A stretch of DNA of 64,000 nucleotides from Sphaerochaetaceae bacterium (lineage in GTDB: Bacteria; Spirochaetota; Spirochaetia; Sphaerochaetales; Sphaerochaetaceae). The notes beneath the pieces are model-generated. The model ran no database searches. It was not told the origin of the DNA and saw only the letters and a list, made by a program, of their open reading frames with translations. Made by a program: the position numbers and the translations under genes. The DNA lies in NCBI GenBank assembly GCA_028532915.1, contig JAQQAI010000094.1:1-64000 (forward strand), written 5' to 3'. Shown piece after piece: positions 1-64,000 of this stretch (the first letter of the stretch is position 1; each line of letters opens with the position of its first letter).

Positions 1-1170
1 GCCCGTACGGTCCGTATCGTCGCTCCGATCCCGGGCAAACAGGCTGTAGGAATAGAAGTTCCCAACGAGAAGAGATCGATCATAGGATTCAAGGATCTGC
101 TCTCCACTGTCGACCCGGTAAAAGTTCCCCATCTTCCAATGATTCTCGGGCGCAAGATCACAGGAGAACCTGTGGTGATGGATCTGACGAGAACCCCTCA
201 TCTGCTTATCGCGGGAGCGACCGGTTCGGGAAAAAGCGTATGTGTGAACTCTCTGATCAACTCTCTTCTCTATACGAAGAGTCCCAAAGAGGTCCGGCTG
301 ATCCTTGTCGATCCGAAGATAGTCGAATTGCGAATCTACAACGGAATCCCCCATCTGCTCACCCCTGTGATCACCGAACCAAAAAAGACGATCAAGGCTC
401 TGGAATACTGTCTGTATGAGATGGACAGGAGATACAAACTGCTGAACAATCTTGCAGTCAGAAACATCAGTGCCTACAACTCTAAAGTGAAATCCCAGAA
501 GATAGCGCGTGAGAAACTTCCCTATATTGTCGTGGTCATCGATGAGTTCGCCGATATTATGACGACAGTGGGGAAGGAACTGGAGACGCTTCTGGCACGG
601 CTGGCCGCGATGGCGAGGGCTGTGGGAATCCATCTTGTCCTGGCCACTCAGAGGCCGTCTGCAGACGTCATCACCGGAATCATCAAATCAAACATACCCA
701 CCCGGATAGCTTTCACTGTCAGCGGCCAGGTGAACAGCCGGATCATCATCGATGAGACCGGTGCTGAAAAGCTGCTCGGTGGCGGTGATATGCTCTTTGC
801 CCCGGGATGGGAACCGAACACGACCCGTCTTCAGGGAGCCTTCCTTTCCGACGATGAAGTCGAACGGGTTGTCTCCTATGTAAAGACTCAGGGGGAAGCC
901 GATTATCTGGATGAGTCATTCTTTGAAGATGAGACGGATGATTCATCGGGCAGTGATGATGACAGCGATGATAACAGCGACGAAGCTCTGCGGGAAAAGG
1001 CTATCAAGATCATCATCGACCGAAATGGTGCAAGCGCCTCCTACCTGCAGCGGAGACTTCGCATCGGATATAATAAGGCAGCGAGAATGATAGAGCAGTT
1101 GGAAGATGAAGGGATTGTCGGTCCGTCAAGAGGAAGCAAACCTAGAGAACTTCTGAGAATGCCCGATTAA
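1..1170 (+). CDS. ftsK: DNA translocase FtsK, C-terminal part (5' end outside window)
   Basis: The reading frame is open from base 1, so the N-terminal membrane and linker region lies upstream; 389 residues are visible. FtsK is the septal hexameric ATPase that pumps the chromosome terminus and activates XerCD recombination. The visible part starts with the RIVAPIPGK-type segment of the alpha domain, then the RecA-like motor with Walker A (GATGSGKSV) and Walker B (IVVVIDEFADIM). An acidic Asp/Ser-rich linker follows, and then the C-terminal gamma winged helix (YLQRRLRIGYNKAARMIEQL) that reads KOPS-like sequences. The internal ATG at 139 is not the start, because conserved FtsK sequence continues upstream of it. 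Assignment is secure. Confidence 0.97.
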   Translation, partial: ARTVRIVAPIPGKQAVGIEVPNEKRSIIGFKDLLSTVDPVKVPHLPMILGRKITGEPVVMDLTRTPHLLIAGATGSGKSVCVNSLINSLLYTKSPKEVRLILVDPKIVELRIYNGIPHLLTPVITEPKKTIKALEYCLYEMDRRYKLLNNLAVRNISAYNSKVKSQKIAREKLPYIVVVIDEFADIMTTVGKELETLLARLAAMARAVGIHLVLATQRPSADVITGIIKSNIPTRIAFTVSGQVNSRIIIDETGAEKLLGGGDMLFAPGWEPNTTRLQGAFLSDDEVERVVSYVKTQGEADYLDESFFEDETDDSSGSDDDSDDNSDEALREKAIKIIIDRNGASASYLQRRLRIGYNKAARMIEQLEDEGIVGPSRGSKPRELLRMPD

Positions 1171-1191
1171 CCGGAGCCGAGGAGTAACTAC

Positions 1192-2019
1192 ATGATTCAC
1201 AACGAACATCTTATGGCGGTTGTCGACGGTAAGGTTGTCAATTCCCGCCGGGCGGTCCTGCCTGTCACCAGCATATCGGCGCAGTATGCCTTCAGCGTCT
1301 ACGAGTCGGTGAAGGTCCTGCATTCCCATGTCGTGTATGCCGGCGAGCATATCGAAAGACTTTTACGCTCCGCTGCCGGAATAGGGCTGAAGCATCCGTA
1401 CACCGCCACTTTCATCGAAGAATCTCTCGATATGATCATAAGGGCAAACGGGTTTTCTCAGGCGAGCGTACGGATTCTGATCTGCGGGGGTGATGAGAAT
1501 CATCTGTTTATTACAAGTTCGCCTCTTCTAGTCTATCCGAAAGAGCATTACACCAGGGGTATTGCCGTTACTACCTACGAAGGGGAACGGTTTTTGCCGC
1601 AATATAAGAGCAGTTCACTTCTCATGAATTATCTTGCACTGAGAGAAGCCCGTTTTAAAGGAGCGTTTGAAGCTCTTCTGATTGACACAAAAGGTTTCGC
1701 CCTTGAAGGAACAAGGAGCAACTTCTTTGCCCTGAAGGAGAACACCTTCTATACCGCAGGTGATGCCGATGTTCTTCAGGGTGTCACCCGCAGCAAAATT
1801 CTCACAGCGGTCGAAACACTGGGATACAATGTTTCTTTCACTCCGGTGCCGGTTTCCCGTCTGCTCGACGGTTCCTTCGATGCCTTTTTCCTCTCTTCAA
1901 CTTCCATGGGTGCGATGCCCATCGCATCGGTTGACGGTATAGCCGTTCCGGTTGAGATAGATAAAATCGGATCGATTCACACTCTTATTAGACAATGGGA
2001 GAATGATGTACTACCATAA
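1192..2019 (+). CDS. PLP-dependent class IV aminotransferase (BCAT / D-amino-acid aminotransferase / aminodeoxychorismate lyase family)
   Basis: This 275-residue fold-type IV PLP enzyme has its Schiff-base lysine at about Lys139 in the segment YKSSSLLMNYLALREA, spaced to the conserved Glu-Ala exactly as in D-amino-acid transaminase. The phosphate-binding motif LEGTRSNFF follows. Family members either transaminate branched-chain or D-amino acids or make p-aminobenzoate (PabC). Sequence alone does not separate these, and no pab or ilv gene is adjacent. It begins 21 bp after ftsK with an AGGAG ribosome site, so it is probably co-transcribed with ftsK. Confidence 0.85.
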   Translation: MIHNEHLMAVVDGKVVNSRRAVLPVTSISAQYAFSVYESVKVLHSHVVYAGEHIERLLRSAAGIGLKHPYTATFIEESLDMIIRANGFSQASVRILICGGDENHLFITSSPLLVYPKEHYTRGIAVTTYEGERFLPQYKSSSLLMNYLALREARFKGAFEALLIDTKGFALEGTRSNFFALKENTFYTAGDADVLQGVTRSKILTAVETLGYNVSFTPVPVSRLLDGSFDAFFLSSTSMGAMPIASVDGIAVPVEIDKIGSIHTLIRQWENDVLP

Positions 2020-2034
2020 CTTCTGAAAACAAAG

Positions 2035-2040
2035 TATAGT
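2035..2040 (+). promoter_or_regulatory. Putative -10 element (TATAGT) for a leaderless helicase transcript
   Basis: TATAGT ends exactly six bases before the helicase ATG at 2047, and there is no Shine-Dalgarno sequence in front of that ATG. No convincing -35 lies at 16-18 bp spacing (TACCAT is the best), so the call rests on the -10 and on its position, which matches the other leaderless candidates in this window. Confidence 0.4.
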
Positions 2041-2046
2041 TGTCCT

Positions 2047-3732
2047 ATGAAGTTTAATGAATTACCACTAGAAAAAGAGATCCTCGAGGGGATCGAGCAC
2101 GCCTCATTCGAAACCTGTATGAGCGTACAGGAAATGGTCTTACCTGAATCACTTGCCCAAAAGGATGTGATGGTTCAGTCAAAAACAGGATCGGGGAAAA
2201 CAGCAGTATTCCTTCTGACGATCTTACATACATTTATCAAAAGTGTTCATAATAAGGACGAAAAGCTTCCTAAAGCTCTCGTCATAGCCCCGACCAGAGA
2301 ATTGGCCGTCCAGATAGAAGAGGATGCCATTCTTCTTTCTTCGGGCATCAAAGATTTCAGAATCGGCTGTTTTTACGGCGGTGTCGGATATCAGAAACAG
2401 GACAGACAGCTTGAAAAGGGTGTCGATCTGGTCATTGGAACACCGGGAAGAATACTCGATTACCAGAAGATGGGAAAGATCAATTTCAAAGAGTTCACGA
2501 CATTCGTCGTCGATGAAGCTGACCGTCTTTTCGATATGGGATTCTACCCCGACATTCAGAAGATGTTCACATTGATGGTAGAGAAGACAAAACGGCAGAC
2601 TATGATCTTCAGCGCGACCTTATCCAACCGGGTGAGAAATCTTGCCTGGTCATACATGAACAATCCAGTAGAGATAGAAAATCAGCCGGAAGAGATAACT
2701 GTGAACAACATCACGCAGGAGCTCTACCATGTCTCAGGGTCCGAGAAGTTTTCCATCATGCTGCGTCTTCTGGGAAGAGAGAATCCCGATAACTGCCTGA
2801 TTTTCACGAATACCAAGGCAAAAGCGGTCGAAATCACCAAACGGCTACAGTTGAACGGGTATACGGTCCGGTATCTCATGGGAGATCTTCCGCAGCAGAA
2901 GAGACTGAAGGTGATCAACAGCATGAAAAGCGGTGATCTGAAATTTCTCGTTGCGACCGATGTCGCCGCCAGAGGATTGCAGATCGACGACCTTCAACTG
3001 GTCATCAACTACGATATCCCTGAAGATTTCGAGAACTACGTTCACCGCATCGGACGTACCGCCCGTGCCGGAAAGAGCGGTAAAGCCATCACATTGGCAT
3101 GTGAAGAGTTCGTGTACGGCCTCGAGGCTATAGAGAACTATATCCAGATGAAGATTCCCGTGATCTGGATCGACGATACTCTTCCCTCTGTTGAGGACAA
3201 AAGTGCGGGTATGAGATTCAGAGATCTTGTCGACCGCAGCGAATACGGGCCCAAAACCAAACGCGGCAGCGGTCCCAGACGTCAGTCCCCCCAGAATCGG
3301 GGACCCAGACCTAAGGCTCCGGCTCACAAAAGCCCTTCACAGAAGAATTCTGGACAGCCTGCAAAGAGAGCTCCTCAGAGAAAACGCCCCTCTCAGGGTA
3401 AAAGTTTCCAGGAGATTCAGAAGATGGATCTTGATGAGCGTGTGAAGTACTATAAGAAAATGTACGAGAACGATCAGACAGATGCGCCTGCCAAAAGAAC
3501 CGAAAAGAAAGCTCCGGCCCGGAAAAAAGGTACTCCTGCTTCAACAAAGCAGAACGGGAACAGCAGACCCAAAGCTGCTCAACCGGGTAAACAGAGTGTG
3601 AATACGAATAAGAAGCCGCACCCCTCTTCTCCCGCGAAAGATCAGCGCTCACCTGAAATGCCTGCACGGAAAGAAAAGAAGAAGGGAGGTATCCTTTCAA
3701 GGCTGTTCGGGCGGAAGAACAAAAATGCTTAA
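2047..3732 (+). CDS. DEAD-box ATP-dependent RNA helicase with long basic C-terminal tail
   Basis: This 561-residue RNA helicase remodels RNA duplexes or RNPs in the cytoplasm. All motifs are visible in order: Q-motif near residue 28, Walker A SKTGSGKT (45-52), PTRELA (82-87), TPGR (132-135), DEAD (156-159), SAT (189-191), RGLQ with the following INYDIP, and HRIGRTARAG. From about residue 390 on, the protein becomes a Lys/Pro/Arg/Ser-rich low-complexity tail of roughly 170 residues, likely for non-specific RNA binding, ending in a short amphipathic stretch (GGILSRLFGRKNKNA). The start is a bare ATG without a ribosome site. The last 8 bases overlap the next gene, implying translational coupling. 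Closest to RhlE/DeaD types; the subfamily is uncertain. Confidence 0.93.
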   Translation: MKFNELPLEKEILEGIEHASFETCMSVQEMVLPESLAQKDVMVQSKTGSGKTAVFLLTILHTFIKSVHNKDEKLPKALVIAPTRELAVQIEEDAILLSSGIKDFRIGCFYGGVGYQKQDRQLEKGVDLVIGTPGRILDYQKMGKINFKEFTTFVVDEADRLFDMGFYPDIQKMFTLMVEKTKRQTMIFSATLSNRVRNLAWSYMNNPVEIENQPEEITVNNITQELYHVSGSEKFSIMLRLLGRENPDNCLIFTNTKAKAVEITKRLQLNGYTVRYLMGDLPQQKRLKVINSMKSGDLKFLVATDVAARGLQIDDLQLVINYDIPEDFENYVHRIGRTARAGKSGKAITLACEEFVYGLEAIENYIQMKIPVIWIDDTLPSVEDKSAGMRFRDLVDRSEYGPKTKRGSGPRRQSPQNRGPRPKAPAHKSPSQKNSGQPAKRAPQRKRPSQGKSFQEIQKMDLDERVKYYKKMYENDQTDAPAKRTEKKAPARKKGTPASTKQNGNSRPKAAQPGKQSVNTNKKPHPSSPAKDQRSPEMPARKEKKKGGILSRLFGRKNKNA

Positions 3733-5440
3733 ACGTTTTATTTCATATTATCGCCCATACAAGGCTCTGTTCTCCCTCGACATCGTCGCTGCGGTCATAG
3801 GGTCTCTATTATCTATAGCATTCCCTCAGATCACAAGAGAGCTGCTGAGAACATACATACCAAACAAGAACTGGTCGATGATGATCACTCTCTTTGCCGT
3901 CATGTTCGCCATCTATCTGGTGCAGACATTCACGACCTATCTTCGTGTTCGCTGGGGGCATCAGCTCGGTGTGTTCATGGAAAGTGACATGCGCCAGGAT
4001 CTGTTCGAGCATCTGCAGCGGCAGTCGTTCACCTATTTCGACAATACCAAGACGGGCCATCTGATGAGCCGGATCACAAATGACCTGTTCATGATCACCG
4101 AAACCGCTCATCACGGTCCTGAAGATCTGCTGATATCGGTCGTCGTCATCATCGGTTCCTATATCGTCATGTTCTTCAACAGTGTTCCTCTGGCCCTTAT
4201 ATCGATCATCCCGCTGCCTTTTATGCTCTTCTACGGAATTTATTTCGGCAGAAGACTTAAAGAAGGCTTCAGGGCCGTCCGTTCTACAGTCGCCGATGTG
4301 AATTCGGTGGTGGAGAACTCGATTCAGGGAGTGAGGGAAGTTCAGTCCTATACCAGCGAGACAGAGGAGAATCAGAAGTTCAAAGAGGTGAATCTTCTCT
4401 TTCAGAAAGCAAAGAGCAGGCAATACAAGATCATGGCCCGCTATGAATCTACCATGATGTTCTTCAGAGAGATGTACTATTTCGTTACGGTGGCCGGCGG
4501 TGCCGTTCTCATCTATAACGATATTGTCGTGGTATATGATCTGGTCGCCTTCATCCTCTTCGTTTCGATCGTCCTTCCACCCATTGACAGACTTATCGGA
4601 TTTACCGAACAGCTCCAGCAGGGAATGGCAGCCTTCGAGCGCTTTATAGAAGTGATGGATATTCAAAGTGATATCAATGATATTGAAGGGGCCAGAGATC
4701 TACAGATCTCAGACGGAACGGTCACCTTTACTGATGTGACCTTCGGATATGAGAATGAGAAGGATACCGTACTGGAAAATGTCTCTATGACAGTCGAAGG
4801 CGGCTCAACGGTCGCCCTGGTCGGAGAGTCTGGTGCAGGGAAAAGCACTCTTGTCTCCCTGATTCCCAGGTTCTACGAGGCTCAGAAAGGAGCGGTCCTT
4901 ATCGACGGGCAGGACGTTACCCGGCTGACGAAAAAATCTCTCCGCTCTCAGATCGGCTTCGTTCAGCAGAATGTCTTCCTGTTCGACGGAACCATCAGGG
5001 AGAATCTGCTGTACGGTAAGAAGGATGCGACCGATGATGAGCTGTATGAAGCTCTCAAGATGGCGAACCTTACATCATTCATCTCATCTTTGCCTCTCGG
5101 ACTCGATACTCCCGTGAAAGAACACGGCACGCGTCTGTCAGGCGGACAGAAACAGAGAATAAGCATTGCCCGGGTGTTTCTGAAGAATCCGAAGATCATA
5201 ATCTTCGACGAGGCGACCAGTTCTCTCGACAGTGAAAGCGAACGGCAGATTCAGGAAGCTTTTACCCGTCTTGCGGCAGGCAGGACCGCGATCGTGATCG
5301 CGCACAGACTTTCTACGGTCAGAAATGCCCGCAGCATCTTCGTACTCGACAGCAAAAAGATCGTTGAGAACGGTTCTCACCCTCAACTTCTTGAACAAAA
5401 TGGCCTTTATGCTAGATTATATCGAAACCAGTCGTTATAA
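3725..5440 (+). CDS. ABC exporter half-transporter (MsbA/LmrA-type, TMD-NBD fusion)
   Basis: This inner-membrane exporter of 571 residues has an N-terminal six-helix transmembrane domain (about 1-300) followed by an ATPase domain. The ATPase shows Walker A GESGAGKST (367-375), a Q-loop (GFVQQNVFLFDGT), signature LSGGQKQR, Walker B IIIFDEATSSLD and H-loop AHRLSTV. As a half-transporter it must dimerise. It could move lipid A/phospholipid-like substrates or drugs; the substrate cannot be told from sequence. It overlaps the helicase by 8 bp and is followed 20 bp later by plsC, which makes a lipid-related role possible but unproven. Confidence 0.93.
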   Translation: MLKRFISYYRPYKALFSLDIVAAVIGSLLSIAFPQITRELLRTYIPNKNWSMMITLFAVMFAIYLVQTFTTYLRVRWGHQLGVFMESDMRQDLFEHLQRQSFTYFDNTKTGHLMSRITNDLFMITETAHHGPEDLLISVVVIIGSYIVMFFNSVPLALISIIPLPFMLFYGIYFGRRLKEGFRAVRSTVADVNSVVENSIQGVREVQSYTSETEENQKFKEVNLLFQKAKSRQYKIMARYESTMMFFREMYYFVTVAGGAVLIYNDIVVVYDLVAFILFVSIVLPPIDRLIGFTEQLQQGMAAFERFIEVMDIQSDINDIEGARDLQISDGTVTFTDVTFGYENEKDTVLENVSMTVEGGSTVALVGESGAGKSTLVSLIPRFYEAQKGAVLIDGQDVTRLTKKSLRSQIGFVQQNVFLFDGTIRENLLYGKKDATDDELYEALKMANLTSFISSLPLGLDTPVKEHGTRLSGGQKQRISIARVFLKNPKIIIFDEATSSLDSESERQIQEAFTRLAAGRTAIVIAHRLSTVRNARSIFVLDSKKIVENGSHPQLLEQNGLYARLYRNQSL

Positions 5441-5460
5441 AGAGAGAAAAGGAGCCTGTT

Positions 5461-6201
5461 TTGAAATACGTTCAAATATTGTTAAGTCTGATTCTTATCA
5501 TTCCTTCGATGGTTCTTTCCATGTTTGTCGCCATCCTCCCGTCAGCAGTCCTCAGAGTATTCAAAAGAGATAACCTGAGTGACAGATGGATGAGGGTGAA
5601 TGCCATTGCGCTTTCCAAGATCATCATGTTCGCTCTAGGGACCCGAATCGAGGTCAAGGGAAAAGAACATATTCCCGATGATGGAAGAAAGCTCTGTTTC
5701 GTCGCAAATCATCAGAGTATGCTCGATATCCCTGCGGTCGTCGGAGGCCTCCATATCTGGGCCGGTTTTGTGACCAAAAAGGAGCTTCAGCGTGTTCCGA
5801 TCCTCAATTCCTGGATAACTGCGATCCATTGTGTCTATATCGACCGAAAAAGCCCCCGCTCCTCGATCGAGGCCATTCTCAAGGCTGTCGACAATATCCG
5901 CAGCGGCATTCCGATGTTCATCTTTCCTGAAGGGACGAGGAGCAAGACCGGTAGGCTCGGTGAATTCAAGACCGGGTCCCTGAAACTCGCCACGAGAGCA
6001 AAGGCCTCAATCGTTCCGATAACCATCGACGGGACCCGATCGGCTCTGGAGGGGAGAAGAGGGCTCGGGTTTCCTAAGATCACCCTGACAGTCTCTCCTG
6101 CAGTCGATACCGCCGATCTTGATGAGAAACAGTTAAAGACTCTTGCGGATGAGATCCATGACAGCATCCGCACTCCATTGCAGTTGTCACTCGAAGCATA
6201 A
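5461..6201 (+). CDS. plsC: 1-acyl-sn-glycerol-3-phosphate acyltransferase
   Basis: This 246-residue membrane-bound enzyme acylates lysophosphatidic acid to phosphatidic acid. An N-terminal hydrophobic anchor (about 4-32) precedes the acyltransferase motifs: the catalytic NHQSMLD block (NHX4D) and the glycerophosphate-binding FPEGTRS block, both intact. Translation starts at TTG 5461, supported by AAAGGAG a few bases upstream. It lies between the ABC exporter and the ECF ATPase in one tight transcription unit. Confidence 0.93.
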   Translation: MKYVQILLSLILIIPSMVLSMFVAILPSAVLRVFKRDNLSDRWMRVNAIALSKIIMFALGTRIEVKGKEHIPDDGRKLCFVANHQSMLDIPAVVGGLHIWAGFVTKKELQRVPILNSWITAIHCVYIDRKSPRSSIEAILKAVDNIRSGIPMFIFPEGTRSKTGRLGEFKTGSLKLATRAKASIVPITIDGTRSALEGRRGLGFPKITLTVSPAVDTADLDEKQLKTLADEIHDSIRTPLQLSLEA

Positions 6202-6214
6202 AAGAGGTCTTCAG

Positions 6215-7636
6215 ATGATCAATATCAGTGAATTGTCATTTACCTATCCTGTGTACAGCCGGGGTGCCTCACAGAAAAAAAAAGAAGTGCTGAGTTCTTT
6301 TTCTCTCTCTGCAGAAGATGGCGAAAGAGTTCTGATCTATGCGCCTCCCGATAGCGGAAAGACTACACTGATGAAGATCCTGTGCAAGGCGATTCCCTCC
6401 TACACGGGGGGAACCATCAACGGCAGAATCGAAGTAGATCGTACAGATCTCTTCGATGTGTCAGGCGGTGCTCTGACCGGAATCATCACCTATGTGAGTC
6501 AGAATCCCCAGGAGCAGCTGTTGATGAACACCTGCTGTGATGAGATAGCCTTCCCTCTGGAATCGCTTTGCATCGACCCTGATGAGATGGACAAGAGAAT
6601 CGAAAGCGCACTGAGTCACTGGGGGCTTTCAGAGCTTTCCGAGGTTCATCCTCAGGAACTGTCGGGAGGAGAGCGCAAGAGGCTGCTGCTTGCAGTTACC
6701 GAAGCAATAGGGGCCCCGAACTGGCTCTTTGATGAGGTCTTCGATGATCTGGACATCAATTACAAACAACAGCTGCTCAATGTGATGAAAGCTCATAAAG
6801 GTACGATAATCGTATCAGCCTCCCGATTTCTTCCTGAATTCGCGGGAATGTTCACCCGTATCGTTTCGATCGCGGATGGTGGGTGCAGAAATCTTTCTGA
6901 AAAGGAAGTGATGAATCTCACCTCGAATCAGATGAAGGTACTTCAGTATCAACGGAAGATGGACAATGAATCCTCTTCGGTCCTTTCTCTGAGATCTGCC
7001 ATAGTTACCCATCCGAGGAAATCGGTAAGCTCCGCAGTTCCATTCACCCTGTCTGTTCCCTCTTTTTCCATTACCCGGGGTGAGATCATTGCTCTGGTGG
7101 GTCCGAACGGATCGGGTAAGAGTACCCTGTCGAGAGTCCTGTGCGGTCTTGATCCCCTTTGTGAAGGTTCTCTCACGGTCGACGGCAGGCCGATGGGACA
7201 ATCGATTCTCAAGCAGAATGTAGGATACATGTTTCAGAATCCCGATTATTCGATTTTCCTTCCGACCGTCTATGATGAACTTACCTATTCACTGAAAAAT
7301 GATACATCCGTCGTGAAAAGTGAACGGGATGCTGCGGCACAGATGTGCGCAGATGTCTTTGACCTCGTTCTGGATGATAATCCGTCTTTGATGAGTTACG
7401 GTCACAGAAAACGGCTGCAGGGGGCGATATACTACCTTCTTCAGCGTTCATTCATCATCATAGACGAGCTTGATGCCGGAATCACGTATCAGACGGCGTA
7501 CAAAATCATTTCCCTGTTTCAGGAAAAAGGCTGCGGAGTGATCGTCATCAGTCACGATGCACCGTTCGCTGATTCCGTTGCACAGCGAACCTACGAGATT
7601 AGCGGCGGTGAAGTCAGATTGAGGGCTAATAGATGA
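6215..7636 (+). CDS. ECF transporter energizing ATPase, two fused ABC domains (EcfA1-EcfA2 type)
   Basis: This protein of 473 residues contains two CbiO-like nucleotide-binding domains in tandem and drives a vitamin-type ECF importer with the T and S components that follow. The first domain has an altered Walker A (APPDSGKTT, first Gly replaced by Ala) but a good signature (LSGGERKR) and Walker B (WLFDEVFDD). The second has a canonical Walker A (GPNGSGKST) but a degenerate signature (SYGHRKR), with FIIIDELDAG as Walker B. ATG 6215 is chosen because it follows an AGAGG site and begins the conserved sequence; an in-frame extension to 6143 would overlap plsC. It overlaps ecfT by ATGA. Confidence 0.92.
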   Translation: MINISELSFTYPVYSRGASQKKKEVLSSFSLSAEDGERVLIYAPPDSGKTTLMKILCKAIPSYTGGTINGRIEVDRTDLFDVSGGALTGIITYVSQNPQEQLLMNTCCDEIAFPLESLCIDPDEMDKRIESALSHWGLSELSEVHPQELSGGERKRLLLAVTEAIGAPNWLFDEVFDDLDINYKQQLLNVMKAHKGTIIVSASRFLPEFAGMFTRIVSIADGGCRNLSEKEVMNLTSNQMKVLQYQRKMDNESSSVLSLRSAIVTHPRKSVSSAVPFTLSVPSFSITRGEIIALVGPNGSGKSTLSRVLCGLDPLCEGSLTVDGRPMGQSILKQNVGYMFQNPDYSIFLPTVYDELTYSLKNDTSVVKSERDAAAQMCADVFDLVLDDNPSLMSYGHRKRLQGAIYYLLQRSFIIIDELDAGITYQTAYKIISLFQEKGCGVIVISHDAPFADSVAQRTYEISGGEVRLRANR

Positions 7637-8400
7637 TAAGCAGTACCTATGTGGCAGGAAAAGGATTGATCTATCACTTTGATGCACGCTCTAAACTGCT
7701 GCTTACCCTCGTGCTCTGCATAGAAGTGTTCCTCCCTGTGAGTCCTACGGGTATCTATCTGCTGTCTCTCATCTCTTTTCTGATTGCGCTGTATGCGACC
7801 GGGATGAAACAGGCCCTTTCCCCGCTGAAGACGATTCTTCCTCTGATCATCATGATGGTGCTGTTCACCCCGTTCACCTATACCGATGCTCCTGCGGCGA
7901 TAACCGCAGGAAATGTGCAGCTTGCTACGACGGAAGCTCTGTATCATCTGAATCTGCTGATCGCAAGATTCATCGCCATCACTTATATGGCCACACTTTT
8001 CGTGTGGACTACTACGATGAGCGATATCATGCTTACATTTCAATGGTACGGTCTCCCATACAGCGGCGCTCTGGTGATCACCCTCGCTTTCAGGTTCATA
8101 CCGTTCATCGCAGATTCTTTCAAGATGATAAGCGATGCCCACTCTCTGAGAAGGGTGAGCAGTGACACAAAAGGCCGCAGACGCAGCAGGATCTTCGATA
8201 TCCTGCCAACGATCTCGAGTGCTCTGGTCTTTGCTCTCAAATCAATTCCCAATCTTGCAGCAACTCTCGAACATAGAGGATATTCCACCGGGCACAGACG
8301 CACCCGATACAGGACTCTCCGGACAAAAGGGCCCCTCTTTACCCATTTTCTCATATGCGTTATCATTGCCACGTCTTTTTACCTGTTGTTTTCCTTATAG
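7633..8400 (+). CDS. ecfT: ECF transporter transmembrane T component (EcfT/CbiQ family)
   Basis: This 255-residue integral membrane protein has about five to six hydrophobic segments and couples the ATPases to the substrate-binding S component. The N-terminal DARSKLLLTL segment, the basic coupling region (SLRRV) and the EHRGYS motif near the C-terminus are typical of CbiQ/EcfT. The ATGA overlap with the ATPase gene and the S component 29 bp downstream make a complete A-T-S importer operon. Confidence 0.9.
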   Translation: MISSTYVAGKGLIYHFDARSKLLLTLVLCIEVFLPVSPTGIYLLSLISFLIALYATGMKQALSPLKTILPLIIMMVLFTPFTYTDAPAAITAGNVQLATTEALYHLNLLIARFIAITYMATLFVWTTTMSDIMLTFQWYGLPYSGALVITLAFRFIPFIADSFKMISDAHSLRRVSSDTKGRRRSRIFDILPTISSALVFALKSIPNLAATLEHRGYSTGHRRTRYRTLRTKGPLFTHFLICVIIATSFYLLFSL

Positions 8401-8429
8401 CTCATGAGAATAAAAAATAGGAGATTGTA

Positions 8430-8966
8430 ATGAACGAAAGCAGACCTGCAATGAAGATTGCGCTTGTATCGGTGTTGACGGCGGTCACAGTTGTTTTTAC
8501 GTTGCTCGTAAGAGTTCCGACTCCGATCAAGGGCTATATTTCCTTATGTGACGTGGTTATAGTATTCAGTGCCTACCTGTTCGGACCATGGACGGCACTG
8601 CTCAGCGGAGGATTGGGAACCGGTATCGCAGATATCATCGGCGGATATGCCCAGTGGGCTCCTCTCTCCTTTGTGATCCATGCGCTCCAGGGACTGCTGA
8701 TCGCACTGATCGCACACAGGAAGACGGAGGAGGACGGCACTGCTGACACAGCTTCTCTGGGTGCCATGATCATAGGCGGGATCATCGGGATGATCGTCAT
8801 GGCCGGAGGATATTATGTGGCAGGAGGCATTCTCTACGGTTTTCAGGCGGCACTCGTAGAGATACCGCTCAATCTCATGCAGTCCGGAGTCGGTGTCGTA
8901 TTAGGGATTGCAGTGGCAAAATCAGTTTCAAAGGCGTACCCACCCGTACGTAATCTATATTGGTAA
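8430..8966 (+). CDS. ECF transporter substrate-binding S component, substrate unknown
   Basis: This 178-residue membrane protein has five to six predicted helices and confers substrate specificity in an ECF importer. The N-terminal region reads like S components of the riboflavin/pantothenate-type families: VPTPIKGYISLCD, LFGPWTALLSGGLG and an Asp in the GIADIIGGYAQW segment. Which vitamin or nucleobase precursor it binds cannot be decided; no riboswitch is visible in the 29-bp leader. The neighbouring guaA raises a purine link only as speculation. An AGGAG site sits properly before the ATG. Confidence 0.85.
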   Translation: MNESRPAMKIALVSVLTAVTVVFTLLVRVPTPIKGYISLCDVVIVFSAYLFGPWTALLSGGLGTGIADIIGGYAQWAPLSFVIHALQGLLIALIAHRKTEEDGTADTASLGAMIIGGIIGMIVMAGGYYVAGGILYGFQAALVEIPLNLMQSGVGVVLGIAVAKSVSKAYPPVRNLYW

Positions 8967-8986
8967 CAGAATATAAGGGGAGTCAG

Positions 8987-10537
8987 ATGGGCAAAAGCGA
9001 CCATGACACGATATTGGTTCTGGATTTCGGAGCTCAATACAGCCAGTTGATTGCACGAAGAGTCAGAGAACAGCATGTCTACAGCAAGATAGTGCCATAT
9101 ACGATCAGTGCACAAGAGATTCGAAAGATTGCACCGAAAGGAATAATCTTCTCGGGAGGACCGATGAGTGTCTCGAGCGAGGGATCACCTCGTCCGGATG
9201 AGAAGATCTTTTCGTTGGGAATTCCTATACTGGGAATATGCTACGGTCTTCAGGTGATGAGCATCATGAACGGAGGGGAGGTCAAACGGCCTCAAAAAAG
9301 AGAATACGGTTTTGCCGATCTGCATGTGAAGAAAGCTTCTCCTTTGTTGAAAGACATTGATGAGAATGTGAGAGTGTGGATGAGTCACGGTGATTCGGTT
9401 CATGCTCTGCCCGATTCCTTCGAATGCATCGCCTCTACCGATAACTGCGAATACACTGTCATCGCCAATGATCAAAGCAGATGGTACGGAGTGCAGTTCC
9501 ATCCGGAGGTTGTACACTCTCAGGGAGGAACTCAGCTTCTGAGAAATTTCGTCATCGATATCTGTAAGGCTACAGGCGACTGGTCGATGGAATCATTCAT
9601 CGAATCGCAGCTTGCATCCATAAGAGAGACAGTCAAAGACCGCCATGTTCTGTGCGGCCTGTCCGGAGGAGTCGACTCTTCTGTCGTGGCGGCTCTGATT
9701 CACAAAGCCATCAAAGATCAGCTGACCTGTGTCTTCGTTAATAACGGACTTCTCAGGAAAGGGGAGGCCGATCTGGTAAGAACTGTCTTTGCAGACAATT
9801 TCAAGATAAACCTTCAGTACGCCGATGCTGAGGATCAGTTCATAGATGCTCTTAAAGGTCTCAGCGACCCTGAGGAGAAGAGAAAGGTCGTCGGCAAAGT
9901 GTTCATCGACGTATTTGAACAGGAAGCAAGAAAGGCCGGCGATATTACATTTTTGGCCCAGGGGACACTGTATCCCGATGTGATCGAGAGCATCAGTCCG
10001 TCGGGCGGGCCTTCTGTGACCATCAAAAGTCATCACAATGTCGGCGGATTACCCGAAGATCTCGCTTTCACATTGCTTGAACCTCTGAGAGAGCTTTTCA
10101 AAGATGAGGTGAGAGAACTGGGTAAGGAGCTTGGGCTTCCCGATGAGATCGTGTACAGACATCCTTTCCCGGGGCCGGGACTGGCTGTCAGATGTATCGG
10201 AGAGATAACCAAAGAGCGTCTTGAAACACTGAGGGAAATCGATGCGATCTTCATCGAAGAGATCAGAAAGGCCGGTCTGTACAATGATATCTGGCAGGCT
10301 CTGGCGACACTGCTTCCCGTGAAGAGTGTGGGAGTTCAGGGAGATGAACGCACATATGAGGAGGTCTGTACCCTCCGTGCCGTTACAAGCGAAGATGCTA
10401 TGACAGCCGACTGGTTCCAGTTCCCCCCACAGGTTCTGCAAAGAGCTTCTTCAAGAATCGTGAACGAAGTCGTTCATGTAAACCGTGTACTCTACGATAT
10501 CACGAGCAAGCCGCCCGGGACGATCGAGTGGGAATAG
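8987..10537 (+). CDS. guaA: GMP synthase (glutamine-hydrolysing)
   Basis: This 516-residue two-domain enzyme converts XMP to GMP with ATP and glutamine. The class I glutamine amidotransferase domain shows the nucleophile Cys in GICYGLQ and the His/Glu in FHPEVVHS. The ATP pyrophosphatase has the P-loop LSGGVDSS, and the C-terminal dimerisation domain ends in KPPGTIEWE, as is universal for GuaA. ATG 8987 is preferred over upstream in-frame codons because AAGGGGAG precedes it and it begins just before the conserved amidotransferase. It closes the transcription unit, with a hairpin terminator following. Confidence 0.98.
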   Translation: MGKSDHDTILVLDFGAQYSQLIARRVREQHVYSKIVPYTISAQEIRKIAPKGIIFSGGPMSVSSEGSPRPDEKIFSLGIPILGICYGLQVMSIMNGGEVKRPQKREYGFADLHVKKASPLLKDIDENVRVWMSHGDSVHALPDSFECIASTDNCEYTVIANDQSRWYGVQFHPEVVHSQGGTQLLRNFVIDICKATGDWSMESFIESQLASIRETVKDRHVLCGLSGGVDSSVVAALIHKAIKDQLTCVFVNNGLLRKGEADLVRTVFADNFKINLQYADAEDQFIDALKGLSDPEEKRKVVGKVFIDVFEQEARKAGDITFLAQGTLYPDVIESISPSGGPSVTIKSHHNVGGLPEDLAFTLLEPLRELFKDEVRELGKELGLPDEIVYRHPFPGPGLAVRCIGEITKERLETLREIDAIFIEEIRKAGLYNDIWQALATLLPVKSVGVQGDERTYEEVCTLRAVTSEDAMTADWFQFPPQVLQRASSRIVNEVVHVNRVLYDITSKPPGTIEWE

Positions 10538-10548
10538 GTTGCCGATAC

Positions 10549-10580
10549 ACAACTCTCTGTCTTTTCAGGGAGTTGTTTGT
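10549..10580 (+). terminator. Rho-independent terminator after guaA
   Basis: An 11-bp stem with one G-U pair (ACAACTCTCTG with CAGGGAGTTGT) encloses the 6-nt loop TCTTTT. It begins 11 bp after the guaA stop and is followed by a short T-rich stretch (TTGT). It separates the guaA unit from the efflux operon. Confidence 0.8.
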
Positions 10581-10639
10581 ATTCAGGTTAGGAAAGTATT
10601 AAATCCGGAACATGATGTCATTCATCCTGGTTTTTCATG

Positions 10640-10668
10640 TTGACCTTCCCGGCTGAATTCTGTACTGT
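10640..10668 (+). promoter_or_regulatory. Candidate promoter of the marR-efflux operon
   Basis: TTGACC (10640-10645), a 17-bp spacer and TACTGT (10663-10668). The -10 is weak, but the same TACTGT hexamer serves the his promoter at 57790. A second possible -10, TATGAT, lies at 10669-10674. The predicted start site falls just upstream of the MarR palindrome. Confidence 0.5.
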
Positions 10669-10689
10669 TATGATAATCATTCAGTTTGT

Positions 10690-10708
10690 TTTAACAACTG
10701 TTGTTAAA
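10690..10708. promoter_or_regulatory. MarR-type operator (19-bp palindrome)
   Basis: TTTAACAACTGTTGTTAAA is a perfect 9-1-9 inverted repeat between the promoter and the marR start at 10745. Its size and position fit the binding site of a MarR dimer repressing its own efflux operon. Autoregulation is an inference from position. Confidence 0.7.
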
Positions 10709-10744
10709 GATAACTGATTTCTGCATGACAGGAGATATCGCAAT

Positions 10745-11209
10745 TTGGACTCTTCGAGAAAATCGGTTCTGACTTATATTGAATACTCAAGAAAAATCTC
10801 CTCACTGATTCTCAGGAATATGGCTCCTGTGAGAAAGAAATACCGTCTTACAAAATTGAACGCGAATGCTCTGCTGTTCTTTTCGGGTGAAGAGAAACCT
10901 CCGATAGCCAGCGAGTTCAGCAAATGCGGCTCGTATTCGAAATCGAATGTATCAAAGGCCGTCTCAGATCTCGCACAGAAGAATCTGATCATCGTGGAAT
11001 CCAGCAGGGAAGACAGGAGATTTCAGAATATCAGGCTCACCGAAGAGGGACAGAAGATTGCCGGAGAATTGAGGGATTCCATAGAGCCTATTATCAACAA
11101 ACTCAGTGCCAACATCAGCTGTGAACAGAAGAAACTCATGATGTCCTTCATGTCTCAGCTTAAAGAAAACATTGATGAAGTAATGAAAGATATTAATAGA
11201 AACACATAG
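10745..11209 (+). CDS. MarR-family transcriptional regulator
   Basis: This 154-residue dimeric winged-helix repressor contains the typical MarR block: a recognition-helix region SKSNVSKAVSDLAQKNLI, then a wing with the SSREDRRFQNIRLTEEG pattern, flanked by dimerisation helices. The start is TTG 10745 with GGAG ten bases upstream. It is the first gene of an operon continuing with an outer-membrane channel, adaptor and RND pump. The 19-bp palindrome upstream makes autoregulation and ligand-induced efflux the likely role. The ligand is unknown. Confidence 0.92.
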   Translation: MDSSRKSVLTYIEYSRKISSLILRNMAPVRKKYRLTKLNANALLFFSGEEKPPIASEFSKCGSYSKSNVSKAVSDLAQKNLIIVESSREDRRFQNIRLTEEGQKIAGELRDSIEPIINKLSANISCEQKKLMMSFMSQLKENIDEVMKDINRNT

Positions 11210-11218
11210 GGAAAACAC

Positions 11219-12493
11219 ATGTTCAAAAAAAATTTACTGCCGATAATTCTGATATTTCTGATATTCTCGACTCCGCTGTATGCCAGAGATCTCAGTATCG
11301 ATGATGCGGTCACAGAGGCCGTCAAGAAAAGTTCACAAGTACTTTCGAAGGTTCTGGAGGTTGAAGATGCCACTATTGATGAGAACACTAAATATTCGGC
11401 TCTGTACCCGAGTCTAGGTGTGAGTGCAACAGCCTATAGAGCCAATGATGTCACTAGTGCGTTATATACCAACTATCTGTATGTATCTCCGACACTCAGT
11501 GCCTCTTTCGCATTCAATCCGGCAATGCTCACATCGCTGCAGACTACTTCTTTGTCACTCGAGAATAAAGTGATCAGCGCAGAGAAGGCTAAAAGTGAGA
11601 TCGCGTTGCAGATCAAAAAGATGTACTACGGAATTGTGGTACAGGAATCAGCGCTCGAATTCCAGAAAGAGAATATCGAATATATGCAGCACACTCTCGA
11701 GAACACTGAAGCTGCTTTTGAAAACGGAGATATTCCTGAACTCAACGTCCTTCAGCTCAGGTCGCAGATCTCATCGCAGAAAGCGGCCTATGAGCAGAGT
11801 GTCACTTCAATCGCCTCACAGAAAAGGACTCTCGCATTCCTGATAGGTCTGGATGATATTACCGAAGACCTTACGCTGACAGATACTCTGCCTGCAATAT
11901 TCGATGATGATCTGTCCACATATACTGTAAAGAAGGCTCTGGACGCCTCTTACGATCTCAGATCGTCGAGAATCAGCAGACAGATACTTGATGTGAATAA
12001 GAAAGCGCTCAAACAATCAATCTATATGCCGAGTATATCATTATCGGTAAGCTATAATCCTACCTGGTATGTAGACAACGGTACTGTGAACTACTACTAC
12101 GACGGCGGGAGTATGAGTGCGACTGTCGCGTTCGATATCACGAACATGCTTGTGGGTTCCTCCAGTCAGACATCCTTGAAGAAACTGGACCTTTCATATG
12201 AGCAGCTTGATCTGGGAAATGAGAGTATCACAGACAATATTATTCTGCAGTTCAATACGAATATGGAAGCTGCGAAAAATGCAAAACGGCAGATTGAATT
12301 GAGTACTGAAAGTCTGCAGCTGTCTAAACAGACCTTTGAACTGACATCTCTTTCCTATGAGAACGGATATACCTCCTTCTCTGATCTCCAATCCGTGCAG
12401 CTCAGTGTGAGCAATGCCCAGTTATCACTGCTGCAATCTCAATATTCATATGTAAGTGCTCTTCTTGATTTAGAAGATCAATGCTCACAATAA
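11219..12493 (+). CDS. TolC-family outer membrane efflux channel
   Basis: This 424-residue exported protein starts with a signal peptide of about 22 residues (MFKKNLLPIILIFLIFSTPLYA). The remainder has the long amphipathic helices and the repeated organisation of outer membrane efflux proteins, for example KSEIALQIKKMYYGI and an equivalent helix near the C-terminus. It would form the trimeric outer-membrane tunnel for the RND pump encoded two genes later. Spacing is 9 bp after marR and 16 bp before the adaptor gene. Confidence 0.88.
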   Translation: MFKKNLLPIILIFLIFSTPLYARDLSIDDAVTEAVKKSSQVLSKVLEVEDATIDENTKYSALYPSLGVSATAYRANDVTSALYTNYLYVSPTLSASFAFNPAMLTSLQTTSLSLENKVISAEKAKSEIALQIKKMYYGIVVQESALEFQKENIEYMQHTLENTEAAFENGDIPELNVLQLRSQISSQKAAYEQSVTSIASQKRTLAFLIGLDDITEDLTLTDTLPAIFDDDLSTYTVKKALDASYDLRSSRISRQILDVNKKALKQSIYMPSISLSVSYNPTWYVDNGTVNYYYDGGSMSATVAFDITNMLVGSSSQTSLKKLDLSYEQLDLGNESITDNIILQFNTNMEAAKNAKRQIELSTESLQLSKQTFELTSLSYENGYTSFSDLQSVQLSVSNAQLSLLQSQYSYVSALLDLEDQCSQ

Positions 12494-12509
12494 CCTTAAG
12501 GAAAAACAA

Positions 12510-13457
12510 ATGATTATGCATCTTGAAAACAAAATTATGAAAGCTGTACTGTTGATCAGTATCACATTATTCACTTTGACTTCCTGCGGAAAGGTAACCG
12601 ATTTCATATCAGGTTCTTCATCTGAAGAAGCAGTTGTCGAACAGACGGTTCAAGAGGTCGAAAAGCCTATCAGCGTCAATGCTGCCAGGGTGATGAAAGG
12701 GCCCATCAGTTCCACCATCGAAGTTGCGGGGATCGTAACTACTTCAAATCCCGTAGCCGTGATCGGAGAAGCGACCGGTACACTGAAGAACTTCACTCTG
12801 AAAGTCGGTGATGAAGTCGACATCGATCAGGTGATCGGCCGGATCGATCCGTCCCGTCCCGGTATGAATTATAAGATGAAAGATGTGACAGCTCCGGTAT
12901 CGGGGACGATAGTATCCGTCAATACCAAAGAAGGTTCACTGGTCTCTCCATCGGGTCCTTTAGCCTATATACAGGATCTGAATGACACGAAAATCAAAGC
13001 AAATATCATCGAAAAATACATCTCTTTCGTGCAAGAGGGACAGAAGGTCGAAATCAGATTCGATGCATTCGATGACCTCGTGTTCGACGGATGGATCTCA
13101 TCTCTCGATCCGACCGTGAATGTGCAGACAAGATCTCTGGGTGTAGAAATAGATTTTGAAGATCCCGACAATCGTGTCCTGGCCGGAATGTATTCGGACA
13201 ATACTGTCATCATAAAGACGATAGAAGATGCTCTTCTGGTGCCTTCGACTGCTCTCTTCGCCAAGGATAATTCCTTTTATGTCTATGTGATAGAGAATGA
13301 CAGGCTGAAGAAGACACCGGTATCCAAAGGGCTGGAGACCTATGAGTACGTACAGATCACAGAAGGTCTGGATGAAAATGATGTGATCGTCAATACAAGA
13401 TCTTCGCTTCTCGGTGAGGGTTCCTTTGTAAGTGTTCAGAATGAAGGAGCATTTTAA
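12510..13457 (+). CDS. RND efflux periplasmic adaptor lipoprotein (membrane fusion protein)
   Basis: This 315-residue HlyD/AcrA-like adaptor bridges the pump and the TolC channel. A lipobox (LTSC, lipidated Cys26) follows the N-terminal hydrophobic stretch. Lipoyl-like halves (VIGEATGTLKNFTLKVGDEV and APVSGTIVSVNTKEG) and a beta-barrel domain (KVEIRFDAFDDL) follow. ATG 12510 is supported by AAGGA seven bases upstream. The stop overlaps the pump start by one base (TAATG). Confidence 0.9.
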   Translation: MIMHLENKIMKAVLLISITLFTLTSCGKVTDFISGSSSEEAVVEQTVQEVEKPISVNAARVMKGPISSTIEVAGIVTTSNPVAVIGEATGTLKNFTLKVGDEVDIDQVIGRIDPSRPGMNYKMKDVTAPVSGTIVSVNTKEGSLVSPSGPLAYIQDLNDTKIKANIIEKYISFVQEGQKVEIRFDAFDDLVFDGWISSLDPTVNVQTRSLGVEIDFEDPDNRVLAGMYSDNTVIIKTIEDALLVPSTALFAKDNSFYVYVIENDRLKKTPVSKGLETYEYVQITEGLDENDVIVNTRSSLLGEGSFVSVQNEGAF

Positions 13458-16400
13458 TGAGTATAAGTGATACTTCGATTCGAAAGCCCAGAACCGTTCT
13501 GATATTCACAATCATTCTGGTAGCTCTGGGATTATATACCTTGAACGAGATTCCTATCGACCTGCTTCCGGATGTCTCTCTCCCGTATGTCATGGTGATC
13601 ACTCAATATCCTAATGCAAGCCCCGAAGAGGTGGAGTCGAAACTGACCAAAGTGATGGAGAACACCTTTGCCGGCATTACAGGACTTACCGATATCAACT
13701 CCCAGTCTTCCTCGGGATCCTCCACCATCACGCTGCAGTTCTCTCAATCGACAGACCTGGATCAGGCGACCAACATGATCCGCGACAGGCTGTCTCTGGT
13801 TGAAGACTTCCTGCCGTCTGATGCTTCGGCTCCTATGATCATGCAGCTTGATGTTTCACTGATGCCGATAATGGGTGTGGCTCTTACCGGAAACAAAACA
13901 CCCGATGAACTGCTTAACATCGCCACGGATATCGTATCTCCGGCTCTGGAACAGCTCGACGGGGTTGCGAATACCACAATAAGCGGCGGTCGTGAGAAAA
14001 TCATCGGAATTGAGATCGATAAGAACACTCTTGATGCACTGAGTTTATCACTTCCTCAGATTTCCCAGGTCATCGCGAGCCAGAACTGGAAAGCGGATGC
14101 CGGAACCATAACAGATCATGATATGAATTATTCTGTCAGCAGCGAGGGTGATTTCCAATCTCTGCAGGAGATAAAAGATACTGTCATCGCAACCAAAACG
14201 GACACTCAGACAGGGGATATTTCCACAATCAAGCTCGGCGATATAGCAAGTGTCAAAGAGGATTACAAAGATACTTCCTCGTATGCATATATCAACGGAG
14301 AACCCGGCATCATCATGACCATATCCAAACAGTCCGGGACGAATTCTCTGCAGGTCTCAGAACTGATAGTTGAACGGCTGGAGAGTCTGAACACCATTCT
14401 TCCTGATGAGGTTACGCTGGATGTAGCCTTCAATACTACAGATTCTATTGTAACTTCCATCTCGAATGTCTCTTCTTCGGCTATCACCGGTGCAATCCTG
14501 GCTGTCATTGTGATTCTTATCTTTTTGAGAAGTCTCTCTTCCACCTTCACGATTTCACTTACCATCCCCATCTCATTGATAATCACACTGCTGGTCTTAC
14601 GTTTCACCAATAAAACCATCAATATGATGAGTCTCGCCGGGCTGACACTCGGCGTCGGCATGCTCGTTGATAACTCTATCGTTATTCTTGAGAATATATT
14701 CAGTTACAGGGAGAAAGGAGCCAAACCTCATATAGCCTCTTCACTCGGAGCCAATGAGATGCGAAGTGCGATCACAAGTTCCACATTGACAACCATTTCT
14801 GTGTTCGTCCCGCTCCTTTTGTTCAGAAACAGTCTGGACGGCACAATCACGATATTTGAGGATCTGGCTTTTACCGTCATCGTTTCTCTCACAACGTCCC
14901 TACTGGTAGCTCTGATTCTGGTACCGACTCTTTCCTCTTCTTTCTTCAAGGGGCATGTGATGCGTTCGGGGGATAAGAGAAGGGGATTGAACAGGATCGT
15001 CGAGAGATTTTTCACTGCATTTGAAAACGGTTATTCGAGGTTCATCAGATGGTGTCTGCATCATAAGACTTTGTTCATCATATTGATTTTAGCATTACTT
15101 GCAGCTTCGATCATGAAAATCCCGTCGCTCGAATTTACCTTCATTCCCGAGACGGATCAGACAAGCGTGACTGCGACTCTCTCATTTCCTCACGGGACCG
15201 ACCTGGCGGTGATAGATGCCAGAACCACCGCATTCGAAGAGGATCTGAAAAAAGAGCTTCAGGGATACACGCGAATAGCGACTACCATCGACGGCGGGTC
15301 CCAGTATTCGATGTTCACAGGAGGGGGAAACTCTACTTCCTCGATAGCGATAACATTGAAAGATGCGGATGAAAGAGATCCTGACGATATGGATTACAAA
15401 GAAGTGACGAAGATCATCAACGAGATGGACAGCGATTACACTGATTTTGATCTTACGGCGGAGACCTCATCAAACAACTCTTCTGGATTCAACGGTGCCG
15501 ATATAGACATTACGGTCAAAAGTGATGACTTCGAGAGGCTGACACAGGTTTCGACTCAGATCGCAAATATATTGGAAAAAGACGGTTTTGATCTGGTCAA
15601 TAATGTGACAAATTCGATCAGTGAGGGGAATCCGCAGCTTTCGCTCATATACGATAAGGCCGCGATGAACAGAAACTATATAAATTCGATGAGCATCGCT
15701 TCAGAATTGAAGGCAAATCTGAGCGGAGTTACAGTCGGTACGTTCACCACAAAGGGTGATTCTATCGATATGGTGTTGACCTTGAGTGATGCTGACAAGT
15801 ATCGCAAATATAATCTGGATCAGATAACTGTGACTAATCAGCTGGGGCAGAAAGTCCCTCTATCAGCGATTGCCCGCATAGAAGAGACCACATCGCCGAT
15901 GACTATCTCCAGAGAGAATCAGGGGAGGGTTGCCCATATCACCGCAAACAATATCGGGAATCTGTCGATCAATCAGCTCAACAGTGCCGTCGAAGATTTG
16001 CTGGAAAGCAGCGATATCATCATTGACGAGAACCTGACATATTCTGTAGGCGGTTCCTGGACTTCCATGCAGGAAGGTATCGAGGTCTTCATGAAGATAA
16101 TCCTGATGGCTGCCATCCTGGTATTCGCCGTCATGTCGTCCCAGTTCGAATCATTCAAAGATCCGTTCATCGTCATCTTCACGTTGCCGATGGCTCTGAT
16201 CGGAGTAGTCGCCTCGATAGTGTTGACCGAATCTGTTATTTCACTGATGACTCTTGTAGGTATCCTTGTTCTTGTCGGTATCATCGTCAACAACGGTATC
16301 GTCCTGGTCGACTATACGAACCTTCTCAGAAAGAGGGGCTATTCACTCGAAGAATCCTGTGTGACATCGGCAAGGACACGTCTTAGGCCGATCATGATGA

Positions 16401-16654
16401 CAACGCTGACAACTATTTTAGCGTTGGTTCCCTTAGCCTTCTTCCCGGGTGAAGGTTCCCAGCTTATTCAGCCGATCGGACAGGTGATATTCGGCGGTCT
16501 TTCGTTCGGTACGCTGATGACTCTGACTATGATGCCTATCATCTATTTCATGTTCAACTCGAGAGATGAGAAGCGAAAGATCAGGAAGGCACAAAAGAGG
16601 AAGATGGAAGTTCTGAATGATGGCATCGTGAATGAAACGGGGGTGACAGAATGA
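13457..16654 (+). CDS. RND-family efflux pump (HAE1/AcrB-like)
   Basis: This 1065-residue inner-membrane proton-driven exporter is the normal length for the family. It begins with the RND N-terminus (SIRKPRTVLIFTIILVALG) and keeps the proton-relay Asp in TM4 (GVGMLVDNSIVILEN). It has two periplasmic pore-domain pairs and the second transmembrane bundle with GIIVNNGIVLVDYTN and a PLAFFPGEGS segment. No heavy-metal signature is obvious, so drugs, fatty acids or bile-type amphiphiles are likelier substrates than metals. It is coupled by short overlaps to both neighbours. Confidence 0.95.
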   Translation: MSISDTSIRKPRTVLIFTIILVALGLYTLNEIPIDLLPDVSLPYVMVITQYPNASPEEVESKLTKVMENTFAGITGLTDINSQSSSGSSTITLQFSQSTDLDQATNMIRDRLSLVEDFLPSDASAPMIMQLDVSLMPIMGVALTGNKTPDELLNIATDIVSPALEQLDGVANTTISGGREKIIGIEIDKNTLDALSLSLPQISQVIASQNWKADAGTITDHDMNYSVSSEGDFQSLQEIKDTVIATKTDTQTGDISTIKLGDIASVKEDYKDTSSYAYINGEPGIIMTISKQSGTNSLQVSELIVERLESLNTILPDEVTLDVAFNTTDSIVTSISNVSSSAITGAILAVIVILIFLRSLSSTFTISLTIPISLIITLLVLRFTNKTINMMSLAGLTLGVGMLVDNSIVILENIFSYREKGAKPHIASSLGANEMRSAITSSTLTTISVFVPLLLFRNSLDGTITIFEDLAFTVIVSLTTSLLVALILVPTLSSSFFKGHVMRSGDKRRGLNRIVERFFTAFENGYSRFIRWCLHHKTLFIILILALLAASIMKIPSLEFTFIPETDQTSVTATLSFPHGTDLAVIDARTTAFEEDLKKELQGYTRIATTIDGGSQYSMFTGGGNSTSSIAITLKDADERDPDDMDYKEVTKIINEMDSDYTDFDLTAETSSNNSSGFNGADIDITVKSDDFERLTQVSTQIANILEKDGFDLVNNVTNSISEGNPQLSLIYDKAAMNRNYINSMSIASELKANLSGVTVGTFTTKGDSIDMVLTLSDADKYRKYNLDQITVTNQLGQKVPLSAIARIEETTSPMTISRENQGRVAHITANNIGNLSINQLNSAVEDLLESSDIIIDENLTYSVGGSWTSMQEGIEVFMKIILMAAILVFAVMSSQFESFKDPFIVIFTLPMALIGVVASIVLTESVISLMTLVGILVLVGIIVNNGIVLVDYTNLLRKRGYSLEESCVTSARTRLRPIMMTTLTTILALVPLAFFPGEGSQLIQPIGQVIFGGLSFGTLMTLTMMPIIYFMFNSRDEKRKIRKAQKRKMEVLNDGIVNETGVTE

Positions 16655-16947
16655 AGAGAATAGAAATAATCATATCAAGAGCTCTGGATGAGGAATTTCT
16701 TGAAAGAATCAGTGCGAATGACCTGAATCATTTCACCGCCGTCACTCCTGTGATCGGACAAGGCTATTCTGATCCGAAACTGGGTGACGAAGTATGGCCG
16801 CAAACCAATAAGCTGTATATCTTCTACGCAGATGAACAGCAGGTGATCAAACTCAAGAAGATCGTGATGAAGCTGAGAGAAGAATTTCCTTCAGAAGGGC
16901 TGTCTGCCTTTGAAAGTGAAGCATCCTGCCTCGGAGAATGTGAATAG
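16651..16947 (+). CDS. Small PII-like protein encoded with the RND pump
   Basis: This 98-residue cytoplasmic protein has a ferredoxin-like beta-alpha-beta pattern (KRIEIIISRALDEEFLERI at the start, KLYIFYADEQQVIKLKKIV later). A loop occurs where PII proteins carry their T-loop (GQGYSDPKLGDEVW). It resembles PII-like proteins that travel with RND exporters (PG0823/PII-NG-type). The C-terminus ends with two cysteines in CLGEC. It overlaps the pump gene by ATGA, so a role in sensing or modulating efflux is likely. Fold assignment is by pattern only; ligand unknown. Confidence 0.7.
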   Translation: MKRIEIIISRALDEEFLERISANDLNHFTAVTPVIGQGYSDPKLGDEVWPQTNKLYIFYADEQQVIKLKKIVMKLREEFPSEGLSAFESEASCLGECE

Positions 16948-16950
16948 AAG

Positions 16951-16976
16951 AAGGGCGGTAACCTACCGCCTTTGAT
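16951..16976. terminator. Bidirectional terminator between convergent operons
   Basis: A 10-bp stem (AAGGGCGGTA with TACCGCCTTT, one G-U) has a 3-nt loop ACC. It sits directly after the PII-like gene and includes the stop codon of the opposing gene. T-rich flanks occur on both sides (TTTGAT on plus, CTTCTTCT on minus), so it can end both transcripts. Confidence 0.75.
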
Positions 16977-17346
16977 CTATCGTGAAATCTGCGGGATTGA
17001 ATGCATCCGAACCGAGCCAGAGATCGATCTGCAGGCCGCTGTCGCTGTTGTTCACGCTGGCATGCTTTACCTGCCACCCGATGAGTTTCAGACGGGCATC
17101 CCACGAAGAGTCGTGGCCTGTCATCATACCGTAGTATCCTGCCAGTTCCGGTCTGTTGTGGACCGGATTGAGCGCTTTTCTGATCTTCATCAGCTCGGCC
17201 TCGTTTCTTTTGCGGTCATCGAAAAAACTCAGATGTGCTCCGTCGCTTTCCTGATGAAGAGATACGACCAGACGGAGAGGGTTTCCCTCCAGCATGAAGT
17301 TTGTGACCTCCGCTATCAGATTGTTTAGAAAATCTTTACGCTTCAT
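16963..17346 (-). CDS. Hypothetical protein, partner of the DUF1576 membrane protein
   Basis: This 127-residue soluble protein, rich in charged residues and without signal peptide or membrane segment, matches no family I recognise. It starts MKRKDFLNNLIAEV and contains a run of polar and aromatic residues around PELAGYYGMMTGHDSSWDARL. It overlaps the 3' end of the DUF1576 gene by 11 bp with a GAGGA site inside that gene, so both are probably translated together. The stop codon lies inside the shared terminator hairpin. Confidence 0.75.
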   Translation of the reverse strand: MKRKDFLNNLIAEVTNFMLEGNPLRLVVSLHQESDGAHLSFFDDRKRNEAELMKIRKALNPVHNRPELAGYYGMMTGHDSSWDARLKLIGWQVKHASVNNSDSGLQIDLWLGSDAFNPADFTIDQRR

Positions 17347-18616
17347 TGATGAAATCCTCTTTTGTTCTGTTTGTTTTGTACCAATGGATCAGCGTGATGA
17401 TCAACGTCGCACTCAGCCCTCCGGCGAATCCATTGTTGTATAGATCGAGACCCCCGTGCCACGCACCGCTCGATTCGACGACTATGAGGTGGATGACACC
17501 CGCGATCACTCCGGCTGCAGGTCCGAACTGACCTGCTACAGGTGCAAGTGTAGTTGCAAACAAAGCCGCGAGCAATGGCCCGGGTGCCGAAAGTGATTTG
17601 CCGAACACCAATGTGGCAAGGATGACACCAGCAACAACCGGATAACTGTTCTTGAGAGTCTTACCGAATGAACCGAAGCCCATCACAGTCGCCATCCCGG
17701 CAATCAGCGGTCCATTAATACTGCTTTTTGTCAGCGTTACGTAAGCGAAAGATGCAAGACCCAGCAGTCCCATGTTGATCCATGGAGTCTGTGATTCGAC
17801 AGCATCAAAAAAATCGGTCGGCAGTCTTCCTGAAAGAGTCTGCAGCGCCACCACTTCCCGTGCGCTCGTCATTACCTTCTGGCCGGAAGAGAGAAACCCG
17901 TATATGATGCTTGCTGCCGAAAACAGAGGGATGAGAAGTGTCAGAGCAGTCGACGGTTCAGTGTTCCACGTCACCTCAATCGGTCCCAGAAGATTCATCG
18001 CCCGCATTAGCGATGCTACGAACAATCCTATGAACCCGCATGAGAAACCGATATTGTAGAGATTATATCCATGATGAAGTGAAAGCATCGCTCCTGCGAC
18101 CGCCGGCAGTATTATCCCTATCACCACACCTGCAAAGGCTCCCAGAGGGAGAGAGAAATAAAGAGGCAGGTTGAGGTCGAAAGCCAGAAGAGTTACCACA
18201 GGACCGAGTGCTGTTCCGAACAGGGCAATCAGAGAATAGGCTCCGAACGATTTTCCTGCGATCTTCGAGGCGATGAAAACACCGACAAGTATGAAGGATA
18301 TATTGGTCACACTCTTTCCGAACAGACCGAAACCGAACATGGTGAATATCGCGGCGATCGTCGGACCCGCAAGGGTGACCGAGGAGAAATACACGAGCAG
18401 CAATCCTATCATGGCTACCAGTGATGCATTGAGAAGAGCCCCTCCGACACCTAAAACAGTGTAGTCCTGAACAAGTCTTGCAGAAACCGTCTGAATCTCC
18501 AGAAAGGAAAAGATCGTCAATCTTATCCCGTCGGTCAGAAAACCCATGACGGCAGCACATAGCAGGAGGGATCCTAGCAGAAAATACCGCCCCTTTTCAT
18601 TTGCTTCACATTTCAT
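17336..18616 (-). CDS. DUF1576 family integral membrane protein
   Basis: This 426-residue polytopic membrane protein of unknown function has ten or more hydrophobic segments. The sequence is internally duplicated. The first half carries GPTIAAIFTMFGFGLFGKS and HHGYNLYNIGFSCGFIG; the second half carries GPLIAGMATVMGFGSFGKT and HGGLDLYNNGFAGGLSA. Such two-fold repeats are typical of secondary transporters and channels, so a transport role is inferred. AGGAGGG stands before the ATG, and a TATAGA -10-like element lies upstream. It is the first gene of a two-gene operon. Confidence 0.85.
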   Translation of the reverse strand: MKCEANEKGRYFLLGSLLLCAAVMGFLTDGIRLTIFSFLEIQTVSARLVQDYTVLGVGGALLNASLVAMIGLLLVYFSSVTLAGPTIAAIFTMFGFGLFGKSVTNISFILVGVFIASKIAGKSFGAYSLIALFGTALGPVVTLLAFDLNLPLYFSLPLGAFAGVVIGIILPAVAGAMLSLHHGYNLYNIGFSCGFIGLFVASLMRAMNLLGPIEVTWNTEPSTALTLLIPLFSAASIIYGFLSSGQKVMTSAREVVALQTLSGRLPTDFFDAVESQTPWINMGLLGLASFAYVTLTKSSINGPLIAGMATVMGFGSFGKTLKNSYPVVAGVILATLVFGKSLSAPGPLLAALFATTLAPVAGQFGPAAGVIAGVIHLIVVESSGAWHGGLDLYNNGFAGGLSATLIITLIHWYKTNRTKEDFINEA

Positions 18617-18694
18617 CCGCTCCCTCCTGATTTTTCCCCATTCTATAGGTCAAAGGGAGCTGAAGCAATAAAAATTTTCACCTTCCGGCTGTTT

Positions 18695-18850
18695 TTACAT
18701 ATTCGTCGTCACTGTAATATGAGCTGATTCGGGGAAATAGGTCCGTACCGTCGACTTCACAGACAGTACCAGAATGAAGGTCAGTACGATAGCACACCCA
18801 TAGGCGATCAGTAATGCTTTATTGCTTTTTCTCATCTTAGTTCTCATCAT
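18695..18850 (-). CDS. 51-residue single-pass membrane protein ending the GntR-ABC operon
   Basis: This short open frame starts with ATG overlapping the gntR stop as ATGA and ends with TAA. It encodes a basic N-terminus (MMRTKMRKSNK), one hydrophobic helix (ALLIAYGCAIVLTFILVLSV) and a polar exported tail. The arrangement (positive inside, one helix, stop-start overlap identical to the other junctions of this operon) supports a real gene, although no family is recognised. It may be an accessory subunit of the ABC transporter. Confidence 0.65.
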   Translation of the reverse strand: MMRTKMRKSNKALLIAYGCAIVLTFILVLSVKSTVRTYFPESAHITVTTNM

Positions 18851-19218
18851 GTTTTTCTCCATTTTTTTGGTTCGCTGTACAAGGTGGTGATCTTTTCCAT
18901 CGGGATTCCCAATCTTTCCATCTTTGAAAAGAATAAGGGGACCTCTACGGTTAGAAACTCATCTTTCATCTGGTTGAGTACGACATCCTTTGCATTTTCG
19001 ACAGCGAAATATCCCAAACCCCTCTGATTTTCGATGACTCCCTCTTCCTGCAGGATCGCGTATGTCCTCGTCACTGTATTGGGATTCACCTCGAGCGATA
19101 CCGCCATGTCGCGGATGGAGGGGATCCGCTCTCCGCCACAGTATTCTCCCGACAATATCGCATTATAGACTACATCTTTGATCTGAATGTAGATTGGTGT
19201 TTCTTTATTGAATTGCAT
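18847..19218 (-). CDS. GntR-family regulator, YtrA type
   Basis: This 123-residue regulator has an N-terminal GntR winged helix (PIYIQIKDVVYNAILSGEY, then IPSIRDMAVSLEVNPNTVTRTYAILQEEGV). Only a short C-terminal helical tail follows, the hallmark of the YtrA subfamily, which regulates ABC transporter operons. It overlaps the permease gene by 14 bp. The 10-bp inverted repeat over the operon promoter at 20833-20864 is its probable operator. Confidence 0.9.
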   Translation of the reverse strand: MQFNKETPIYIQIKDVVYNAILSGEYCGGERIPSIRDMAVSLEVNPNTVTRTYAILQEEGVIENQRGLGYFAVENAKDVVLNQMKDEFLTVEVPLFFSKMERLGIPMEKITTLYSEPKKWRKT

Positions 19219-19975
19219 CTGTTGACTGTACCTCCTCTATTCTGAGATAGGAGACATAGAACAGAAAGAGCGGGACGATTACATAGAAGAATATCTTGCC
19301 GATTATCTCATAGGCCTTCGGAAGTATGAAATTCGATTCAATGTAGGAAACTCTGATATAAAAAGCATCCATCTGGGCAAACGGAGTAGCTATCAGGATT
19401 CTGGCGAACAGTATAGCGAAGAATCCGAGAGAGAATATGACAAGCCAGCTGGAGAAGACGGTCTTGATAAAATGGGTCTTCTTGAAGTAGGTGCTTCCGA
19501 AGAAAAATAGAGAGCTCACCACGAAATAGAGAGGCATGTACCTGATGATATGGGATGCAAACGGATTGAACAGAACAATCGGGCTGCCGAACAGCAGAAA
19601 GAACAGCGGTTCGAGAATCAGTGAGAGAAGGCTCATGAGAGCGAGCAGGGCGACAGGGTAGAGGACTGCCGATATGAGGGCTCTCGAGAAGAATTTTTCG
19701 AACACCGATGCAGGCAGCATAAGAAAGTTATGCTGTTTGGTTCTGTTGAACATGTCTTCAAATGTCGTGCTTGTGCTGATCGCTCCGCCGAGGAACAGGA
19801 ACCAGTAGAAGAACTGGACATAGACGGGTTCAGTGTTGGAGAAGACCCCGTGTTTTACCAATACCGCATCAAGCAGTTCGATACCGGCGATGATCGCGAC
19901 GATCGTGATTCCGTATATCATCCAGGATCTTTTCTCTTCCAGCAGATCCTTCTGCAGAACTTTTATGAATCTCAT
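19205..19975 (-). CDS. ABC transporter permease (ABC-2-like)
   Basis: This 256-residue membrane protein has six hydrophobic segments, including SWMIYGITIVAIIAGIEL near the N-terminus and a C-terminal helix before the basic/polar end. It forms a transporter with the ATPase encoded immediately upstream (ATGA overlap). Together with the YtrA-like regulator this resembles operons responding to envelope stress or antimicrobial peptides. The substrate is not readable from the sequence. Confidence 0.85.
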   Translation of the reverse strand: MRFIKVLQKDLLEEKRSWMIYGITIVAIIAGIELLDAVLVKHGVFSNTEPVYVQFFYWFLFLGGAISTSTTFEDMFNRTKQHNFLMLPASVFEKFFSRALISAVLYPVALLALMSLLSLILEPLFFLLFGSPIVLFNPFASHIIRYMPLYFVVSSLFFFGSTYFKKTHFIKTVFSSWLVIFSLGFFAILFARILIATPFAQMDAFYIRVSYIESNFILPKAYEIIGKIFFYVIVPLFLFYVSYLRIEEVQSTDAIQ

Positions 19976-20817
19976 ATGGTTACTCCTGTGAATTTTTCAA
20001 AGTGTCGGGGGGATGAGATCACTGCGTTGAACAAGAACTCAATATCGAGCGGGGTGTGTGAATCACAGTCCTCTCTCTTTGTGAGCGTCACATAACCGGC
20101 GGCACTCTTTTCGCAGTAGATCGGCATCATCTCTGCGGTCAGAGGTGTATCGGATACATGGATCGAGAACGATCTTTCCAGTTCGTCCATTGTGGAATTC
20201 AGCATCACTTTCTGGTTGTGAATGATGATGATCGGGTCGATCAGCTGATCCATATCCCTCACCTGATGTGTACTGATGATGATTGTCCTTTCATCACTCA
20301 TCGCCGAGGCGACAGTCTTTCTGAACTGGCTTTTGGAAGGGATATCGAGCCCGTTGGTCGGTTCATCCAGAATCACTGTCGAAGTGTTTGATGCCAGAGC
20401 GAATGAGAGAAGGAACTTCTTCTTCTGGCCGAAGGAAAGCTTATGAAGCGAAACTGCCGGGTCAAGTTGAAACTCTTTCAGAAACTGATCCATCATACTC
20501 TGATCGAATCGGGGATAAAAAGGTGCATACAGGTTCGTGTACTGATCCGCAGTCATTCTCGGCAGAAGAAACTCTTCGGGAACATAGAAAAGCTCCTGCA
20601 AAAAGGCCGGGTGTCTGTCTACCGGATTCTCATCTTTAATCAGGATGTTACCTCCGAGAGGAAAAAGCTGTCCGCTCAGAAGTTTGAGCAGGGTCGTTTT
20701 TCCGGCACCGTTGAGACCCAGCAGTCCATAGATATTTCCCTCATGTATGTTCAAAGAAAGGTCGCTGAACAATGATGTTGTATCATATGCGAAGTCCAGA
20801 TGCTTCACTGTTATCAT
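19972..20817 (-). CDS. ABC transporter ATP-binding protein
   Basis: This 281-residue ATPase begins the GntR-regulated operon. It shows Walker A (GLNGAGKTT), a modified signature (KLSFGQKKKF in place of LSGGQ), Walker B (TVILDEPTNGLD) and an H-loop (IISTHQ). The C-terminal 70 residues form an extra beta-rich tail. An AAGGAG site stands seven bases before the ATG, and the promoter with operator lies just upstream. Confidence 0.92.
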   Translation of the reverse strand: MITVKHLDFAYDTTSLFSDLSLNIHEGNIYGLLGLNGAGKTTLLKLLSGQLFPLGGNILIKDENPVDRHPAFLQELFYVPEEFLLPRMTADQYTNLYAPFYPRFDQSMMDQFLKEFQLDPAVSLHKLSFGQKKKFLLSFALASNTSTVILDEPTNGLDIPSKSQFRKTVASAMSDERTIIISTHQVRDMDQLIDPIIIIHNQKVMLNSTMDELERSFSIHVSDTPLTAEMMPIYCEKSAAGYVTLTKREDCDSHTPLDIEFLFNAVISSPRHFEKFTGVTI

Positions 20818-20832
20818 AAATGAACTCCTTAG

Positions 20833-20864
20833 TTCTAGTGTATTACTTAACTAGTACACTAGAA
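20833..20864. promoter_or_regulatory. GntR/YtrA operator: 10-bp inverted repeat
   Basis: TTCTAGTGTA (20833-20842) and TACACTAGAA (20855-20864) form a perfect inverted repeat with a 12-bp spacer. It covers the -10 and start region of the minus-strand ABC/gntR promoter. Binding by the operon's own GntR protein is inferred. Confidence 0.7.
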
Positions 20865-20879
20865 GTTTAGGAATGTCAA
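20851..20879 (-). promoter_or_regulatory. Promoter of the ABC-gntR operon
   Basis: On the minus strand a consensus TTGACA (plus positions 20874-20879) is followed by a 17-bp spacer and TACTAG (20851-20856). The -10 lies inside the inverted repeat, so a bound repressor would block polymerase. Confidence 0.6.
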
Positions 20880-20947
20880 TATAAAAGATGAGAATTTTCA
20901 AAAATACTATTGAATCTGTGCTATAGTTTGACAAAAATGGTGACTGC

Positions 20948-22210
20948 ATGAAAAATTACGACGAAAAACTGCCTTCAAAGTTTGACAAAAACGCTCAATA
21001 CTATAAATTTTGTGCATACGGATTTTTGAAGAATCTCAAATTCTATGAACCATTTCTCATTCTGTTCTTTTTGGAAAAAGGGATCACCTTTCTCCAGATC
21101 GGAGTGTTGTATGCCATACGCGAAATACTGATCAACATATTCGAGATTCCTAGCGGTCTTGCCGCGGACACCTTCGGAAGAAGAAGATCCATGGCGTTCA
21201 GTCTTATCGCCTATATTTTTTCGTTCACAACATTCTTTTTCTCCCATAATTTCTGGATTCTCATACTCGCCATGTTTTTCTATGCGGTAGGGGATGCTTT
21301 CAGAACAGGTACTCATAAGGCCATGATATTCGTCTATCTGAAAGAGAACAACATTTCCCATCTGAGAGCCGCCTACTACGGAGCGACCAGATCATGCAGT
21401 CAGATCGGTTCGGCTTTGAGTGCTCTCATAGCTGCATTTCTTGTCTTCACAAGCGGATCATACAGATACATCTTCCTTTTTACGATAATCCCGTATGTCA
21501 TCGACCTGTTTCTGATTCTGAGTTATCCCAAAAGTCTTGATCATGTCGACAAAGAGGATGATCAGACAGTGCTCTCCCTTTTCAAGACACAGATTGTCTC
21601 GCTGGTAAAAAGTTTCAGGAACATGACGTTGGTGAAAGCCATCGGAAATCAGGCGCTGTACAGCGGTTATTATAAGGCTGTCAAAGATTATATCCAGCCG
21701 ATGATCACCTCGCTGGCTGTGGCGACGACACTTTTTTCAATCGAATCGGAAAAGCAGAAGGTCGCGCTGGTGACTGCAGTAGTGTACGGTATCCTCTATA
21801 TTCTGACGAGTATCGTCTCACGCCGTTCGGCGGCAGTATCCTCGGTTTTTTCTTCAAAGCAGAAGGCCTTGAATGTCTATCTTTTCACCGGAGCTCTCCT
21901 GGGGATCTCAAGCACTCTTCTCTATTACAGAAACATCCCTTTGGTTTCCATTCTTTTGTTTTTCGGTATATACATCATTGAGAACCTGAGAAAACCGGTA
22001 GGGATAGATTATCTGACATCGCTGATGAAATCGGAAGTACTCGCTTCTTCCCTAAGTGTTGAAAGTCAGAGCGAGACCCTGTTCGCGGTCCTTTTCTCCC
22101 TCCTGATCGGACTGTTCAGCTCTCTGTTTTCGATCGAGATCGCCCTCATCTGTGTCTCAATTCTGATGTTCTTCTTCTCATTTGTGTTCAGGGTAAAAGC
22201 TGAAAAGTGA
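20948..22210 (+). CDS. Major facilitator superfamily transporter
   Basis: This 420-residue polytopic protein with about twelve helices includes the MFS signature loop between TM2 and TM3 (PSGLAADTFGRRRSMAFSL). The substrate is unknown; a drug or metabolite exporter is possible. Translation likely starts at ATG 20948, with a weak GGTGA four bases away. A TATAGT element at 20922-20927 may be its -10. It is divergent from the GntR-ABC operon, whose operator lies 80-115 bp upstream. Confidence 0.88.
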   Translation: MKNYDEKLPSKFDKNAQYYKFCAYGFLKNLKFYEPFLILFFLEKGITFLQIGVLYAIREILINIFEIPSGLAADTFGRRRSMAFSLIAYIFSFTTFFFSHNFWILILAMFFYAVGDAFRTGTHKAMIFVYLKENNISHLRAAYYGATRSCSQIGSALSALIAAFLVFTSGSYRYIFLFTIIPYVIDLFLILSYPKSLDHVDKEDDQTVLSLFKTQIVSLVKSFRNMTLVKAIGNQALYSGYYKAVKDYIQPMITSLAVATTLFSIESEKQKVALVTAVVYGILYILTSIVSRRSAAVSSVFSSKQKALNVYLFTGALLGISSTLLYYRNIPLVSILLFFGIYIIENLRKPVGIDYLTSLMKSEVLASSLSVESQSETLFAVLFSLLIGLFSSLFSIEIALICVSILMFFFSFVFRVKAEK

Positions 22211-22213
22211 AAA

Positions 22214-22230
22214 TTTACCGTATCTTTACC
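22214..22230 (+). promoter_or_regulatory. Direct repeat TTTACC-N5-TTTACC, possible response-regulator box
   Basis: Two TTTACC hexamers start 11 bp apart (22214 and 22225), upstream of a TATACT -10 (22262-22267) and the response regulator gene. OmpR/PhoB-family dimers bind tandem half-sites with this helical period, so autoregulation is plausible. Confidence 0.5.
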
Positions 22231-22285
22231 TACAATTAATTTTCTCTCACTCTAAAATATGTATACTATGAACCAGAGGTGAGAG

Positions 22286-22996
22286 ATGGCAAAGATATTT
22301 GTAGTAGAAGATAATGCAGGTCTGAGTGAAGCGATTATTTCCTATTTATCGATAGAGGGACATAACCCCATTTTATTTGACCGGGTAAACGGTGTCGTCG
22401 AAGCGGCAGCGATGGCTCAACCTGACCTGATCATCCTTGATGTTATGCTGCCGGACGGGAACGGCTTCAATATTGCTAGAAAGATCAAAGAGGAAGCCGA
22501 TATCCCTATCATGTTTCTGACCGCCCGGTCGAGTGAGTCAGACAGAATAACAGGCTTCGAACTGGGAGCCGACGATTATGTGGTCAAACCATTTTCAATG
22601 AGAGAACTCGTTCTGAGAGTCCGATCACTCCTTGCCAGAGTGAACAGAAGCACCGCTCAGACGGAAGATCATCATCACCTGTTTATCCATACGGATGAAA
22701 AGGGGGTGAAGCATACCCTCGAACTCGATGAAGATGCACATACCTGCAGTCAGGACGGAAAAGAGATAAAACTTACTGCGACTGAGTGGAAGATCATATT
22801 CTATCTTGCAGTTCACCACCACACGCTGATTTCCCGGGAGCAGCTTCTCGGTCAATGTCTGGACTACCTTGCCGAGGGATCCCAGCGTTCGATCAACACC
22901 CACATGAAGAATATCAGGGCGAAGCTGGAGCAGGTCAACTGGGTAGAAACGGTCAGGGGGTTCGGATACCGGTTCATTGGAGAAAATGATAAATGA
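22286..22996 (+). CDS. Two-component response regulator, OmpR/PhoB family
   Basis: This protein of 236 residues has a receiver domain with an acidic pair (Glu8/Asp9), phospho-acceptor Asp52 in LDVMLPDG, Thr79 and Lys101 (VVKPF). A C-terminal winged helix follows (LTATEWKIIFYL, SQRSINTHMKNIRAKL, VRGFGYRF). It regulates transcription after phosphorylation by the kinase encoded directly downstream (ATGA overlap). A GAGGTGAG site precedes the ATG. The signal and regulon are unknown. Confidence 0.95.
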   Translation: MAKIFVVEDNAGLSEAIISYLSIEGHNPILFDRVNGVVEAAAMAQPDLIILDVMLPDGNGFNIARKIKEEADIPIMFLTARSSESDRITGFELGADDYVVKPFSMRELVLRVRSLLARVNRSTAQTEDHHHLFIHTDEKGVKHTLELDEDAHTCSQDGKEIKLTATEWKIIFYLAVHHHTLISREQLLGQCLDYLAEGSQRSINTHMKNIRAKLEQVNWVETVRGFGYRFIGENDK

Positions 22997-24291
22997 CAAT
23001 TGTTAAAAAGACCTTCCTTGTATTCATCATCGCATTCATTGTTCAGCTGACTGTCATTTCATCATTCATCTATTTCGGATTCAACCGTTCAGCATCCATG
23101 TGGAAGAATATCAGGGAGGAGCAGGCGTATGAAGCGGTAGTCGATGTTCTTCAGAAAGATGAGAATGTCGTGATCGAATTTCCCGGTCCCATCGCCGTGT
23201 TCGATTCCGATATGAACATCGTCCATACAAATCAGTTCGATCCTCTCGGGAAAAAAGAGTTCAAAGGCGGTGATGCGCCGCTTGTTCCTGTTTTTGTGGA
23301 AGATACACTCATCGGTTACTACCAGATACGTCCGACTAACTTTGATGATGACACGGCGAACCGGGCCCTCCTGTCCGCGATGAGCAGAATTCTTATCCTC
23401 GCTCTCTTCGTCTCTCTCATCGTATCGATTCTGGCCGCCCTCTACTTTTCCAAGACGATCAGTCGTCCTGCAGATAAACTCGCCGCTCAACTGCGCGGCA
23501 TGAAGAACGGCGAGATGGATGATCCTGTTAGGATAAAAGGGGGAACTGAACTGGTGAATATCGCCGAGGCTGTAGAACAGCTGCGCCTGCAGATCGTCCA
23601 TGAACAGAATCTCAGAGCACAGTGGGGTCAGGATATCGCACACGACCTGCGTACTCCGATAGCATCGATAAGAGCTCAGCTGGAGGGGATGAGCGATAAT
23701 ATACTGGAACCTTCCACTCAGCGATTCGAAGCGATGCTCGGTGAACTGATGAGAATAGGTAATCTGATAAATGATCTTGAGACCCTTATGATGCTTGAAT
23801 CACCCGAGATCGCCGTCCATCCTACTTTGATCGATATCCCCCAGCTTTTCGATGTTCTCCGTCAGAGATTCACCCATATATTCGGAGAGAAACAGTTATC
23901 GTTCTCCTCATATGCCGGTTTCGAGACTCTTCGCGGTGACGAATCTCTGCTGCGCAGAGCTCTATCCAACCTGTTGAGCAATGCCTACCGCTACAGTGAT
24001 GAGGGAAGCACCGTAACAATGAGAGCCTATGAGAATGAAGATGGTTTCAATATAGGAGTTCACAACTGGGGAGTTGTGATAACAGAGGAAGAGAAGGAGA
24101 AGATCTTCAACCGTCTCTACCGGGGAGAGTTCGCAAGGAAAACCCCGGGCTCCGGTCTCGGACTCACGATAGTATATCAGATTGCACAGCTTCATCAAGC
24201 TAGCGTGAGTGTCGACAGCGGGCCGGAGAGGGGTACAGTGTTTACATTGACATTCCCGCATTCTAATAGTCATTCAGACGAAGAAGCATAA
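22993..24291 (+). CDS. Sensor histidine kinase
   Basis: This 432-residue inner-membrane kinase has TM1 at about 7-29, a periplasmic sensor of about 95 residues, TM2 at about 131-153 and a HAMP linker. HisKA carries the phospho-acceptor His217 (AHDLRTP), and HATPase has an N-box (NLLSNAYRYS) and G2 (GSGLGL). The G1 box reads HNWGVV rather than DxGxG, a variation seen in some active kinases. It partners the preceding regulator. Its 3' end overlaps the convergent lipoprotein gene by 29 bp. Confidence 0.94.
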   Translation: MTIVKKTFLVFIIAFIVQLTVISSFIYFGFNRSASMWKNIREEQAYEAVVDVLQKDENVVIEFPGPIAVFDSDMNIVHTNQFDPLGKKEFKGGDAPLVPVFVEDTLIGYYQIRPTNFDDDTANRALLSAMSRILILALFVSLIVSILAALYFSKTISRPADKLAAQLRGMKNGEMDDPVRIKGGTELVNIAEAVEQLRLQIVHEQNLRAQWGQDIAHDLRTPIASIRAQLEGMSDNILEPSTQRFEAMLGELMRIGNLINDLETLMMLESPEIAVHPTLIDIPQLFDVLRQRFTHIFGEKQLSFSSYAGFETLRGDESLLRRALSNLLSNAYRYSDEGSTVTMRAYENEDGFNIGVHNWGVVITEEEKEKIFNRLYRGEFARKTPGSGLGLTIVYQIAQLHQASVSVDSGPERGTVFTLTFPHSNSHSDEEA

Positions 24292-26311
24292 GCTGGGAAG
24301 ACCCTGACAGACTGAGCATGTTCCCTTTGGGAGAGTAATCAATCTGTATCTGCTGCAGGGAGGGAATCTGTATCTCTTCAGAGCTGTAGGAAGGTACTCC
24401 CCCCAGCAGCGAGAAGGATGCCAGCACGTATTGCGATGTGCTGTTGATGCTCCATCCCTTATTGTAGAGATTGTTGTAGGCGATGTTGTGCAGGTGTTCA
24501 TCAAATGTGGTCACCTGTTCGACATATTCGTAAAAACCGCTGCCGGGGTTTGATGCATAGACGAATAATCCGTTGTCTGTGAGGACATGGGCTTTACCGT
24601 CCACCATAGTCACCATCTCAAGGTTTCCGTGTGAAGAAGAGATCATATTGTTGCTTTCGAAATTCAATACAGGATTTCCGTAATAGTCGTAGCCGATCGA
24701 ATATGTGTGGAACGTATCGTTCGGTGATGATGTGACGATCAAAGTGGAATTATCATTGGAGATCCGAAGATCTGAACACTCTTCTATCGTGTAGAAGAAC
24801 TGTCCCAGCGGAATCTGGTTATAGACAGAGATAGTCTGTTCACTGTACGGCAGAATGTAGGTATTCTTATCCTGTCTGTCTACGAAAAAAAGGGTGTTGT
24901 TCGCATCGTCGATCACCGCATTCGTTATCGATGAGGACCAGGACGCCGTAGAAGGATCGAAAGATGCTATCTTGTTCAATGTCGCTGAATCGCTGTCATA
25001 AGAGTAGGCGACGACTATACCGAGATTCTTCGCGGTGGTGAATATGATATCTTCGGCACTGTCGGCTGTGATATCGGTGATCCCCTGGGTAGGATGTGAA
25101 TCGGATGCTACACTCACACCGCTTTCGTTCTTCGGATAGTTCTGAAGCACCATCAGCGTGTCGTTGACTATTTCGCAGATCTGAAGCCCCTGTGAACTCG
25201 CAAGCAGTATCCTTCCGTCCCGCAGAAATTCGCTGTCACTCACATTCTGAAGATAATAGGGATTATCAGCAGCATCGACATCAGATGTGGTCAGATGAGA
25301 GACGACAACCGGTAATCCTCCATTCGGGGTCACAGAGGCTCTGAATTTTTTTGTTGAAGAACCCATATTTCCGATAAGGGGGCCTTCCGCCACCGCATCA
25401 AGCCTGTGATGTCCCGTATACGTGGAAAACTGAACAGATTCTCCTGTCGCTAAATACTCTCCATCAAGATACCATGCCACCTGATAATTCTTTTCCCCTT
25501 GATATTGATCGGTGAAGGTCGCCTCTACGATTGTATTTGGGAGAATCACATCGTCGATCCCGGTAATCTCTCCCTCGATCATTTTCCCGATAGATGAATG
25601 GATGGTCAGTCCCGTTGCCTCGGGAGCGGCAGTCTCCACGTTCAGTTCGATCTCTGCGACTGTGGTCTTGTCATCGAGGATCCTAATGACATCGATTCCT
25701 CCCGCGATCTTGACTCCTTCACTGTAGAGACTGTAGTGAATTTCGTAGATACCAGCATCGAGCTGCGTTTCATAGACAGCAGAGGAACTTCCTTCATAGA
25801 TGATGATATCGTCGCTGATATCGACCGATTCTCCTCCCTGGACTGTCAGAGTCGACTCGATGGTGATTCCCCCGAATACCTCATCTCCCCAGCTGAAGCC
25901 CGCCTGCAGCGTTCCTCTTCCGATGAGTGTATCGACAGAGATATCGACTACATTTTCTCTGGTGGAGAGAAGGAAGGTCGTCTCTCCTTTTGCGATCGGA
26001 GTTCCCTGCTGGTTGATCCCGGTGACTTTCAACTCCCATGTTCCGATCATAAGACCGTTGATGTCGACCTGAGAACTGCCAGTGGTGATGGAAAAGGTCT
26101 GATCATTGGGACCTTCTCCTTCGATGATGTACCCGAAGATATCGAGCCCTTCTCCCGCCGGTGAATAGAGACTCCGGGTGTTCATCTGCTGACTGATCTT
26201 TTCGTTCAGTCTCACTCTCATGGTGATTCGACTCTCTTCTGTATTGCAGCCTGCAAGAGCGAATGCAGCAAGAAGAAGAGTGATTAGTTTGATAACAGTG
26301 TATTTTTTCAT
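24263..26311 (-). CDS. Large lipoprotein of unknown function with Ig-like and propeller-like regions
   Basis: This protein of 682 residues has a signal sequence and lipobox (ALAGC, lipidated Cys22), hence anchored to a membrane facing the periplasm or surface. Residues of about 30-230 are beta-rich repeats. Around 240-330 there is an Ig-like stretch (VAWYLDGEYLATGESVQF). The C-terminal 340 residues have recurring blades resembling a beta-propeller (for example LLASSQGLQICEI and ILPYSEQTISVYNQI). ATG 26311 is chosen because GGAGG precedes it and the lipobox distance fits. No family was recognised. Confidence 0.8.
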   Translation of the reverse strand: MKKYTVIKLITLLLAAFALAGCNTEESRITMRVRLNEKISQQMNTRSLYSPAGEGLDIFGYIIEGEGPNDQTFSITTGSSQVDINGLMIGTWELKVTGINQQGTPIAKGETTFLLSTRENVVDISVDTLIGRGTLQAGFSWGDEVFGGITIESTLTVQGGESVDISDDIIIYEGSSSAVYETQLDAGIYEIHYSLYSEGVKIAGGIDVIRILDDKTTVAEIELNVETAAPEATGLTIHSSIGKMIEGEITGIDDVILPNTIVEATFTDQYQGEKNYQVAWYLDGEYLATGESVQFSTYTGHHRLDAVAEGPLIGNMGSSTKKFRASVTPNGGLPVVVSHLTTSDVDAADNPYYLQNVSDSEFLRDGRILLASSQGLQICEIVNDTLMVLQNYPKNESGVSVASDSHPTQGITDITADSAEDIIFTTAKNLGIVVAYSYDSDSATLNKIASFDPSTASWSSSITNAVIDDANNTLFFVDRQDKNTYILPYSEQTISVYNQIPLGQFFYTIEECSDLRISNDNSTLIVTSSPNDTFHTYSIGYDYYGNPVLNFESNNMISSSHGNLEMVTMVDGKAHVLTDNGLFVYASNPGSGFYEYVEQVTTFDEHLHNIAYNNLYNKGWSINSTSQYVLASFSLLGGVPSYSSEEIQIPSLQQIQIDYSPKGNMLSLSGSSQLMLLRLNDY

Positions 26312-26361
26312 ATGCACCTCCATCAAACAAATCTAATAGCGATTCTTCCTGCTTCACCGTA

Positions 26362-26390
26362 TTGAAACAAAATTGTGATGGTGATATCAC
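26362..26390 (+). promoter_or_regulatory. Promoter for leaderless EIIA-Ntr/antiporter operon
   Basis: TTGAAA (26362-26367), a 17-bp spacer and TATCAC (26385-26390), then six bases to the ATG at 26397. No Shine-Dalgarno precedes the ATG, so transcription probably starts at or next to the initiation codon. Confidence 0.55.
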
Positions 26391-26391
26391 A
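26374..26391. promoter_or_regulatory. Palindrome TGTGAT-N6-ATCACA overlapping the promoter
   Basis: Two 6-bp arms (26374-26379, 26386-26391) flank six bases, and a nested 10-bp palindrome GTGATATCAC lies at 26381-26390. It covers the -10, so a bound protein would repress. It is CRP/FNR-like in half-site but with a longer gap than consensus. Confidence 0.45.
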
Positions 26392-26396
26392 TAGAT

Positions 26397-26849
26397 ATGA
26401 AGTTAAGAAATATTTTGAATCCCGCGGTAATCACAACAGATGTGAAAGGTGCCGACAAAGAGAGCGTCATAAAAGAACTGCTCGATTTGCTGGTAGAAGC
26501 CAGAGAGATTCCATCGGATAAGACCGAACAGGTCTATGAGGATCTGATGGAAAGAGAAAAGAAGATGTCGACAGGAATTCAGCATGGTGTCGCCATACCC
26601 CATGCCAAGACGAAAGTGGTCAAGAATCTTGTCGCCTGCATAGGAATCAAACGTGATGGCGTTGATTTCGCAGCCCTCGACGGAGAGCCCAGCAGAATTT
26701 TCATCATGACTCTTTCTCCCGTTGACAGAGTCGGACCTCATGTCCAGTTTCTGGCTGAGATCAGCATGGTTATCAAGGAAGAGAGTGCAAGGAAAGCACT
26801 GCTGGAAGCAAGGACAGAGAAGGATGTTCTCGCGGTTTTCGGATTATAG
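26397..26849 (+). CDS. PTS EIIA-type phosphoacceptor protein (nitrogen/fructose IIA family)
   Basis: This 150-residue single-domain protein has the EIIA2 fold. The phosphorylatable histidine is His69 in GVAIPHAKT, with the supporting His63. No EIIB or EIIC permease is nearby; instead it is followed 9 bp later by a cation/proton antiporter. It is therefore likely a regulatory EIIA-Ntr, a class known to control potassium transport and kinases in other bacteria. It starts with a bare ATG six bases after a -10 element. Confidence 0.88.
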   Translation: MKLRNILNPAVITTDVKGADKESVIKELLDLLVEAREIPSDKTEQVYEDLMEREKKMSTGIQHGVAIPHAKTKVVKNLVACIGIKRDGVDFAALDGEPSRIFIMTLSPVDRVGPHVQFLAEISMVIKEESARKALLEARTEKDVLAVFGL

Positions 26850-26858
26850 GGAGATAGT

Positions 26859-28472
26859 ATGGCTCATGAAATGATGTTGTTGGCGTTGCAGTTCGGGGTG
26901 ATCCTCGTCTCAACGAAACTGGTAGGGTGGCTTTTCAGCCAGAAACTGAATCAGCCGAAGGTACTTGGTGAACTTGTCGCAGGTATGATAATCGGCCCGT
27001 ACGTGCTGGGCGCAATTCCCCTCGGTGCATTGGGGCCTCTTTTCCCTGCGGTAGAGGGAACGGTTCCCGTCTCTCCCGAACTGTATGGAATCGCCACTAT
27101 AGGTTCAATTTTTCTTCTGTTCAATTCCGGTCTTGAGACAGATCTTCCGACTTTCCTGAAATTCAGCGGCAAGGCGACGGTCGTCGGTCTCGGTGGCGTA
27201 GTATTATCATTTCTGCTGGGAGCAGAGGCGACAGTATTACTTCACAGTGAAGTTCATTCGATCATGGATCCGGAGGCGCTCTTTCTCGGTACAATCTGTA
27301 CGGCAACCTCCATCGGTATCACGGCAAGGATACTGGGAGAGACGAAAAAGATCTCCACTCCGGAAGGAGTCACGATCCTTGCGGCCGCCGTTCTCGACGA
27401 TGTCATCAGCATCATCCTGCTTTCTGTGGTAGTCGGAGTCGCTTCGGTCGAACTGGGAGGAGGGACGATCGCCTGGTCAAGCATCGGGTTCGTCGCTCTC
27501 AAAGCTGTAGGATTCTGGGCATTGTGTATGGTCGTCGGGATCTTATCCGCTCCGTATTTGACAAAGGGAATGAAAAGACTTGAATCGCTCGCTCTGATCA
27601 CCGAGCTTTCATTCGGACTTGCCCTTCTGCTGGCGGGACTGTCGGAGATGGCCGGTCTCGCAATGATCATCGGAGCCTATATCGCCGGGTTGAGTTTCAG
27701 CCAGACAGATGTCGCCCATGAGATAACAGAAAGGATCAAGAATGTCAGTGATTTCTTCGTTCCGGTATTCTTCGCTGTAATGGGAATGATGGTCGATTTC
27801 TCCGCACTTAAGAGCGTTCTCGTCTTCGGAATAATATTCTCGATTGTAGCCTTTCTTGGAAAACTGCTCGGTTGCGGTCTTCCCGCTTTAGCTATCGGTT
27901 TCAATGCGAAAGGAGCTTTCAGAATCGGTGCCGGCATGCTGCCGAGAGGAGAGGTTACCTTGATCGTCGCCGGTATCGGACTGGCAAGCGGCGCCATCGG
28001 TCCCGATCTGTTCGGTGTTGCCGTCATGACCATGCTGCTTGCATCGGTCGCAGCTCCCCCCCTTCTCATAACCGCCTTCAAAGGAGGTTCCGGTTATCGT
28101 AAGGAACTGGTAAGTTCAACTGAAGACGATCTGGTTACGATAGCACTTGAACTGCCTTCGTACAGGGCTGCCGATTTCGTGCGCAAGTCACTGGCGGATT
28201 CCTTTTATCAGGAAGGGTTCTTCATCAAACGTGTCGAGGGAACACGTCAGGTCTGGCAGGTGAGGAAAGATGACATGATCTTCATGATGAAAGTAAAGGA
28301 TACATTGCTTGAAATCAGCGGGAAGCGGGAGAATGAGGCCTTTGTCAGACTGATGATGGTCGAGACCATGGTCGATTTCAAAGAATTCGCAGCAAGTCTG
28401 AAGAGCCTTGATCAGAATGACATGATGGGGGCCGGACTGCTGATGAACATGTTTGCTCAAACGGACAAATAG
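26859..28472 (+). CDS. Cation:proton antiporter, CPA2 (KefB/GerN-like) family
   Basis: This protein of 537 residues is an integral membrane exchanger of Na+ or K+ against H+. About 12-13 helices span residues 5-415, including the GELVAGMIIGPYVLG re-entrant motif, FNSGLETDLPTF, and the paired-acid region around AAVLDDVISIILL. The C-terminal 110 residues are cytoplasmic with no KTN/RCK nucleotide motif. Co-transcription with EIIA (9-bp gap, GGGAG site) suggests that phosphotransfer status regulates ion exchange. Confidence 0.9.
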   Translation: MAHEMMLLALQFGVILVSTKLVGWLFSQKLNQPKVLGELVAGMIIGPYVLGAIPLGALGPLFPAVEGTVPVSPELYGIATIGSIFLLFNSGLETDLPTFLKFSGKATVVGLGGVVLSFLLGAEATVLLHSEVHSIMDPEALFLGTICTATSIGITARILGETKKISTPEGVTILAAAVLDDVISIILLSVVVGVASVELGGGTIAWSSIGFVALKAVGFWALCMVVGILSAPYLTKGMKRLESLALITELSFGLALLLAGLSEMAGLAMIIGAYIAGLSFSQTDVAHEITERIKNVSDFFVPVFFAVMGMMVDFSALKSVLVFGIIFSIVAFLGKLLGCGLPALAIGFNAKGAFRIGAGMLPRGEVTLIVAGIGLASGAIGPDLFGVAVMTMLLASVAAPPLLITAFKGGSGYRKELVSSTEDDLVTIALELPSYRAADFVRKSLADSFYQEGFFIKRVEGTRQVWQVRKDDMIFMMKVKDTLLEISGKRENEAFVRLMMVETMVDFKEFAASLKSLDQNDMMGAGLLMNMFAQTDK

Positions 28473-28474
28473 GT

Positions 28475-29380
28475 CTAGTCCAGTCGTATCTTATATTTCA
28501 TCAGCAGGGAACTGGGCTGGTAGGTCATCTTGGCCTGACGCAGCCCGGGGATCCCGAGATCCTGTTCTCTGTTGATCTCTTTGACAGATTCGTTCAATTC
28601 GGAAGCAAAGGCTCTGTTGATATACTGGTACACTCCTTTATATTGAGTCAGAGCCTTCTCTATATGGATGATAAACCGGTTGTTCTCATCGTTTTCTCCG
28701 AGTGTGAAAGCGATGGGAGTATCCCCGCTGTAGAGGACTGATCCGCACAGACCGAGTTTCTCCTGATAATCAATTGCAAGTTTCGTCGCCTCAAGATCTT
28801 CAACGGAAGATCTGTTTTCCGCCCATTTTTCAAGAACCTCCAGCATATCTTCTTTCGGAGCGACATTCGAAGGAAGCAGGATCCTCTCAGGATGTTCTTT
28901 CATGAACTTGTTCACATGAGCCATCTTCTTGTGAAGGACCTGACCTGTCAGTTCGATAAGAGCTTTCTTTTCATATATATAATCGGCATTATCCCGATCC
29001 TCCTGAACAGAAAGTCCATCTGACAGGCTCTGAATCCCTTCGTTCCAGCTCGAAACGTTCTGCGGTGCGATCGTGTTGATTTCGCTTACCATACCCGATA
29101 ACCGTGCGAAAAGCCTTCTTCCCGGGAATCCTCCGGGGAGCATAGCGAACAGTTCCTGCGTTCCGCCTGAAAACTGCTTTCCGATGATGAGATATTGTGT
29201 CGATCCTTCTGCGTCTTTATACGAGCTGACCCGGTAATCCCTCTTCTTTGTGAAAGGAAAAAGTGAAGCCATGGAAAACTCACTGATACCGAATCTGTTG
29301 GAAAGCAGATAAGGCTGAAGCAGTTCGAAATGTTCAATATTCAAAGGTGCGGTATTAGGAAAATCTGGTATCTGTCGCAT
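28475..29380 (-). CDS. DUF2156 protein (phosphatidylglycerol lysyltransferase C-terminal-like, GNAT fold)
   Basis: This 301-residue soluble protein is recognised by its C-terminal signature NREQDLGIPGLRQAKMTYQP, typical of DUF2156. That domain is shared with MprF-type aminoacyl-phosphatidylglycerol synthases but is here without the membrane part. Activity is unproven; such stand-alone forms may acylate other acceptors. ATG 29380 is preferred over TTG 29416 because a TTGTCA-N17-TATCTT promoter ends just before it, which implies a leaderless mRNA, and neither start has a ribosome site. It ends 2 bp from the convergent antiporter gene. Confidence 0.82.
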   Translation of the reverse strand: MRQIPDFPNTAPLNIEHFELLQPYLLSNRFGISEFSMASLFPFTKKRDYRVSSYKDAEGSTQYLIIGKQFSGGTQELFAMLPGGFPGRRLFARLSGMVSEINTIAPQNVSSWNEGIQSLSDGLSVQEDRDNADYIYEKKALIELTGQVLHKKMAHVNKFMKEHPERILLPSNVAPKEDMLEVLEKWAENRSSVEDLEATKLAIDYQEKLGLCGSVLYSGDTPIAFTLGENDENNRFIIHIEKALTQYKGVYQYINRAFASELNESVKEINREQDLGIPGLRQAKMTYQPSSLLMKYKIRLD

Positions 29381-29387
29381 AGGATGT

Positions 29388-29416
29388 AAGATACTTAAAA
29401 CCTTTTGAACTGACAA
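29388..29416 (-). promoter_or_regulatory. Promoter for leaderless DUF2156 gene
   Basis: On the minus strand, TTGTCA (plus 29411-29416), a 17-bp spacer and TATCTT (29388-29393) precede the ATG at 29380 by seven bases. No Shine-Dalgarno is present. Confidence 0.6.
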
Positions 29417-29423
29417 GGGGCTA

Positions 29424-29453
29424 CTGGCATCTTAAGTCTCCTTTTGATATAGT
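29424..29453 (+). promoter_or_regulatory. Promoter for leaderless membrane PH-like gene
   Basis: CTGGCA (29424-29429), an 18-bp spacer and TATAGT (29448-29453) end six bases before ATG 29460. No ribosome site is present. Together with the divergent promoter at 29388-29416, two leaderless genes face apart in a 79-bp gap. Confidence 0.5.
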
Positions 29454-29459
29454 TCCAGC

Positions 29460-29954
29460 ATGAAGAATCTAATGAAAGTCTTATTACTCCTTCTTTTTGC
29501 GGTGGTCGTGTTCATTCCGAACAACAGTATAGCTGCCTGGGCTTACTGGTCACTGTTCGTTCTCATGTTCGTGATCCTTTTCATATACTACCGGGTGACT
29601 TATTACGTGAGTGAAGCGAACGTTCTTGAGACTGTAGAGACACCGATTGACTACTCCTGTTTCTGTGCGAAAGTCCCCCCCATGTCGAATGAAGACCTCG
29701 TCAGAGGTCGGATGGTTATTACCGGAGGGCAGATGCATCTCTATCAGAAAGGAATAAAAAAAGGGGAGAAGATCTCACATGTGTTCCAACGTGACATATC
29801 CCAGATAGCCCGTATAGAGACCGGAAAGGTCGTCGGCCTCCGTCACGGCCTGATCTTTACACTGACCGATGGAAGACAGGACCTCTTCGTGATCACCCGT
29901 TATCAGAAAGTATATGATGAAATCGTGAGCACTTTGGGTTGGAGCAGTAACTGA
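29460..29954 (+). CDS. Membrane protein with two N-terminal helices and a PH-like soluble domain
   Basis: This 164-residue protein has two hydrophobic helices at about 5-20 and 25-50, followed by a cytosolic beta-rich domain of about 110 residues (GRMVITGGQMHLYQKGIKKG, RDISQIARIETGK, LIFTLTDGRQDLFVITR, YDEIVSTLGW). That pattern matches bacterial PH/GRAM-like domains by eye, which often bind membranes or proteins. The function is unknown. It starts with a bare ATG six bases after TATAGT. Confidence 0.75.
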   Translation: MKNLMKVLLLLLFAVVVFIPNNSIAAWAYWSLFVLMFVILFIYYRVTYYVSEANVLETVETPIDYSCFCAKVPPMSNEDLVRGRMVITGGQMHLYQKGIKKGEKISHVFQRDISQIARIETGKVVGLRHGLIFTLTDGRQDLFVITRYQKVYDEIVSTLGWSSN

Positions 29955-30041
29955 CAATAACAAACTAGTCTAAACAGGCGATTGTTCACCCCCGATGCCG
30001 GATGGTACCGTTTCATTACCATTTCACGTCGAGGGTTTTTT

Positions 30042-30590
30042 ATGAGCAAACGCACATTCTTCATCATTCTTTTCGCTGTTATATGCCTGTTAAGTGTGAA
30101 TGCAGAGCAGGTAGCAGATCTTTATGCGTTTACCGATCTGGCTCTGATTCAATCAGCTTTTATTTCCCATCTATACTGTTCGGCCGGAATCGGTGCGACC
30201 GTGGAGAAAGAGCTGTCGATAGAGATTCCCGTCAGTCTCTATGCCGACACAGGAGGTGGGAATGAGATCCTGCTCGAAAGTTCGGTGAACGTGGTGGTAT
30301 TCCCGTGGTCGTGTGGTCCCTATATCTCGCTCTCTCTGATCGATCTGATCGCATTCCTCGGTGACTATGCTCCGAAGGACTCCATCCATTATCTGAGTAC
30401 GATCGCCTTCGGCTACAACTGGGAGGTGAACGACAGATGGGCTGTATCACCACGAGTGACCATACACGATCCGTCTGTGATGTATGAAGAGACCCTTTCG
30501 TACATCCGGGGGTTCATCCCTACTTTTCCGAAGGTCTCTTTTTCCCTCTACATCCGGTATTCATTCGCAAAATTATCTGCAGAAACATAA
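30042..30590 (+). CDS. Exported protein, probable small outer-membrane beta-barrel
   Basis: This 182-residue protein starts with a clear signal peptide (MSKRTFFIILFAVICLLSVNA, cut near residue 21). The rest alternates hydrophobic and polar residues in strand-length segments (SIEIPVSLYADT, ESSVNVVVFPW, WAVSPRVTIHD, VSFSLYIRYSFAKL), which suggests a small barrel. ATG 30042 follows a GAGGG site. No family recognised. Confidence 0.7.
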   Translation: MSKRTFFIILFAVICLLSVNAEQVADLYAFTDLALIQSAFISHLYCSAGIGATVEKELSIEIPVSLYADTGGGNEILLESSVNVVVFPWSCGPYISLSLIDLIAFLGDYAPKDSIHYLSTIAFGYNWEVNDRWAVSPRVTIHDPSVMYEETLSYIRGFIPTFPKVSFSLYIRYSFAKLSAET

Positions 30591-30610
30591 TTCTTGATAA
30601 AGGAGAGCTT

Positions 30611-31474
30611 ATGAAGAAAAAAGGAAAACAGGTATGCACTTCGGTTCTATCTCTTTACCTCATCGTCTCGATGATCGGTTGCTCGGTCGCATGGGAACAT
30701 CATCCGAACAATGAGTTTTCCAGCGATGACTATATCGAACCTGTCGCTTCGGCGGTCGAACAGCAATGGGATGTTGTAAAAGAGGTCTTCGAGCACAATG
30801 ATGTGCCCTTCAGTGTGATCCGTTCGAATGAAGGACCGATCGACGGAAAGGCTGTAGTAGCTGCAATGCTAGAGGAAGAAAAGGGGGATGATTATCTCAG
30901 GTTCACCCACTCGCTTATTACAGGCGGTGATGGTGAGGTACTGCTTTCTCAGGCGAAAGAGCTGATCAGTGAACAGCAGTATGAACAGCTTGAACAGAAT
31001 ATTGAGACGACAAGTGAACGCCTCCGTTCTTTCGCTCAGGACGAAGTTCGCGGTCTTCCCCCCAGCCAGAGAGCTCCATTTTTGAGAGACCTTCAGAAAC
31101 TGGTGACAAAGACGATCGTTCTTCTTGTTGCGGGAATCGTCTATGCAGCTGTTCCTGATATGGTCTTCTGGGGAAAAGTCACCGCAGCAGCTGCGGTTTC
31201 GGTTGCTGCCGGCGTGGTCGCTACGACATTCCTTGCGTTGTACCGGTATTACGAGACAGATGAGAATTCTCTGTCTCAATCTTTCGAGGAATGGATCGTA
31301 GATGTGACAACCGATCCTTCGGCTGCATATGCCATGGCCAAATCGATAATCACCGTCGGAACGACGATGAAAAACAGTGCTGTCGTGACCGGTCTCATCC
31401 TGATCGTTTTCTCCATCTACCAGGTTCTTGATATGGTGAAACCCATGCTGAAAAAATATAATTTCAATGCCTGA
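30611..31474 (+). CDS. Lipoprotein of unknown function with C-terminal membrane helices
   Basis: This 287-residue protein has a lipobox (MIGC, Cys24) after a basic start (MKKKGKQ). A helical acidic/Gln-rich region (about 35-160) is followed by hydrophobic segments near 173-215 and again near 255-278. The combination of a lipobox and later membrane helices is unusual; it could alternatively be a plain signal-anchored membrane protein. An AAAGGAG site precedes the ATG, and a strong terminator follows the stop. No family recognised. Confidence 0.68.
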   Translation: MKKKGKQVCTSVLSLYLIVSMIGCSVAWEHHPNNEFSSDDYIEPVASAVEQQWDVVKEVFEHNDVPFSVIRSNEGPIDGKAVVAAMLEEEKGDDYLRFTHSLITGGDGEVLLSQAKELISEQQYEQLEQNIETTSERLRSFAQDEVRGLPPSQRAPFLRDLQKLVTKTIVLLVAGIVYAAVPDMVFWGKVTAAAAVSVAAGVVATTFLALYRYYETDENSLSQSFEEWIVDVTTDPSAAYAMAKSIITVGTTMKNSAVVTGLILIVFSIYQVLDMVKPMLKKYNFNA

Positions 31475-31493
31475 CCGATTGGAATAAGACGTG

Positions 31494-31540
31494 AAAGATC
31501 CTCGACGGCGGCTTGCTGCGAGGATCTTTTACTTTTCTCC
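31494..31540 (+). terminator. Rho-independent terminator
   Basis: An 11-bp perfect stem (AAAGATCCTCG, 31494-31504, with CGAGGATCTTT, 31519-31529) has a 14-nt loop and is followed by TACTTTTCTCC. It ends the transcription unit of the preceding lipoprotein gene. Confidence 0.85.
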
Positions 31541-31600
31541 TCTTGTTGTATCATGGTCTAATGTGAAATAATGGTAACATCAACAAAGGAGAATAATGTC

Positions 31601-32836
31601 ATGTCAGATTTTTCTTACGCCACACCGATTCTGAACCGGTTTTTGTCATATACTGAATTCGATACCATGAGCGATCCTCATGCAGCCTTCAGGCCATCAA
31701 CGCCGGCCCAGAATGACCTCCTCCACGCTATCGAAGAGGATCTTCATTCCATGGGATTTGGCGACACCACCTTCCTCGAAACGGGGTATCTGATAGCACG
31801 TATTCCTGCGAATGTTACCCGCCCTGTTACCCCTGTCGCCTTCATGGCTCATGTCGACGTTGCCGACGATGTCCAGGGGAACGGCGTTAAAGCAAGGGTT
31901 ATCGAGAGATATGATGGAAATGATGTTCGTCTCAATGAGACATATACGCTGACAGTACAGGATAACCCTCTTCTGAAGAAACATACGGGGTCGACCATCG
32001 TCGTGACCGACGGGACTACGCTTCTCGGTGCAGATGATAAAGCCGGGGTTGCAATCATCATGGCACTAGGCGAGTATATATCGACACATCCCGAATTCGA
32101 ACACGGGCCGATCGAATTTGTTTTCACGAGTGATGAGGAGACAGGAGAAGGGATGGATGCGTTCGACAGTTCACTTCTCGGTGCGAAAGTGTGTTATACC
32201 ATCGACGGGACTCAGGGGGGAGAGGTCGAAGCGGAATGCTTTAACGCGGCAACTGTCTCGGTCGATTTCTACGGGATTCCGTGCCACCTCGGTTCTGCAA
32301 GAGGAAAACTCGTGAACAGCGTCTCCATGGCATCATCCTTTATCACGATGGTTCCGAAAAATGAAAGTCCCGAAGCTACTGACGGCAGGTACGGATACTA
32401 CTGCGCAGATGATATTAAGGGAACGCTGGAACATACGAGTGTTACGTTTCACCTCAGAGACTTCGAGAGAGGGGAGCTTGACAGACGTATCGAGGCTTTG
32501 AAAAGTCTTGCATCGACCACAGAAAAACTCTTTCCCGGCGGCAAAGTGACTGTCGAAGAAAAGATCGTATACACCAACATGGCCGATTACATCAAAAAAG
32601 ACCCGAAAGTTATGGAATCGATCTTTGCGTCGGGAAAGGAAGCCCATATCGAACTGCAGGAGAAGCTCATACGAGGCGGTACCGACGGGGCCCGGCTGAG
32701 TGCCATGGGAATACCCACTCCGAATATATTCACCGGAGGTCACAACCTCCATTCACGATACGAATGGCTCGCTCTGGATGATGCTGTCGACTGTGCCTCA
32801 CTTATCACAGAAATCGTTCGCTACTGGGTGAAATGA
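31601..32836 (+). CDS. pepT: Peptidase T (aminotripeptidase, M20B)
   Basis: This 411-residue zinc-dependent cytoplasmic aminopeptidase releases the N-terminal residue of tripeptides. Metal and catalytic motifs are present: HVDVADD (His/Asp), GADDKAG (bridging Asp), TSDEETGEG (catalytic Glu pair) and GGTDGARLS, with a late His in GGHNLHSRYEW. ATG 31601 is chosen for the AAAGGAG eight bases upstream; the in-frame ATG at 31571 has none. Upstream TTGTTG-N18-AATAAT (31543-31572) may be its promoter. It overlaps the next gene by ATGA. Confidence 0.95.
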   Translation: MSDFSYATPILNRFLSYTEFDTMSDPHAAFRPSTPAQNDLLHAIEEDLHSMGFGDTTFLETGYLIARIPANVTRPVTPVAFMAHVDVADDVQGNGVKARVIERYDGNDVRLNETYTLTVQDNPLLKKHTGSTIVVTDGTTLLGADDKAGVAIIMALGEYISTHPEFEHGPIEFVFTSDEETGEGMDAFDSSLLGAKVCYTIDGTQGGEVEAECFNAATVSVDFYGIPCHLGSARGKLVNSVSMASSFITMVPKNESPEATDGRYGYYCADDIKGTLEHTSVTFHLRDFERGELDRRIEALKSLASTTEKLFPGGKVTVEEKIVYTNMADYIKKDPKVMESIFASGKEAHIELQEKLIRGGTDGARLSAMGIPTPNIFTGGHNLHSRYEWLALDDAVDCASLITEIVRYWVK

Positions 32837-33849
32837 GAAGGTGTTCGGTTTTTCTCATCATCGCACTCGTACTGAGTGCTCCAGTATTCTCTTCGCAGCT
32901 TTATGAGGTTTCCTCCGTTGTGACGCAAAGGATGGAGGAGATGCTTTCGCAACGGGATGAAGATTTCTCTTCTCTCGATTTCGAGATTCTATTCATCGAA
33001 AGTGATGATCAGATCACAGAAGGGCACATACTCGTATCAAGTGACATACTGTTTTCGGCAGATGGAAGACAGACTGTCGAGAGTCTGATGTTCTATACCG
33101 ATTCACCTGATGTGATTGCTCAGACCTATAGAAACGAATTCGAGAAGATCCTTCCGTCTGTCCTCAATAGCCTCTATGATTTCAAAGAGGATGACAGATT
33201 GTTCTATCAAAATGGGGCTCCTCTCAGCGGAACAAGCGGCAGCGAGGATATCAGGACCGGATCTGTTGTCGTGACCAGAGATAGTGAACGGCAGATCAAT
33301 GGTGTGATGGCGGTAACCGACCGGATAGGCTCTTCAATCTATATGACCTCTTTATGGGCGGACACAAAGTACTCCGATTACATGAGAATAGAGAAAGGTC
33401 CTGACAATACTTTCTCGGTAAGGCCTCTTTTTTCAACAGAATCTGCCACATTGAATCTCACCTTCTCAAGGCGGCTGTTTTCGCTGATATCATATGAGAT
33501 CGGCTTTGATGCTCTGTATGGTTTCACCTCCCGTGATTTTCAGGTATATCTTTCAGGAGGGTTGGGATCATCACTGCCTTTCTCTCTGTTTTTCTCTCCG
33601 TCCGGTGCCGACCGATGGTTCCAGAAGCTGTTTCTGGAAGGTTCTGCCTCAGTAGGAATCGGTTTTGATCTCACAGATGGTTACCAGATGAACCTGCATG
33701 GAGGTATCTGCACTTCGATACTCTATATGATAAGGCCTTTTTACAGTCTGGGACTGAGTGTCTCGCTGCACAGCACGGCACCCTTTGACGATCTGTCATC
33801 GGGTGAATCTGTCTTGTCCGCAGGTCCGGTTCTTTCGGTAAGGTTCTAA
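32833..33849 (+). CDS. Exported protein, probable C-terminal outer-membrane barrel
   Basis: This 338-residue protein begins with a signal peptide (MRRCSVFLIIALVLSAPVFS) and a mixed N-terminal domain (about 20-170). The C-terminal half has amphipathic strands (for example YEIGFDALYGFTSRDFQVYL, LSVSLHST) and ends in the aromatic residue of VLSVRF, typical of barrels assembled by BamA. No family recognised. It is translationally coupled to pepT and followed 15 bp later by an LPP20-like lipoprotein gene. Confidence 0.72.
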   Translation: MRRCSVFLIIALVLSAPVFSSQLYEVSSVVTQRMEEMLSQRDEDFSSLDFEILFIESDDQITEGHILVSSDILFSADGRQTVESLMFYTDSPDVIAQTYRNEFEKILPSVLNSLYDFKEDDRLFYQNGAPLSGTSGSEDIRTGSVVVTRDSERQINGVMAVTDRIGSSIYMTSLWADTKYSDYMRIEKGPDNTFSVRPLFSTESATLNLTFSRRLFSLISYEIGFDALYGFTSRDFQVYLSGGLGSSLPFSLFFSPSGADRWFQKLFLEGSASVGIGFDLTDGYQMNLHGGICTSILYMIRPFYSLGLSVSLHSTAPFDDLSSGESVLSAGPVLSVRF

Positions 33850-33864
33850 GAGGAGATGCTACCT

Positions 33865-35259
33865 ATGAAAAAATCTGTCATATTCCCCATCCTGTTTCTG
33901 ATTCTCCTCCTTCTTTCCGGATGCTCCTCGCTTCAGGCTCTGATTCGATCCTCGATAGAGGATAAACCTATCTGGGTGTATGAACCTCAAGCCGGACGAG
34001 ATCAGATCGCGTTCGTCGGAACCGGAGAAGCTTCCAATAAGGCGTTATCGCAGGTGCGCTCGTATGAGTCCATTCTCTCGCAGATATCGCAATACATAGG
34101 AAAAGATATAAACGAACAGTATATCTCACAGTTGACCGAAAGACAGACGATAGAGGATTTCGAACTGAAGATTACCCGGGAGTTTTCAAAGCAGGAGGGA
34201 GATCTGTATATAACCCACTATCTGGCGGTGGCTGATAAGGCTATTCTCAATTCCAACAGAAGTGAACTGCTGGTGAAAGTGGAATCGACGTTGCAGGAGA
34301 TTGCCGAACTGAAGAAGACAGCTTCAGCGAAGATACGATCGGATGATGATTACAGAGCGATCGTCGATTATCTGAAGATCGCGCAGCTTGCCGCGACGAT
34401 CATCGGCGAGGAAGGAGAAAAACTCTTTACAGAGGCTATAGAGAACGTTCTCAAAGTCATCGGCAATCTCAGGATCAATTATCTTGCGGAGGAATCCAAA
34501 AACGGTTCGTTTATTTTCACTGTCCAAAGAGGTGACCGTTCGATATCTTCAAAGATCAAAAATGTCCCGGTCAGTATCTCGTTTCCTTCGGTGAACGGAG
34601 CGAACGAACCGTATGTCGATCACAGAAAGATCGTCACCGGCGAAGAGGGGAGAGCGGTCTTCACCAATACGAATCCTCTGGCAGATTCAGCGGGGCTGCT
34701 CAGTGTGGAGATCGATACCTCCGCTTTCCTCCCGTTCTATGATGCGGTGAAAGGGGAATACAGGGCGCAGATTCAATCGGCTGTCAAAGCCCGTTCGATC
34801 AAAGTCCCCTATACGAGAAAGATGAGTATAGATACCTCTAACGTCCTGATAGCAATCGGTGAGTACTCGATAAAAGGAGAGCTCCTTCCTTCTTCCTATG
34901 CCGTCAATGCCGTAGCAGACCTGTTCGATAAAGAAGGAGTTGATTTCACTTATGTTCAGTCTCTGCTTACCGATGAAGATGAGCTCTTTTTTGAACTGGT
35001 GAACGAACGATATGCTGATGCCACTTTGATTTACGGGAAGGTGGGGGTCGACACTGTCACCCCGCTCAGTTCCTCCTATGCGGTGAGTGTCACCGGGTCG
35101 GTATCAGTGTATGATATTCCTTCTCTCACTGTCGAAGGTACGACAAATGAAGTGAAAGCGGTCGGGACCGGTCAAACTCAGACGGACGCTATCGAAGATG
35201 CCTTCATCGGCTTCGGCAGGATCAGCCTCTCCCTTTTGAAGCGCGTACTGTATGAATGA
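33865..35259 (+). CDS. LPP20-like lipoprotein
   Basis: This 464-residue lipoprotein has its lipobox at LSGC (Cys20). The first third resembles LPP20 lipoproteins: PIWVYEP near the start, then FVGTGEASNKALSQVRSYESI and a TREFSKQEGDLYITHYLAVAD stretch. The remainder, beta-rich repeats up to 464, has no match known to me and includes an Ig/peptidase-regulatory-like segment around residues 220-300. ATG 33865 is preferred over 33856 because AGGAG lies nine bases before it. Its 3' end overlaps the convergent phosphodiesterase gene by 38 bp. Confidence 0.72.
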   Translation: MKKSVIFPILFLILLLLSGCSSLQALIRSSIEDKPIWVYEPQAGRDQIAFVGTGEASNKALSQVRSYESILSQISQYIGKDINEQYISQLTERQTIEDFELKITREFSKQEGDLYITHYLAVADKAILNSNRSELLVKVESTLQEIAELKKTASAKIRSDDDYRAIVDYLKIAQLAATIIGEEGEKLFTEAIENVLKVIGNLRINYLAEESKNGSFIFTVQRGDRSISSKIKNVPVSISFPSVNGANEPYVDHRKIVTGEEGRAVFTNTNPLADSAGLLSVEIDTSAFLPFYDAVKGEYRAQIQSAVKARSIKVPYTRKMSIDTSNVLIAIGEYSIKGELLPSSYAVNAVADLFDKEGVDFTYVQSLLTDEDELFFELVNERYADATLIYGKVGVDTVTPLSSSYAVSVTGSVSVYDIPSLTVEGTTNEVKAVGTGQTQTDAIEDAFIGFGRISLSLLKRVLYE

Positions 35260-36004
35260 CCTCGAGAGGATCATCGGAGATGAACCCGTCGATATCAAAT
35301 TCGAGTAAGCGCTCGCATTCATCTTTCGTATTCACCGTCCATGCCACGATCGGGAATTTGTTCCTGTCGTGCAGTCTGCCCATCAGATTCCTGTCTATCA
35401 GGCTGTGGTGAGGTTTCATATACGTCGGATTGGCGATGAATCTTCCCTGACCGTTGTGGAGGATCCACGGTACGTCATCGCTTCTGCTGTAGATGATACC
35501 GCTTGAGAAGGCATTATCTGTCTTTCTGTTCCATGCCCGGAGAATGAAGGGATTGAACGATGAGATCATCACATGATCTGCCAGATCATACCGATCGATC
35601 AGATCGAGAGTCTTCTCGATGATACCCGTCGGAGCGACACTGTTCAGTTTCAGTTCGATGTCGTAGTAGAAACTGTTCCCGTATCTGCTGAAAACCTGTT
35701 CAAGCAAAGGAATCCTTCCTTCCTCGTCATCCCGTCTCAGCGTGAGGTCTTTGAGCGTATCCCATGGAAGCTGTTCGACGGTGGCATCGGTTTTGGCCAG
35801 ACGAAAGAGATTGTGATCGTGAATCACTACGATCTCGCCGCTTTTACACATGTGCACATCAAGTTCGATTCCCCGGATTCCGTGTGTCCGGCACAGGTCG
35901 AACGACCCGATGGTATTTTCCAGAGCTCTGGCATTGTAACCGCGGTGACCGAATACGAAAGGCCGTTCGAGGTCTTTGAAAAAAATAGGTGGTTCTGTTT
36001 TCAT
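35222..36004 (-). CDS. Glycerophosphodiester phosphodiesterase family protein (UgpQ-like)
   Basis: This 260-residue enzyme, probably cytoplasmic since it lacks a signal peptide, hydrolyses glycerophosphodiesters to glycerol-3-phosphate and an alcohol. The TIM-barrel signature is intact: FGHRGYN...ENTIGSF (catalytic His), IELDVHMC (metal Glu/Asp) and VIHDH (second catalytic His). It ends with the AWTVNTKDE...GFISDDP segment. Its ATG overlaps the nfo stop (ATGA), so it is translated from the nfo transcript. A glycerol kinase gene lies 6 kb away, compatible with glycerol-phosphate metabolism but not linked by operon. Confidence 0.92.
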   Translation of the reverse strand: MKTEPPIFFKDLERPFVFGHRGYNARALENTIGSFDLCRTHGIRGIELDVHMCKSGEIVVIHDHNLFRLAKTDATVEQLPWDTLKDLTLRRDDEEGRIPLLEQVFSRYGNSFYYDIELKLNSVAPTGIIEKTLDLIDRYDLADHVMISSFNPFILRAWNRKTDNAFSSGIIYSRSDDVPWILHNGQGRFIANPTYMKPHHSLIDRNLMGRLHDRNKFPIVAWTVNTKDECERLLEFDIDGFISDDPLEVIHTVRASKGRG

Positions 36005-36849
36005 GATGTTTGTACAAATCCTCTCAGCATCGCAATCTCGTCGCTCCATCTTTCCGGTGCCGGAGTTTCCAGTATCAGAGGGATATTCTCGAATCTTGCG
36101 TCATTCATGATCGACCTGAAGCATTCCAGACCGATATTCCCGTCACCCAGAGGTGCATGCCTGTCCACACGGCTGTTGAATTCGCTTTTTGCATCGTTCA
36201 GATGCATACCCATGAGCATATCAGAACCGATGAGTGAATCGAACATCTCCATCACCTCCAGGAACTGTCCGGAAGTTCTCAGATCATATCCTGCAGCGAA
36301 TATATGGCAGGTATCGATACATACACCGACTCTCTCTTTATGTCTGACTTTGTCTATGATATAGGCTATCTGTTCGAAAGACTTTCCCAGAGAAGAACCC
36401 TGTCCTGCTGTCGTTTCGATGACTGCATATACACCCTCTGTTTCTTCAAGAGCTTCATCTATCCCCTCGGCGACCAGCTGCATCGAATAGTTTTCTTCAA
36501 TCTCTCTCAGATGTGCTCCGGGATGAAAGTTCAGTCTGTCCAGACCCAGCTGCTGCACTCTGCGCATCTCATCGATGAAGGCATCTGTGCTTTTTCTTCT
36601 CTTTTGATCATCGCCGTTGCCCAGATTGATGAGATAACTGTCATGTGTGAGAACCTGGGAAGGGGAGAAATTCCCCTTCCTCATCGCATTCTTGAAAGCC
36701 TCGATCTGAGCCGTGGTAAGGGCTGAAGATTTCCACTGTTTCTGATTCTTTGTGAATAAGGCGAATGCGTCGGCATTTATCTGCAGTGCACGGCTGACTG
36801 CATTTTCGAGTCCTCCGGCCGCACTGACATGAGCTCCGATGTAATACAT
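36001..36849 (-). CDS. nfo: Endonuclease IV (AP endonuclease)
   Basis: This 282-residue zinc TIM-barrel enzyme cleaves abasic sites in DNA repair. Motifs include MYYIGAHVSAAGG at the start, LNFHPGAH, VCIDTCHIFAAGYDLR, MHLNDAKSEFNSRVDRHAPLG and LETPAP, all carrying the metal ligands. ATG 36849 is chosen because AAGGAG stands nine bases upstream and the family starts there; an in-frame extension to 36897 would cross the promoter. It is co-translated with the downstream phosphodiesterase. Confidence 0.96.
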   Translation of the reverse strand: MYYIGAHVSAAGGLENAVSRALQINADAFALFTKNQKQWKSSALTTAQIEAFKNAMRKGNFSPSQVLTHDSYLINLGNGDDQKRRKSTDAFIDEMRRVQQLGLDRLNFHPGAHLREIEENYSMQLVAEGIDEALEETEGVYAVIETTAGQGSSLGKSFEQIAYIIDKVRHKERVGVCIDTCHIFAAGYDLRTSGQFLEVMEMFDSLIGSDMLMGMHLNDAKSEFNSRVDRHAPLGDGNIGLECFRSIMNDARFENIPLILETPAPERWSDEIAMLRGFVQTS

Positions 36850-36868
36850 GTATTGGCTCCTTACGGTT

Positions 36869-36897
36869 AAAGTAGGCAATTGTTCAAGGGTTGTCAA
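36869..36897 (-). promoter_or_regulatory. Promoter of nfo
   Basis: On the minus strand, consensus TTGACA (plus 36892-36897), a 17-bp spacer and TACTTT (36869-36874). The leader is about 20 bases and holds the AAGGAG ribosome site. Confidence 0.65.
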
Positions 36898-36953
36898 TCG
36901 AGTACCATCGTGTTAAGTTCATTCAGTGGTAAAAGCAATAGGAGATGATGTTG

Positions 36954-39900
36954 ATGAGCCCAAAGCAGAAAAGAGTCAAAACGATTGTTCCGGGAGATGA
37001 GATCGCGAATTTTATTCTCGAATCAGTCGACATCCTCGACGATTATCATGGATACGGATATCTGTTCCGTCACAGGATATCCGGTATGCAGGTGTATCAC
37101 ATCGCAAACGATGACAAGGAGAATTTCTTTTCCTTCATCTTCAAGACTCCACCGCATGATGACTGCGGAGCTCCGCATATCATAGAACACAGCATTCTGG
37201 CAGGATCTAAGAACTATCCTCTGAAAGATCCGTTCATGTCACTTCTCAAGGGAAGCGCTCAGACGTTTATGAATGCGATGACCTATCCTGATTTTACAGT
37301 ATACCCGGCAGCAAGTGCCGTGCAGAAGGATTTCAGAAACCTGTTCAGTGTCTATGCTGATGCTGTCTTCAACCCTCTGCTGAGAGAACAGACCTTCTGG
37401 CAGGAAGGAATCCGTCTCGAGGCTGACGGGGACGGATCTCTCCATTTTGACGGTGTAGTCTACAACGAGATGCTCGGAGAACTCAGCGATCACGACTCGA
37501 TCGTCTCGCGACAGAGTATCCGGTCTCTCTATCCGGATACTCCCTATTATTTCGAGTCGGGAGGAGACCCGCGGAGTATCGTGAATCTTACCTACAGCAA
37601 GTTCGTGAGCTTCTATTCAACCTATTACCATCCCAGTAATGCAAAACTGTTCTTATACGGGAATCTTGATCCCGCCGAATATCTCGAGTATCTGGATGAT
37701 CACTATCTCGTCGACATTTCCAGAAAATGTGAATGCGGACCTTCTGAAATGGCCGGTGCATGGAAGAACGAACGGGAGGTGGTCGCCTACGCCCCCTCAC
37801 TCGATACCAATACCGATGAGAACAATGCAAGTGTGACAGTCAGCTGGGCCACCACTGCGGTTGAAGATCCTGTCGAGGTCGTCACTCTTACACTTCTGAC
37901 CGATATTCTGCTTGGTAATCCGGGGGCACCCCTTTACAAGGCGATTATTGACTCTCAGCTTGCCAAGGATATATCGCAGGTTTCAGGAATGGATACCTCT
38001 TTCCGTCAGATGCCCTTCACTGTGGGATTCAGAGGGATCCATCCTGATGATGCTGAAAAAGCAAAACAACTTGTTCTCGATACCCTCGCTAAACTGGTGA
38101 AGGAGGGAATAGACCCGTCACTGGTTGAGAATGCGATCAGACGCCAGGAATTCCTCCTTCAGGAGATCTCCGGTTCCAATCCTATGGGGTTGAGAGCGAT
38201 GAACCGCTGTGTTCGAGGATGGCTGCAGGGTAAAGAACCTCACGTCTCACTGAAGATATCGGAAGCTCTTGCTGTGGTGAAGGAAAAAGTTCTGGAAACG
38301 AGCGCGAATCCCGAATACCTGTTCGCGAAGAAGGACCATCCTCAGGGATATTCCTATTTCGAACAATGGATCGATACCAATCTGCTTAAGAATTGTCACC
38401 GTTGTACTCTCATCGTAAAAGGAGACTCTTCATTTCAGTCTGCACTGCAGAACTCTCTCGATAAGAGGATCGAGGCGATAAAGGAAGAGATGGGCGAAGA
38501 AGGGATCGACACGATCAGAGAACAGAACAGACAGTTCTCTCTCTTCCAGAAAACAGCCGATTCCCCAAAAGCTCTGCAGACGATCCCCCGGTTGAGCAAA
38601 GATGATGTGAACGAACCGGTCAAACATTTCGACACACGTACGATATCGGTCGATTCGGTTCCTCTCCATGTCCAGACAATGGAGAGCAACGGGATTCTCT
38701 ATCTGGACGGAATGATACATGTCGAAGACCTTTCCGAGGAAGAAATGCTCAATGTACCGATTCTGACGAGAATGCTTCATATGGTCGGCATCCGGAATCA
38801 TTCATACAGTGAATTTGCCAAGAGAGTACGTAAACATACCGGAGGCCTCTCCTTCTTCATGGAAGGAGGCTCTCTGCTCAAAAAACAGTCGGAAGCCATC
38901 ATCGCTGTCGCTTTCAGGATGAAATGTCTTCAGCGTGAATATCCTCAGGCCCTGATTCTTCTGCGGGACCTGTTTACCCAGGCTCAGGTGGATGATCCCG
39001 AGAGAGTCACAGCCGTGATCAAAGATATGAGAAGTGATTTCGAATCGAATGTCAGCTCCTCGGCGCATATGTTCGCAGCCCAGAGAGCCTCCAAGAACTT
39101 CTCTTCCATTCTATCGTTCAATGAGCTTGCAGGCGGTATCCAGATGTGGGATTATCTTCAGAATATCTCATTGAATGATGAGAAAGAGGTTGCACGCATC
39201 GGCCGGTCATTAAGAGCTCTGTTCGAAAAGATCATGGTCAGAAACAGGTTCGTACTGCACCTGCTCACCGATGAGAAATCGAGTGAAAAGATGAGCACTT
39301 ACACTTGTGATTTTATATCACGGCTGCCTGAGAACGACTTCTATCCCCACTTGTTGAACAATCAGTTGAGACAGGGGCTCTTCGATGATAGCGAGTTTTT
39401 CTGCATACCGTCTTCGGTCTCCTTCAACTCGCTCGTGTTCCCTTCAGCTTCGCCGTTCGAAAAGGATCAGGCGCATCAGAGTATCCTCATGTATATCCTG
39501 TCGACCAATCATCTGTGGGAGAAGGTGAGGGGGGCGGGAGGAGCCTACGGAATCTCCGGACATGTCGACATGCTCGAAAGACTGTGCACCTTCCAAAGTT
39601 ACCGCGATCCGAGAATCAGCGGGACCTATCAGGATATTTTCGAGTCACTGCGGCAGATAGCGGAAGACGGGGTAGGTCAAAATCTTGTCGATAATGCGAT
39701 CATCACCATCATAAGCCGCGAACTGAAACCTCAGTACCCGCAGCGTGCGGCCATAGTCGATTTCAGACGTACCTTATATGATATCTCCGATGAGTTCAGA
39801 ACCATGAGAAGAGAGTTTCTTCTCGGCACCACAAGTGATGATGTGAGAAAGGCTGCACAGTTGATGATTGATAGCCTTTCGTATCAGAAAAGCTCCGTGG

Positions 39901-39983
39901 CGATAGCAGGGGCCGAGATCTTCGATAAAGAGAAAGACTCTTCGATGCTCAGGGATAAACCTGTCACGACATTGCCTGTATAG
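36954..39983 (+). CDS. M16C zinc metallopeptidase (presequence-protease-like, PreP/Cym1 type)
   Basis: This 1009-residue clam-shell peptidase degrades unfolded peptides. The inverted zinc motif HIIEH lies around residues 79-83, with the distal glutamate in VVYNEMLGE. The C-terminal halves keep the pseudo-catalytic repeat, with a GAGGAYGISG segment typical of M16C. ATG 36954 follows the AGGAG at 36940 by nine bases; ATGs at 36945 and 36948 are too close to it. There is no signal peptide, so it is probably cytoplasmic. A possible promoter TTGTCA-N17-TAAGTT (36891-36919) shares its -35 with nfo. Confidence 0.93.
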   Translation: MSPKQKRVKTIVPGDEIANFILESVDILDDYHGYGYLFRHRISGMQVYHIANDDKENFFSFIFKTPPHDDCGAPHIIEHSILAGSKNYPLKDPFMSLLKGSAQTFMNAMTYPDFTVYPAASAVQKDFRNLFSVYADAVFNPLLREQTFWQEGIRLEADGDGSLHFDGVVYNEMLGELSDHDSIVSRQSIRSLYPDTPYYFESGGDPRSIVNLTYSKFVSFYSTYYHPSNAKLFLYGNLDPAEYLEYLDDHYLVDISRKCECGPSEMAGAWKNEREVVAYAPSLDTNTDENNASVTVSWATTAVEDPVEVVTLTLLTDILLGNPGAPLYKAIIDSQLAKDISQVSGMDTSFRQMPFTVGFRGIHPDDAEKAKQLVLDTLAKLVKEGIDPSLVENAIRRQEFLLQEISGSNPMGLRAMNRCVRGWLQGKEPHVSLKISEALAVVKEKVLETSANPEYLFAKKDHPQGYSYFEQWIDTNLLKNCHRCTLIVKGDSSFQSALQNSLDKRIEAIKEEMGEEGIDTIREQNRQFSLFQKTADSPKALQTIPRLSKDDVNEPVKHFDTRTISVDSVPLHVQTMESNGILYLDGMIHVEDLSEEEMLNVPILTRMLHMVGIRNHSYSEFAKRVRKHTGGLSFFMEGGSLLKKQSEAIIAVAFRMKCLQREYPQALILLRDLFTQAQVDDPERVTAVIKDMRSDFESNVSSSAHMFAAQRASKNFSSILSFNELAGGIQMWDYLQNISLNDEKEVARIGRSLRALFEKIMVRNRFVLHLLTDEKSSEKMSTYTCDFISRLPENDFYPHLLNNQLRQGLFDDSEFFCIPSSVSFNSLVFPSASPFEKDQAHQSILMYILSTNHLWEKVRGAGGAYGISGHVDMLERLCTFQSYRDPRISGTYQDIFESLRQIAEDGVGQNLVDNAIITIISRELKPQYPQRAAIVDFRRTLYDISDEFRTMRREFLLGTTSDDVRKAAQLMIDSLSYQKSSVAIAGAEIFDKEKDSSMLRDKPVTTLPV

Positions 39984-39984
39984 A

Positions 39985-41316
39985 TCATCTTTTCTGGATG
40001 ACATCACCCCATATCTTCTCCAGCCTGGAGAATTGTTTCGGATGTTTCATCTTCAGAACGCAGCATGACCGGATACTCGCATTTCCCTGTGCGATCTCCT
40101 CGCTCAGTGTTCTGCAGGAAGGATAGCCGCACAGACCGCAATCTATCCCCGGAAGGATCTTTTCGATTTCGTTTACTTTCTCAAGCTTCACAAGGGCCCT
40201 CTGCGGATCGGTATCGAGCTGCAGAGCATGATGCTGGGGAAACCGTTCTCCCTTGATCTCCCGTATCAGGGTGTCTTTGAAAGAGAGAATCTCATCACTC
40301 AGTTCGCGGGGAATTGAAGAGGGGTGCTTGGTCGCCTGATATCTGATTCTCTGTGTTGCGAGAAAGCGGTTACGGGGAGCAAGGATACCTCCTGTACAGC
40401 CCGTATCACAGGAGCGAAGCTCAAGGAAATCTATCTCCTCATGGCGGTCATCTTCTACAAGTTCGAGAAACTCGGTGACATTGTGAATCTCGTCGATAGC
40501 GAGGGTCCTGTGACTCATCTCTCTGCTTTCACCTCCCACGAGAGACCACAGAAAAGACTGTTCGGTTATGAACGGTACCGGATGGTAGGTTCTTCGTTCT
40601 TTATCATTTACCGAATGCTTTTTCACACTCTCGAGCAGAATATTGCACAGGGTGTCCAGATTCAGCCCTCCCTGAATGAGAGAGTTCTTCTTCGACTTCC
40701 ATGTCAAAATCTGTCCCACTTTTGCGGCACATCCGCTCACGTAGAAGATCCCTATATCTTCACTGTCGACACCTTCCCGTTCCAGTTTCTCTCTCACATA
40801 CAATGCGGTTATCTGAGCCGGTGTCCTCAATAGATTCACATTGGGAAGAAGTGACGGATAGCTGAGCTGAATAAGGCGGATGACAGCCGGGCAGTAGGAA
40901 GATATCACCGGGGTCTCATCCGCATATCCGCTGGTACTCTTGCCGAGGACTCTCAGAATATCGGCACCGAACTCTCCGTAATAGACATCGGTAAACCCGA
41001 GATCATACAGAGCATTTATGATCTGTTCCTCGCTGTATTCTTCCTCGAACTGTCCGATCAGAAGCGAAGGGATGATCGCTACTCTTCTCGGGTAGGTGAA
41101 TATCTGGTTGAACCGCTCCTGCTCTATCCCGATGGCCTTATGGGGGCACACATCCATGCAGACTCCGCAGTCGATACACCGTTTCGGATCGACGTGAGCC
41201 TTTCCGTTTATGATCCTGATAGCCTGTGTCGGGCATTTTTTCATGCAGTGAGTACAGCCTCTGCACTTTTCTCTGTCGACTGTAAGGGCATGGTGAAAAA
41301 ATGATCTGCTGTCCAT
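39985..41316 (-). CDS. [FeFe]-hydrogenase-like iron-sulfur protein with degenerate H-cluster motifs
   Basis: This protein of 443 residues has an N-terminal 2[4Fe-4S] ferredoxin domain (CRGCTHCMKKCP and CIDCGVCMDVCP). A hydrogenase large-subunit-like core follows, with SSYCPAVI in place of TSCCP, SGCAAKVGQ in place of MPCxxK, and SCDTGCTGG for the third motif. A C-terminal four-cysteine cluster follows (GIDCGLCGYPSC...CC). The altered motifs suggest a sensory or electron-transfer role rather than catalytic H2 turnover. ATG 41316 or an overlapping GTG at 41322 may be the start. It is the last gene of an operon with HATPase and DRTGG proteins. Confidence 0.88.
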   Translation of the reverse strand: MDSRSFFHHALTVDREKCRGCTHCMKKCPTQAIRIINGKAHVDPKRCIDCGVCMDVCPHKAIGIEQERFNQIFTYPRRVAIIPSLLIGQFEEEYSEEQIINALYDLGFTDVYYGEFGADILRVLGKSTSGYADETPVISSYCPAVIRLIQLSYPSLLPNVNLLRTPAQITALYVREKLEREGVDSEDIGIFYVSGCAAKVGQILTWKSKKNSLIQGGLNLDTLCNILLESVKKHSVNDKERRTYHPVPFITEQSFLWSLVGGESREMSHRTLAIDEIHNVTEFLELVEDDRHEEIDFLELRSCDTGCTGGILAPRNRFLATQRIRYQATKHPSSIPRELSDEILSFKDTLIREIKGERFPQHHALQLDTDPQRALVKLEKVNEIEKILPGIDCGLCGYPSCRTLSEEIAQGNASIRSCCVLKMKHPKQFSRLEKIWGDVIQKR

Positions 41317-41318
41317 CT

Positions 41319-41741
41319 TCACCCGCCCTGTTTGAGGTTGAAAGTCATATGTATGATTGTAGGAGAGTCTGCCGCGGTATCGATGGCAAGAACATCACTG
41401 TTCTTTTTGATGTTCGACAGTCCCATTCCGGCACCGAAGCCCATCTCCCGAACCTCTTCGGTCGCTGTTGAATATCCTTCGGTCATAGCCATGGTAAGAT
41501 CACTGATGCCCGGCCCCTCATCGGATATGGTCAATTCTATTCTGTCATGGGAGAGTTCACACTCTATCGTTCCTCCGTAGGAGTGGGCTACGATATTCAC
41601 TTCAGCTTCATAGAGGGCGACAATGATCCTCTTGATGTCCGCAGGAGGGATATTGAGCTGTTTCAAGACTTTTTTGATCGCACTTGATACCGAACCTGCC
41701 GAAGTGAAATCCCTGGCTTTTACAGAATAGTTGAGATGCAT
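41319..41741 (-). CDS. Anti-sigma-factor-type ATP-binding protein (RsbW-like HATPase)
   Basis: This protein of 140 residues is a stand-alone GHKL ATPase domain. It shows an N-box (ALYEAEVNIVAHSYGG), G1 (DEGPGI) and G2 (GFGAGMGLSNIKK), without any dimerisation/His domain. Family members are serine kinases that control anti-sigma factor antagonists, though no STAS partner or sigma gene is in view. An AAGGA site precedes the ATG. It overlaps the Fe-S protein gene, suggesting redox- or H2-linked signalling. Confidence 0.9.
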   Translation of the reverse strand: MHLNYSVKARDFTSAGSVSSAIKKVLKQLNIPPADIKRIIVALYEAEVNIVAHSYGGTIECELSHDRIELTISDEGPGISDLTMAMTEGYSTATEEVREMGFGAGMGLSNIKKNSDVLAIDTAADSPTIIHMTFNLKQGG

Positions 41742-41754
41742 ATAAAATTATCCT

Positions 41755-42099
41755 TCAATAGATTGCTGACAAGCCTGCACCGTAAAGCAGCCCGCTGGCT
41801 TTGAACATGGAATACGTGGTCGTGATGATAGTGATGTCATGTTCGATAGCCATCGTGATCATAGTCTTGTTCGGTTTCTTATTTCGCACAAACAGGATCT
41901 GTTTGATATCGGACATCTCTGCCGTCCGTATCGCCTGATTGTTCGATAATCCTGTTATCAACAGAATATCCTCATCCAGAAGGGTGAGAACATCGCTCAT
42001 CAGATCGGAAGAAAACCCGTTGAGAACATTTCTGTCCAGATCGTTTTCTCCGCACAACACTTTGCCATCAACTATTTCAACTATCTCCCTTAGTGTCAT
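41755..42099 (-). CDS. DRTGG-domain protein
   Basis: This small protein of 114 residues matches the DRTGG domain found in regulatory proteins and phosphotransacetylase N-termini. It starts MTLREIVEIVDGKVLCGEN, with alternating strands and helices to residue 114. Ligand unknown. ATG 42099 follows GAGGAG by seven bases. It is the first gene of the operon with HATPase (13 bp) and the hydrogenase-like protein. This trio recurs next to hydrogenases in anaerobes, which suggests a signalling module. Confidence 0.85.
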   Translation of the reverse strand: MTLREIVEIVDGKVLCGENDLDRNVLNGFSSDLMSDVLTLLDEDILLITGLSNNQAIRTAEMSDIKQILFVRNKKPNKTMITMAIEHDITIITTTYSMFKASGLLYGAGLSAIY

Positions 42100-42120
42100 C
42101 TGTATTCTCCTCAGAGAGGA

Positions 42121-42151
42121 ATTATAACACATCAAACATGATATGTGTCAA
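42121..42151 (-). promoter_or_regulatory. Promoter of DRTGG-HATPase-FeS operon with inverted repeat
   Basis: On the minus strand, TTGACA (plus 42146-42151), a 19-bp spacer and TATAAT (42121-42126). Within the spacer, ACACAT and ATGTGT arms (10-bp gap) form an imperfect palindrome that could bind a redox or CRP/FNR-type regulator. Both hexamers are full consensus, though the spacer is long. Confidence 0.6.
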
Positions 42152-42224
42152 ATTACCTGTGGCGACTTTTCACTAATCCATATATACTGAAAACAGGGAA
42201 TTCAGACACAAACAGGAGAAGTTG

Positions 42225-43763
42225 ATGAAATATGTGATGGCACTGGATCAGGGCACAACGAGTACCCGCTGCATACTTTTCAATCATGACGGCGAGGTGT
42301 GTTCAATCGATCAGATGGAACATCGGCAGTATTTCCCGAAGCCGGGCTGGGTCGAACATGACCCTCTGGAGATCTGGACAAATACAAAGACGGTCATTTC
42401 CAATGCGATGAAGAAGGTGGGGGCCGCCAGAGACGATATCAAAGGTATCGGCATAACCAACCAGCGTGAGACGATCATCGCTTTCGAACCGGAAACGGGA
42501 AAGATCCGTCATCAGGCTATCGTATGGCAGGATCTGAGAGGAACTGAGATCATCAACCGCCTCAAGGAAAAGGTTGACCCCCAGAAGTTTCAGCGACACA
42601 GCGGACTGCTTCTCAGTCCCTATTTTTCAGCCAGCAAGATCGCATGGATGCTTCAGACGGATCCTTCTTTACGGTCGGATGCCGAAAACGGAAAGGTCGT
42701 GTTCGGTACGATCGATACCTATCTGGTCTATTGTCTGACCGGAAACGATCCCGGTGTAATAGTAACCGATGCAACCAACGCTTCCCGTTATGCCCTTATG
42801 GATATCAGAACGGGATCTTGGGATCCCTGGCTTCTTGATCTTTTCGGGATTCCCGCCGCTTCTCTGCCGAAAATAGTCAATTCCTTCGGCGAGGTGTACG
42901 GGATGACCGATCCCGACGGACCTTTGAACGGTCAGGTTCCCGTTTGCGGAATCCTCGGTGACCAGCAGGCTGCTCTTTTCGGTCAGGCCTGTTTCGAAAG
43001 CGGGGAAGGGAAGAATACCTACGGTACCGGATGTTTTTTGCTGGTAAATACCGGAAAGAAGATGAGCCTCTCTCAAAGCGGTCTGCTTACCACAGTCGCA
43101 TTCAAGGGGGCCCATGAGTCTCTCTGTTATGCTCTTGAAGGGTCGATCGCTGTAGCGGGTTCCCTAATCCAATGGTTACGTGATAGCTTACAACTAATCA
43201 AAAGTGCTCCGGAAGTCGATACGTTGGCCGAGAGTGTTCCCAACAGCGGTGGTGTCTACATAGTCCCCGCCTTTTCAGGTCTTTTCGCCCCCTATTGGCG
43301 AAGTGATGCCAGGGGTGTGATAGCAGGTCTTACCGCGTATGCGACAAAAGCCCATATCGCCAGAGCAGCGTTGGAGGCGACGGCATTTCAGGCAAAAGAT
43401 ATCTTTGATGCGATAGAACGTGATTCAAATGTCTCGTTGAAACAGCTGAAGGTCGACGGGGGACTTACCAACAGCAGACCCCTGATGGAGTTTCAGGCGG
43501 ACCTGCTTCAGGTCCCGGTCGTCCGTCCCCGGGTGATCGAAACAACCGCCCTGGGAGCCGCTTATGCCGCAGGCCTGTCGGTGGAATTCTGGAAGAATCT
43601 CGACGAGTTGAGGCTGCATTGGAAAGAGAAGCTGCGGTGGGTACCCACGATGAGCGAGCAGGAACGGACGAAAAAGTGCCACTACTGGAAGAAGGCTGTC
43701 GAGAGGACCCTCGACTGGAGCGATGATGAGAGTGCTGCAAGGAGTACGATGGAGAATGAATAG
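42225..43763 (+). CDS. glpK: Glycerol kinase
   Basis: This 512-residue FGGY kinase phosphorylates glycerol to sn-glycerol-3-phosphate. Characteristic blocks are ALDQGTTSTRCILFN, GITNQRETI, GDQQAALFGQACF, GTGCFLLVNTG and VDGGLTNSRPLMEFQADLL. Length and ends agree with the family. ATG 42225 is supported by AGGAGA. No glycerol facilitator gene is adjacent; the next gene is cdaA, overlapping its 3' end by 8 bp. A TATACT at 42183 may be the -10. Confidence 0.97.
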   Translation: MKYVMALDQGTTSTRCILFNHDGEVCSIDQMEHRQYFPKPGWVEHDPLEIWTNTKTVISNAMKKVGAARDDIKGIGITNQRETIIAFEPETGKIRHQAIVWQDLRGTEIINRLKEKVDPQKFQRHSGLLLSPYFSASKIAWMLQTDPSLRSDAENGKVVFGTIDTYLVYCLTGNDPGVIVTDATNASRYALMDIRTGSWDPWLLDLFGIPAASLPKIVNSFGEVYGMTDPDGPLNGQVPVCGILGDQQAALFGQACFESGEGKNTYGTGCFLLVNTGKKMSLSQSGLLTTVAFKGAHESLCYALEGSIAVAGSLIQWLRDSLQLIKSAPEVDTLAESVPNSGGVYIVPAFSGLFAPYWRSDARGVIAGLTAYATKAHIARAALEATAFQAKDIFDAIERDSNVSLKQLKVDGGLTNSRPLMEFQADLLQVPVVRPRVIETTALGAAYAAGLSVEFWKNLDELRLHWKEKLRWVPTMSEQERTKKCHYWKKAVERTLDWSDDESAARSTMENE

Positions 43764-44571
43764 TGTAATCATAGCGGTATACAGGTGGATAGTTCCTGTC
43801 ATCGAGGTTTCTGTGCTCACATATCTATTGTACCAGTTCCATACAGCACTGCTGCAGACCAAGGCCCAGCAGATAGCCCGCATCATGTTGTACTATCTGT
43901 CTTTGTATATCATTTCTTATCTGATGAGACTCGAGACACTCCTTTTCCTGTTCGAACACGTGACGATCGTCTTCATCATCTTCGTACTGATTGTGTATCA
44001 GCCCGAGCTCAGAAGAGCCTTCACTCAGCTGTTCAGCGGTCAGAACAGACTCATCAGGCTCGGAGCAAAGACGACGAGCGAGCAGATCGATATCATCCTG
44101 AATGCCTGCAACGTTCTCATAAGCAAGAACAGAGGTGCTCTGATAGTGTTCACCCGCCATCTGGGGGTCAAAGGAATCCTCGATACCGGTACCCGGCTCA
44201 ATGCGGACCTTTCCTCAGCGCTTCTTCTGACGATCTTTGACCATGATACTCCGCTGCACGATGGAGCTGTCGTCATCAGCGGGGGAAAGATACAGGCAGC
44301 CGGAGTCTATCTGCCTCTCAGCGAACAGACGAGCATCAAAAAGAGTTTCGGAACCCGGCACAGGGCTGCACTGGGACTGGCCGAAGAATCGGATGCGATC
44401 GTTCTGGTTGTTTCGGAGGAGACAGGAAGGATGTCTCTTACCTACAACGCGAACATCCTCTACGATCTGAGCCCCCAGAAGGTCAAACAGATGCTGCTGG
44501 GGCTGTTCAGTTATCATGATGTCGATTCCAAAGATGGTATAGAGGAGGCCGGAATAAATGAAAATGAATGA
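43756..44571 (+). CDS. cdaA: Diadenylate cyclase CdaA (c-di-AMP synthase)
   Basis: This 271-residue membrane protein makes the second messenger c-di-AMP from two ATP. Three N-terminal helices precede the DAC domain, where the catalytic DGA (DTPLHDGAVVISGG) and RHR motifs (GTRHRAALGLAEESDAI) are intact. The start is uncertain: ATG 43756 gives the usual family length, whereas in-frame ATG 43726 would overlap glpK by 38 bp. The ybbR gene follows in overlap, the classic cdaA-cdaR pairing controlling osmotic or cell-wall homeostasis. Confidence 0.92.
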   Translation: MNSVIIAVYRWIVPVIEVSVLTYLLYQFHTALLQTKAQQIARIMLYYLSLYIISYLMRLETLLFLFEHVTIVFIIFVLIVYQPELRRAFTQLFSGQNRLIRLGAKTTSEQIDIILNACNVLISKNRGALIVFTRHLGVKGILDTGTRLNADLSSALLLTIFDHDTPLHDGAVVISGGKIQAAGVYLPLSEQTSIKKSFGTRHRAALGLAEESDAIVLVVSEETGRMSLTYNANILYDLSPQKVKQMLLGLFSYHDVDSKDGIEEAGINENE

Positions 44572-44974
44572 TCTTATCCGGACGATACGGCACAACTGGC
44601 CCGTTAAGGTTATCTCCTTTGTGCTCGCACTTGCCATCTATATGGTGATCCATTACACCACAATGGCTACTTCGTCGTACCAGATACCTCTCAACGTGAT
44701 CGAGCCGGAAGGGTATACCATAGTGAGTACCGTTGAACAGACGGTTCAGCTGAACGTCACCGGGGACAAGAAATACATCTATATGGTGAACCCGAAGGCT
44801 GTCACAGCAACCGCCGATTTTTCGCAGGTCAATGAAAGCGGAGTTGCCGTGAGGGATGTCATCCTCTCCTATGACGATTCACTTTTCGATATTGATGTAA
44901 CCTTTTCCACCGACCCGGAGTCGATCAAGATCTTTTTCGAAGAAAGTGAGAGCACACAAGAGGCTGTGAAGTGA
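44558..44974 (+). CDS. ybbR: YbbR-domain protein (CdaR-like regulator)
   Basis: This 138-residue protein has one N-terminal membrane helix (about 15-35) and a single extracytoplasmic YbbR domain (YQIPLNVIEPEGYTIVSTVEQ, VQLNVTGDKKYIYMV). Bacillus CdaR carries several YbbR repeats, so this is a minimal form. It is thought to modulate CdaA activity. It overlaps cdaA by 14 bp and acpS by GTGA. Confidence 0.85.
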   Translation: MKMNDLIRTIRHNWPVKVISFVLALAIYMVIHYTTMATSSYQIPLNVIEPEGYTIVSTVEQTVQLNVTGDKKYIYMVNPKAVTATADFSQVNESGVAVRDVILSYDDSLFDIDVTFSTDPESIKIFFEESESTQEAVK

Positions 44975-45354
44975 TTTTCGGTATTGGTGTTGATGCGGTA
45001 GAGTGTGAACGGATGAATGAGAAGCGGATGACTTTTCATATTATCAACAGACTCTTTCACAAAAAAGAAGTAGAGCAGATGCCTGTTGAACAAGAAGCGA
45101 GAAAAGTGTATCTTGCTTCACGATTCGCGGCCAAGGAAGCTTTTGTGAAAGCGGTAGGTGAAGGTTTCAGGTTCTGCGCCCCCCGTCAGATCTGTGTTAC
45201 CTCAGACTTGAAGGGTAAACCCGTTTTTCTCTTTGACGATGAGGTCACCGACCGAATGCCTGAGAATATCACGGGCATTCACCTCTCGATAACTCATGAA
45301 GGTCCTCTGGCGGTCGCCTTCGTAGTTCTGGAGGTTTCTGATGGAGAACACTGA
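44971..45354 (+). CDS. acpS: Holo-[acyl-carrier-protein] synthase
   Basis: This 127-residue enzyme transfers 4'-phosphopantetheine from CoA to apo-ACP. Typical motifs are GIGVDAVECERM (metal Asp) and SRFAAKEAFVKAVGEGF (Glu and Lys). Translation begins with GTG 44971, overlapping the ybbR stop. It overlaps truA by 14 bp. Confidence 0.93.
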   Translation: MIFGIGVDAVECERMNEKRMTFHIINRLFHKKEVEQMPVEQEARKVYLASRFAAKEAFVKAVGEGFRFCAPRQICVTSDLKGKPVFLFDDEVTDRMPENITGIHLSITHEGPLAVAFVVLEVSDGEH

Positions 45355-46150
45355 CCGAAAAAGGAAGACGATCTTTCCTGTTGAAGAGGGGAAGAGAAGG
45401 ATAAAACTGACTATTGCTTATAACGGGGCATCCTTCCACGGCTGGCAGCGGCAGCTGTCTGCCCGCAGTGTCCAGCAGGAGATCGAAGAAGCACTCGGCA
45501 GGATAGTGAAGGAGCCTGTGACAATCCATGGTTCCGGAAGAACTGATAAGGGAGTCCATGCATTCGGTCAGGTTGCCCATTTCGATACTTCGAATCATTC
45601 GGTTCCTGTCGAAGCTTTTGCATTGGCTATCAATCATCTGCTTTCTCACGAAATCAGAATTCTTCAGAGCGAACAGGTTGACGAAACATTTCATGCCCGT
45701 TTTTCATCAAGGGAGAGAGAGTACAGGTACGTTATAAAGAGGAACAGGGACTTCACCCCCTTCGATGCCGACAGAGTCTGCAGGGTCCGTTCGATTCCTC
45801 CCGTCAATCTTCTCAATGAATATGCGAAGGCCCTGGTGGGAGTGCATGATTTCACGGCTTTCTGTTCTGCCGATGACCAGAGTCTTTCAAAAGTAAGAGA
45901 TGTCTATGAATCGAAATTCGTATACGACTACTTTTTGTCCAACAAGCCGAACCTTGTCTATATTGTGAGGGCGAACGCTTTCATGATGCATCAGGTCAGG
46001 TCGATGGTTGGAACGATGCTCCAGCTGGGAGAAACGCAGCAGCCTTCATGGAGGATGAAAGAAATCCTCGAATCGAAAGACCGTCTAATGGCCTTGCGTA
46101 CAGCTCCTCCCGACGGGCTGTATCTTTACAGGATAACATATGGAACATGA
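45341..46150 (+). CDS. truA: tRNA pseudouridine synthase A
   Basis: This 269-residue enzyme modifies U38-40 in the tRNA anticodon stem. It shows the AYNGASFHGWQRQ start block and the catalytic Asp in GSGRTDKGVHAFGQVAHF. Later segments are FHARFSSREREYRYVI and FMMHQVRSMVGTML. A GGAGG site stands before ATG 45341. The N-terminus has about 25 additional basic residues before the conserved fold. It overlaps udg by 11 bp. Confidence 0.96.
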   Translation: MENTDRKRKTIFPVEEGKRRIKLTIAYNGASFHGWQRQLSARSVQQEIEEALGRIVKEPVTIHGSGRTDKGVHAFGQVAHFDTSNHSVPVEAFALAINHLLSHEIRILQSEQVDETFHARFSSREREYRYVIKRNRDFTPFDADRVCRVRSIPPVNLLNEYAKALVGVHDFTAFCSADDQSLSKVRDVYESKFVYDYFLSNKPNLVYIVRANAFMMHQVRSMVGTMLQLGETQQPSWRMKEILESKDRLMALRTAPPDGLYLYRITYGT

Positions 46151-46883
46151 TACGTTGAGTGATCTTCTGCAGGCCCACTGGCTGCTGTATGATCAGGTAG
46201 AACAGTTCATCTCGGGCGAAGAGAGCAAAGAGCAGATGCCCGATTTTTCCTCATTCGCTGAGAGTCTAGCCGAAAAACCGGCAGATGAATTCAGAGAGAG
46301 TGTGGACAAGGCAAATATCAGTCAGCTTGCTTCTCTCATCAGAGTGTGTGAATTATGTCCTCTGTCGCAGACTAGACTGAATGCTGTTCCCGGTATGGGT
46401 GTGATCAATGCGAAAGTGATGATCATAGGTGAAGGTCCGGGAGAATGGGAGGACAAGTCGGGAGTTCCGTTTGTCGGAAGAGCGGGAAAGTTTCTCGATG
46501 CATGGCTCCAGTCGATATCTCTCTCAAGAGATGAGAACGTGTTCATCACCAATATCGTCAAATGCCGTCCGCCGGGAAACCGCAATCCGAAACCCGAAGA
46601 AGAGGCGGCATGCGAGATGTATCTCGATAAACAGATTTCACTGGTGAAACCCGAGGCGATTCTCTGTCTGGGTAAAGTGGCCGGCAATCATATCCTTCAG
46701 CGTCAAGGCACGCTCTCTTCGATGAGGGGCACTTTCCACCAGTACCGCTCGATTCCCCTTGTGGTTACCTATCATCCCGCCGCAGTGCTGAGAAACATGT
46801 CTTTGAGAAGAGATGTCTGGAATGATCTGAAAATGCTCGCGGCCTTCCTCAAACTTCCTCTTGTCACAAAAAGGGGCACATAG
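46140..46883 (+). CDS. udg: Uracil-DNA glycosylase, family 4 (Fe-S type)
   Basis: This 247-residue enzyme removes uracil from DNA. It contains the family 4 motif GEGPGEWEDKSGVPFVGRAG, the NPKPEEEAA block and a TYHPAAVLRN segment. Iron-sulfur cysteines appear in RVCELCPL, NIVKCRPP and AACEMYL. About 75 additional N-terminal residues precede the fold. PriA starts directly after its stop. Confidence 0.93.
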   Translation: MEHDTLSDLLQAHWLLYDQVEQFISGEESKEQMPDFSSFAESLAEKPADEFRESVDKANISQLASLIRVCELCPLSQTRLNAVPGMGVINAKVMIIGEGPGEWEDKSGVPFVGRAGKFLDAWLQSISLSRDENVFITNIVKCRPPGNRNPKPEEEAACEMYLDKQISLVKPEAILCLGKVAGNHILQRQGTLSSMRGTFHQYRSIPLVVTYHPAAVLRNMSLRRDVWNDLKMLAAFLKLPLVTKRGT

Positions 46884-48854
46884 ATGTATGTGAAAGTGGT
46901 GATAGCCAAGCCTCTGCATCAGCGGTTCGTATACTCTTTTGATCCTGCCGAGACACCTGTAGAGATCGGAATGCGCCTTCTTGTCCCTTTCGGTACGAAG
47001 GAGATAAAGGCCTTTGCCGTAGAGCTGTGCGACACCATTGAAGAGACCTCCTATACAGTCAGAAAGGTGAGCAAAATAGTTGATGACGTTGCCATTTTCA
47101 CTTCCTTCCATATAGAACTGGCCGTCTGGATGAGCAGACTCTATCTGTGCAGTGAAGGGGAGGCTCTCAGTGCCATGATCCCTTCGAATAAAAGAGAGTC
47201 ACTGGAAGATAGTCCTCCTGAAACGGTCTTCGATTCCCGTCCGGTCAGTTTCGATCAGCTCACAGATCAGCAGCTCTCTGCGATCGATTCGATCAGCAGC
47301 TCGCAAAAGAGTCTTCACTATCTGTTCGGAGTCACCGGGTCAGGAAAGACCGAGGTCTTCTTTCAGGTAGCCGAAAGAGTGATCAAAAACAATAAGAGCG
47401 TCATCTATCTTGTTCCCGAAATCACATTGACTTATCAGATTTCGAACCGGCTGGAGAGCCGTTTCAAAGGCCGGGTAGCTATCCTTCATTCGAAAATGAC
47501 CGGTTCACAGCGTCTGAAGATGTGGAGAAAGATACAGCGCAGAGAGGTCGATATCGTCATAGGCGCGAGATCGGCGATCTTCGCTCCGTTCGAGAATCTC
47601 GGACTGATCATCATCGATGAGGAACATGAAAGCAGCTACAAGGCTCAGAATACACCGCGCTACCATGCAAGGCAGGTCGCACAGAAGATCGCTTCGATGC
47701 ACTCTGCCAAGATCATCATGGGAAGTGCTACCCCCTCTCTCGAAGCGTATCAGATGATGGAAAGCGGCCACATTGTCAGACATGTTCTTTCTGAGAGAGT
47801 CGCCGGGGGAACACTGCCCGCCATCGAAGTTGTCGATATGCTCAACGAAAAAGAGATGCTGTCAAAGAAACTGACCGCAGAGATAAAGAGTACTCTCGAA
47901 AAAAAACGGCAGGTCATTCTCTTTCTCAACAGGAGGGGGTTTTCATATTTCTTCCACTGCAATTCGTGCGGATACGAGATGATGTGTCCTCACTGTTCAG
48001 TCTCTCTTACCTTTCACAAAAGCGAGAACCGGATGGTCTGTCATTACTGCGGCTATACCACCAGACCGATTTCAGTATGCCCGGAATGCTCCTCTGTGGA
48101 TGTCGGCTACGGCGGCTTCGGGACCCAGATGGTGGAAATGGAGATCAAAAACAAATTCCCGCTCGCTTCGATAGCCCGGCTCGATGCCGACAGCAACAGA
48201 AAAAGGGGTGAGGGAAAGAGGATCCTTGAAGATTTTCAGGCGGGAAAGACAGATATCCTTCTCGGTACACAGATGGTGGCCAAAGGTTTGAACTTCCCTA
48301 AAGTCGATCTCGTGGGGATCGTTCTTGCCGACGGGGCTCTCAACCTTCCGGACTTCCGCGCGGCCGAAAGGACATTCTCTCTCATCGTGCAGGTGGGCGG
48401 GCGCTCGGGAAGATACAATTCGGAGGGGAAGGTGATCGTTCAGACCTACCATGCAGATAATCCCGCGATAGTCCTTGCCTCATTAGATGACAGAGAGCAG
48501 TTCTACGATCAGGAACTGGCGGTCAGGCAGCAGACCAACTTTCCTCCCTTCTCCCGCCTGATCAATATCGTTGTCCGGTCGAAAAGAAAAGAACTGTGCA
48601 TACAGGAGATCTCAATCCTTGAGAACAAAGCACGTGAGGGAATCTCCTTTCTCCCTGATCATAGCGGAATCGAGATCATGGGTGTGAGTGAGTGTCCGAT
48701 AGAGAAGATAAACAATAATTACAGGTACCATATATTGCTGCGTTCGAAGGACATTACCGCTTTGCTGCAGGTTGTCACTTTCATCCACCGTTCATACACT
48801 CCCAGACATTCGGTCTACATCGAGATCGATATAGATCCCCTCCATCTGCTGTGA
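46884..48854 (+). CDS. priA: Primosomal protein N' (replication restart helicase)
   Basis: This 656-residue 3'-5' helicase restarts stalled replication forks. Walker A (GVTGSGKTE) and DEEH box (IIIDEEHESSY) are followed by the zinc-binding insertion (CNSCGYEMMCPHC, then CHYCGY and CPECSS). Later motifs include GTQMVAKGLNFP and GGRSGRYNSEGKVIVQT. It is somewhat shorter than E. coli PriA (about 730). AAAAGGGG precedes the ATG. Confidence 0.97.
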   Translation: MYVKVVIAKPLHQRFVYSFDPAETPVEIGMRLLVPFGTKEIKAFAVELCDTIEETSYTVRKVSKIVDDVAIFTSFHIELAVWMSRLYLCSEGEALSAMIPSNKRESLEDSPPETVFDSRPVSFDQLTDQQLSAIDSISSSQKSLHYLFGVTGSGKTEVFFQVAERVIKNNKSVIYLVPEITLTYQISNRLESRFKGRVAILHSKMTGSQRLKMWRKIQRREVDIVIGARSAIFAPFENLGLIIIDEEHESSYKAQNTPRYHARQVAQKIASMHSAKIIMGSATPSLEAYQMMESGHIVRHVLSERVAGGTLPAIEVVDMLNEKEMLSKKLTAEIKSTLEKKRQVILFLNRRGFSYFFHCNSCGYEMMCPHCSVSLTFHKSENRMVCHYCGYTTRPISVCPECSSVDVGYGGFGTQMVEMEIKNKFPLASIARLDADSNRKRGEGKRILEDFQAGKTDILLGTQMVAKGLNFPKVDLVGIVLADGALNLPDFRAAERTFSLIVQVGGRSGRYNSEGKVIVQTYHADNPAIVLASLDDREQFYDQELAVRQQTNFPPFSRLINIVVRSKRKELCIQEISILENKAREGISFLPDHSGIEIMGVSECPIEKINNNYRYHILLRSKDITALLQVVTFIHRSYTPRHSVYIEIDIDPLHLL

Positions 48855-48856
48855 AG

Positions 48857-48885
48857 TTGACCCTGCCATCGTTTATGGCTATTAT
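48857..48885 (+). promoter_or_regulatory. Promoter for leaderless def transcript
   Basis: TTGACC (48857-48862), a 17-bp spacer and TATTAT (48880-48885) end six bases before ATG 48892. No Shine-Dalgarno is present, so the transcript likely begins at the initiation codon. Confidence 0.65.
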
Positions 48886-48891
48886 GTGACC

Positions 48892-49389
48892 ATGTTAGAT
48901 ATCTATACGTTAGGAGAAGACGTTCTCCGTGAAAAGACCCAGAGAGTGACCGAATTTGATTCCGGCCTTGCCATTTTGATTGATGCGATGTTCGAAACGA
49001 TGCAGGAAGCTGACGGCATAGGACTTGCTGCCCCCCAGATAGGAGTTTCCAAGCGGTTTTTCGTCGTGGACACTCGCCGCCCGAACGAGCAGATAGCTTT
49101 TATCAATCCCGAGATAATCGAGACCAGTCATGAGGTGGGAACCTATGAAGAAGGGTGTCTGAGTATCCCCGGTGTATACTACGATATCGTGCGTCCTTTG
49201 AGCGTCACCATTCAGGCTCAGGATATCCATGGAAAGGCCTTCACATTGAAAGCTACAGATCTCCTTGCCAGAGTGATCCAGCACGAATATGACCATCTCA
49301 ACGGTACACTGTTCATCGATCGAATGGAGGATGATGCAAGAGAAAAACTCGTAAAAGCCTATAACAGAAAACATAAGAAACGGCGTTAG
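48892..49389 (+). CDS. def: Peptide deformylase
   Basis: This 165-residue Fe2+/Zn2+ enzyme removes N-formyl from nascent proteins. All three motifs are intact: GIGLAAPQIG, EEGCLSIPG (metal Cys) and HEYDHLNG (HExxH-type). ATG 48892 is preferred over GTG 48886 because the promoter ends six bases upstream and the family starts MLDIYTLGEDVLRE. It is followed by fmt, the matching formyltransferase. Confidence 0.97.
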   Translation: MLDIYTLGEDVLREKTQRVTEFDSGLAILIDAMFETMQEADGIGLAAPQIGVSKRFFVVDTRRPNEQIAFINPEIIETSHEVGTYEEGCLSIPGVYYDIVRPLSVTIQAQDIHGKAFTLKATDLLARVIQHEYDHLNGTLFIDRMEDDAREKLVKAYNRKHKKRR

Positions 49390-49400
49390 GAGATTTGTTT

Positions 49401-50360
49401 ATGCCATCAGACACTTTGAGAATTCTTTATGCGGGTAATCCTGAGCTCTCGGTGGAAACATTCGAAGAACTTTGTTCGCATTTTGATGTGGCCGGTGTGC
49501 TGACACATCCCGACCAGGTCGTCAAACGAGGCAGACTGCAGCCGATGCCTGTCAAGGAAGCCGCCATCAGACGCAACGTGCCTGTCATAGAAGCAGAAAG
49601 ACTCACCGGTGAGGTGAGAGATGCAGTACGACAGCTCCAACCGAATCTCCTCATCTCATTCGCGACAAGTCATTATTTCGGTGAGAGATTTCTCTCTCTG
49701 TTCTCTCTGGGAGCTTTCAACATTCATCCGTCGCTTCTTCCCCTTCACCGCGGTCCATCACCGATTCAGTTCACTATTCTGAATCAGGACACAAAGGGAG
49801 GAATCTCGATACAGCATATCGTAAAAGAGATAGACAGCGGGGATATCCTGAACCAGATAGAATTTGAGATCGCGAAAGATGAGACGACCGAAAGTCTCTC
49901 AAATCGGGTATCCTCTCTTGCTGCGGCGATGGCGGTTGAGACCTTTTCCGATTTCGACTTGTACAAGAGCAAACAATGGGAACAAGACCACAGCAGGGCT
50001 ACCTTTACCAGAATGTTCACGAAAGAGGACGGACTGATAAACTGGGACCAGAGCCGAAATGCTCTCAGCGCTCATATCAGGGCGATGTACCCGTGGCCGA
50101 AAGCCTATACCTATTTTGACCAAACTCCTTTGATCATCACCGAGGAAGGAGGAGAATGTGATCAGGTGAACGACTCCTATCTGCCCGGAACTGTCGTATC
50201 CTTCGAAAAGAAAAAGGGCTTGAAGATTGCCTGTGCCGATTCATTCATCTATGTGAAACGACTGCAGCTTTCAAAGAAGAAAGAGATGGATAGCGCCTCA
50301 TTCGTTAACGGTAACCGGCAGATCCTCAACACCAGGTTGGGGGAGTATGAGAATCTCTAG
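49401..50360 (+). CDS. fmt: Methionyl-tRNA formyltransferase
   Basis: This 319-residue enzyme formylates initiator Met-tRNA using 10-formyl-THF. The HPSLLPLHRGPSPIQ block with its upstream Asn (GAFNIHPS), the QHIVKEIDSGDILNQ Asp, and the C-terminal OB-like domain (WPKAYTYF, GTVV) are in place. ATG 49401 follows AGGAG by eight bases. It overlaps the patatin gene by 14 bp. Confidence 0.95.
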   Translation: MPSDTLRILYAGNPELSVETFEELCSHFDVAGVLTHPDQVVKRGRLQPMPVKEAAIRRNVPVIEAERLTGEVRDAVRQLQPNLLISFATSHYFGERFLSLFSLGAFNIHPSLLPLHRGPSPIQFTILNQDTKGGISIQHIVKEIDSGDILNQIEFEIAKDETTESLSNRVSSLAAAMAVETFSDFDLYKSKQWEQDHSRATFTRMFTKEDGLINWDQSRNALSAHIRAMYPWPKAYTYFDQTPLIITEEGGECDQVNDSYLPGTVVSFEKKKGLKIACADSFIYVKRLQLSKKKEMDSASFVNGNRQILNTRLGEYENL

Positions 50361-52644
50361 GAAAATAATACATACGGCAATCGCTGTGATTCTGCTGGCA
50401 ATTCTGCCGGTGAACGATATCTACAGCGTTTCACTGGAGAATCACAAGTGGGGTGACAAACTCACTGTAGCTCTCGTCCTTTCCGGAGGAGGTGCAAGAG
50501 GCTTCGCCCATATCCCGATAATCGAGGCTCTTGAGAAATATGATATTCCGATCGATATGGTCATCGGAACGAGTATGGGAGCCTTGGTAGGCGGTCTGTA
50601 CGCTGCCGGATATTCTCCGAAAAACATGACTGAACTGATAGAAGAGTATGACATGATAGAACTCTTTTCGGTCTCAGCCTCTGCCGATGAACAGACGGAA
50701 GTCTCTTCCTTTGCCAATTATCGTGACAATATCTTCAACCTTTCGTTCGATGAGAAGGGCCTGGGGTCTGCTCCCGGAATCGTAGGAGATCAGAAGATTC
50801 TCGAAATGCTCAATGCATCACTGATAAAAACATCAGCCATCACGAATTTCAACCATCTTCCCATCCCGTTCAGATGTGTGGGAACCGATCTTGTCAACGG
50901 TGAAAAGATCGTCTTTTCCAACGGCTCTCTGGTCGAGGCAATCAGGGCCAGCATCTCGATTCCCGGCTTCTTCGCTCCCGCTGTCATCGGTGATCGTATG
51001 GTGGTGGACGGAGGTCTTGTCGATAATCTTCCGATACACCTCGCCCGCGAGATGGGAGCTGACATAATCATTGCCGTTGATGTGAATGCCGTCGATTACG
51101 ATGCGACAGCGGAAGACCTCACATCTTTGAGTTCGATCCTCGGCCAGCTGATCAATATCATGACGAAAAATACCGTGATCGACCAGATAGAAGATTCAGA
51201 TCTTCTTTTTCTTCCTCTGGTCGAAGACTACGGCATACTCGATTTTTCATCATATAAAGAGATCATGGAGGTCGGCGCCGAAAGTGCGAGAGAAAAAGAA
51301 GATGAGATCGAAGCCCTGAGCAATCTTATATGCTCCATGCGGCAGTGCAACGAAATCAATCCCGAAAGGGACGGAATGTATTCCTATCTTCCCGACATCT
51401 ATATAGATAAAGTGTATCACACCTCCGTATCCCCTTCTATCGACGGCACATCATTCCCCATCGGTCAGTTCGAACGCTACACATCTCAATTCCTGGATAA
51501 GGAAATGATCGACCAGCTTCATTACCAGCTTGAGATACTGAGAGAGAAGGACAGATATGCGACCATTTCTTATGCGGTGAAAGATATCACCTACACAAGT
51601 ACCGGCCAGCCTCACGGAAATCTTGAGATCATCAGCCGTGACTTCGAAAAAAGGAATCTCAAGATGGGCCTCGGAATCTTCGGTTCCACCAGTATCCACT
51701 ACTCCTTAGATGACCAGTTTACTTTCTTCTTCGAACCGAACCTTGAATTCTCTTTTTCCGTGAAGGAACTTTTCGTAGAACCTCTCTCTCTTTCGTTCCT
51801 CGCAGTCAGCGAGGATGCTGTCAAACTCCACGGGGAGCTCGAATATTCATTCAAACCCTTCTTTCAGCTGACAGCGGGAGGTGAATACCGAAGCGGAAAT
51901 CTTCTGGCAGTGCGTGCAAATGATCCGAATCTGGAAAACAGTGATTCCGACTATGCGTTCATCACCTCGCTCTACGGGCAGTTCAGTTTGAAAAACGAGG
52001 CTAAATTCCATGTCGGTTGCATCTATGATTTCACATGGTATAAAGAATCACTCGACGATTATCTGCTGGTGGAGACTCCGTCAGTCTTTCTAGAAGGTGT
52101 CTATAACACGCAGAATTTCACCCTCTTTCCCCACCGGGGGACACGGTTGGATTTCTACGGTGAACTCATGCTGGCCCAGCAGCTCGGCTATAAAGGGGAG
52201 CTGAGGATGAAACATTCTATCGAACTGACGAGAAAAGATTCCCTGGAGCTTGCTTTCAGAATCGGATCGGCCCATTCCACCACTGCACGTGCATCCGATT
52301 ATTTCTCTTACGGCTATACAGATGGAATCGTCACAACATTGTCGCCTCTTTTAGTACAGGATATTATGATCGCAAGTCTATCGTATTATCACTGGTTTAC
52401 CTTAAATCCTGTTCCCCTCCTGCTGTACAGCGATATCAGCATGGGAAGCAGAGGCGACAGTGTCGATGTGATCTATGCAGATGATCCGTATGCTGTGGTA
52501 ACACCGCCCGAGATCAACTTCTATACTCCCTTCGATGTCACCTTCTCCGTCGGATTCGGGATGACGTTGAGTACGATCGATCTTCTGGTTGGGTATGCTG
52601 TCGACCTCGATCTTCGTTCGACGATATTTGTGGAGGTTCGATGA
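50347..52644 (+). CDS. Patatin-like phospholipase with C-terminal beta-barrel (type Vd autotransporter-like)
   Basis: This 765-residue exported protein has a signal peptide of about 28 residues. The patatin lipase domain has an oxyanion block SGGGARGFAH, Ser nucleophile in GTSMG, and catalytic Asp in VVDGGLVDN. A linker/POTRA-like region (about 330-420) is followed by about 330 residues of alternating strands resembling an Omp85/Bac_surface_Ag barrel. This order matches PlpD/FplA-type Vd secretion. The protein ends in STIFVEVR, so the terminal aromatic signature is not exact. Surface phospholipase A is a likely activity. Confidence 0.87.
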   Translation: MRISRKIIHTAIAVILLAILPVNDIYSVSLENHKWGDKLTVALVLSGGGARGFAHIPIIEALEKYDIPIDMVIGTSMGALVGGLYAAGYSPKNMTELIEEYDMIELFSVSASADEQTEVSSFANYRDNIFNLSFDEKGLGSAPGIVGDQKILEMLNASLIKTSAITNFNHLPIPFRCVGTDLVNGEKIVFSNGSLVEAIRASISIPGFFAPAVIGDRMVVDGGLVDNLPIHLAREMGADIIIAVDVNAVDYDATAEDLTSLSSILGQLINIMTKNTVIDQIEDSDLLFLPLVEDYGILDFSSYKEIMEVGAESAREKEDEIEALSNLICSMRQCNEINPERDGMYSYLPDIYIDKVYHTSVSPSIDGTSFPIGQFERYTSQFLDKEMIDQLHYQLEILREKDRYATISYAVKDITYTSTGQPHGNLEIISRDFEKRNLKMGLGIFGSTSIHYSLDDQFTFFFEPNLEFSFSVKELFVEPLSLSFLAVSEDAVKLHGELEYSFKPFFQLTAGGEYRSGNLLAVRANDPNLENSDSDYAFITSLYGQFSLKNEAKFHVGCIYDFTWYKESLDDYLLVETPSVFLEGVYNTQNFTLFPHRGTRLDFYGELMLAQQLGYKGELRMKHSIELTRKDSLELAFRIGSAHSTTARASDYFSYGYTDGIVTTLSPLLVQDIMIASLSYYHWFTLNPVPLLLYSDISMGSRGDSVDVIYADDPYAVVTPPEINFYTPFDVTFSVGFGMTLSTIDLLVGYAVDLDLRSTIFVEVR

Positions 52645-53642
52645 TGTGGGAACGATGGAATGATTATACCCGGTATCTGATCAACCGCTACGGGAGGAAG
52701 GTCTACAGGATAGGACTTGATGGAGGCTTCAGCTGTCCTCACAGGATAAACAAATACAGCGGAGGATGTATCTATTGTGACTCGCAGGGAGCCTCTTCGG
52801 TCTATCAGCGGGTGAAAGAGAGCGGGTATACCAGACAATCTCACTTCGAGAAGAATATCGATGAATCACTGCCCGCAGAGGATGAAACAGATTTCGAGCA
52901 GCGTCTGGTTGAAATTGATGAGGGAGTAAAGCGGGGGAAAGCCTATCTTGACAGACGTTTTCCGGATACCGGAAGAAGTATCTATTTTCAATCATATACC
53001 AATACATACGACTCTGTCGAACATCTCAGACTGCTGTATGACAGAGCCCTTGCGACAGGTGACTATACTGAACTGATCATCTCCACCCGTCCCGACTGTC
53101 TCAGTGACCCGGTCATCGAACTGCTTTCCTCCTACCGAGAAAAAGTGAGTTCCGTGTGGGTCGAGCTCGGGTTGCAGAGCGGTAATGAAGATTCTCTGAA
53201 GTTTCTGAACCGGGGACATACAGTCGCCTCGTATGTAGATGCCGTTCACAGACTGAGAGATAAAGATATCGAAGTCAGTACCCATATGATTCTCGGGATT
53301 CCAGGTGAAGGTGACCGGGAGATTCTTAACAGTGCAGATCTCATCAGAGAGGTTCACCCCGAGGCCGTGAAGATTCATAATCTCAATGTGGTTGCTTCTA
53401 CGAAACTGTATGAGATGTACAAAAAAGGGGAGGTCGATGTTCCAAATATGGGTGAACATATCTATAACACGATCCTTTTTTTACGGCATATCCCTGAGGA
53501 TATTGTGATCCAGCGTCTTATGAGCGAAACTCCGAGACACCGTCTGGCGGCACCGAGAGATTTTCCCGACAAAGGTTATTTTCTCACTTCTCTCGATAGA
53601 GTTATGAAGACACAGAATGCGATGCAGGGAGATCGGGTATGA
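52641..53642 (+). CDS. Radical SAM protein, TIGR01212/YhcC family
   Basis: This 333-residue protein has a cysteine cluster CPHRINKYSGGCIYC, matching the YhcC-type spacing rather than a plain CxxxCxxC. SAM-domain motifs follow (STRPDCLSD, LGLQSGNEDSLKFLNRGH, HMILGIPGEG). Physiological substrate is unknown for the family. An ATGA-type overlap links it to the patatin gene (52641-52644) and to vanZ (53639-53642). Confidence 0.9.
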   Translation: MMWERWNDYTRYLINRYGRKVYRIGLDGGFSCPHRINKYSGGCIYCDSQGASSVYQRVKESGYTRQSHFEKNIDESLPAEDETDFEQRLVEIDEGVKRGKAYLDRRFPDTGRSIYFQSYTNTYDSVEHLRLLYDRALATGDYTELIISTRPDCLSDPVIELLSSYREKVSSVWVELGLQSGNEDSLKFLNRGHTVASYVDAVHRLRDKDIEVSTHMILGIPGEGDREILNSADLIREVHPEAVKIHNLNVVASTKLYEMYKKGEVDVPNMGEHIYNTILFLRHIPEDIVIQRLMSETPRHRLAAPRDFPDKGYFLTSLDRVMKTQNAMQGDRV

Positions 53643-54076
53643 GAATCATTACAGCCAAAAGTGTGCGCATTGCCGGATGGGTGGCAAGTCCGTTCATCCT
53701 TGCTCTGATCATCTTCCTATCTCTTCTGCCTCCTTCCCAGGAACCTTCATCATTTCTCGATTTTCCCTTCGGAGACAAGATCGCTCATATGGCTGCCTAT
53801 ACCGCCGTTGCATTCGCTTTCTCTCTCGCCTTTTTGAGAGGTTCAAAGACAAGTCGGCTCTCTATTCTGATAAAAGATAATATCTGCTCGATCATCGCAA
53901 CCTTCGTCTTTATCGTGACAGTCGGAGGAGTGATAGAGATCATTCAGCCTCTGCTCGGACGGTCGAGAGAGATGCTGGATCTTATTTTCGATGCGATAGG
54001 AACCTCTTTCGGGATTCTTTGCGGGATTCTGGTAATATATGGTGTGACAAAAGGAGATGATGTTGATGCACAATAA
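53639..54076 (+). CDS. VanZ-like membrane protein
   Basis: This 145-residue membrane protein has four hydrophobic segments. It contains the SLLPPSQ...FGDKIAHMAAYTAVAFAF signature and a later EIIQPLLGRSREMLDLIFDAIG block, which together define the VanZ family. Teicoplanin resistance is one known role of VanZ; the general function is unknown. It overlaps the next fumarase gene by 11 bp. Confidence 0.88.
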   Translation: MRIITAKSVRIAGWVASPFILALIIFLSLLPPSQEPSSFLDFPFGDKIAHMAAYTAVAFAFSLAFLRGSKTSRLSILIKDNICSIIATFVFIVTVGGVIEIIQPLLGRSREMLDLIFDAIGTSFGILCGILVIYGVTKGDDVDAQ

Positions 54077-54956
54077 AAGCACAGAAGACCTTGAAAGGCA
54101 GATTGCCGACAGACTCATCGAAGCTTCCTCAACTTTGGAGCCTTCATTGGTGGAGGCTCTGCTGAAGATGAAAAGCGCTTATGAGAATCTAGTGAAACAG
54201 CAGGATATCTGTGATGAACGCAGGAATCAGCTGCTTTCGTCGCTGCAGGTGCTTACAATGATCGAAGAGAATCTTAAGATAGCCGGACAGGATAAGGTCC
54301 CCATGTGTCAGGATACAGGAATGTTCGTGGTCTTTGCAGATATCGGTCCTCAGTGCCCATATACGATGAGCGAACTCGAACAGATAATCACCGGCGGAAT
54401 ACAGAAGGCAGTCCCCGGCGGCTATTTCCGCCATTCCATCGTTGAAGATCCTCTCTTTCACCGTACCAATACAGGGACAAACCTTCCCTATGTGATCCAC
54501 TGGCGTACCTGTGAACACGGATCGGGTTCTCTCCGGTTTCTGCTGAAGGGCTTCGGAAGCGAGAACTGCTCGGCATCAAGAATGCTCTCACCCACAACAT
54601 CACCGGATGCGTTCATCGAAGAGGTGACCCGTATGGTCATCGAGGCCGGAGGAAAACCCTGTCCTCCCATTGTTGTAGGTGTCGGAGTCGGCTCAACGGC
54701 GGAGATGAGCGGAGTTCTTGCCAAAAGGGCGCTTCTTAGAGAGGTAGGCATCCACCACAGTGATGAAGAATACAAAAATCTCGAAGAGCGGCTTTTGAAT
54801 TCGATTCAGAAGACCGAGATCGGTCCGGGAGGGTTCGGTGGTCCTTTGACTGCGCTGTGGGTCGCTGTAGAACATATGGGTACTCATATCGCCGGTCTTC
54901 CGGTGTCGGTCGCAATAAGCTGCTGGGCGGACAGAAAAGCACGTGTCGAGTTATAG
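54066..54956 (+). CDS. Fumarate hydratase class I, alpha subunit (TtdA-like)
   Basis: This 296-residue subunit binds a [4Fe-4S] cluster and catalyses fumarate/malate interconversion with the beta subunit encoded 9 bp downstream. Cluster cysteines lie in CQDTGMF, SENCSASRM and a third region near the C-terminus. Tartrate dehydratase subunits share this fold, so substrate is inferred. ATG 54066 follows AAGGAG by nine bases; ATGs at 54057 and 54060 are too close. Confidence 0.9.
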   Translation: MHNKSTEDLERQIADRLIEASSTLEPSLVEALLKMKSAYENLVKQQDICDERRNQLLSSLQVLTMIEENLKIAGQDKVPMCQDTGMFVVFADIGPQCPYTMSELEQIITGGIQKAVPGGYFRHSIVEDPLFHRTNTGTNLPYVIHWRTCEHGSGSLRFLLKGFGSENCSASRMLSPTTSPDAFIEEVTRMVIEAGGKPCPPIVVGVGVGSTAEMSGVLAKRALLREVGIHHSDEEYKNLEERLLNSIQKTEIGPGGFGGPLTALWVAVEHMGTHIAGLPVSVAISCWADRKARVEL

Positions 54957-54965
54957 GAAATGAAG

Positions 54966-55508
54966 ATGAGAAAAGAGATACAGATTCCGATAGGTGAAGA
55001 CGAGAGAAAGAAGTTGAGGATCTACGATCAGTTATACCTGAACGGGCAGCTTATAGTCGCAAGGGACAGCGCTCACAAGAGACTCGCGGCACTGCTGAAG
55101 GAGGGAAGCCCCTTACCGCTTTCTCTGAAAGGAAAGGTAATCTATTACATGGGGCCGGCACAGGCTGCTGTCGGTCAGATCATCGGATCGTGCGGACCGA
55201 CTACAAGTGCGAGAATGGACCCGTTCACTGCGATGATGATGGATGAGGGTGTCGTTGCCACGATAGGGAAGGGGCCGCGCAGTGAAGAGGTAAGAGATGC
55301 TGTCAAGAAAGCTAATGGACTTTATCTGACCGCTTTCGGAGGATGTGGAGCTCTGTATGCGAAATGTGTAAAAAAAAGCAGAGTCATCGCCTTCGTTGAA
55401 GACGGACCTGAAGCGCTGCTCGAGATAGAGGTGGAGAACTTTCCGGTGATAGTTGCGATAGACAGTGCCGGAAATAGTGTTTTTGATAAAAAAAAGCTAG
55501 ACGTTTGA
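54966..55508 (+). CDS. Fumarate hydratase class I, beta subunit (TtdB-like)
   Basis: This 180-residue partner of the alpha subunit carries the characteristic GPTTSARMDPF motif, the MMMDEGVVATIGKG segment and FGGCGALYAKCVK. ATG 54966 is preferred since AGGA stands six bases upstream; ATG 54960 would leave none. The split alpha/beta form is typical of anaerobes. Confidence 0.92.
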   Translation: MRKEIQIPIGEDERKKLRIYDQLYLNGQLIVARDSAHKRLAALLKEGSPLPLSLKGKVIYYMGPAQAAVGQIIGSCGPTTSARMDPFTAMMMDEGVVATIGKGPRSEEVRDAVKKANGLYLTAFGGCGALYAKCVKKSRVIAFVEDGPEALLEIEVENFPVIVAIDSAGNSVFDKKKLDV

Positions 55509-55535
55509 CGAAAATGACACTACCATCTCTATAGG
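55505..55535 (+). promoter_or_regulatory. Candidate promoter of the FKBP gene
   Basis: TTGACG (55505-55510) begins in the fumarase stop region and is followed after 19 bp by TATAGG (55530-55535), or after 18 bp by CTATAG. The leader of about 20 bases carries AAGGA before ATG 55560. Confidence 0.4.
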
Positions 55536-55559
55536 GTGAGGGTAAAAGGATAATGCTTC

Positions 55560-56405
55560 ATGCAACGCAAGTATTCGACAATTGTAACCAGTAGTGTGCT
55601 AATCGCCGCAGTCATTTCGACCTTTCTTATCAGCAGCTGCAAGGCAGGCCTGACTCAAGAAAGTGAACAGGTTCAGCCGGTTATCGAACAGCCGAAAGCC
55701 GTCTCTTCCTCCGGGATTGAAGGCGAACAGAAACCTGTGGAAGATGAGCCGCTTACTTTCGAACAACTCCTTGAACAGTTCACACTCGAAGTGCCTCAGA
55801 CTCTTGATGAGCGGTTCAGTTATACATACGGCTACATGCTGATGGACAGCGCATTGAGGGAGATCTCCACACTGGATGTCCCCTATTTCCTCAAAGGAGC
55901 CGTCGATGCCGCCATCCGTGAAAGTGAGCTGCTTTCAAGAGAAGAGCGCAACTCCACATTGTATGAATTCCAGGATAAACTGATCGAAGAAGCCGGTGAA
56001 CGGATAAGAGAACTCAAAGAGAAAAATCTTAAGGATGCTGAAAGTTTCCTGGCCGTCAACGGCCAGAGAGAGCAGGTCTTCACAACCGACAGCGGGCTTC
56101 AGTATGAGATTCTCGAGCAGGGAGAGGGCCAGCCGATCGAAGCCGATGATGTGGTGAAGGTGAACTATAAGCTTACATATCTCGACGGAAGGGAAGGAGA
56201 ATCATCTGTTTCGGGAGTCCCCTCCACCTTCACTATCTCCAAGCTGGTTCCCGGTTTCAGAGAAGGACTCCTATTGATGAATGTGGGTTCAACCTACCGC
56301 TTCTATGTCCATCCTTCGCTCGGATACGGCGAACAGGGGTCGACCAGGATCGAACCGAACACTCTTTTGATCTTCGATGTCGAACTGGTGGATGTAGTCG
56401 ATTAG
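55560..56405 (+). CDS. FKBP-type peptidyl-prolyl isomerase, lipoprotein
   Basis: This protein of 281 residues has a signal sequence with a lipobox (ISSC, Cys27), then an acidic/Pro linker. An FKBP-N dimerisation helix region (about 75-165) is followed by a C-terminal FKBP domain (VKVNYKLTYLDGRE, LVPGFREGLLLMNVGSTYRFYVHPSLGYGEQ). Like FkpA/Mip proteins it assists folding of exported proteins. AAGGA lies before the ATG. It converges on the HAD gene with a 4-bp overlap. Confidence 0.92.
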   Translation: MQRKYSTIVTSSVLIAAVISTFLISSCKAGLTQESEQVQPVIEQPKAVSSSGIEGEQKPVEDEPLTFEQLLEQFTLEVPQTLDERFSYTYGYMLMDSALREISTLDVPYFLKGAVDAAIRESELLSREERNSTLYEFQDKLIEEAGERIRELKEKNLKDAESFLAVNGQREQVFTTDSGLQYEILEQGEGQPIEADDVVKVNYKLTYLDGREGESSVSGVPSTFTISKLVPGFREGLLLMNVGSTYRFYVHPSLGYGEQGSTRIEPNTLLIFDVELVDVVD

Positions 56406-57088
56406 ATAATGTCGAGAAGCTGTTTGAGGCCGGTGATGTGGTATGTATAGTCTTTTATGCACGGTTCGGTCATCCCGTATCTGTTGATCCAGCAGCTGTC
56501 GAGATTCCCGTTTTTAGCTCCTTCTATATCACTGGAGAGACTGTCTCCGATAACCAGAGCATTGGAGACGGGAATACCGAGCTTTCTAATCCCCTCCAGT
56601 GTCCTTTCAAAGAAAAGGGGATCCGGTTTTGCCGCTTTGAGTTCTTCGCCGATGGCGATGAATGAAAAGAACTGTGCGGTTTCTGTTCTTGCCAGCCGTC
56701 CGCGCTGGACCGACCTGATTCCGTTGGTGATCACCGACATCAAAATCCCCATATCTTTTATCTGATGCAGGACCTCCATCGTATCTTCATAGACGTGATG
56801 GGACTGACTCAGATAATGCAGGTAGAGTTCACAAGCCGATTCAGCACTGAAATCGATCTGTTTTGATTCGAAAAAAAGGCGGAACCGCTCGATCTTCAAT
56901 GCGTCTATAGTGATAGATCCCTCTTCCAATTCTTTCCATAATCTGAAGTTGATCGTATGGTAATCATCGAGAAGAGTATCTGTGATATCAAGTTGAGCAG
57001 CCTCAAATAGGCAGGTGAGAGCGTACTTTTCGCTTGTCATGAAATCGAATAATGTGCCGTCGAGATCGAAAAGAAGGTGGTCGTACAT
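56402..57088 (-). CDS. HAD-family hydrolase, YjjG-like (nucleotidase)
   Basis: This 228-residue HAD phosphatase has motif I LFDLDGTLF (nucleophile Asp), motif II ITNG, motif III Lys in AAKPDPLFF and motif IV GDSLSSDIEGA. Family members dephosphorylate noncanonical pyrimidine nucleotides. Histidinol phosphatase activity is a speculative alternative given the degenerate HisB nearby. AAAGGA precedes the ATG. Divergent from the HdeD-like gene. Confidence 0.88.
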   Translation of the reverse strand: MYDHLLFDLDGTLFDFMTSEKYALTCLFEAAQLDITDTLLDDYHTINFRLWKELEEGSITIDALKIERFRLFFESKQIDFSAESACELYLHYLSQSHHVYEDTMEVLHQIKDMGILMSVITNGIRSVQRGRLARTETAQFFSFIAIGEELKAAKPDPLFFERTLEGIRKLGIPVSNALVIGDSLSSDIEGAKNGNLDSCWINRYGMTEPCIKDYTYHITGLKQLLDII

Positions 57089-57169
57089 AACAATCCTTTA
57101 CAAAGAATAGAAAAAGAAGTAGTTTTGAAACATCTATTCTACCACATTGGTACTATGAAAGGGGGCTGT

Positions 57170-57757
57170 ATGGCAACAGGCAGAAAAAGGGCTATCGGGT
57201 GGTTTGCCGCAGGATTTCTCTGCATCGCACTCGCAGTATTCATGATGATACGTCCCGATTCATTCAAACAGATACTTCTGATAGCACTAGGAGCGGTCGC
57301 TCTGATCAGTTCGGTCATCTCGCTGACTACGATCAGACGGTACCAGAGGTCCCGTTTCACTTTTTCCAGTACGCTCGTAAAAGGTATCACAGGTCTCATA
57401 ATAGGAATTCTGTCTGTGATCCTTCCGATATTCGCATCCCGGGAGATCTGGAATCTGGTGATGTATATTCTCGGAGCGCAGTTCGCATTAGGCTCCGTAA
57501 TCCTCTTCATAGACGCTGCTTCCTTAAAGGATACAGAGTTTCTCAGCAGACCGGTCTACATGGAAGGGGTGATCTCTCTTCTGATCGCACTATTATTATT
57601 CATCTTTCCCAGACAGGTTGCCTCTCTTTTGATCACACTGCTGGCAATCATCATCGCGGTGGTGGGAATCACCTTCATCTTCATAGGATATTTCTCTTCA
57701 AAGAGGAAGAAGAATGCAGATGTCGAGACCAGTTTCGAGGTGCTGAAAGAGGATTAG
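57170..57757 (+). CDS. HdeD/DUF308 family membrane protein
   Basis: This 195-residue protein has six hydrophobic segments in a two-fold HdeD pattern (GFLCIALAVFMMIRPD, GLIIGILSVILPIF, GVISLLIALLLFIFP). HdeD in E. coli is linked to acid resistance, but homologs are uncharacterised. ATG 57170 is chosen for the AAAGGGGG site; an in-frame extension to 57077 would cover the region upstream of the divergent HAD gene. It lies 9 bp upstream of the his promoter. Confidence 0.85.
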   Translation: MATGRKRAIGWFAAGFLCIALAVFMMIRPDSFKQILLIALGAVALISSVISLTTIRRYQRSRFTFSSTLVKGITGLIIGILSVILPIFASREIWNLVMYILGAQFALGSVILFIDAASLKDTEFLSRPVYMEGVISLLIALLLFIFPRQVASLLITLLAIIIAVVGITFIFIGYFSSKRKKNADVETSFEVLKED

Positions 57758-57766
57758 AAGGCTCTA

Positions 57767-57795
57767 TTGACACTCTCGGCTTCCTGCGATACTGT
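57767..57795 (+). promoter_or_regulatory. his operon promoter
   Basis: Consensus TTGACA (57767-57772), a 17-bp spacer and TACTGT (57790-57795). The ATG of the leader peptide at 57802 begins six bases after the -10, so the his mRNA probably starts at or within a base of that codon. Confidence 0.65.
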
Positions 57796-57801
57796 ATTGC
57801 T

Positions 57802-57846
57802 ATGAATATGTTACATGCACACCATCATCATTTCTCATTTCTTTGA
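57802..57846 (+). CDS. hisL: his operon leader peptide
   Basis: The 14-residue open frame MNMLHAHHHHFSFL contains five His among six consecutive codons (residues 5-10). It lies between the his promoter and the terminator hairpin before hisG. Ribosome stalling at these codons under histidine shortage would free the anti-terminator. There is no ribosome site, consistent with translation from a leaderless 5' end. The gene is too short for routine detection. Confidence 0.8.
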   Translation: MNMLHAHHHHFSFL

Positions 57847-57898
57847 TGCAATGCGTGTGCGATAAATAGGGAGGCTCCGCATCTGCGGGGCTTTTTTT
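57817..57898 (+). promoter_or_regulatory. Histidine attenuator (1:2, 2:3 and 3:4 pairing)
   Basis: Region 1 GCACAC (57817-57822, inside the His codons) pairs with region 2 GTGTGC (57855-57860). Region 2 GCAATGCG (57848-57855) pairs with CGCAT-C-TGC (57878-57886, one bulge) as the anti-terminator. Region 3 GCTCCGC (57874-57880) pairs with GCGGGGC (57885-57891) as the terminator. The anti-terminator and terminator share bases and exclude one another. Energies were not computed. Confidence 0.7.
57874..57898 (+). terminator. Attenuator terminator before hisG
   Basis: A 7-bp GC-rich stem with one G-U pair and an ATCT loop is followed directly by seven T. It is placed 26 bp before hisG, so termination here would silence the whole operon. 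Confidence 0.85.
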
Positions 57899-57923
57899 AT
57901 ATGAAAATTTGTGAGGAGATAGT

Positions 57924-58784
57924 ATGGAGACACGATTGAAGATTGCCCTTCAGAAAAGCGGCAGATTGAGTGAGAAATCATTGGAACTGATCAGGGACTG
58001 CGGTATCCATTTCAGTTCCAATTCGAGGGTTCTCAAAGAAGCGGCAGAGAACTTTCCGATCGAGTTTCTCTATCTGCGCGATGATGATATCCCTTCCTAT
58101 GTCTACGACGGTGTAGCCGATATCGGAATCGTCGGACGCAATGAACACGATGAGCAGAATTTTCCTCTGGAGATCGTCAGAGATCTGGGGTTCGCCAAGT
58201 GCCGTCTTTCGATCGCCGTCCCCAACTCAATGGAATATGAGGGACTCAAGAGTCTTGACGGAAAGAGGATCGCTACAAGCTATCCCACAATACTCCAGAA
58301 GAAACTGAAAGAGGCTAATGTACAGGCCAGAATCTATGAGATCAGCGGTTCTGTGGAGATCACTCCCTCCATTGGGGTAGCAGATGCGATCTGCGATCTG
58401 GTAAGTACCGGAGCTACGCTTGTGAGCAATGGTCTCAAGGAGGTCGAGCCTATCTACACATCGACAGCCGTGATGATCGCTCATCCCGGCCTTGATGATC
58501 TAAAAAGAGGAATCCTTGACAGATTGCTGCTGCGTCTCGATGCGGTGATGAAAGCTGCCGATTACAAGTATATCATGTTCAATCTGCCCAAAGAGCATCT
58601 CGACGAGGTCGCATCGATCATCGGCGGGATGAAAAGTCCGACTGTCACACCTCTGCTCGATGAGAACTGGGTGTCTGTACAGACTGTGGTTCACGAACAG
58701 CGGTTCTGGGATGCTCTGGAGAAACTCAAAGAACTGAAGGCTATGGGTATCCTGGTCACTTCGATCGAGAAGATGGCAGATTAG
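57924..58784 (+). CDS. hisG: ATP phosphoribosyltransferase (long form)
   Basis: This 286-residue first enzyme of histidine synthesis includes the catalytic domains (LKIALQKSGRLSEKS, DDIPSYVYDGVADIGIVGRNE, ISGSVEITPSIGVADAI, DLVSTGATL). It also includes the C-terminal ACT-like regulatory domain of the long, histidine-feedback-inhibited form, with MKSPTVTPLLDENW typical of that domain. GAGGAG precedes the ATG. HisZ is not needed for this form. Confidence 0.97.
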   Translation: METRLKIALQKSGRLSEKSLELIRDCGIHFSSNSRVLKEAAENFPIEFLYLRDDDIPSYVYDGVADIGIVGRNEHDEQNFPLEIVRDLGFAKCRLSIAVPNSMEYEGLKSLDGKRIATSYPTILQKKLKEANVQARIYEISGSVEITPSIGVADAICDLVSTGATLVSNGLKEVEPIYTSTAVMIAHPGLDDLKRGILDRLLLRLDAVMKAADYKYIMFNLPKEHLDEVASIIGGMKSPTVTPLLDENWVSVQTVVHEQRFWDALEKLKELKAMGILVTSIEKMAD

Positions 58785-58800
58785 CACAAGGGGTAACTTG

Positions 58801-60114
58801 ATGGAAATTAACAGATACTACCGGATGAGAGAGGATCAGGTCCCATCGCTTCTCAAGCGGGCGACGGCGAAAAACAACGAAGCTATTTCTAAAAGCGTCT
58901 TTTCTATCATCGATCAGGTGCGAAAGAGGGGAGATGATGCCCTGTTGGAATTGACGAAGACCTTCGATTCGGTTACGCTCTCTTCACTGTTCTATCCCCC
59001 CGAAGCAATAAAGGAAGAGGGAGAACTGCTGGATGACTCTCTCAAGGAAGCTATCGGTATTGCTGCAAAGAATATCACGACTTTCCATCAGAGCCAGAAG
59101 ATCAATCATCAGACGATCGAAGTGTCTCCCGGTGTCTACTGCTGGCAAAAGAGTGTTCCTGTTGAAAAGGTCGGACTCTACATCCCCGGAGGAACAGCGC
59201 CGCTGTTCTCGACACTTCTGATGCTTGCAATCCCTGCAAAGCTGGCAGGATGTAGTGAGATAATCGTAGCAACACCTCCCCAAAAAGACGGCAGGGTCGA
59301 TCCTGCCATCCTGTATGCGGCCTCGCTGGTCGGCATAGGTAAGATCCTGCGGGTCGGCGGTGCTCAGAGTATTGCGGCTATGGCGGCGGGAACCGAAAGT
59401 GTTCCTAAAGTGGATAAGATATTCGGACCCGGAAACGCATTTGTGACCGAGGCAAAGCAGCAGGTGACTTCTCTGGGCTGTGCTATCGATATGCCGGCAG
59501 GTCCTTCGGAGGTAATGGTGGTCATAGACAAAACCAGTGATCCGGCCTTCGCTGCTGCCGATATGCTGAGCCAGAACGAGCACGGAAACGACAGTCAGTC
59601 CATCCTGATCGTCATCGCCGATGATGAACACAAAGGGGAAGAGATTGCCGACAGCGTCGAACAGCAGATGGAAATACAGCTGCAGAGTCTTTCAAGGAAA
59701 GAGTACATACAATCTTCACTGGGCCATTCTCATATCGTAGTGACCTGTTCCAATGAAGAGGCTCTTTCGATCATCAATGCCTATGCACCGGAGCACCTGA
59801 TTATCCATACACAGGATTTCTCGGCTCTGGAAAGCCGGATCGTCAATGCCGGATCGGTCTTTCTCGGCGAATATTCGCCCGAATCGGCAGGCGATTATGC
59901 CTCAGGTACGAATCATACTCTTCCGACTTCCGGTTTTGCCAGATCATACAGCGGGATATCTCTGCTGAGTTTCACGAAGACGATTTCATTTCAGAGACTT
60001 ACTTCAAGCGGATTGAAACAGCTCGGACCCACGATAGTGGAGATGGCACAGTATGAATCGCTCGATGCACATGCAAAAGCTGTGATAATACGTCTTGATA
60101 GGTTAGGAGAATAA
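58801..60114 (+). CDS. hisD: Histidinol dehydrogenase
   Basis: This 437-residue zinc enzyme oxidises histidinol to histidine in two steps. Motifs include VPVEKVGLYIPGG, GGAQSIAAMA, FGPGNAFVTEAKQ, DMPAGPSEVMV, the catalytic/zinc QNEHG region and the late GTNHTLPTSG. ATG 58801 follows AAGGGG. It lies 16 bp after hisG. Confidence 0.98.
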   Translation: MEINRYYRMREDQVPSLLKRATAKNNEAISKSVFSIIDQVRKRGDDALLELTKTFDSVTLSSLFYPPEAIKEEGELLDDSLKEAIGIAAKNITTFHQSQKINHQTIEVSPGVYCWQKSVPVEKVGLYIPGGTAPLFSTLLMLAIPAKLAGCSEIIVATPPQKDGRVDPAILYAASLVGIGKILRVGGAQSIAAMAAGTESVPKVDKIFGPGNAFVTEAKQQVTSLGCAIDMPAGPSEVMVVIDKTSDPAFAAADMLSQNEHGNDSQSILIVIADDEHKGEEIADSVEQQMEIQLQSLSRKEYIQSSLGHSHIVVTCSNEEALSIINAYAPEHLIIHTQDFSALESRIVNAGSVFLGEYSPESAGDYASGTNHTLPTSGFARSYSGISLLSFTKTISFQRLTSSGLKQLGPTIVEMAQYESLDAHAKAVIIRLDRLGE

Positions 60115-60119
60115 GGATT

Positions 60120-61208
60120 ATGGAAAGCTATACAATATCAGATCTGATGCGGCCGAATATCTTGAGTCTCACTCCTTATTCCTCTGCACGTAATGAGTTT
60201 GACGGAGAAGCATCGATCTTTCTCGATGCCAATGAGAATTACCGGGATTTTATCGGATCGTCTGCACGAAACCGCTATCCCGACCCGATGCACAAAGCTC
60301 TCAAGAAGAAAATATCCGAGACTTTCGGATTCAGCGAGAGTTCTGTGGTCGTGGGTAACGGAAGTGATGAGCTCATAGATCTTCTTTTCAGGATCTTCTG
60401 TGTTCCCCGGAAAGACAAGGCTTTGATGCTCAATCCCACCTACGGTGCCTACAAGGTCTTTGCGGATATCAATGATATCGGCATCTCCTACAGTTCTCTG
60501 GATGCCGACTTCTCGATCGACGAAAAGCGGATGCATACTCAATGCGAGCTGATCAGAAAAGGGAGTGTTGAAACCGGTATGCACAAACTGTTTTTCATCT
60601 GTTCTCCGAACAACCCTACCGGAAACAGTTTTTCCATCGATCAGATAGAGAGTATGGCCCGGTGTTTTCCTGGAATAACCGTCGTCGACGAGGCATATAT
60701 CGATTATTCTGATGGAGAATCTGCAGTCTCCCTGATCAAGAAGAATGACAGAGTGGTTGTCCTGCGTACTTTGAGCAAGGCCTGGGGACTCGCGAACGTT
60801 CGGATCGGAATCGCTATTGCAGATGAGAAGATCATAGAGATCATGCACCATGTCAAATATCCCTACAATCTGAGCGGAATCCAGCAGGAACTCGCGATCG
60901 AAGCTCTTTCAAAGAAGGATGAAGTGGACAGCGTGATCGCCTTTATAAAAGAGGAGAGAAAACGGGTTGCTGAACGCCTCGAACATTATTCTTTCGTCCA
61001 GAAGGTGTTTCCCAGCGATGCGAATTTTATCCTCGTACGCTTCGATGACCCTCTTGCCGTCTATTCCGCTCTGTTGGAAAAGGGGATCATCGTCCGCAAG
61101 CGCAATACCGTTGCCGGGTGTTACGGGTGTCTGCGTCTTACAATCGGGTCTGCACAGGAGAATGATATTCTTCTGCAGACTCTCGATTCTTTCGAGGAGC
61201 GAGTATGA
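60120..61208 (+). CDS. hisC: Histidinol-phosphate aminotransferase
   Basis: This 362-residue PLP fold-type I enzyme converts imidazole acetol phosphate to histidinol phosphate. Shown by GNGSDELIDLLFR, SPNNPTGN, VVDEAYIDYSD and the PLP lysine in TLSKAWGLANVRIG. It overlaps hisB by ATGA. Confidence 0.96.
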   Translation: MESYTISDLMRPNILSLTPYSSARNEFDGEASIFLDANENYRDFIGSSARNRYPDPMHKALKKKISETFGFSESSVVVGNGSDELIDLLFRIFCVPRKDKALMLNPTYGAYKVFADINDIGISYSSLDADFSIDEKRMHTQCELIRKGSVETGMHKLFFICSPNNPTGNSFSIDQIESMARCFPGITVVDEAYIDYSDGESAVSLIKKNDRVVVLRTLSKAWGLANVRIGIAIADEKIIEIMHHVKYPYNLSGIQQELAIEALSKKDEVDSVIAFIKEERKRVAERLEHYSFVQKVFPSDANFILVRFDDPLAVYSALLEKGIIVRKRNTVAGCYGCLRLTIGSAQENDILLQTLDSFEERV

Positions 61209-62164
61209 AACGAAAACCGTATCTGGTTGTAGATCTTTTAGATTGTGTCCTCACTTTTTCGTCCGGAAAGTTCAACTGGACTGCCGATATCTTTTTCAGT
61301 ATGAGGAAATTATGCTCTGAAGGACTGTATGCATTGGCTTTATATATTCCCGGCGATCTTGACCCCCAGGATCTGGAATATATAGAGAGAACACTGAATA
61401 ACGAGAGGATATACATAGATAAGATCATTTCAAAGGGCTGTGAACTGAACGATGAATTTATCGACCTCTCTTTGTCATATCTGATCGCAAAAGAGAGACG
61501 GACAGATATTTCGGGTATTGAGCCGGTCCTTTTCACCGACTGGAAGAGTATCGTCTCCCGGTTCTCTCACACGAAAAAGAAGGGAAGAAGTGCGAAGATC
61601 GAGCGCATCACCCGGGAAACGAAGATTTCAGTCTCGCTCGATCTGGACGGGACGGGAATCAGTTCGGTTTCGACAAAGATTCCCTTTTTCGACCATATGC
61701 TCGATCAGATTGCCAAACATGGACACATCGATCTGAGCGTCGATTGCGACGGAGATATAGAGGTCGATGAACATCACAGCGTCGAAGATGTCGCAATTAC
61801 CATCGGACAGGCTCTTATGGAAGCTCTCGGTGATAAAAGGGGAATCTCCCGGTACGGCAGCGCCACCATCCCGATGGATGATGTGTGTTCGACCGTAGCC
61901 GTCGATTTTTCCAACCGTCCCTATTTTGTGTGGGATGTGACTTTCTCAAGAGAGATGGTCGGGACCTTTCCCACCGAGATGGTCTATCATTTCTTCAAAA
62001 GCCTGTGCGATGAATCGAGATGTAATTTACATATGAGCGTTACACAGGGCAATACCCATCATCAGGTGGAATCTCTGTTCAAAGGATATGCAAGAGCGGT
62101 AAGAGAGGCAGTGTTCATCTATCCCGGAAATACCCAGCTGCCGTCGACAAAAGGAGTACTATGA
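61205..62164 (+). CDS. hisB: Imidazoleglycerol-phosphate dehydratase fused to degenerate HAD phosphatase domain (bifunctional-type HisB)
   Basis: This 319-residue protein has an IGP dehydratase domain at about 128-319, fully conserved (FFDHMLDQIAKHG, DEHHSVEDVA, MDDVCSTVAVDFS, THHQVESLFKGYARA). The N-terminal 127 residues align in position with the HAD phosphatase half of enteric HisB, but motif I reads YLVVDLLDCVL instead of the DxDGT form: Asp10 persists and the second Asp is Leu12. The later GD motif is also lost. Histidinol phosphatase activity is therefore doubtful, and another enzyme must do that step. The fold of the remnant is inferred. Confidence 0.88.
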   Translation: MKRKPYLVVDLLDCVLTFSSGKFNWTADIFFSMRKLCSEGLYALALYIPGDLDPQDLEYIERTLNNERIYIDKIISKGCELNDEFIDLSLSYLIAKERRTDISGIEPVLFTDWKSIVSRFSHTKKKGRSAKIERITRETKISVSLDLDGTGISSVSTKIPFFDHMLDQIAKHGHIDLSVDCDGDIEVDEHHSVEDVAITIGQALMEALGDKRGISRYGSATIPMDDVCSTVAVDFSNRPYFVWDVTFSREMVGTFPTEMVYHFFKSLCDESRCNLHMSVTQGNTHHQVESLFKGYARAVREAVFIYPGNTQLPSTKGVL

Positions 62165-62766
62165 ATAAATCTGTGGTTATAGTCAAATACAATGCGGGAA
62201 ACGTACGTTCGGTCATCTGTGCTCTCTCCCGTCTGGGAGTCGATGCTGTCGTCTCCGATGATCCGAAGATACTGAAAAGTGCTTCAAGGGTCATCTTTCC
62301 GGGTGTAGGAGAAGCCTCGACCGCAATGAAATATCTGAGAGAAAGCCATCTCGATGAGATCCTGGTCGATCTGGACAATCCTTTTTTGGGAATATGTCTC
62401 GGACTGCAGCTTATGTGCTCCCGCTCACAAGAGCAGGATACCCCGTGTCTTTCGATATTTCCTACCGAAGTGAACAAGTTCATACCCCTCAACGGTGAGA
62501 AGATTCCTCATATGGGATGGAACACGATACGATGTAATCAGGACTACCTGTTCGAGGGTGTCGCAGATGACAGCTACTGTTATTTCGTTCACTCCTATTA
62601 TGCGGCGAGAGCAAAAGAGACCATCGCCAGCTGCTTCTACTGCGGGATCGAGTTCTCCGCCGCCTTGGGTTCCGGCAACTATCGGGGAGTTCAGTTTCAC
62701 CCCGAAAAGAGCGGCAGTGTCGGTCACAAAATCCTGGAGAACTTCATTAAAGGAGAACGCTTATGA
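62161..62766 (+). CDS. hisH: Imidazole glycerol phosphate synthase glutamine amidotransferase subunit
   Basis: This 201-residue class I amidotransferase shows Cys in GICLGLQLM and the His/Glu pair in FHPEKSG. It delivers ammonia to HisF. ATGA overlaps occur on both sides (hisB and hisA). Confidence 0.97.
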   Translation: MNKSVVIVKYNAGNVRSVICALSRLGVDAVVSDDPKILKSASRVIFPGVGEASTAMKYLRESHLDEILVDLDNPFLGICLGLQLMCSRSQEQDTPCLSIFPTEVNKFIPLNGEKIPHMGWNTIRCNQDYLFEGVADDSYCYFVHSYYAARAKETIASCFYCGIEFSAALGSGNYRGVQFHPEKSGSVGHKILENFIKGERL

Positions 62767-63509
62767 TGGATATCATACCCGCCATCGATATCATCGACGG
62801 AGCCTGTGTCAGGTTGAGCGAAGGAGACTATTCCACAAAGCGCCAATATAACGTAGATCCCGTGGCGGTCGCTGTCTCTTTTGAAGAAGCCGGATGCACC
62901 CGGCTTCATCTGGTGGACCTTGACGGAGCCCGGATGGGAAAGCTTGTTAATTTTAAGATCATAGAGAAGATAGCCGCCCGTACCTCTCTTCACCTCGACG
63001 TCGGAGGAGGAATCAAAAGCAGTGAAGATCTCAAGACACTCTTCTCATGCGGAGCGAAAGAGGCCACCCTCGGTTCTGTCGCAGTGAAGGATAAAGAGCT
63101 TACCCTGGATCTTCTCGATCAGTTCGGCCCTTCACGTCTCATTCTCGGAGCGGACTGCAGAGGGGATGCAATAGCTGTCGGCGGGTGGAAGGAGACGACA
63201 GCTGTGAGTGTCAGCGAATTCGTTACATTCTATTTCGAAAAGGGATTCAGGAAAGTGATCTCTACCGATATCTCCAAAGACGGTATGCTCAAAGGTCCTT
63301 CATTCTCACTGTATGACCAGCTGCTTCAGATCACCCGCCCCTTCGAAGGTTCCACTGTGATAGCAAGCGGGGGAGTCCATTCAATGGAGGATGTCGTATC
63401 TCTGGAAAAGATGGATATCGGCGGTGTGATCATAGGAAAGGCTCTGTATGAACAGTATATCTCATTAGAGGAGATAAAAAGCTATCTCAACGATAGAAGG
63501 GGAGAGTAG
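62763..63509 (+). CDS. hisA: 1-(5-phosphoribosyl)-5-[(5-phosphoribosylamino)methylideneamino]imidazole-4-carboxamide isomerase
   Basis: This 248-residue TIM barrel has its catalytic Asp in IIPAIDIIDG, a second Asp in LGADCRGDAI and phosphate loops DVGGGIKS and ASGGVHS. AAAGGAG lies before ATG 62763. It is followed with no gap by hisF. Confidence 0.96.
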   Translation: MMDIIPAIDIIDGACVRLSEGDYSTKRQYNVDPVAVAVSFEEAGCTRLHLVDLDGARMGKLVNFKIIEKIAARTSLHLDVGGGIKSSEDLKTLFSCGAKEATLGSVAVKDKELTLDLLDQFGPSRLILGADCRGDAIAVGGWKETTAVSVSEFVTFYFEKGFRKVISTDISKDGMLKGPSFSLYDQLLQITRPFEGSTVIASGGVHSMEDVVSLEKMDIGGVIIGKALYEQYISLEEIKSYLNDRRGE

Positions 63510-64000
63510 ATGTTAGCAAAAAGAATTATTCCCTGCCTGGATGTCCAAAACGGAAGAACCGTTAAAGGTGTCAATTTCGTCAACCTGAGAGATGCAGGTG
63601 ATGCGGTCGAACTTGCACGCATTTATGCTGAAAACGGAGCGGATGAACTGACTTTCCTTGATATCACTGCAACGATCGAAGAACGCGGGACTTTTACCTC
63701 GCTAGTCAGGTCGATTTCTGAAGTCATAGACATACCATTCACCGTCGGCGGAGGAATCCGTTCGGTTAAGGATGTAGGAAGGCTGCTCGAAGCCGGTGCG
63801 GACAAGATCTCCATAAACAGCATGGCGGTGAAAGACCCTTCTATAATCTCGACTCTCGCGCTGGAATTCGGTTCCCAGTGTGTGGTATGTGCCATTGATG
63901 TGAGAAAAAGTACCACCATCGAGAATTCTCATGAGGTCTATGTGTCAGGAGGAAGAGTCGCCACAGGGATCGAAGCACTTTCCTGGGCGAAGGAAGTGGA
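63510..64000 (+). CDS. hisF: Imidazole glycerol phosphate synthase cyclase subunit (3' end outside window)
   Basis: ATG 63510 directly follows the hisA stop with GGGGAG upstream, and the frame remains open to the window end. The visible part begins [20 protein letters not shown] and contains the phosphate-binding TVGGGIRSV and [12 protein letters not shown] segments of HisF. The last visible residues approach the [13 protein letters not shown] block. hisI/hisE would be expected next. Confidence 0.96.

What the first reader, a model, noticed from the sequence alone, without database searches (positions are those of the whole stretch)
57767..57923. Classical histidine attenuator with a His-rich leader peptide
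A promoter, a 14-codon frame with five His codons of six (MNMLHAHHHHFSFL), a region 1 stem inside those codons, an anti-terminator and a GC terminator with seven T precede hisG. This matches translation-coupled attenuation known from enteric his operons, not the T-box or TRAP types. It is unusual for the spirochaete-like background suggested here.
Basis: partly seen in the sequence, partly recalled or inferred. Interest (0 to 1): 0.82.

Follow-up and report, generated by a model that had tools for sequence, protein, structure and literature searches.

The report
Leaderless histidine attenuator in Sphaerochaeta-like bacteria
Upstream of the histidine-making genes sits a short RNA switch that reads a tiny histidine-rich peptide to sense histidine supply; it is conserved across a whole order of spirochaetes, and the peptide's start codon lies exactly where the RNA is predicted to begin, so the ribosome probably loads without any upstream docking site.

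Summary
In detail: promoter, 14-codon peptide with five His codons of six, mutually exclusive hairpins, GC terminator with T7, then hisGDC-B-H-A-F. It is conserved. Of 103 Spirochaetota genomes with a long-form hisG, 100 have a 3-6-His leader ORF before hisG, one has a 2-His version and two have lost it; 98 have a detected terminator. Antiterminator and 1:2 pairing covary across 17 genera. It is not a homologue of enteric RF00514, and it is normal, not unusual, for this lineage. The ATG lies 6 nt after the -10 hexamer in 81/100 leaders (6-10 nt in 91/100), the -1 base is a pyrimidine in 81/81, and there is no Shine-Dalgarno, whereas hisG has one. One subclade of one genus switched to leaders 19-35 nt from the -10 with a Shine-Dalgarno. 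Leaderless attenuator peptides are known from Actinobacteria and Sinorhizobium trpL; I found no report for his operons or spirochaetes in the open literature searched. Many Bacteroidota his operons also carry His-rich leaders. No start-site, ribosome or termination data exist here, so the mechanism is inferred.

The parts
57767..57795 (+). sigma-70-type promoter: -35 TTGACA 57767-57772, 17-nt spacer, -10 TACTGT 57790-57795
   Evidence: sequence; same promoter at the same place relative to the leader ATG in 91 of 100 homologous leaders
57802..57846 (+). hisL-like leader peptide ORF MNMLHAHHHHFSFL, ATG at the predicted transcription start (+1), stop TGA 57844-57846; His codons within 57814-57831
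   Evidence: conserved in 100/103 long-hisG genomes; -10-to-ATG spacing 6 nt in 81/100, pyrimidine at -1 in 81/81
57817..57860 (+). 1:2 hairpin: region 1 57817-57830 (inside the His codons) pairs with region 2 57844-57860
   Evidence: MFE fold; own-genus pairing better than swapped, mean -2.4 kcal/mol against -0.5 +/- 0.6 for shuffles
57848..57886 (+). antiterminator 2:3: GCAAUGCG 57848-57855 with CGCAU.UGC 57878-57882/57884-57886
   Evidence: fold with the His codons covered and the terminator 3' arm not yet made, about -12 kcal/mol; cross-genus swap test
57868..57898 (+). intrinsic terminator: stem 57868-57880/57885-57897, loop 57881-57884, U-tract 57892-57898
   Evidence: -16.4 kcal/mol core hairpin; 98 leaders have one, mean -14.7 kcal/mol, T-runs of 4-9
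57913..57918 (+). Shine-Dalgarno GAGGAG of hisG
   Evidence: sequence; strong SD at hisG in 97% of genomes, absent at the leader ORF
57924..58784 (+). hisG, long form with C-terminal regulatory domain (regulated gene)
   Evidence: TIGR00070 188.6 bits, TIGR03455 99.2 bits, PF08029
58798..63998 (+). rest of the operon: hisD 58798-60114, hisC 60120-61208, hisB 61205-62164, hisH 62161-62766, hisA 62763-63509, hisF 63510- (runs off the window)
   Evidence: NCBIfam for hisD, hisC, hisB, hisH and hisA; hisF from its open frame and sequence

Best explanation
A ribosome-mediated transcription attenuator controls hisGDCBHAF in response to charged His-tRNA. Transcription is predicted to start on the A of the leader ATG, so the nascent RNA is translated as a leaderless mRNA. 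With histidine plentiful the ribosome runs to the TGA at 57844, covering region 2 (57844-57860); region 3 then pairs with region 4, the terminator forms, and an RNA of about 97 nt is released. With histidine scarce the ribosome stalls at His codons 57814-57831, covering region 1; region 2 is freed and pairs with region 3 (antiterminator), and RNA polymerase reads on into hisG, which has its own strong Shine-Dalgarno. Shown here: sequence elements, conservation, cross-genus pairing covariation, promoter-ATG geometry, SD absence at the leader and SD presence at hisG. Inferred: the transcription start, leaderless initiation, ribosome stalling, termination and the response to histidine.
For: 100/103 long-hisG Spirochaetota genomes carry a His-rich leader ORF (3-6 His, median 15 aa) before hisG, 98 with a detected terminator. 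Region 2 pairs better with its own region 3 than with those of other genera in 17/17 genera, Wilcoxon P = 0.0003; with at most three genomes per genus, -2.17 kcal/mol against 0.06 +/- 0.32 for shuffled region 2. Spacing -10 to ATG is 6 nt in 81, 7 in 8, 8-10 in 2 of 100 leaders, while the 6 nt themselves vary (56 distinct sequences) except for a pyrimidine at -1 in 81/81, the usual YR initiator. SD energy at these leaders (-2.1 kcal/mol) equals background (-1.9), hisG -9.0. The own genome shows a general leaderless signature: of 66 promoter-ATG pairs, 35 have spacing 6-7 (P = 3e-9), before genes such as leuS, lgt, rnhB and def. In genus g12, eight leaders at 19-35 nt from the -10 carry an SD, all in one HisG subclade.
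Against: No transcript, termination or ribosome data. In the window sequence alone the antiterminator is not better than shuffles (P = 0.18), and the column-wise count on 12 close leaders is uninformative because they are too alike (90.6% paired against 88.8% shuffled). The terminator is more stable than the antiterminator (-17.6 against about -12 kcal/mol), so the switch must rely on order of synthesis. One deep relative (G040) has a 32-nt spacing without a clear SD.
Confidence: 0.9

Rival explanations
1. Same attenuator, but the leader ORF is translated from a conventional leadered mRNA made by a start site further upstream (e.g. readthrough from the upstream DUF308 gene or a second promoter), and the -10-to-ATG spacing is incidental.
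For: In genus g12, 8 leaders do have an SD and a longer 5' region, so leadered translation of this ORF can occur.
Against: The spacing is 6 nt in 81/100 and 6-10 nt in 91/100 genomes with varied intervening sequence and a pyrimidine at -1 in 81/81; no SD at these leaders; a near-consensus promoter is present.
Confidence: 0.07
2. Uncoupled features: the terminator merely ends a short or upstream transcript and the His-rich ORF is incidental, or the short RNA acts only as a small RNA in trans.
For: A terminated ~97-nt RNA is predicted, and the S. meliloti trpL RNA acts in trans as well (PMC7298713).
Against: The promoter lies between the upstream gene and the terminator; His-rich coding is conserved in 100 genomes before hisG; the four short- or distant-hisG genomes examined lack it.
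Confidence: 0.03
3. A metabolite- or tRNA-binding leader (T-box or riboswitch) or a repressor controls hisG and the small ORF is secondary.
For: None beyond the general use of T-boxes and HisR for his genes in Firmicutes (PMC9413887).
Confidence: 0.01

Closest known systems
Enteric his operon attenuator (hisL; Rfam RF00514 His_leader)
   Same: His-rich leader peptide, mutually exclusive hairpins, intrinsic terminator, upstream of hisG in a hisGDCBHAF-ordered operon with a fused-type HisB.
   Different: No RF00514 match (E. coli control 131.6 bits); four regions in about 97 nt; five His in six codons rather than seven in a row; predicted leaderless start.
His-leader attenuators of Firmicutes (B. 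cereus group, Peptostreptococcaceae, Erysipelotrichales; PMC9413887) and hisS/hisZ leaders in bacilli (PMC2965389)
   Same: Short ORF with 3-5 His codons, terminator and antiterminator, outside Proteobacteria.
   Different: Different phylum; leaderless geometry is not mentioned in the passages read.
Leaderless attenuator peptides: Streptomyces trpL, leuL, ilvL (PMC8079986), Corynebacterium ilvB (PMC5784534), Sinorhizobium trpL (PMC7298713)
   Same: Leader peptide ORF begins at the transcription start, followed by terminator/antiterminator structures.
   Different: Trp, Leu, Ile/Val, not His; Actinobacteria and Alphaproteobacteria; starts mapped experimentally there, only predicted here.
His-rich leaders before hisG in Bacteroidota (found here)
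   Same: His-rich short ORF upstream of a long-form hisG in 42 of 59 loci; HisG is the nearest relative outside Spirochaetota seen.
   Different: Bacteroidota-type promoters, varied promoter-to-ATG spacing; a strict terminator was detected in only 18 of 42.

Membership tests
Ribosome-mediated (classical) transcription attenuator for his genes | short ORF rich in the codons of the regulated amino acid upstream of its biosynthetic operon | tested here: met
   five His of 14 codons; conserved in 100/103 genomes
Ribosome-mediated (classical) transcription attenuator for his genes | intrinsic terminator before the first structural gene | tested here: met
   57868-57898; detected in 98 leaders
Ribosome-mediated (classical) transcription attenuator for his genes | mutually exclusive antiterminator and 1:2 hairpin overlapping the sensing codons | tested here: met
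   folds; swap test across 17 genera
Ribosome-mediated (classical) transcription attenuator for his genes | histidine-dependent readthrough | not testable with these tools
   needs RNA or reporter measurements
Rfam RF00514 His_leader (enteric) | covariance-model match above gathering score | tested here: not met
   no match in window or nine related loci; E. coli control 131.6 bits
T-box leader | T-box covariance-model match | tested here: not met
   no T-box hit at gathering threshold or among weak hits
Leaderless mRNA | transcription start at, or within a few nt of, the start codon | tested here: inconclusive
   predicted only: -10 to ATG 6 nt, pyrimidine-A at -1/+1 in 81/81; no 5'-end data
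Leaderless mRNA | AUG start and no Shine-Dalgarno | tested here: met
   all 100 analysed leaders have an ATG start; SD energy of the short-spaced ones equals background, hisG differs

The most novel reading that the evidence does not exclude
Leaderless initiation is itself part of the sensor: because a 5'-terminal AUG is taken up by intact 70S ribosomes rather than through Shine-Dalgarno docking, the spacing has been held at one nucleotide position over a whole order so that the first ribosome loads at once on the nascent RNA, making the attenuator read ribosome state as well as His-tRNA charge; one genus then moved to SD-led initiation, a natural experiment.
Probability: 0.15. Interest if true: 0.72.

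Novelty: new variant of a known kind. Interest (0 to 1): 0.5.

Why it matters
It extends ribosome-mediated his attenuation, described in the open literature I could search for Proteobacteria and Firmicutes, to an order of Spirochaetota, and points to the same in Bacteroidota, without any Rfam model to find it. It also shows that an attenuator can be kept leaderless over about 90 genomes and then switch to Shine-Dalgarno initiation inside one genus, which makes the question of how the first ribosome is timed to the polymerase in attenuation directly testable by comparing the two kinds of leader.

Tried and rejected
Rfam at gathering and E-value thresholds: only weak Phe_leader/Leu_leader matches (24.6 and 20.1 bits, below cut-off), reflecting the general leader shape. 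Column-wise covariation on 12 close leaders: uninformative, too little divergence; replaced by the cross-genus swap test. Shuffle test of the antiterminator in the single sequence: P = 0.18, not significant. Other leader peptides: none found upstream of the own genome's trpE-like, leuA-like and ilvD genes. CAY runs elsewhere in the genome: the eight inspected lie in frames that do not look like leaders. A first ORF-picking script chose upstream in-frame starts in some leaders and gave false spacings; joint promoter/ATG choice fixed this; because it picks the best-scoring promoter, spacing is not blind, but it was free to choose 4-40 nt. Literature: Lopatovskaya et al. 2010 (survey of attenuators) is cited in PMC4833913 but not held, so earlier mention of these leaders cannot be excluded.

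Full report
What is there. In the window a near-consensus promoter (TTGACA 57767, 17-nt spacer, TACTGT 57790-57795) is followed 6 nt later by ATG 57802, opening MNMLHAHHHHFSFL and TGA 57844-57846; then come region 2, a GC terminator with T7 ending at 57898, the hisG Shine-Dalgarno and hisG ATG 57924. The minimum-energy fold has the 1:2 hairpin and the terminator. The operon behind it is hisG (long form), hisD, hisC, hisB, hisH, hisA, hisF.

Is it more than chance. The genome (G000, 2.64 Mb, 97% complete) belongs to a Sphaerochaetaceae-like family: the nearest named records are Sphaerochaetaceae and Sphaerochaeta MAGs and isolates. A search of 61 relatives and then 139 genomes of the order gave 99 with a long hisG; with four more from other families, I read the upstream DNA of 103. 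100 have an ATG leader ORF of 11-22 codons with 3-6 His including HH, one (G113) has a two-His version, and two (G085, G097) have lost it. In the four genomes with short or distant HisG that were read (L027-L030) no such leader was found. 98 leaders have a detected terminator, mean -14.7 kcal/mol, T-runs 4-9.

Pairing. For each leader I took region 1 (ORF), region 2 (stop to terminator) and region 3 (terminator 5' arm and loop). Region 2 pairs better with its own region 3 than with region 3 from other genera in 17/17 genera (P = 0.0003); with at most three genomes per genus it does so in 15/17, mean -2.17 kcal/mol, against 0.06 +/- 0.32 for shuffled region 2 and -0.13 for reversed. The 1:2 pairing behaves likewise (-2.45 against -0.55 +/- 0.56). 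The paired motifs differ by clade: AAUGCG/CGCAUU near the window, GAAGUGCG/CGCAUUUC in sister families, GACA.GUGGG/CCGC.UGUC in Sphaerochaeta-like g3. In the window leader the antiterminator is 57848-57855 with 57878-57886, about -12 kcal/mol, and forms in the fold once the His codons are covered and before the terminator 3' arm is complete. In one sequence alone it is not significant (P = 0.18), so the support is comparative.

Leaderless start. Choosing promoter and ATG jointly over spacings 4-40 nt, the distance from the -10 hexamer to the leader ATG is 6 nt in 81, 7 in 8, 8 in 1 and 10 in 1 of 100 leaders, and 19-35 in nine. Six nt puts the A of ATG at the usual +1. The six bases vary (56 distinct), but the base before ATG is C or T in 81 of 81, the pyrimidine-purine preference of bacterial start sites (general knowledge). 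SD energy upstream of these leaders is -2.1 kcal/mol, the same as random local 15-mers (-1.9), while hisG averages -9.0. Eight of the nine long-spaced leaders carry AGGAG-type SDs; all eight are in genus g12 and fall in one HisG subclade with 100/99 support that also holds one leaderless member. So the ancestral state is most simply leaderless (also in sister families, spacing 6-8) and one lineage changed initiation mode. The own genome supports leaderless use in general: of 66 strict promoter-ATG pairs with spacing 3-12, 22 have 6 and 13 have 7 (P = 3e-9), many opening what look like clear genes, e.g. leuS, lgt, rnhB, a LacI regulator and def at window 48857 (names from reading the translations). 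In Leptospira, another spirochaete, many mapped starts lie within 10 nt of the start codon (PMC5243855).

Mechanism. High charged His-tRNA: the ribosome reaches the stop, masks region 2, terminator forms. Low: it stalls on His codons, masks region 1, 2:3 forms, readthrough. The elements and their covariation are shown; start site, stalling, termination and histidine response are inferred from established attenuation.

Relation to known systems. It works like enteric his attenuation but is not RF00514 (control hit 131.6 bits in E. coli, none in nine related loci). His attenuators are reported for Gammaproteobacteria and for three Firmicutes lineages (PMC9413887), and hisS/hisZ leaders in bacilli (PMC2965389). 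Leaderless attenuator peptides with mapped starts are reported in Streptomyces and Corynebacterium (PMC8079986, PMC5784534) and S. meliloti trpL (PMC7298713). A transcriptome study of Flavobacterium psychrophilum reports clues of leader-peptide attenuation at amino-acid operons (PMC9723704). I found no paper on his attenuation in spirochaetes, but one relevant survey was not readable.

Origin. The closest HisG relatives outside Spirochaetota in the genome scan are Bacteroidota, and 42 of 59 of those loci also have a His-rich ORF upstream. The his operon and its leader may share an origin between the two groups; direction and homology of the leaders were not tested. HisB is of the fused type but its N-terminal phosphatase half is not recognisable.

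Verdict. Real, conserved, correctly interpreted; a predicted leaderless variant of a well-known mechanism in a phylum where I found no earlier report of it.

Noticed in passing
whole genome G000; e.g. window 48857-48894: Leaderless transcripts seem common: strict promoters have a sharp peak of ATG at 6-7 nt after the -10, before leuS, lgt, rnhB, tRNA nucleotidyltransferase, LacI-type regulators and a peptide deformylase gene in the window.
   Followed up: partly
window 61205-62164: HisB is a fused-type protein whose N-terminal part has no recognisable phosphatase domain while the dehydratase half is intact; histidinol-phosphatase must then come from elsewhere or the domain has diverged beyond recognition.
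   Followed up: partly
L050-L110: Many Bacteroidota long-hisG operons carry His-rich leader ORFs; Cytophagales ones often end in HHFHHSS and sit 8-10 nt after a TAnnTTTG box.
   Followed up: partly
L242 (G000 contig C37, about 35.0-38.7 kb): Upstream of a trpE/pabB-like gene there are two copies of GTTTCTATxxACAGAAAC around the promoter, like a repressor operator.
   Followed up: no
L134, L148, L151, L153, L172, L183, L020, L022 (genus g12): His leaders with 19-35 nt between -10 and ATG and a Shine-Dalgarno: a switch from leaderless to SD-led initiation within one genus.
   Followed up: yes
L177, L178 (G085, G097): Two genomes have hisG without any leader or terminator: apparent loss of the attenuator; both carry the same TGCTAGAGATTAGAATCC stretch before hisG.
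   Followed up: no
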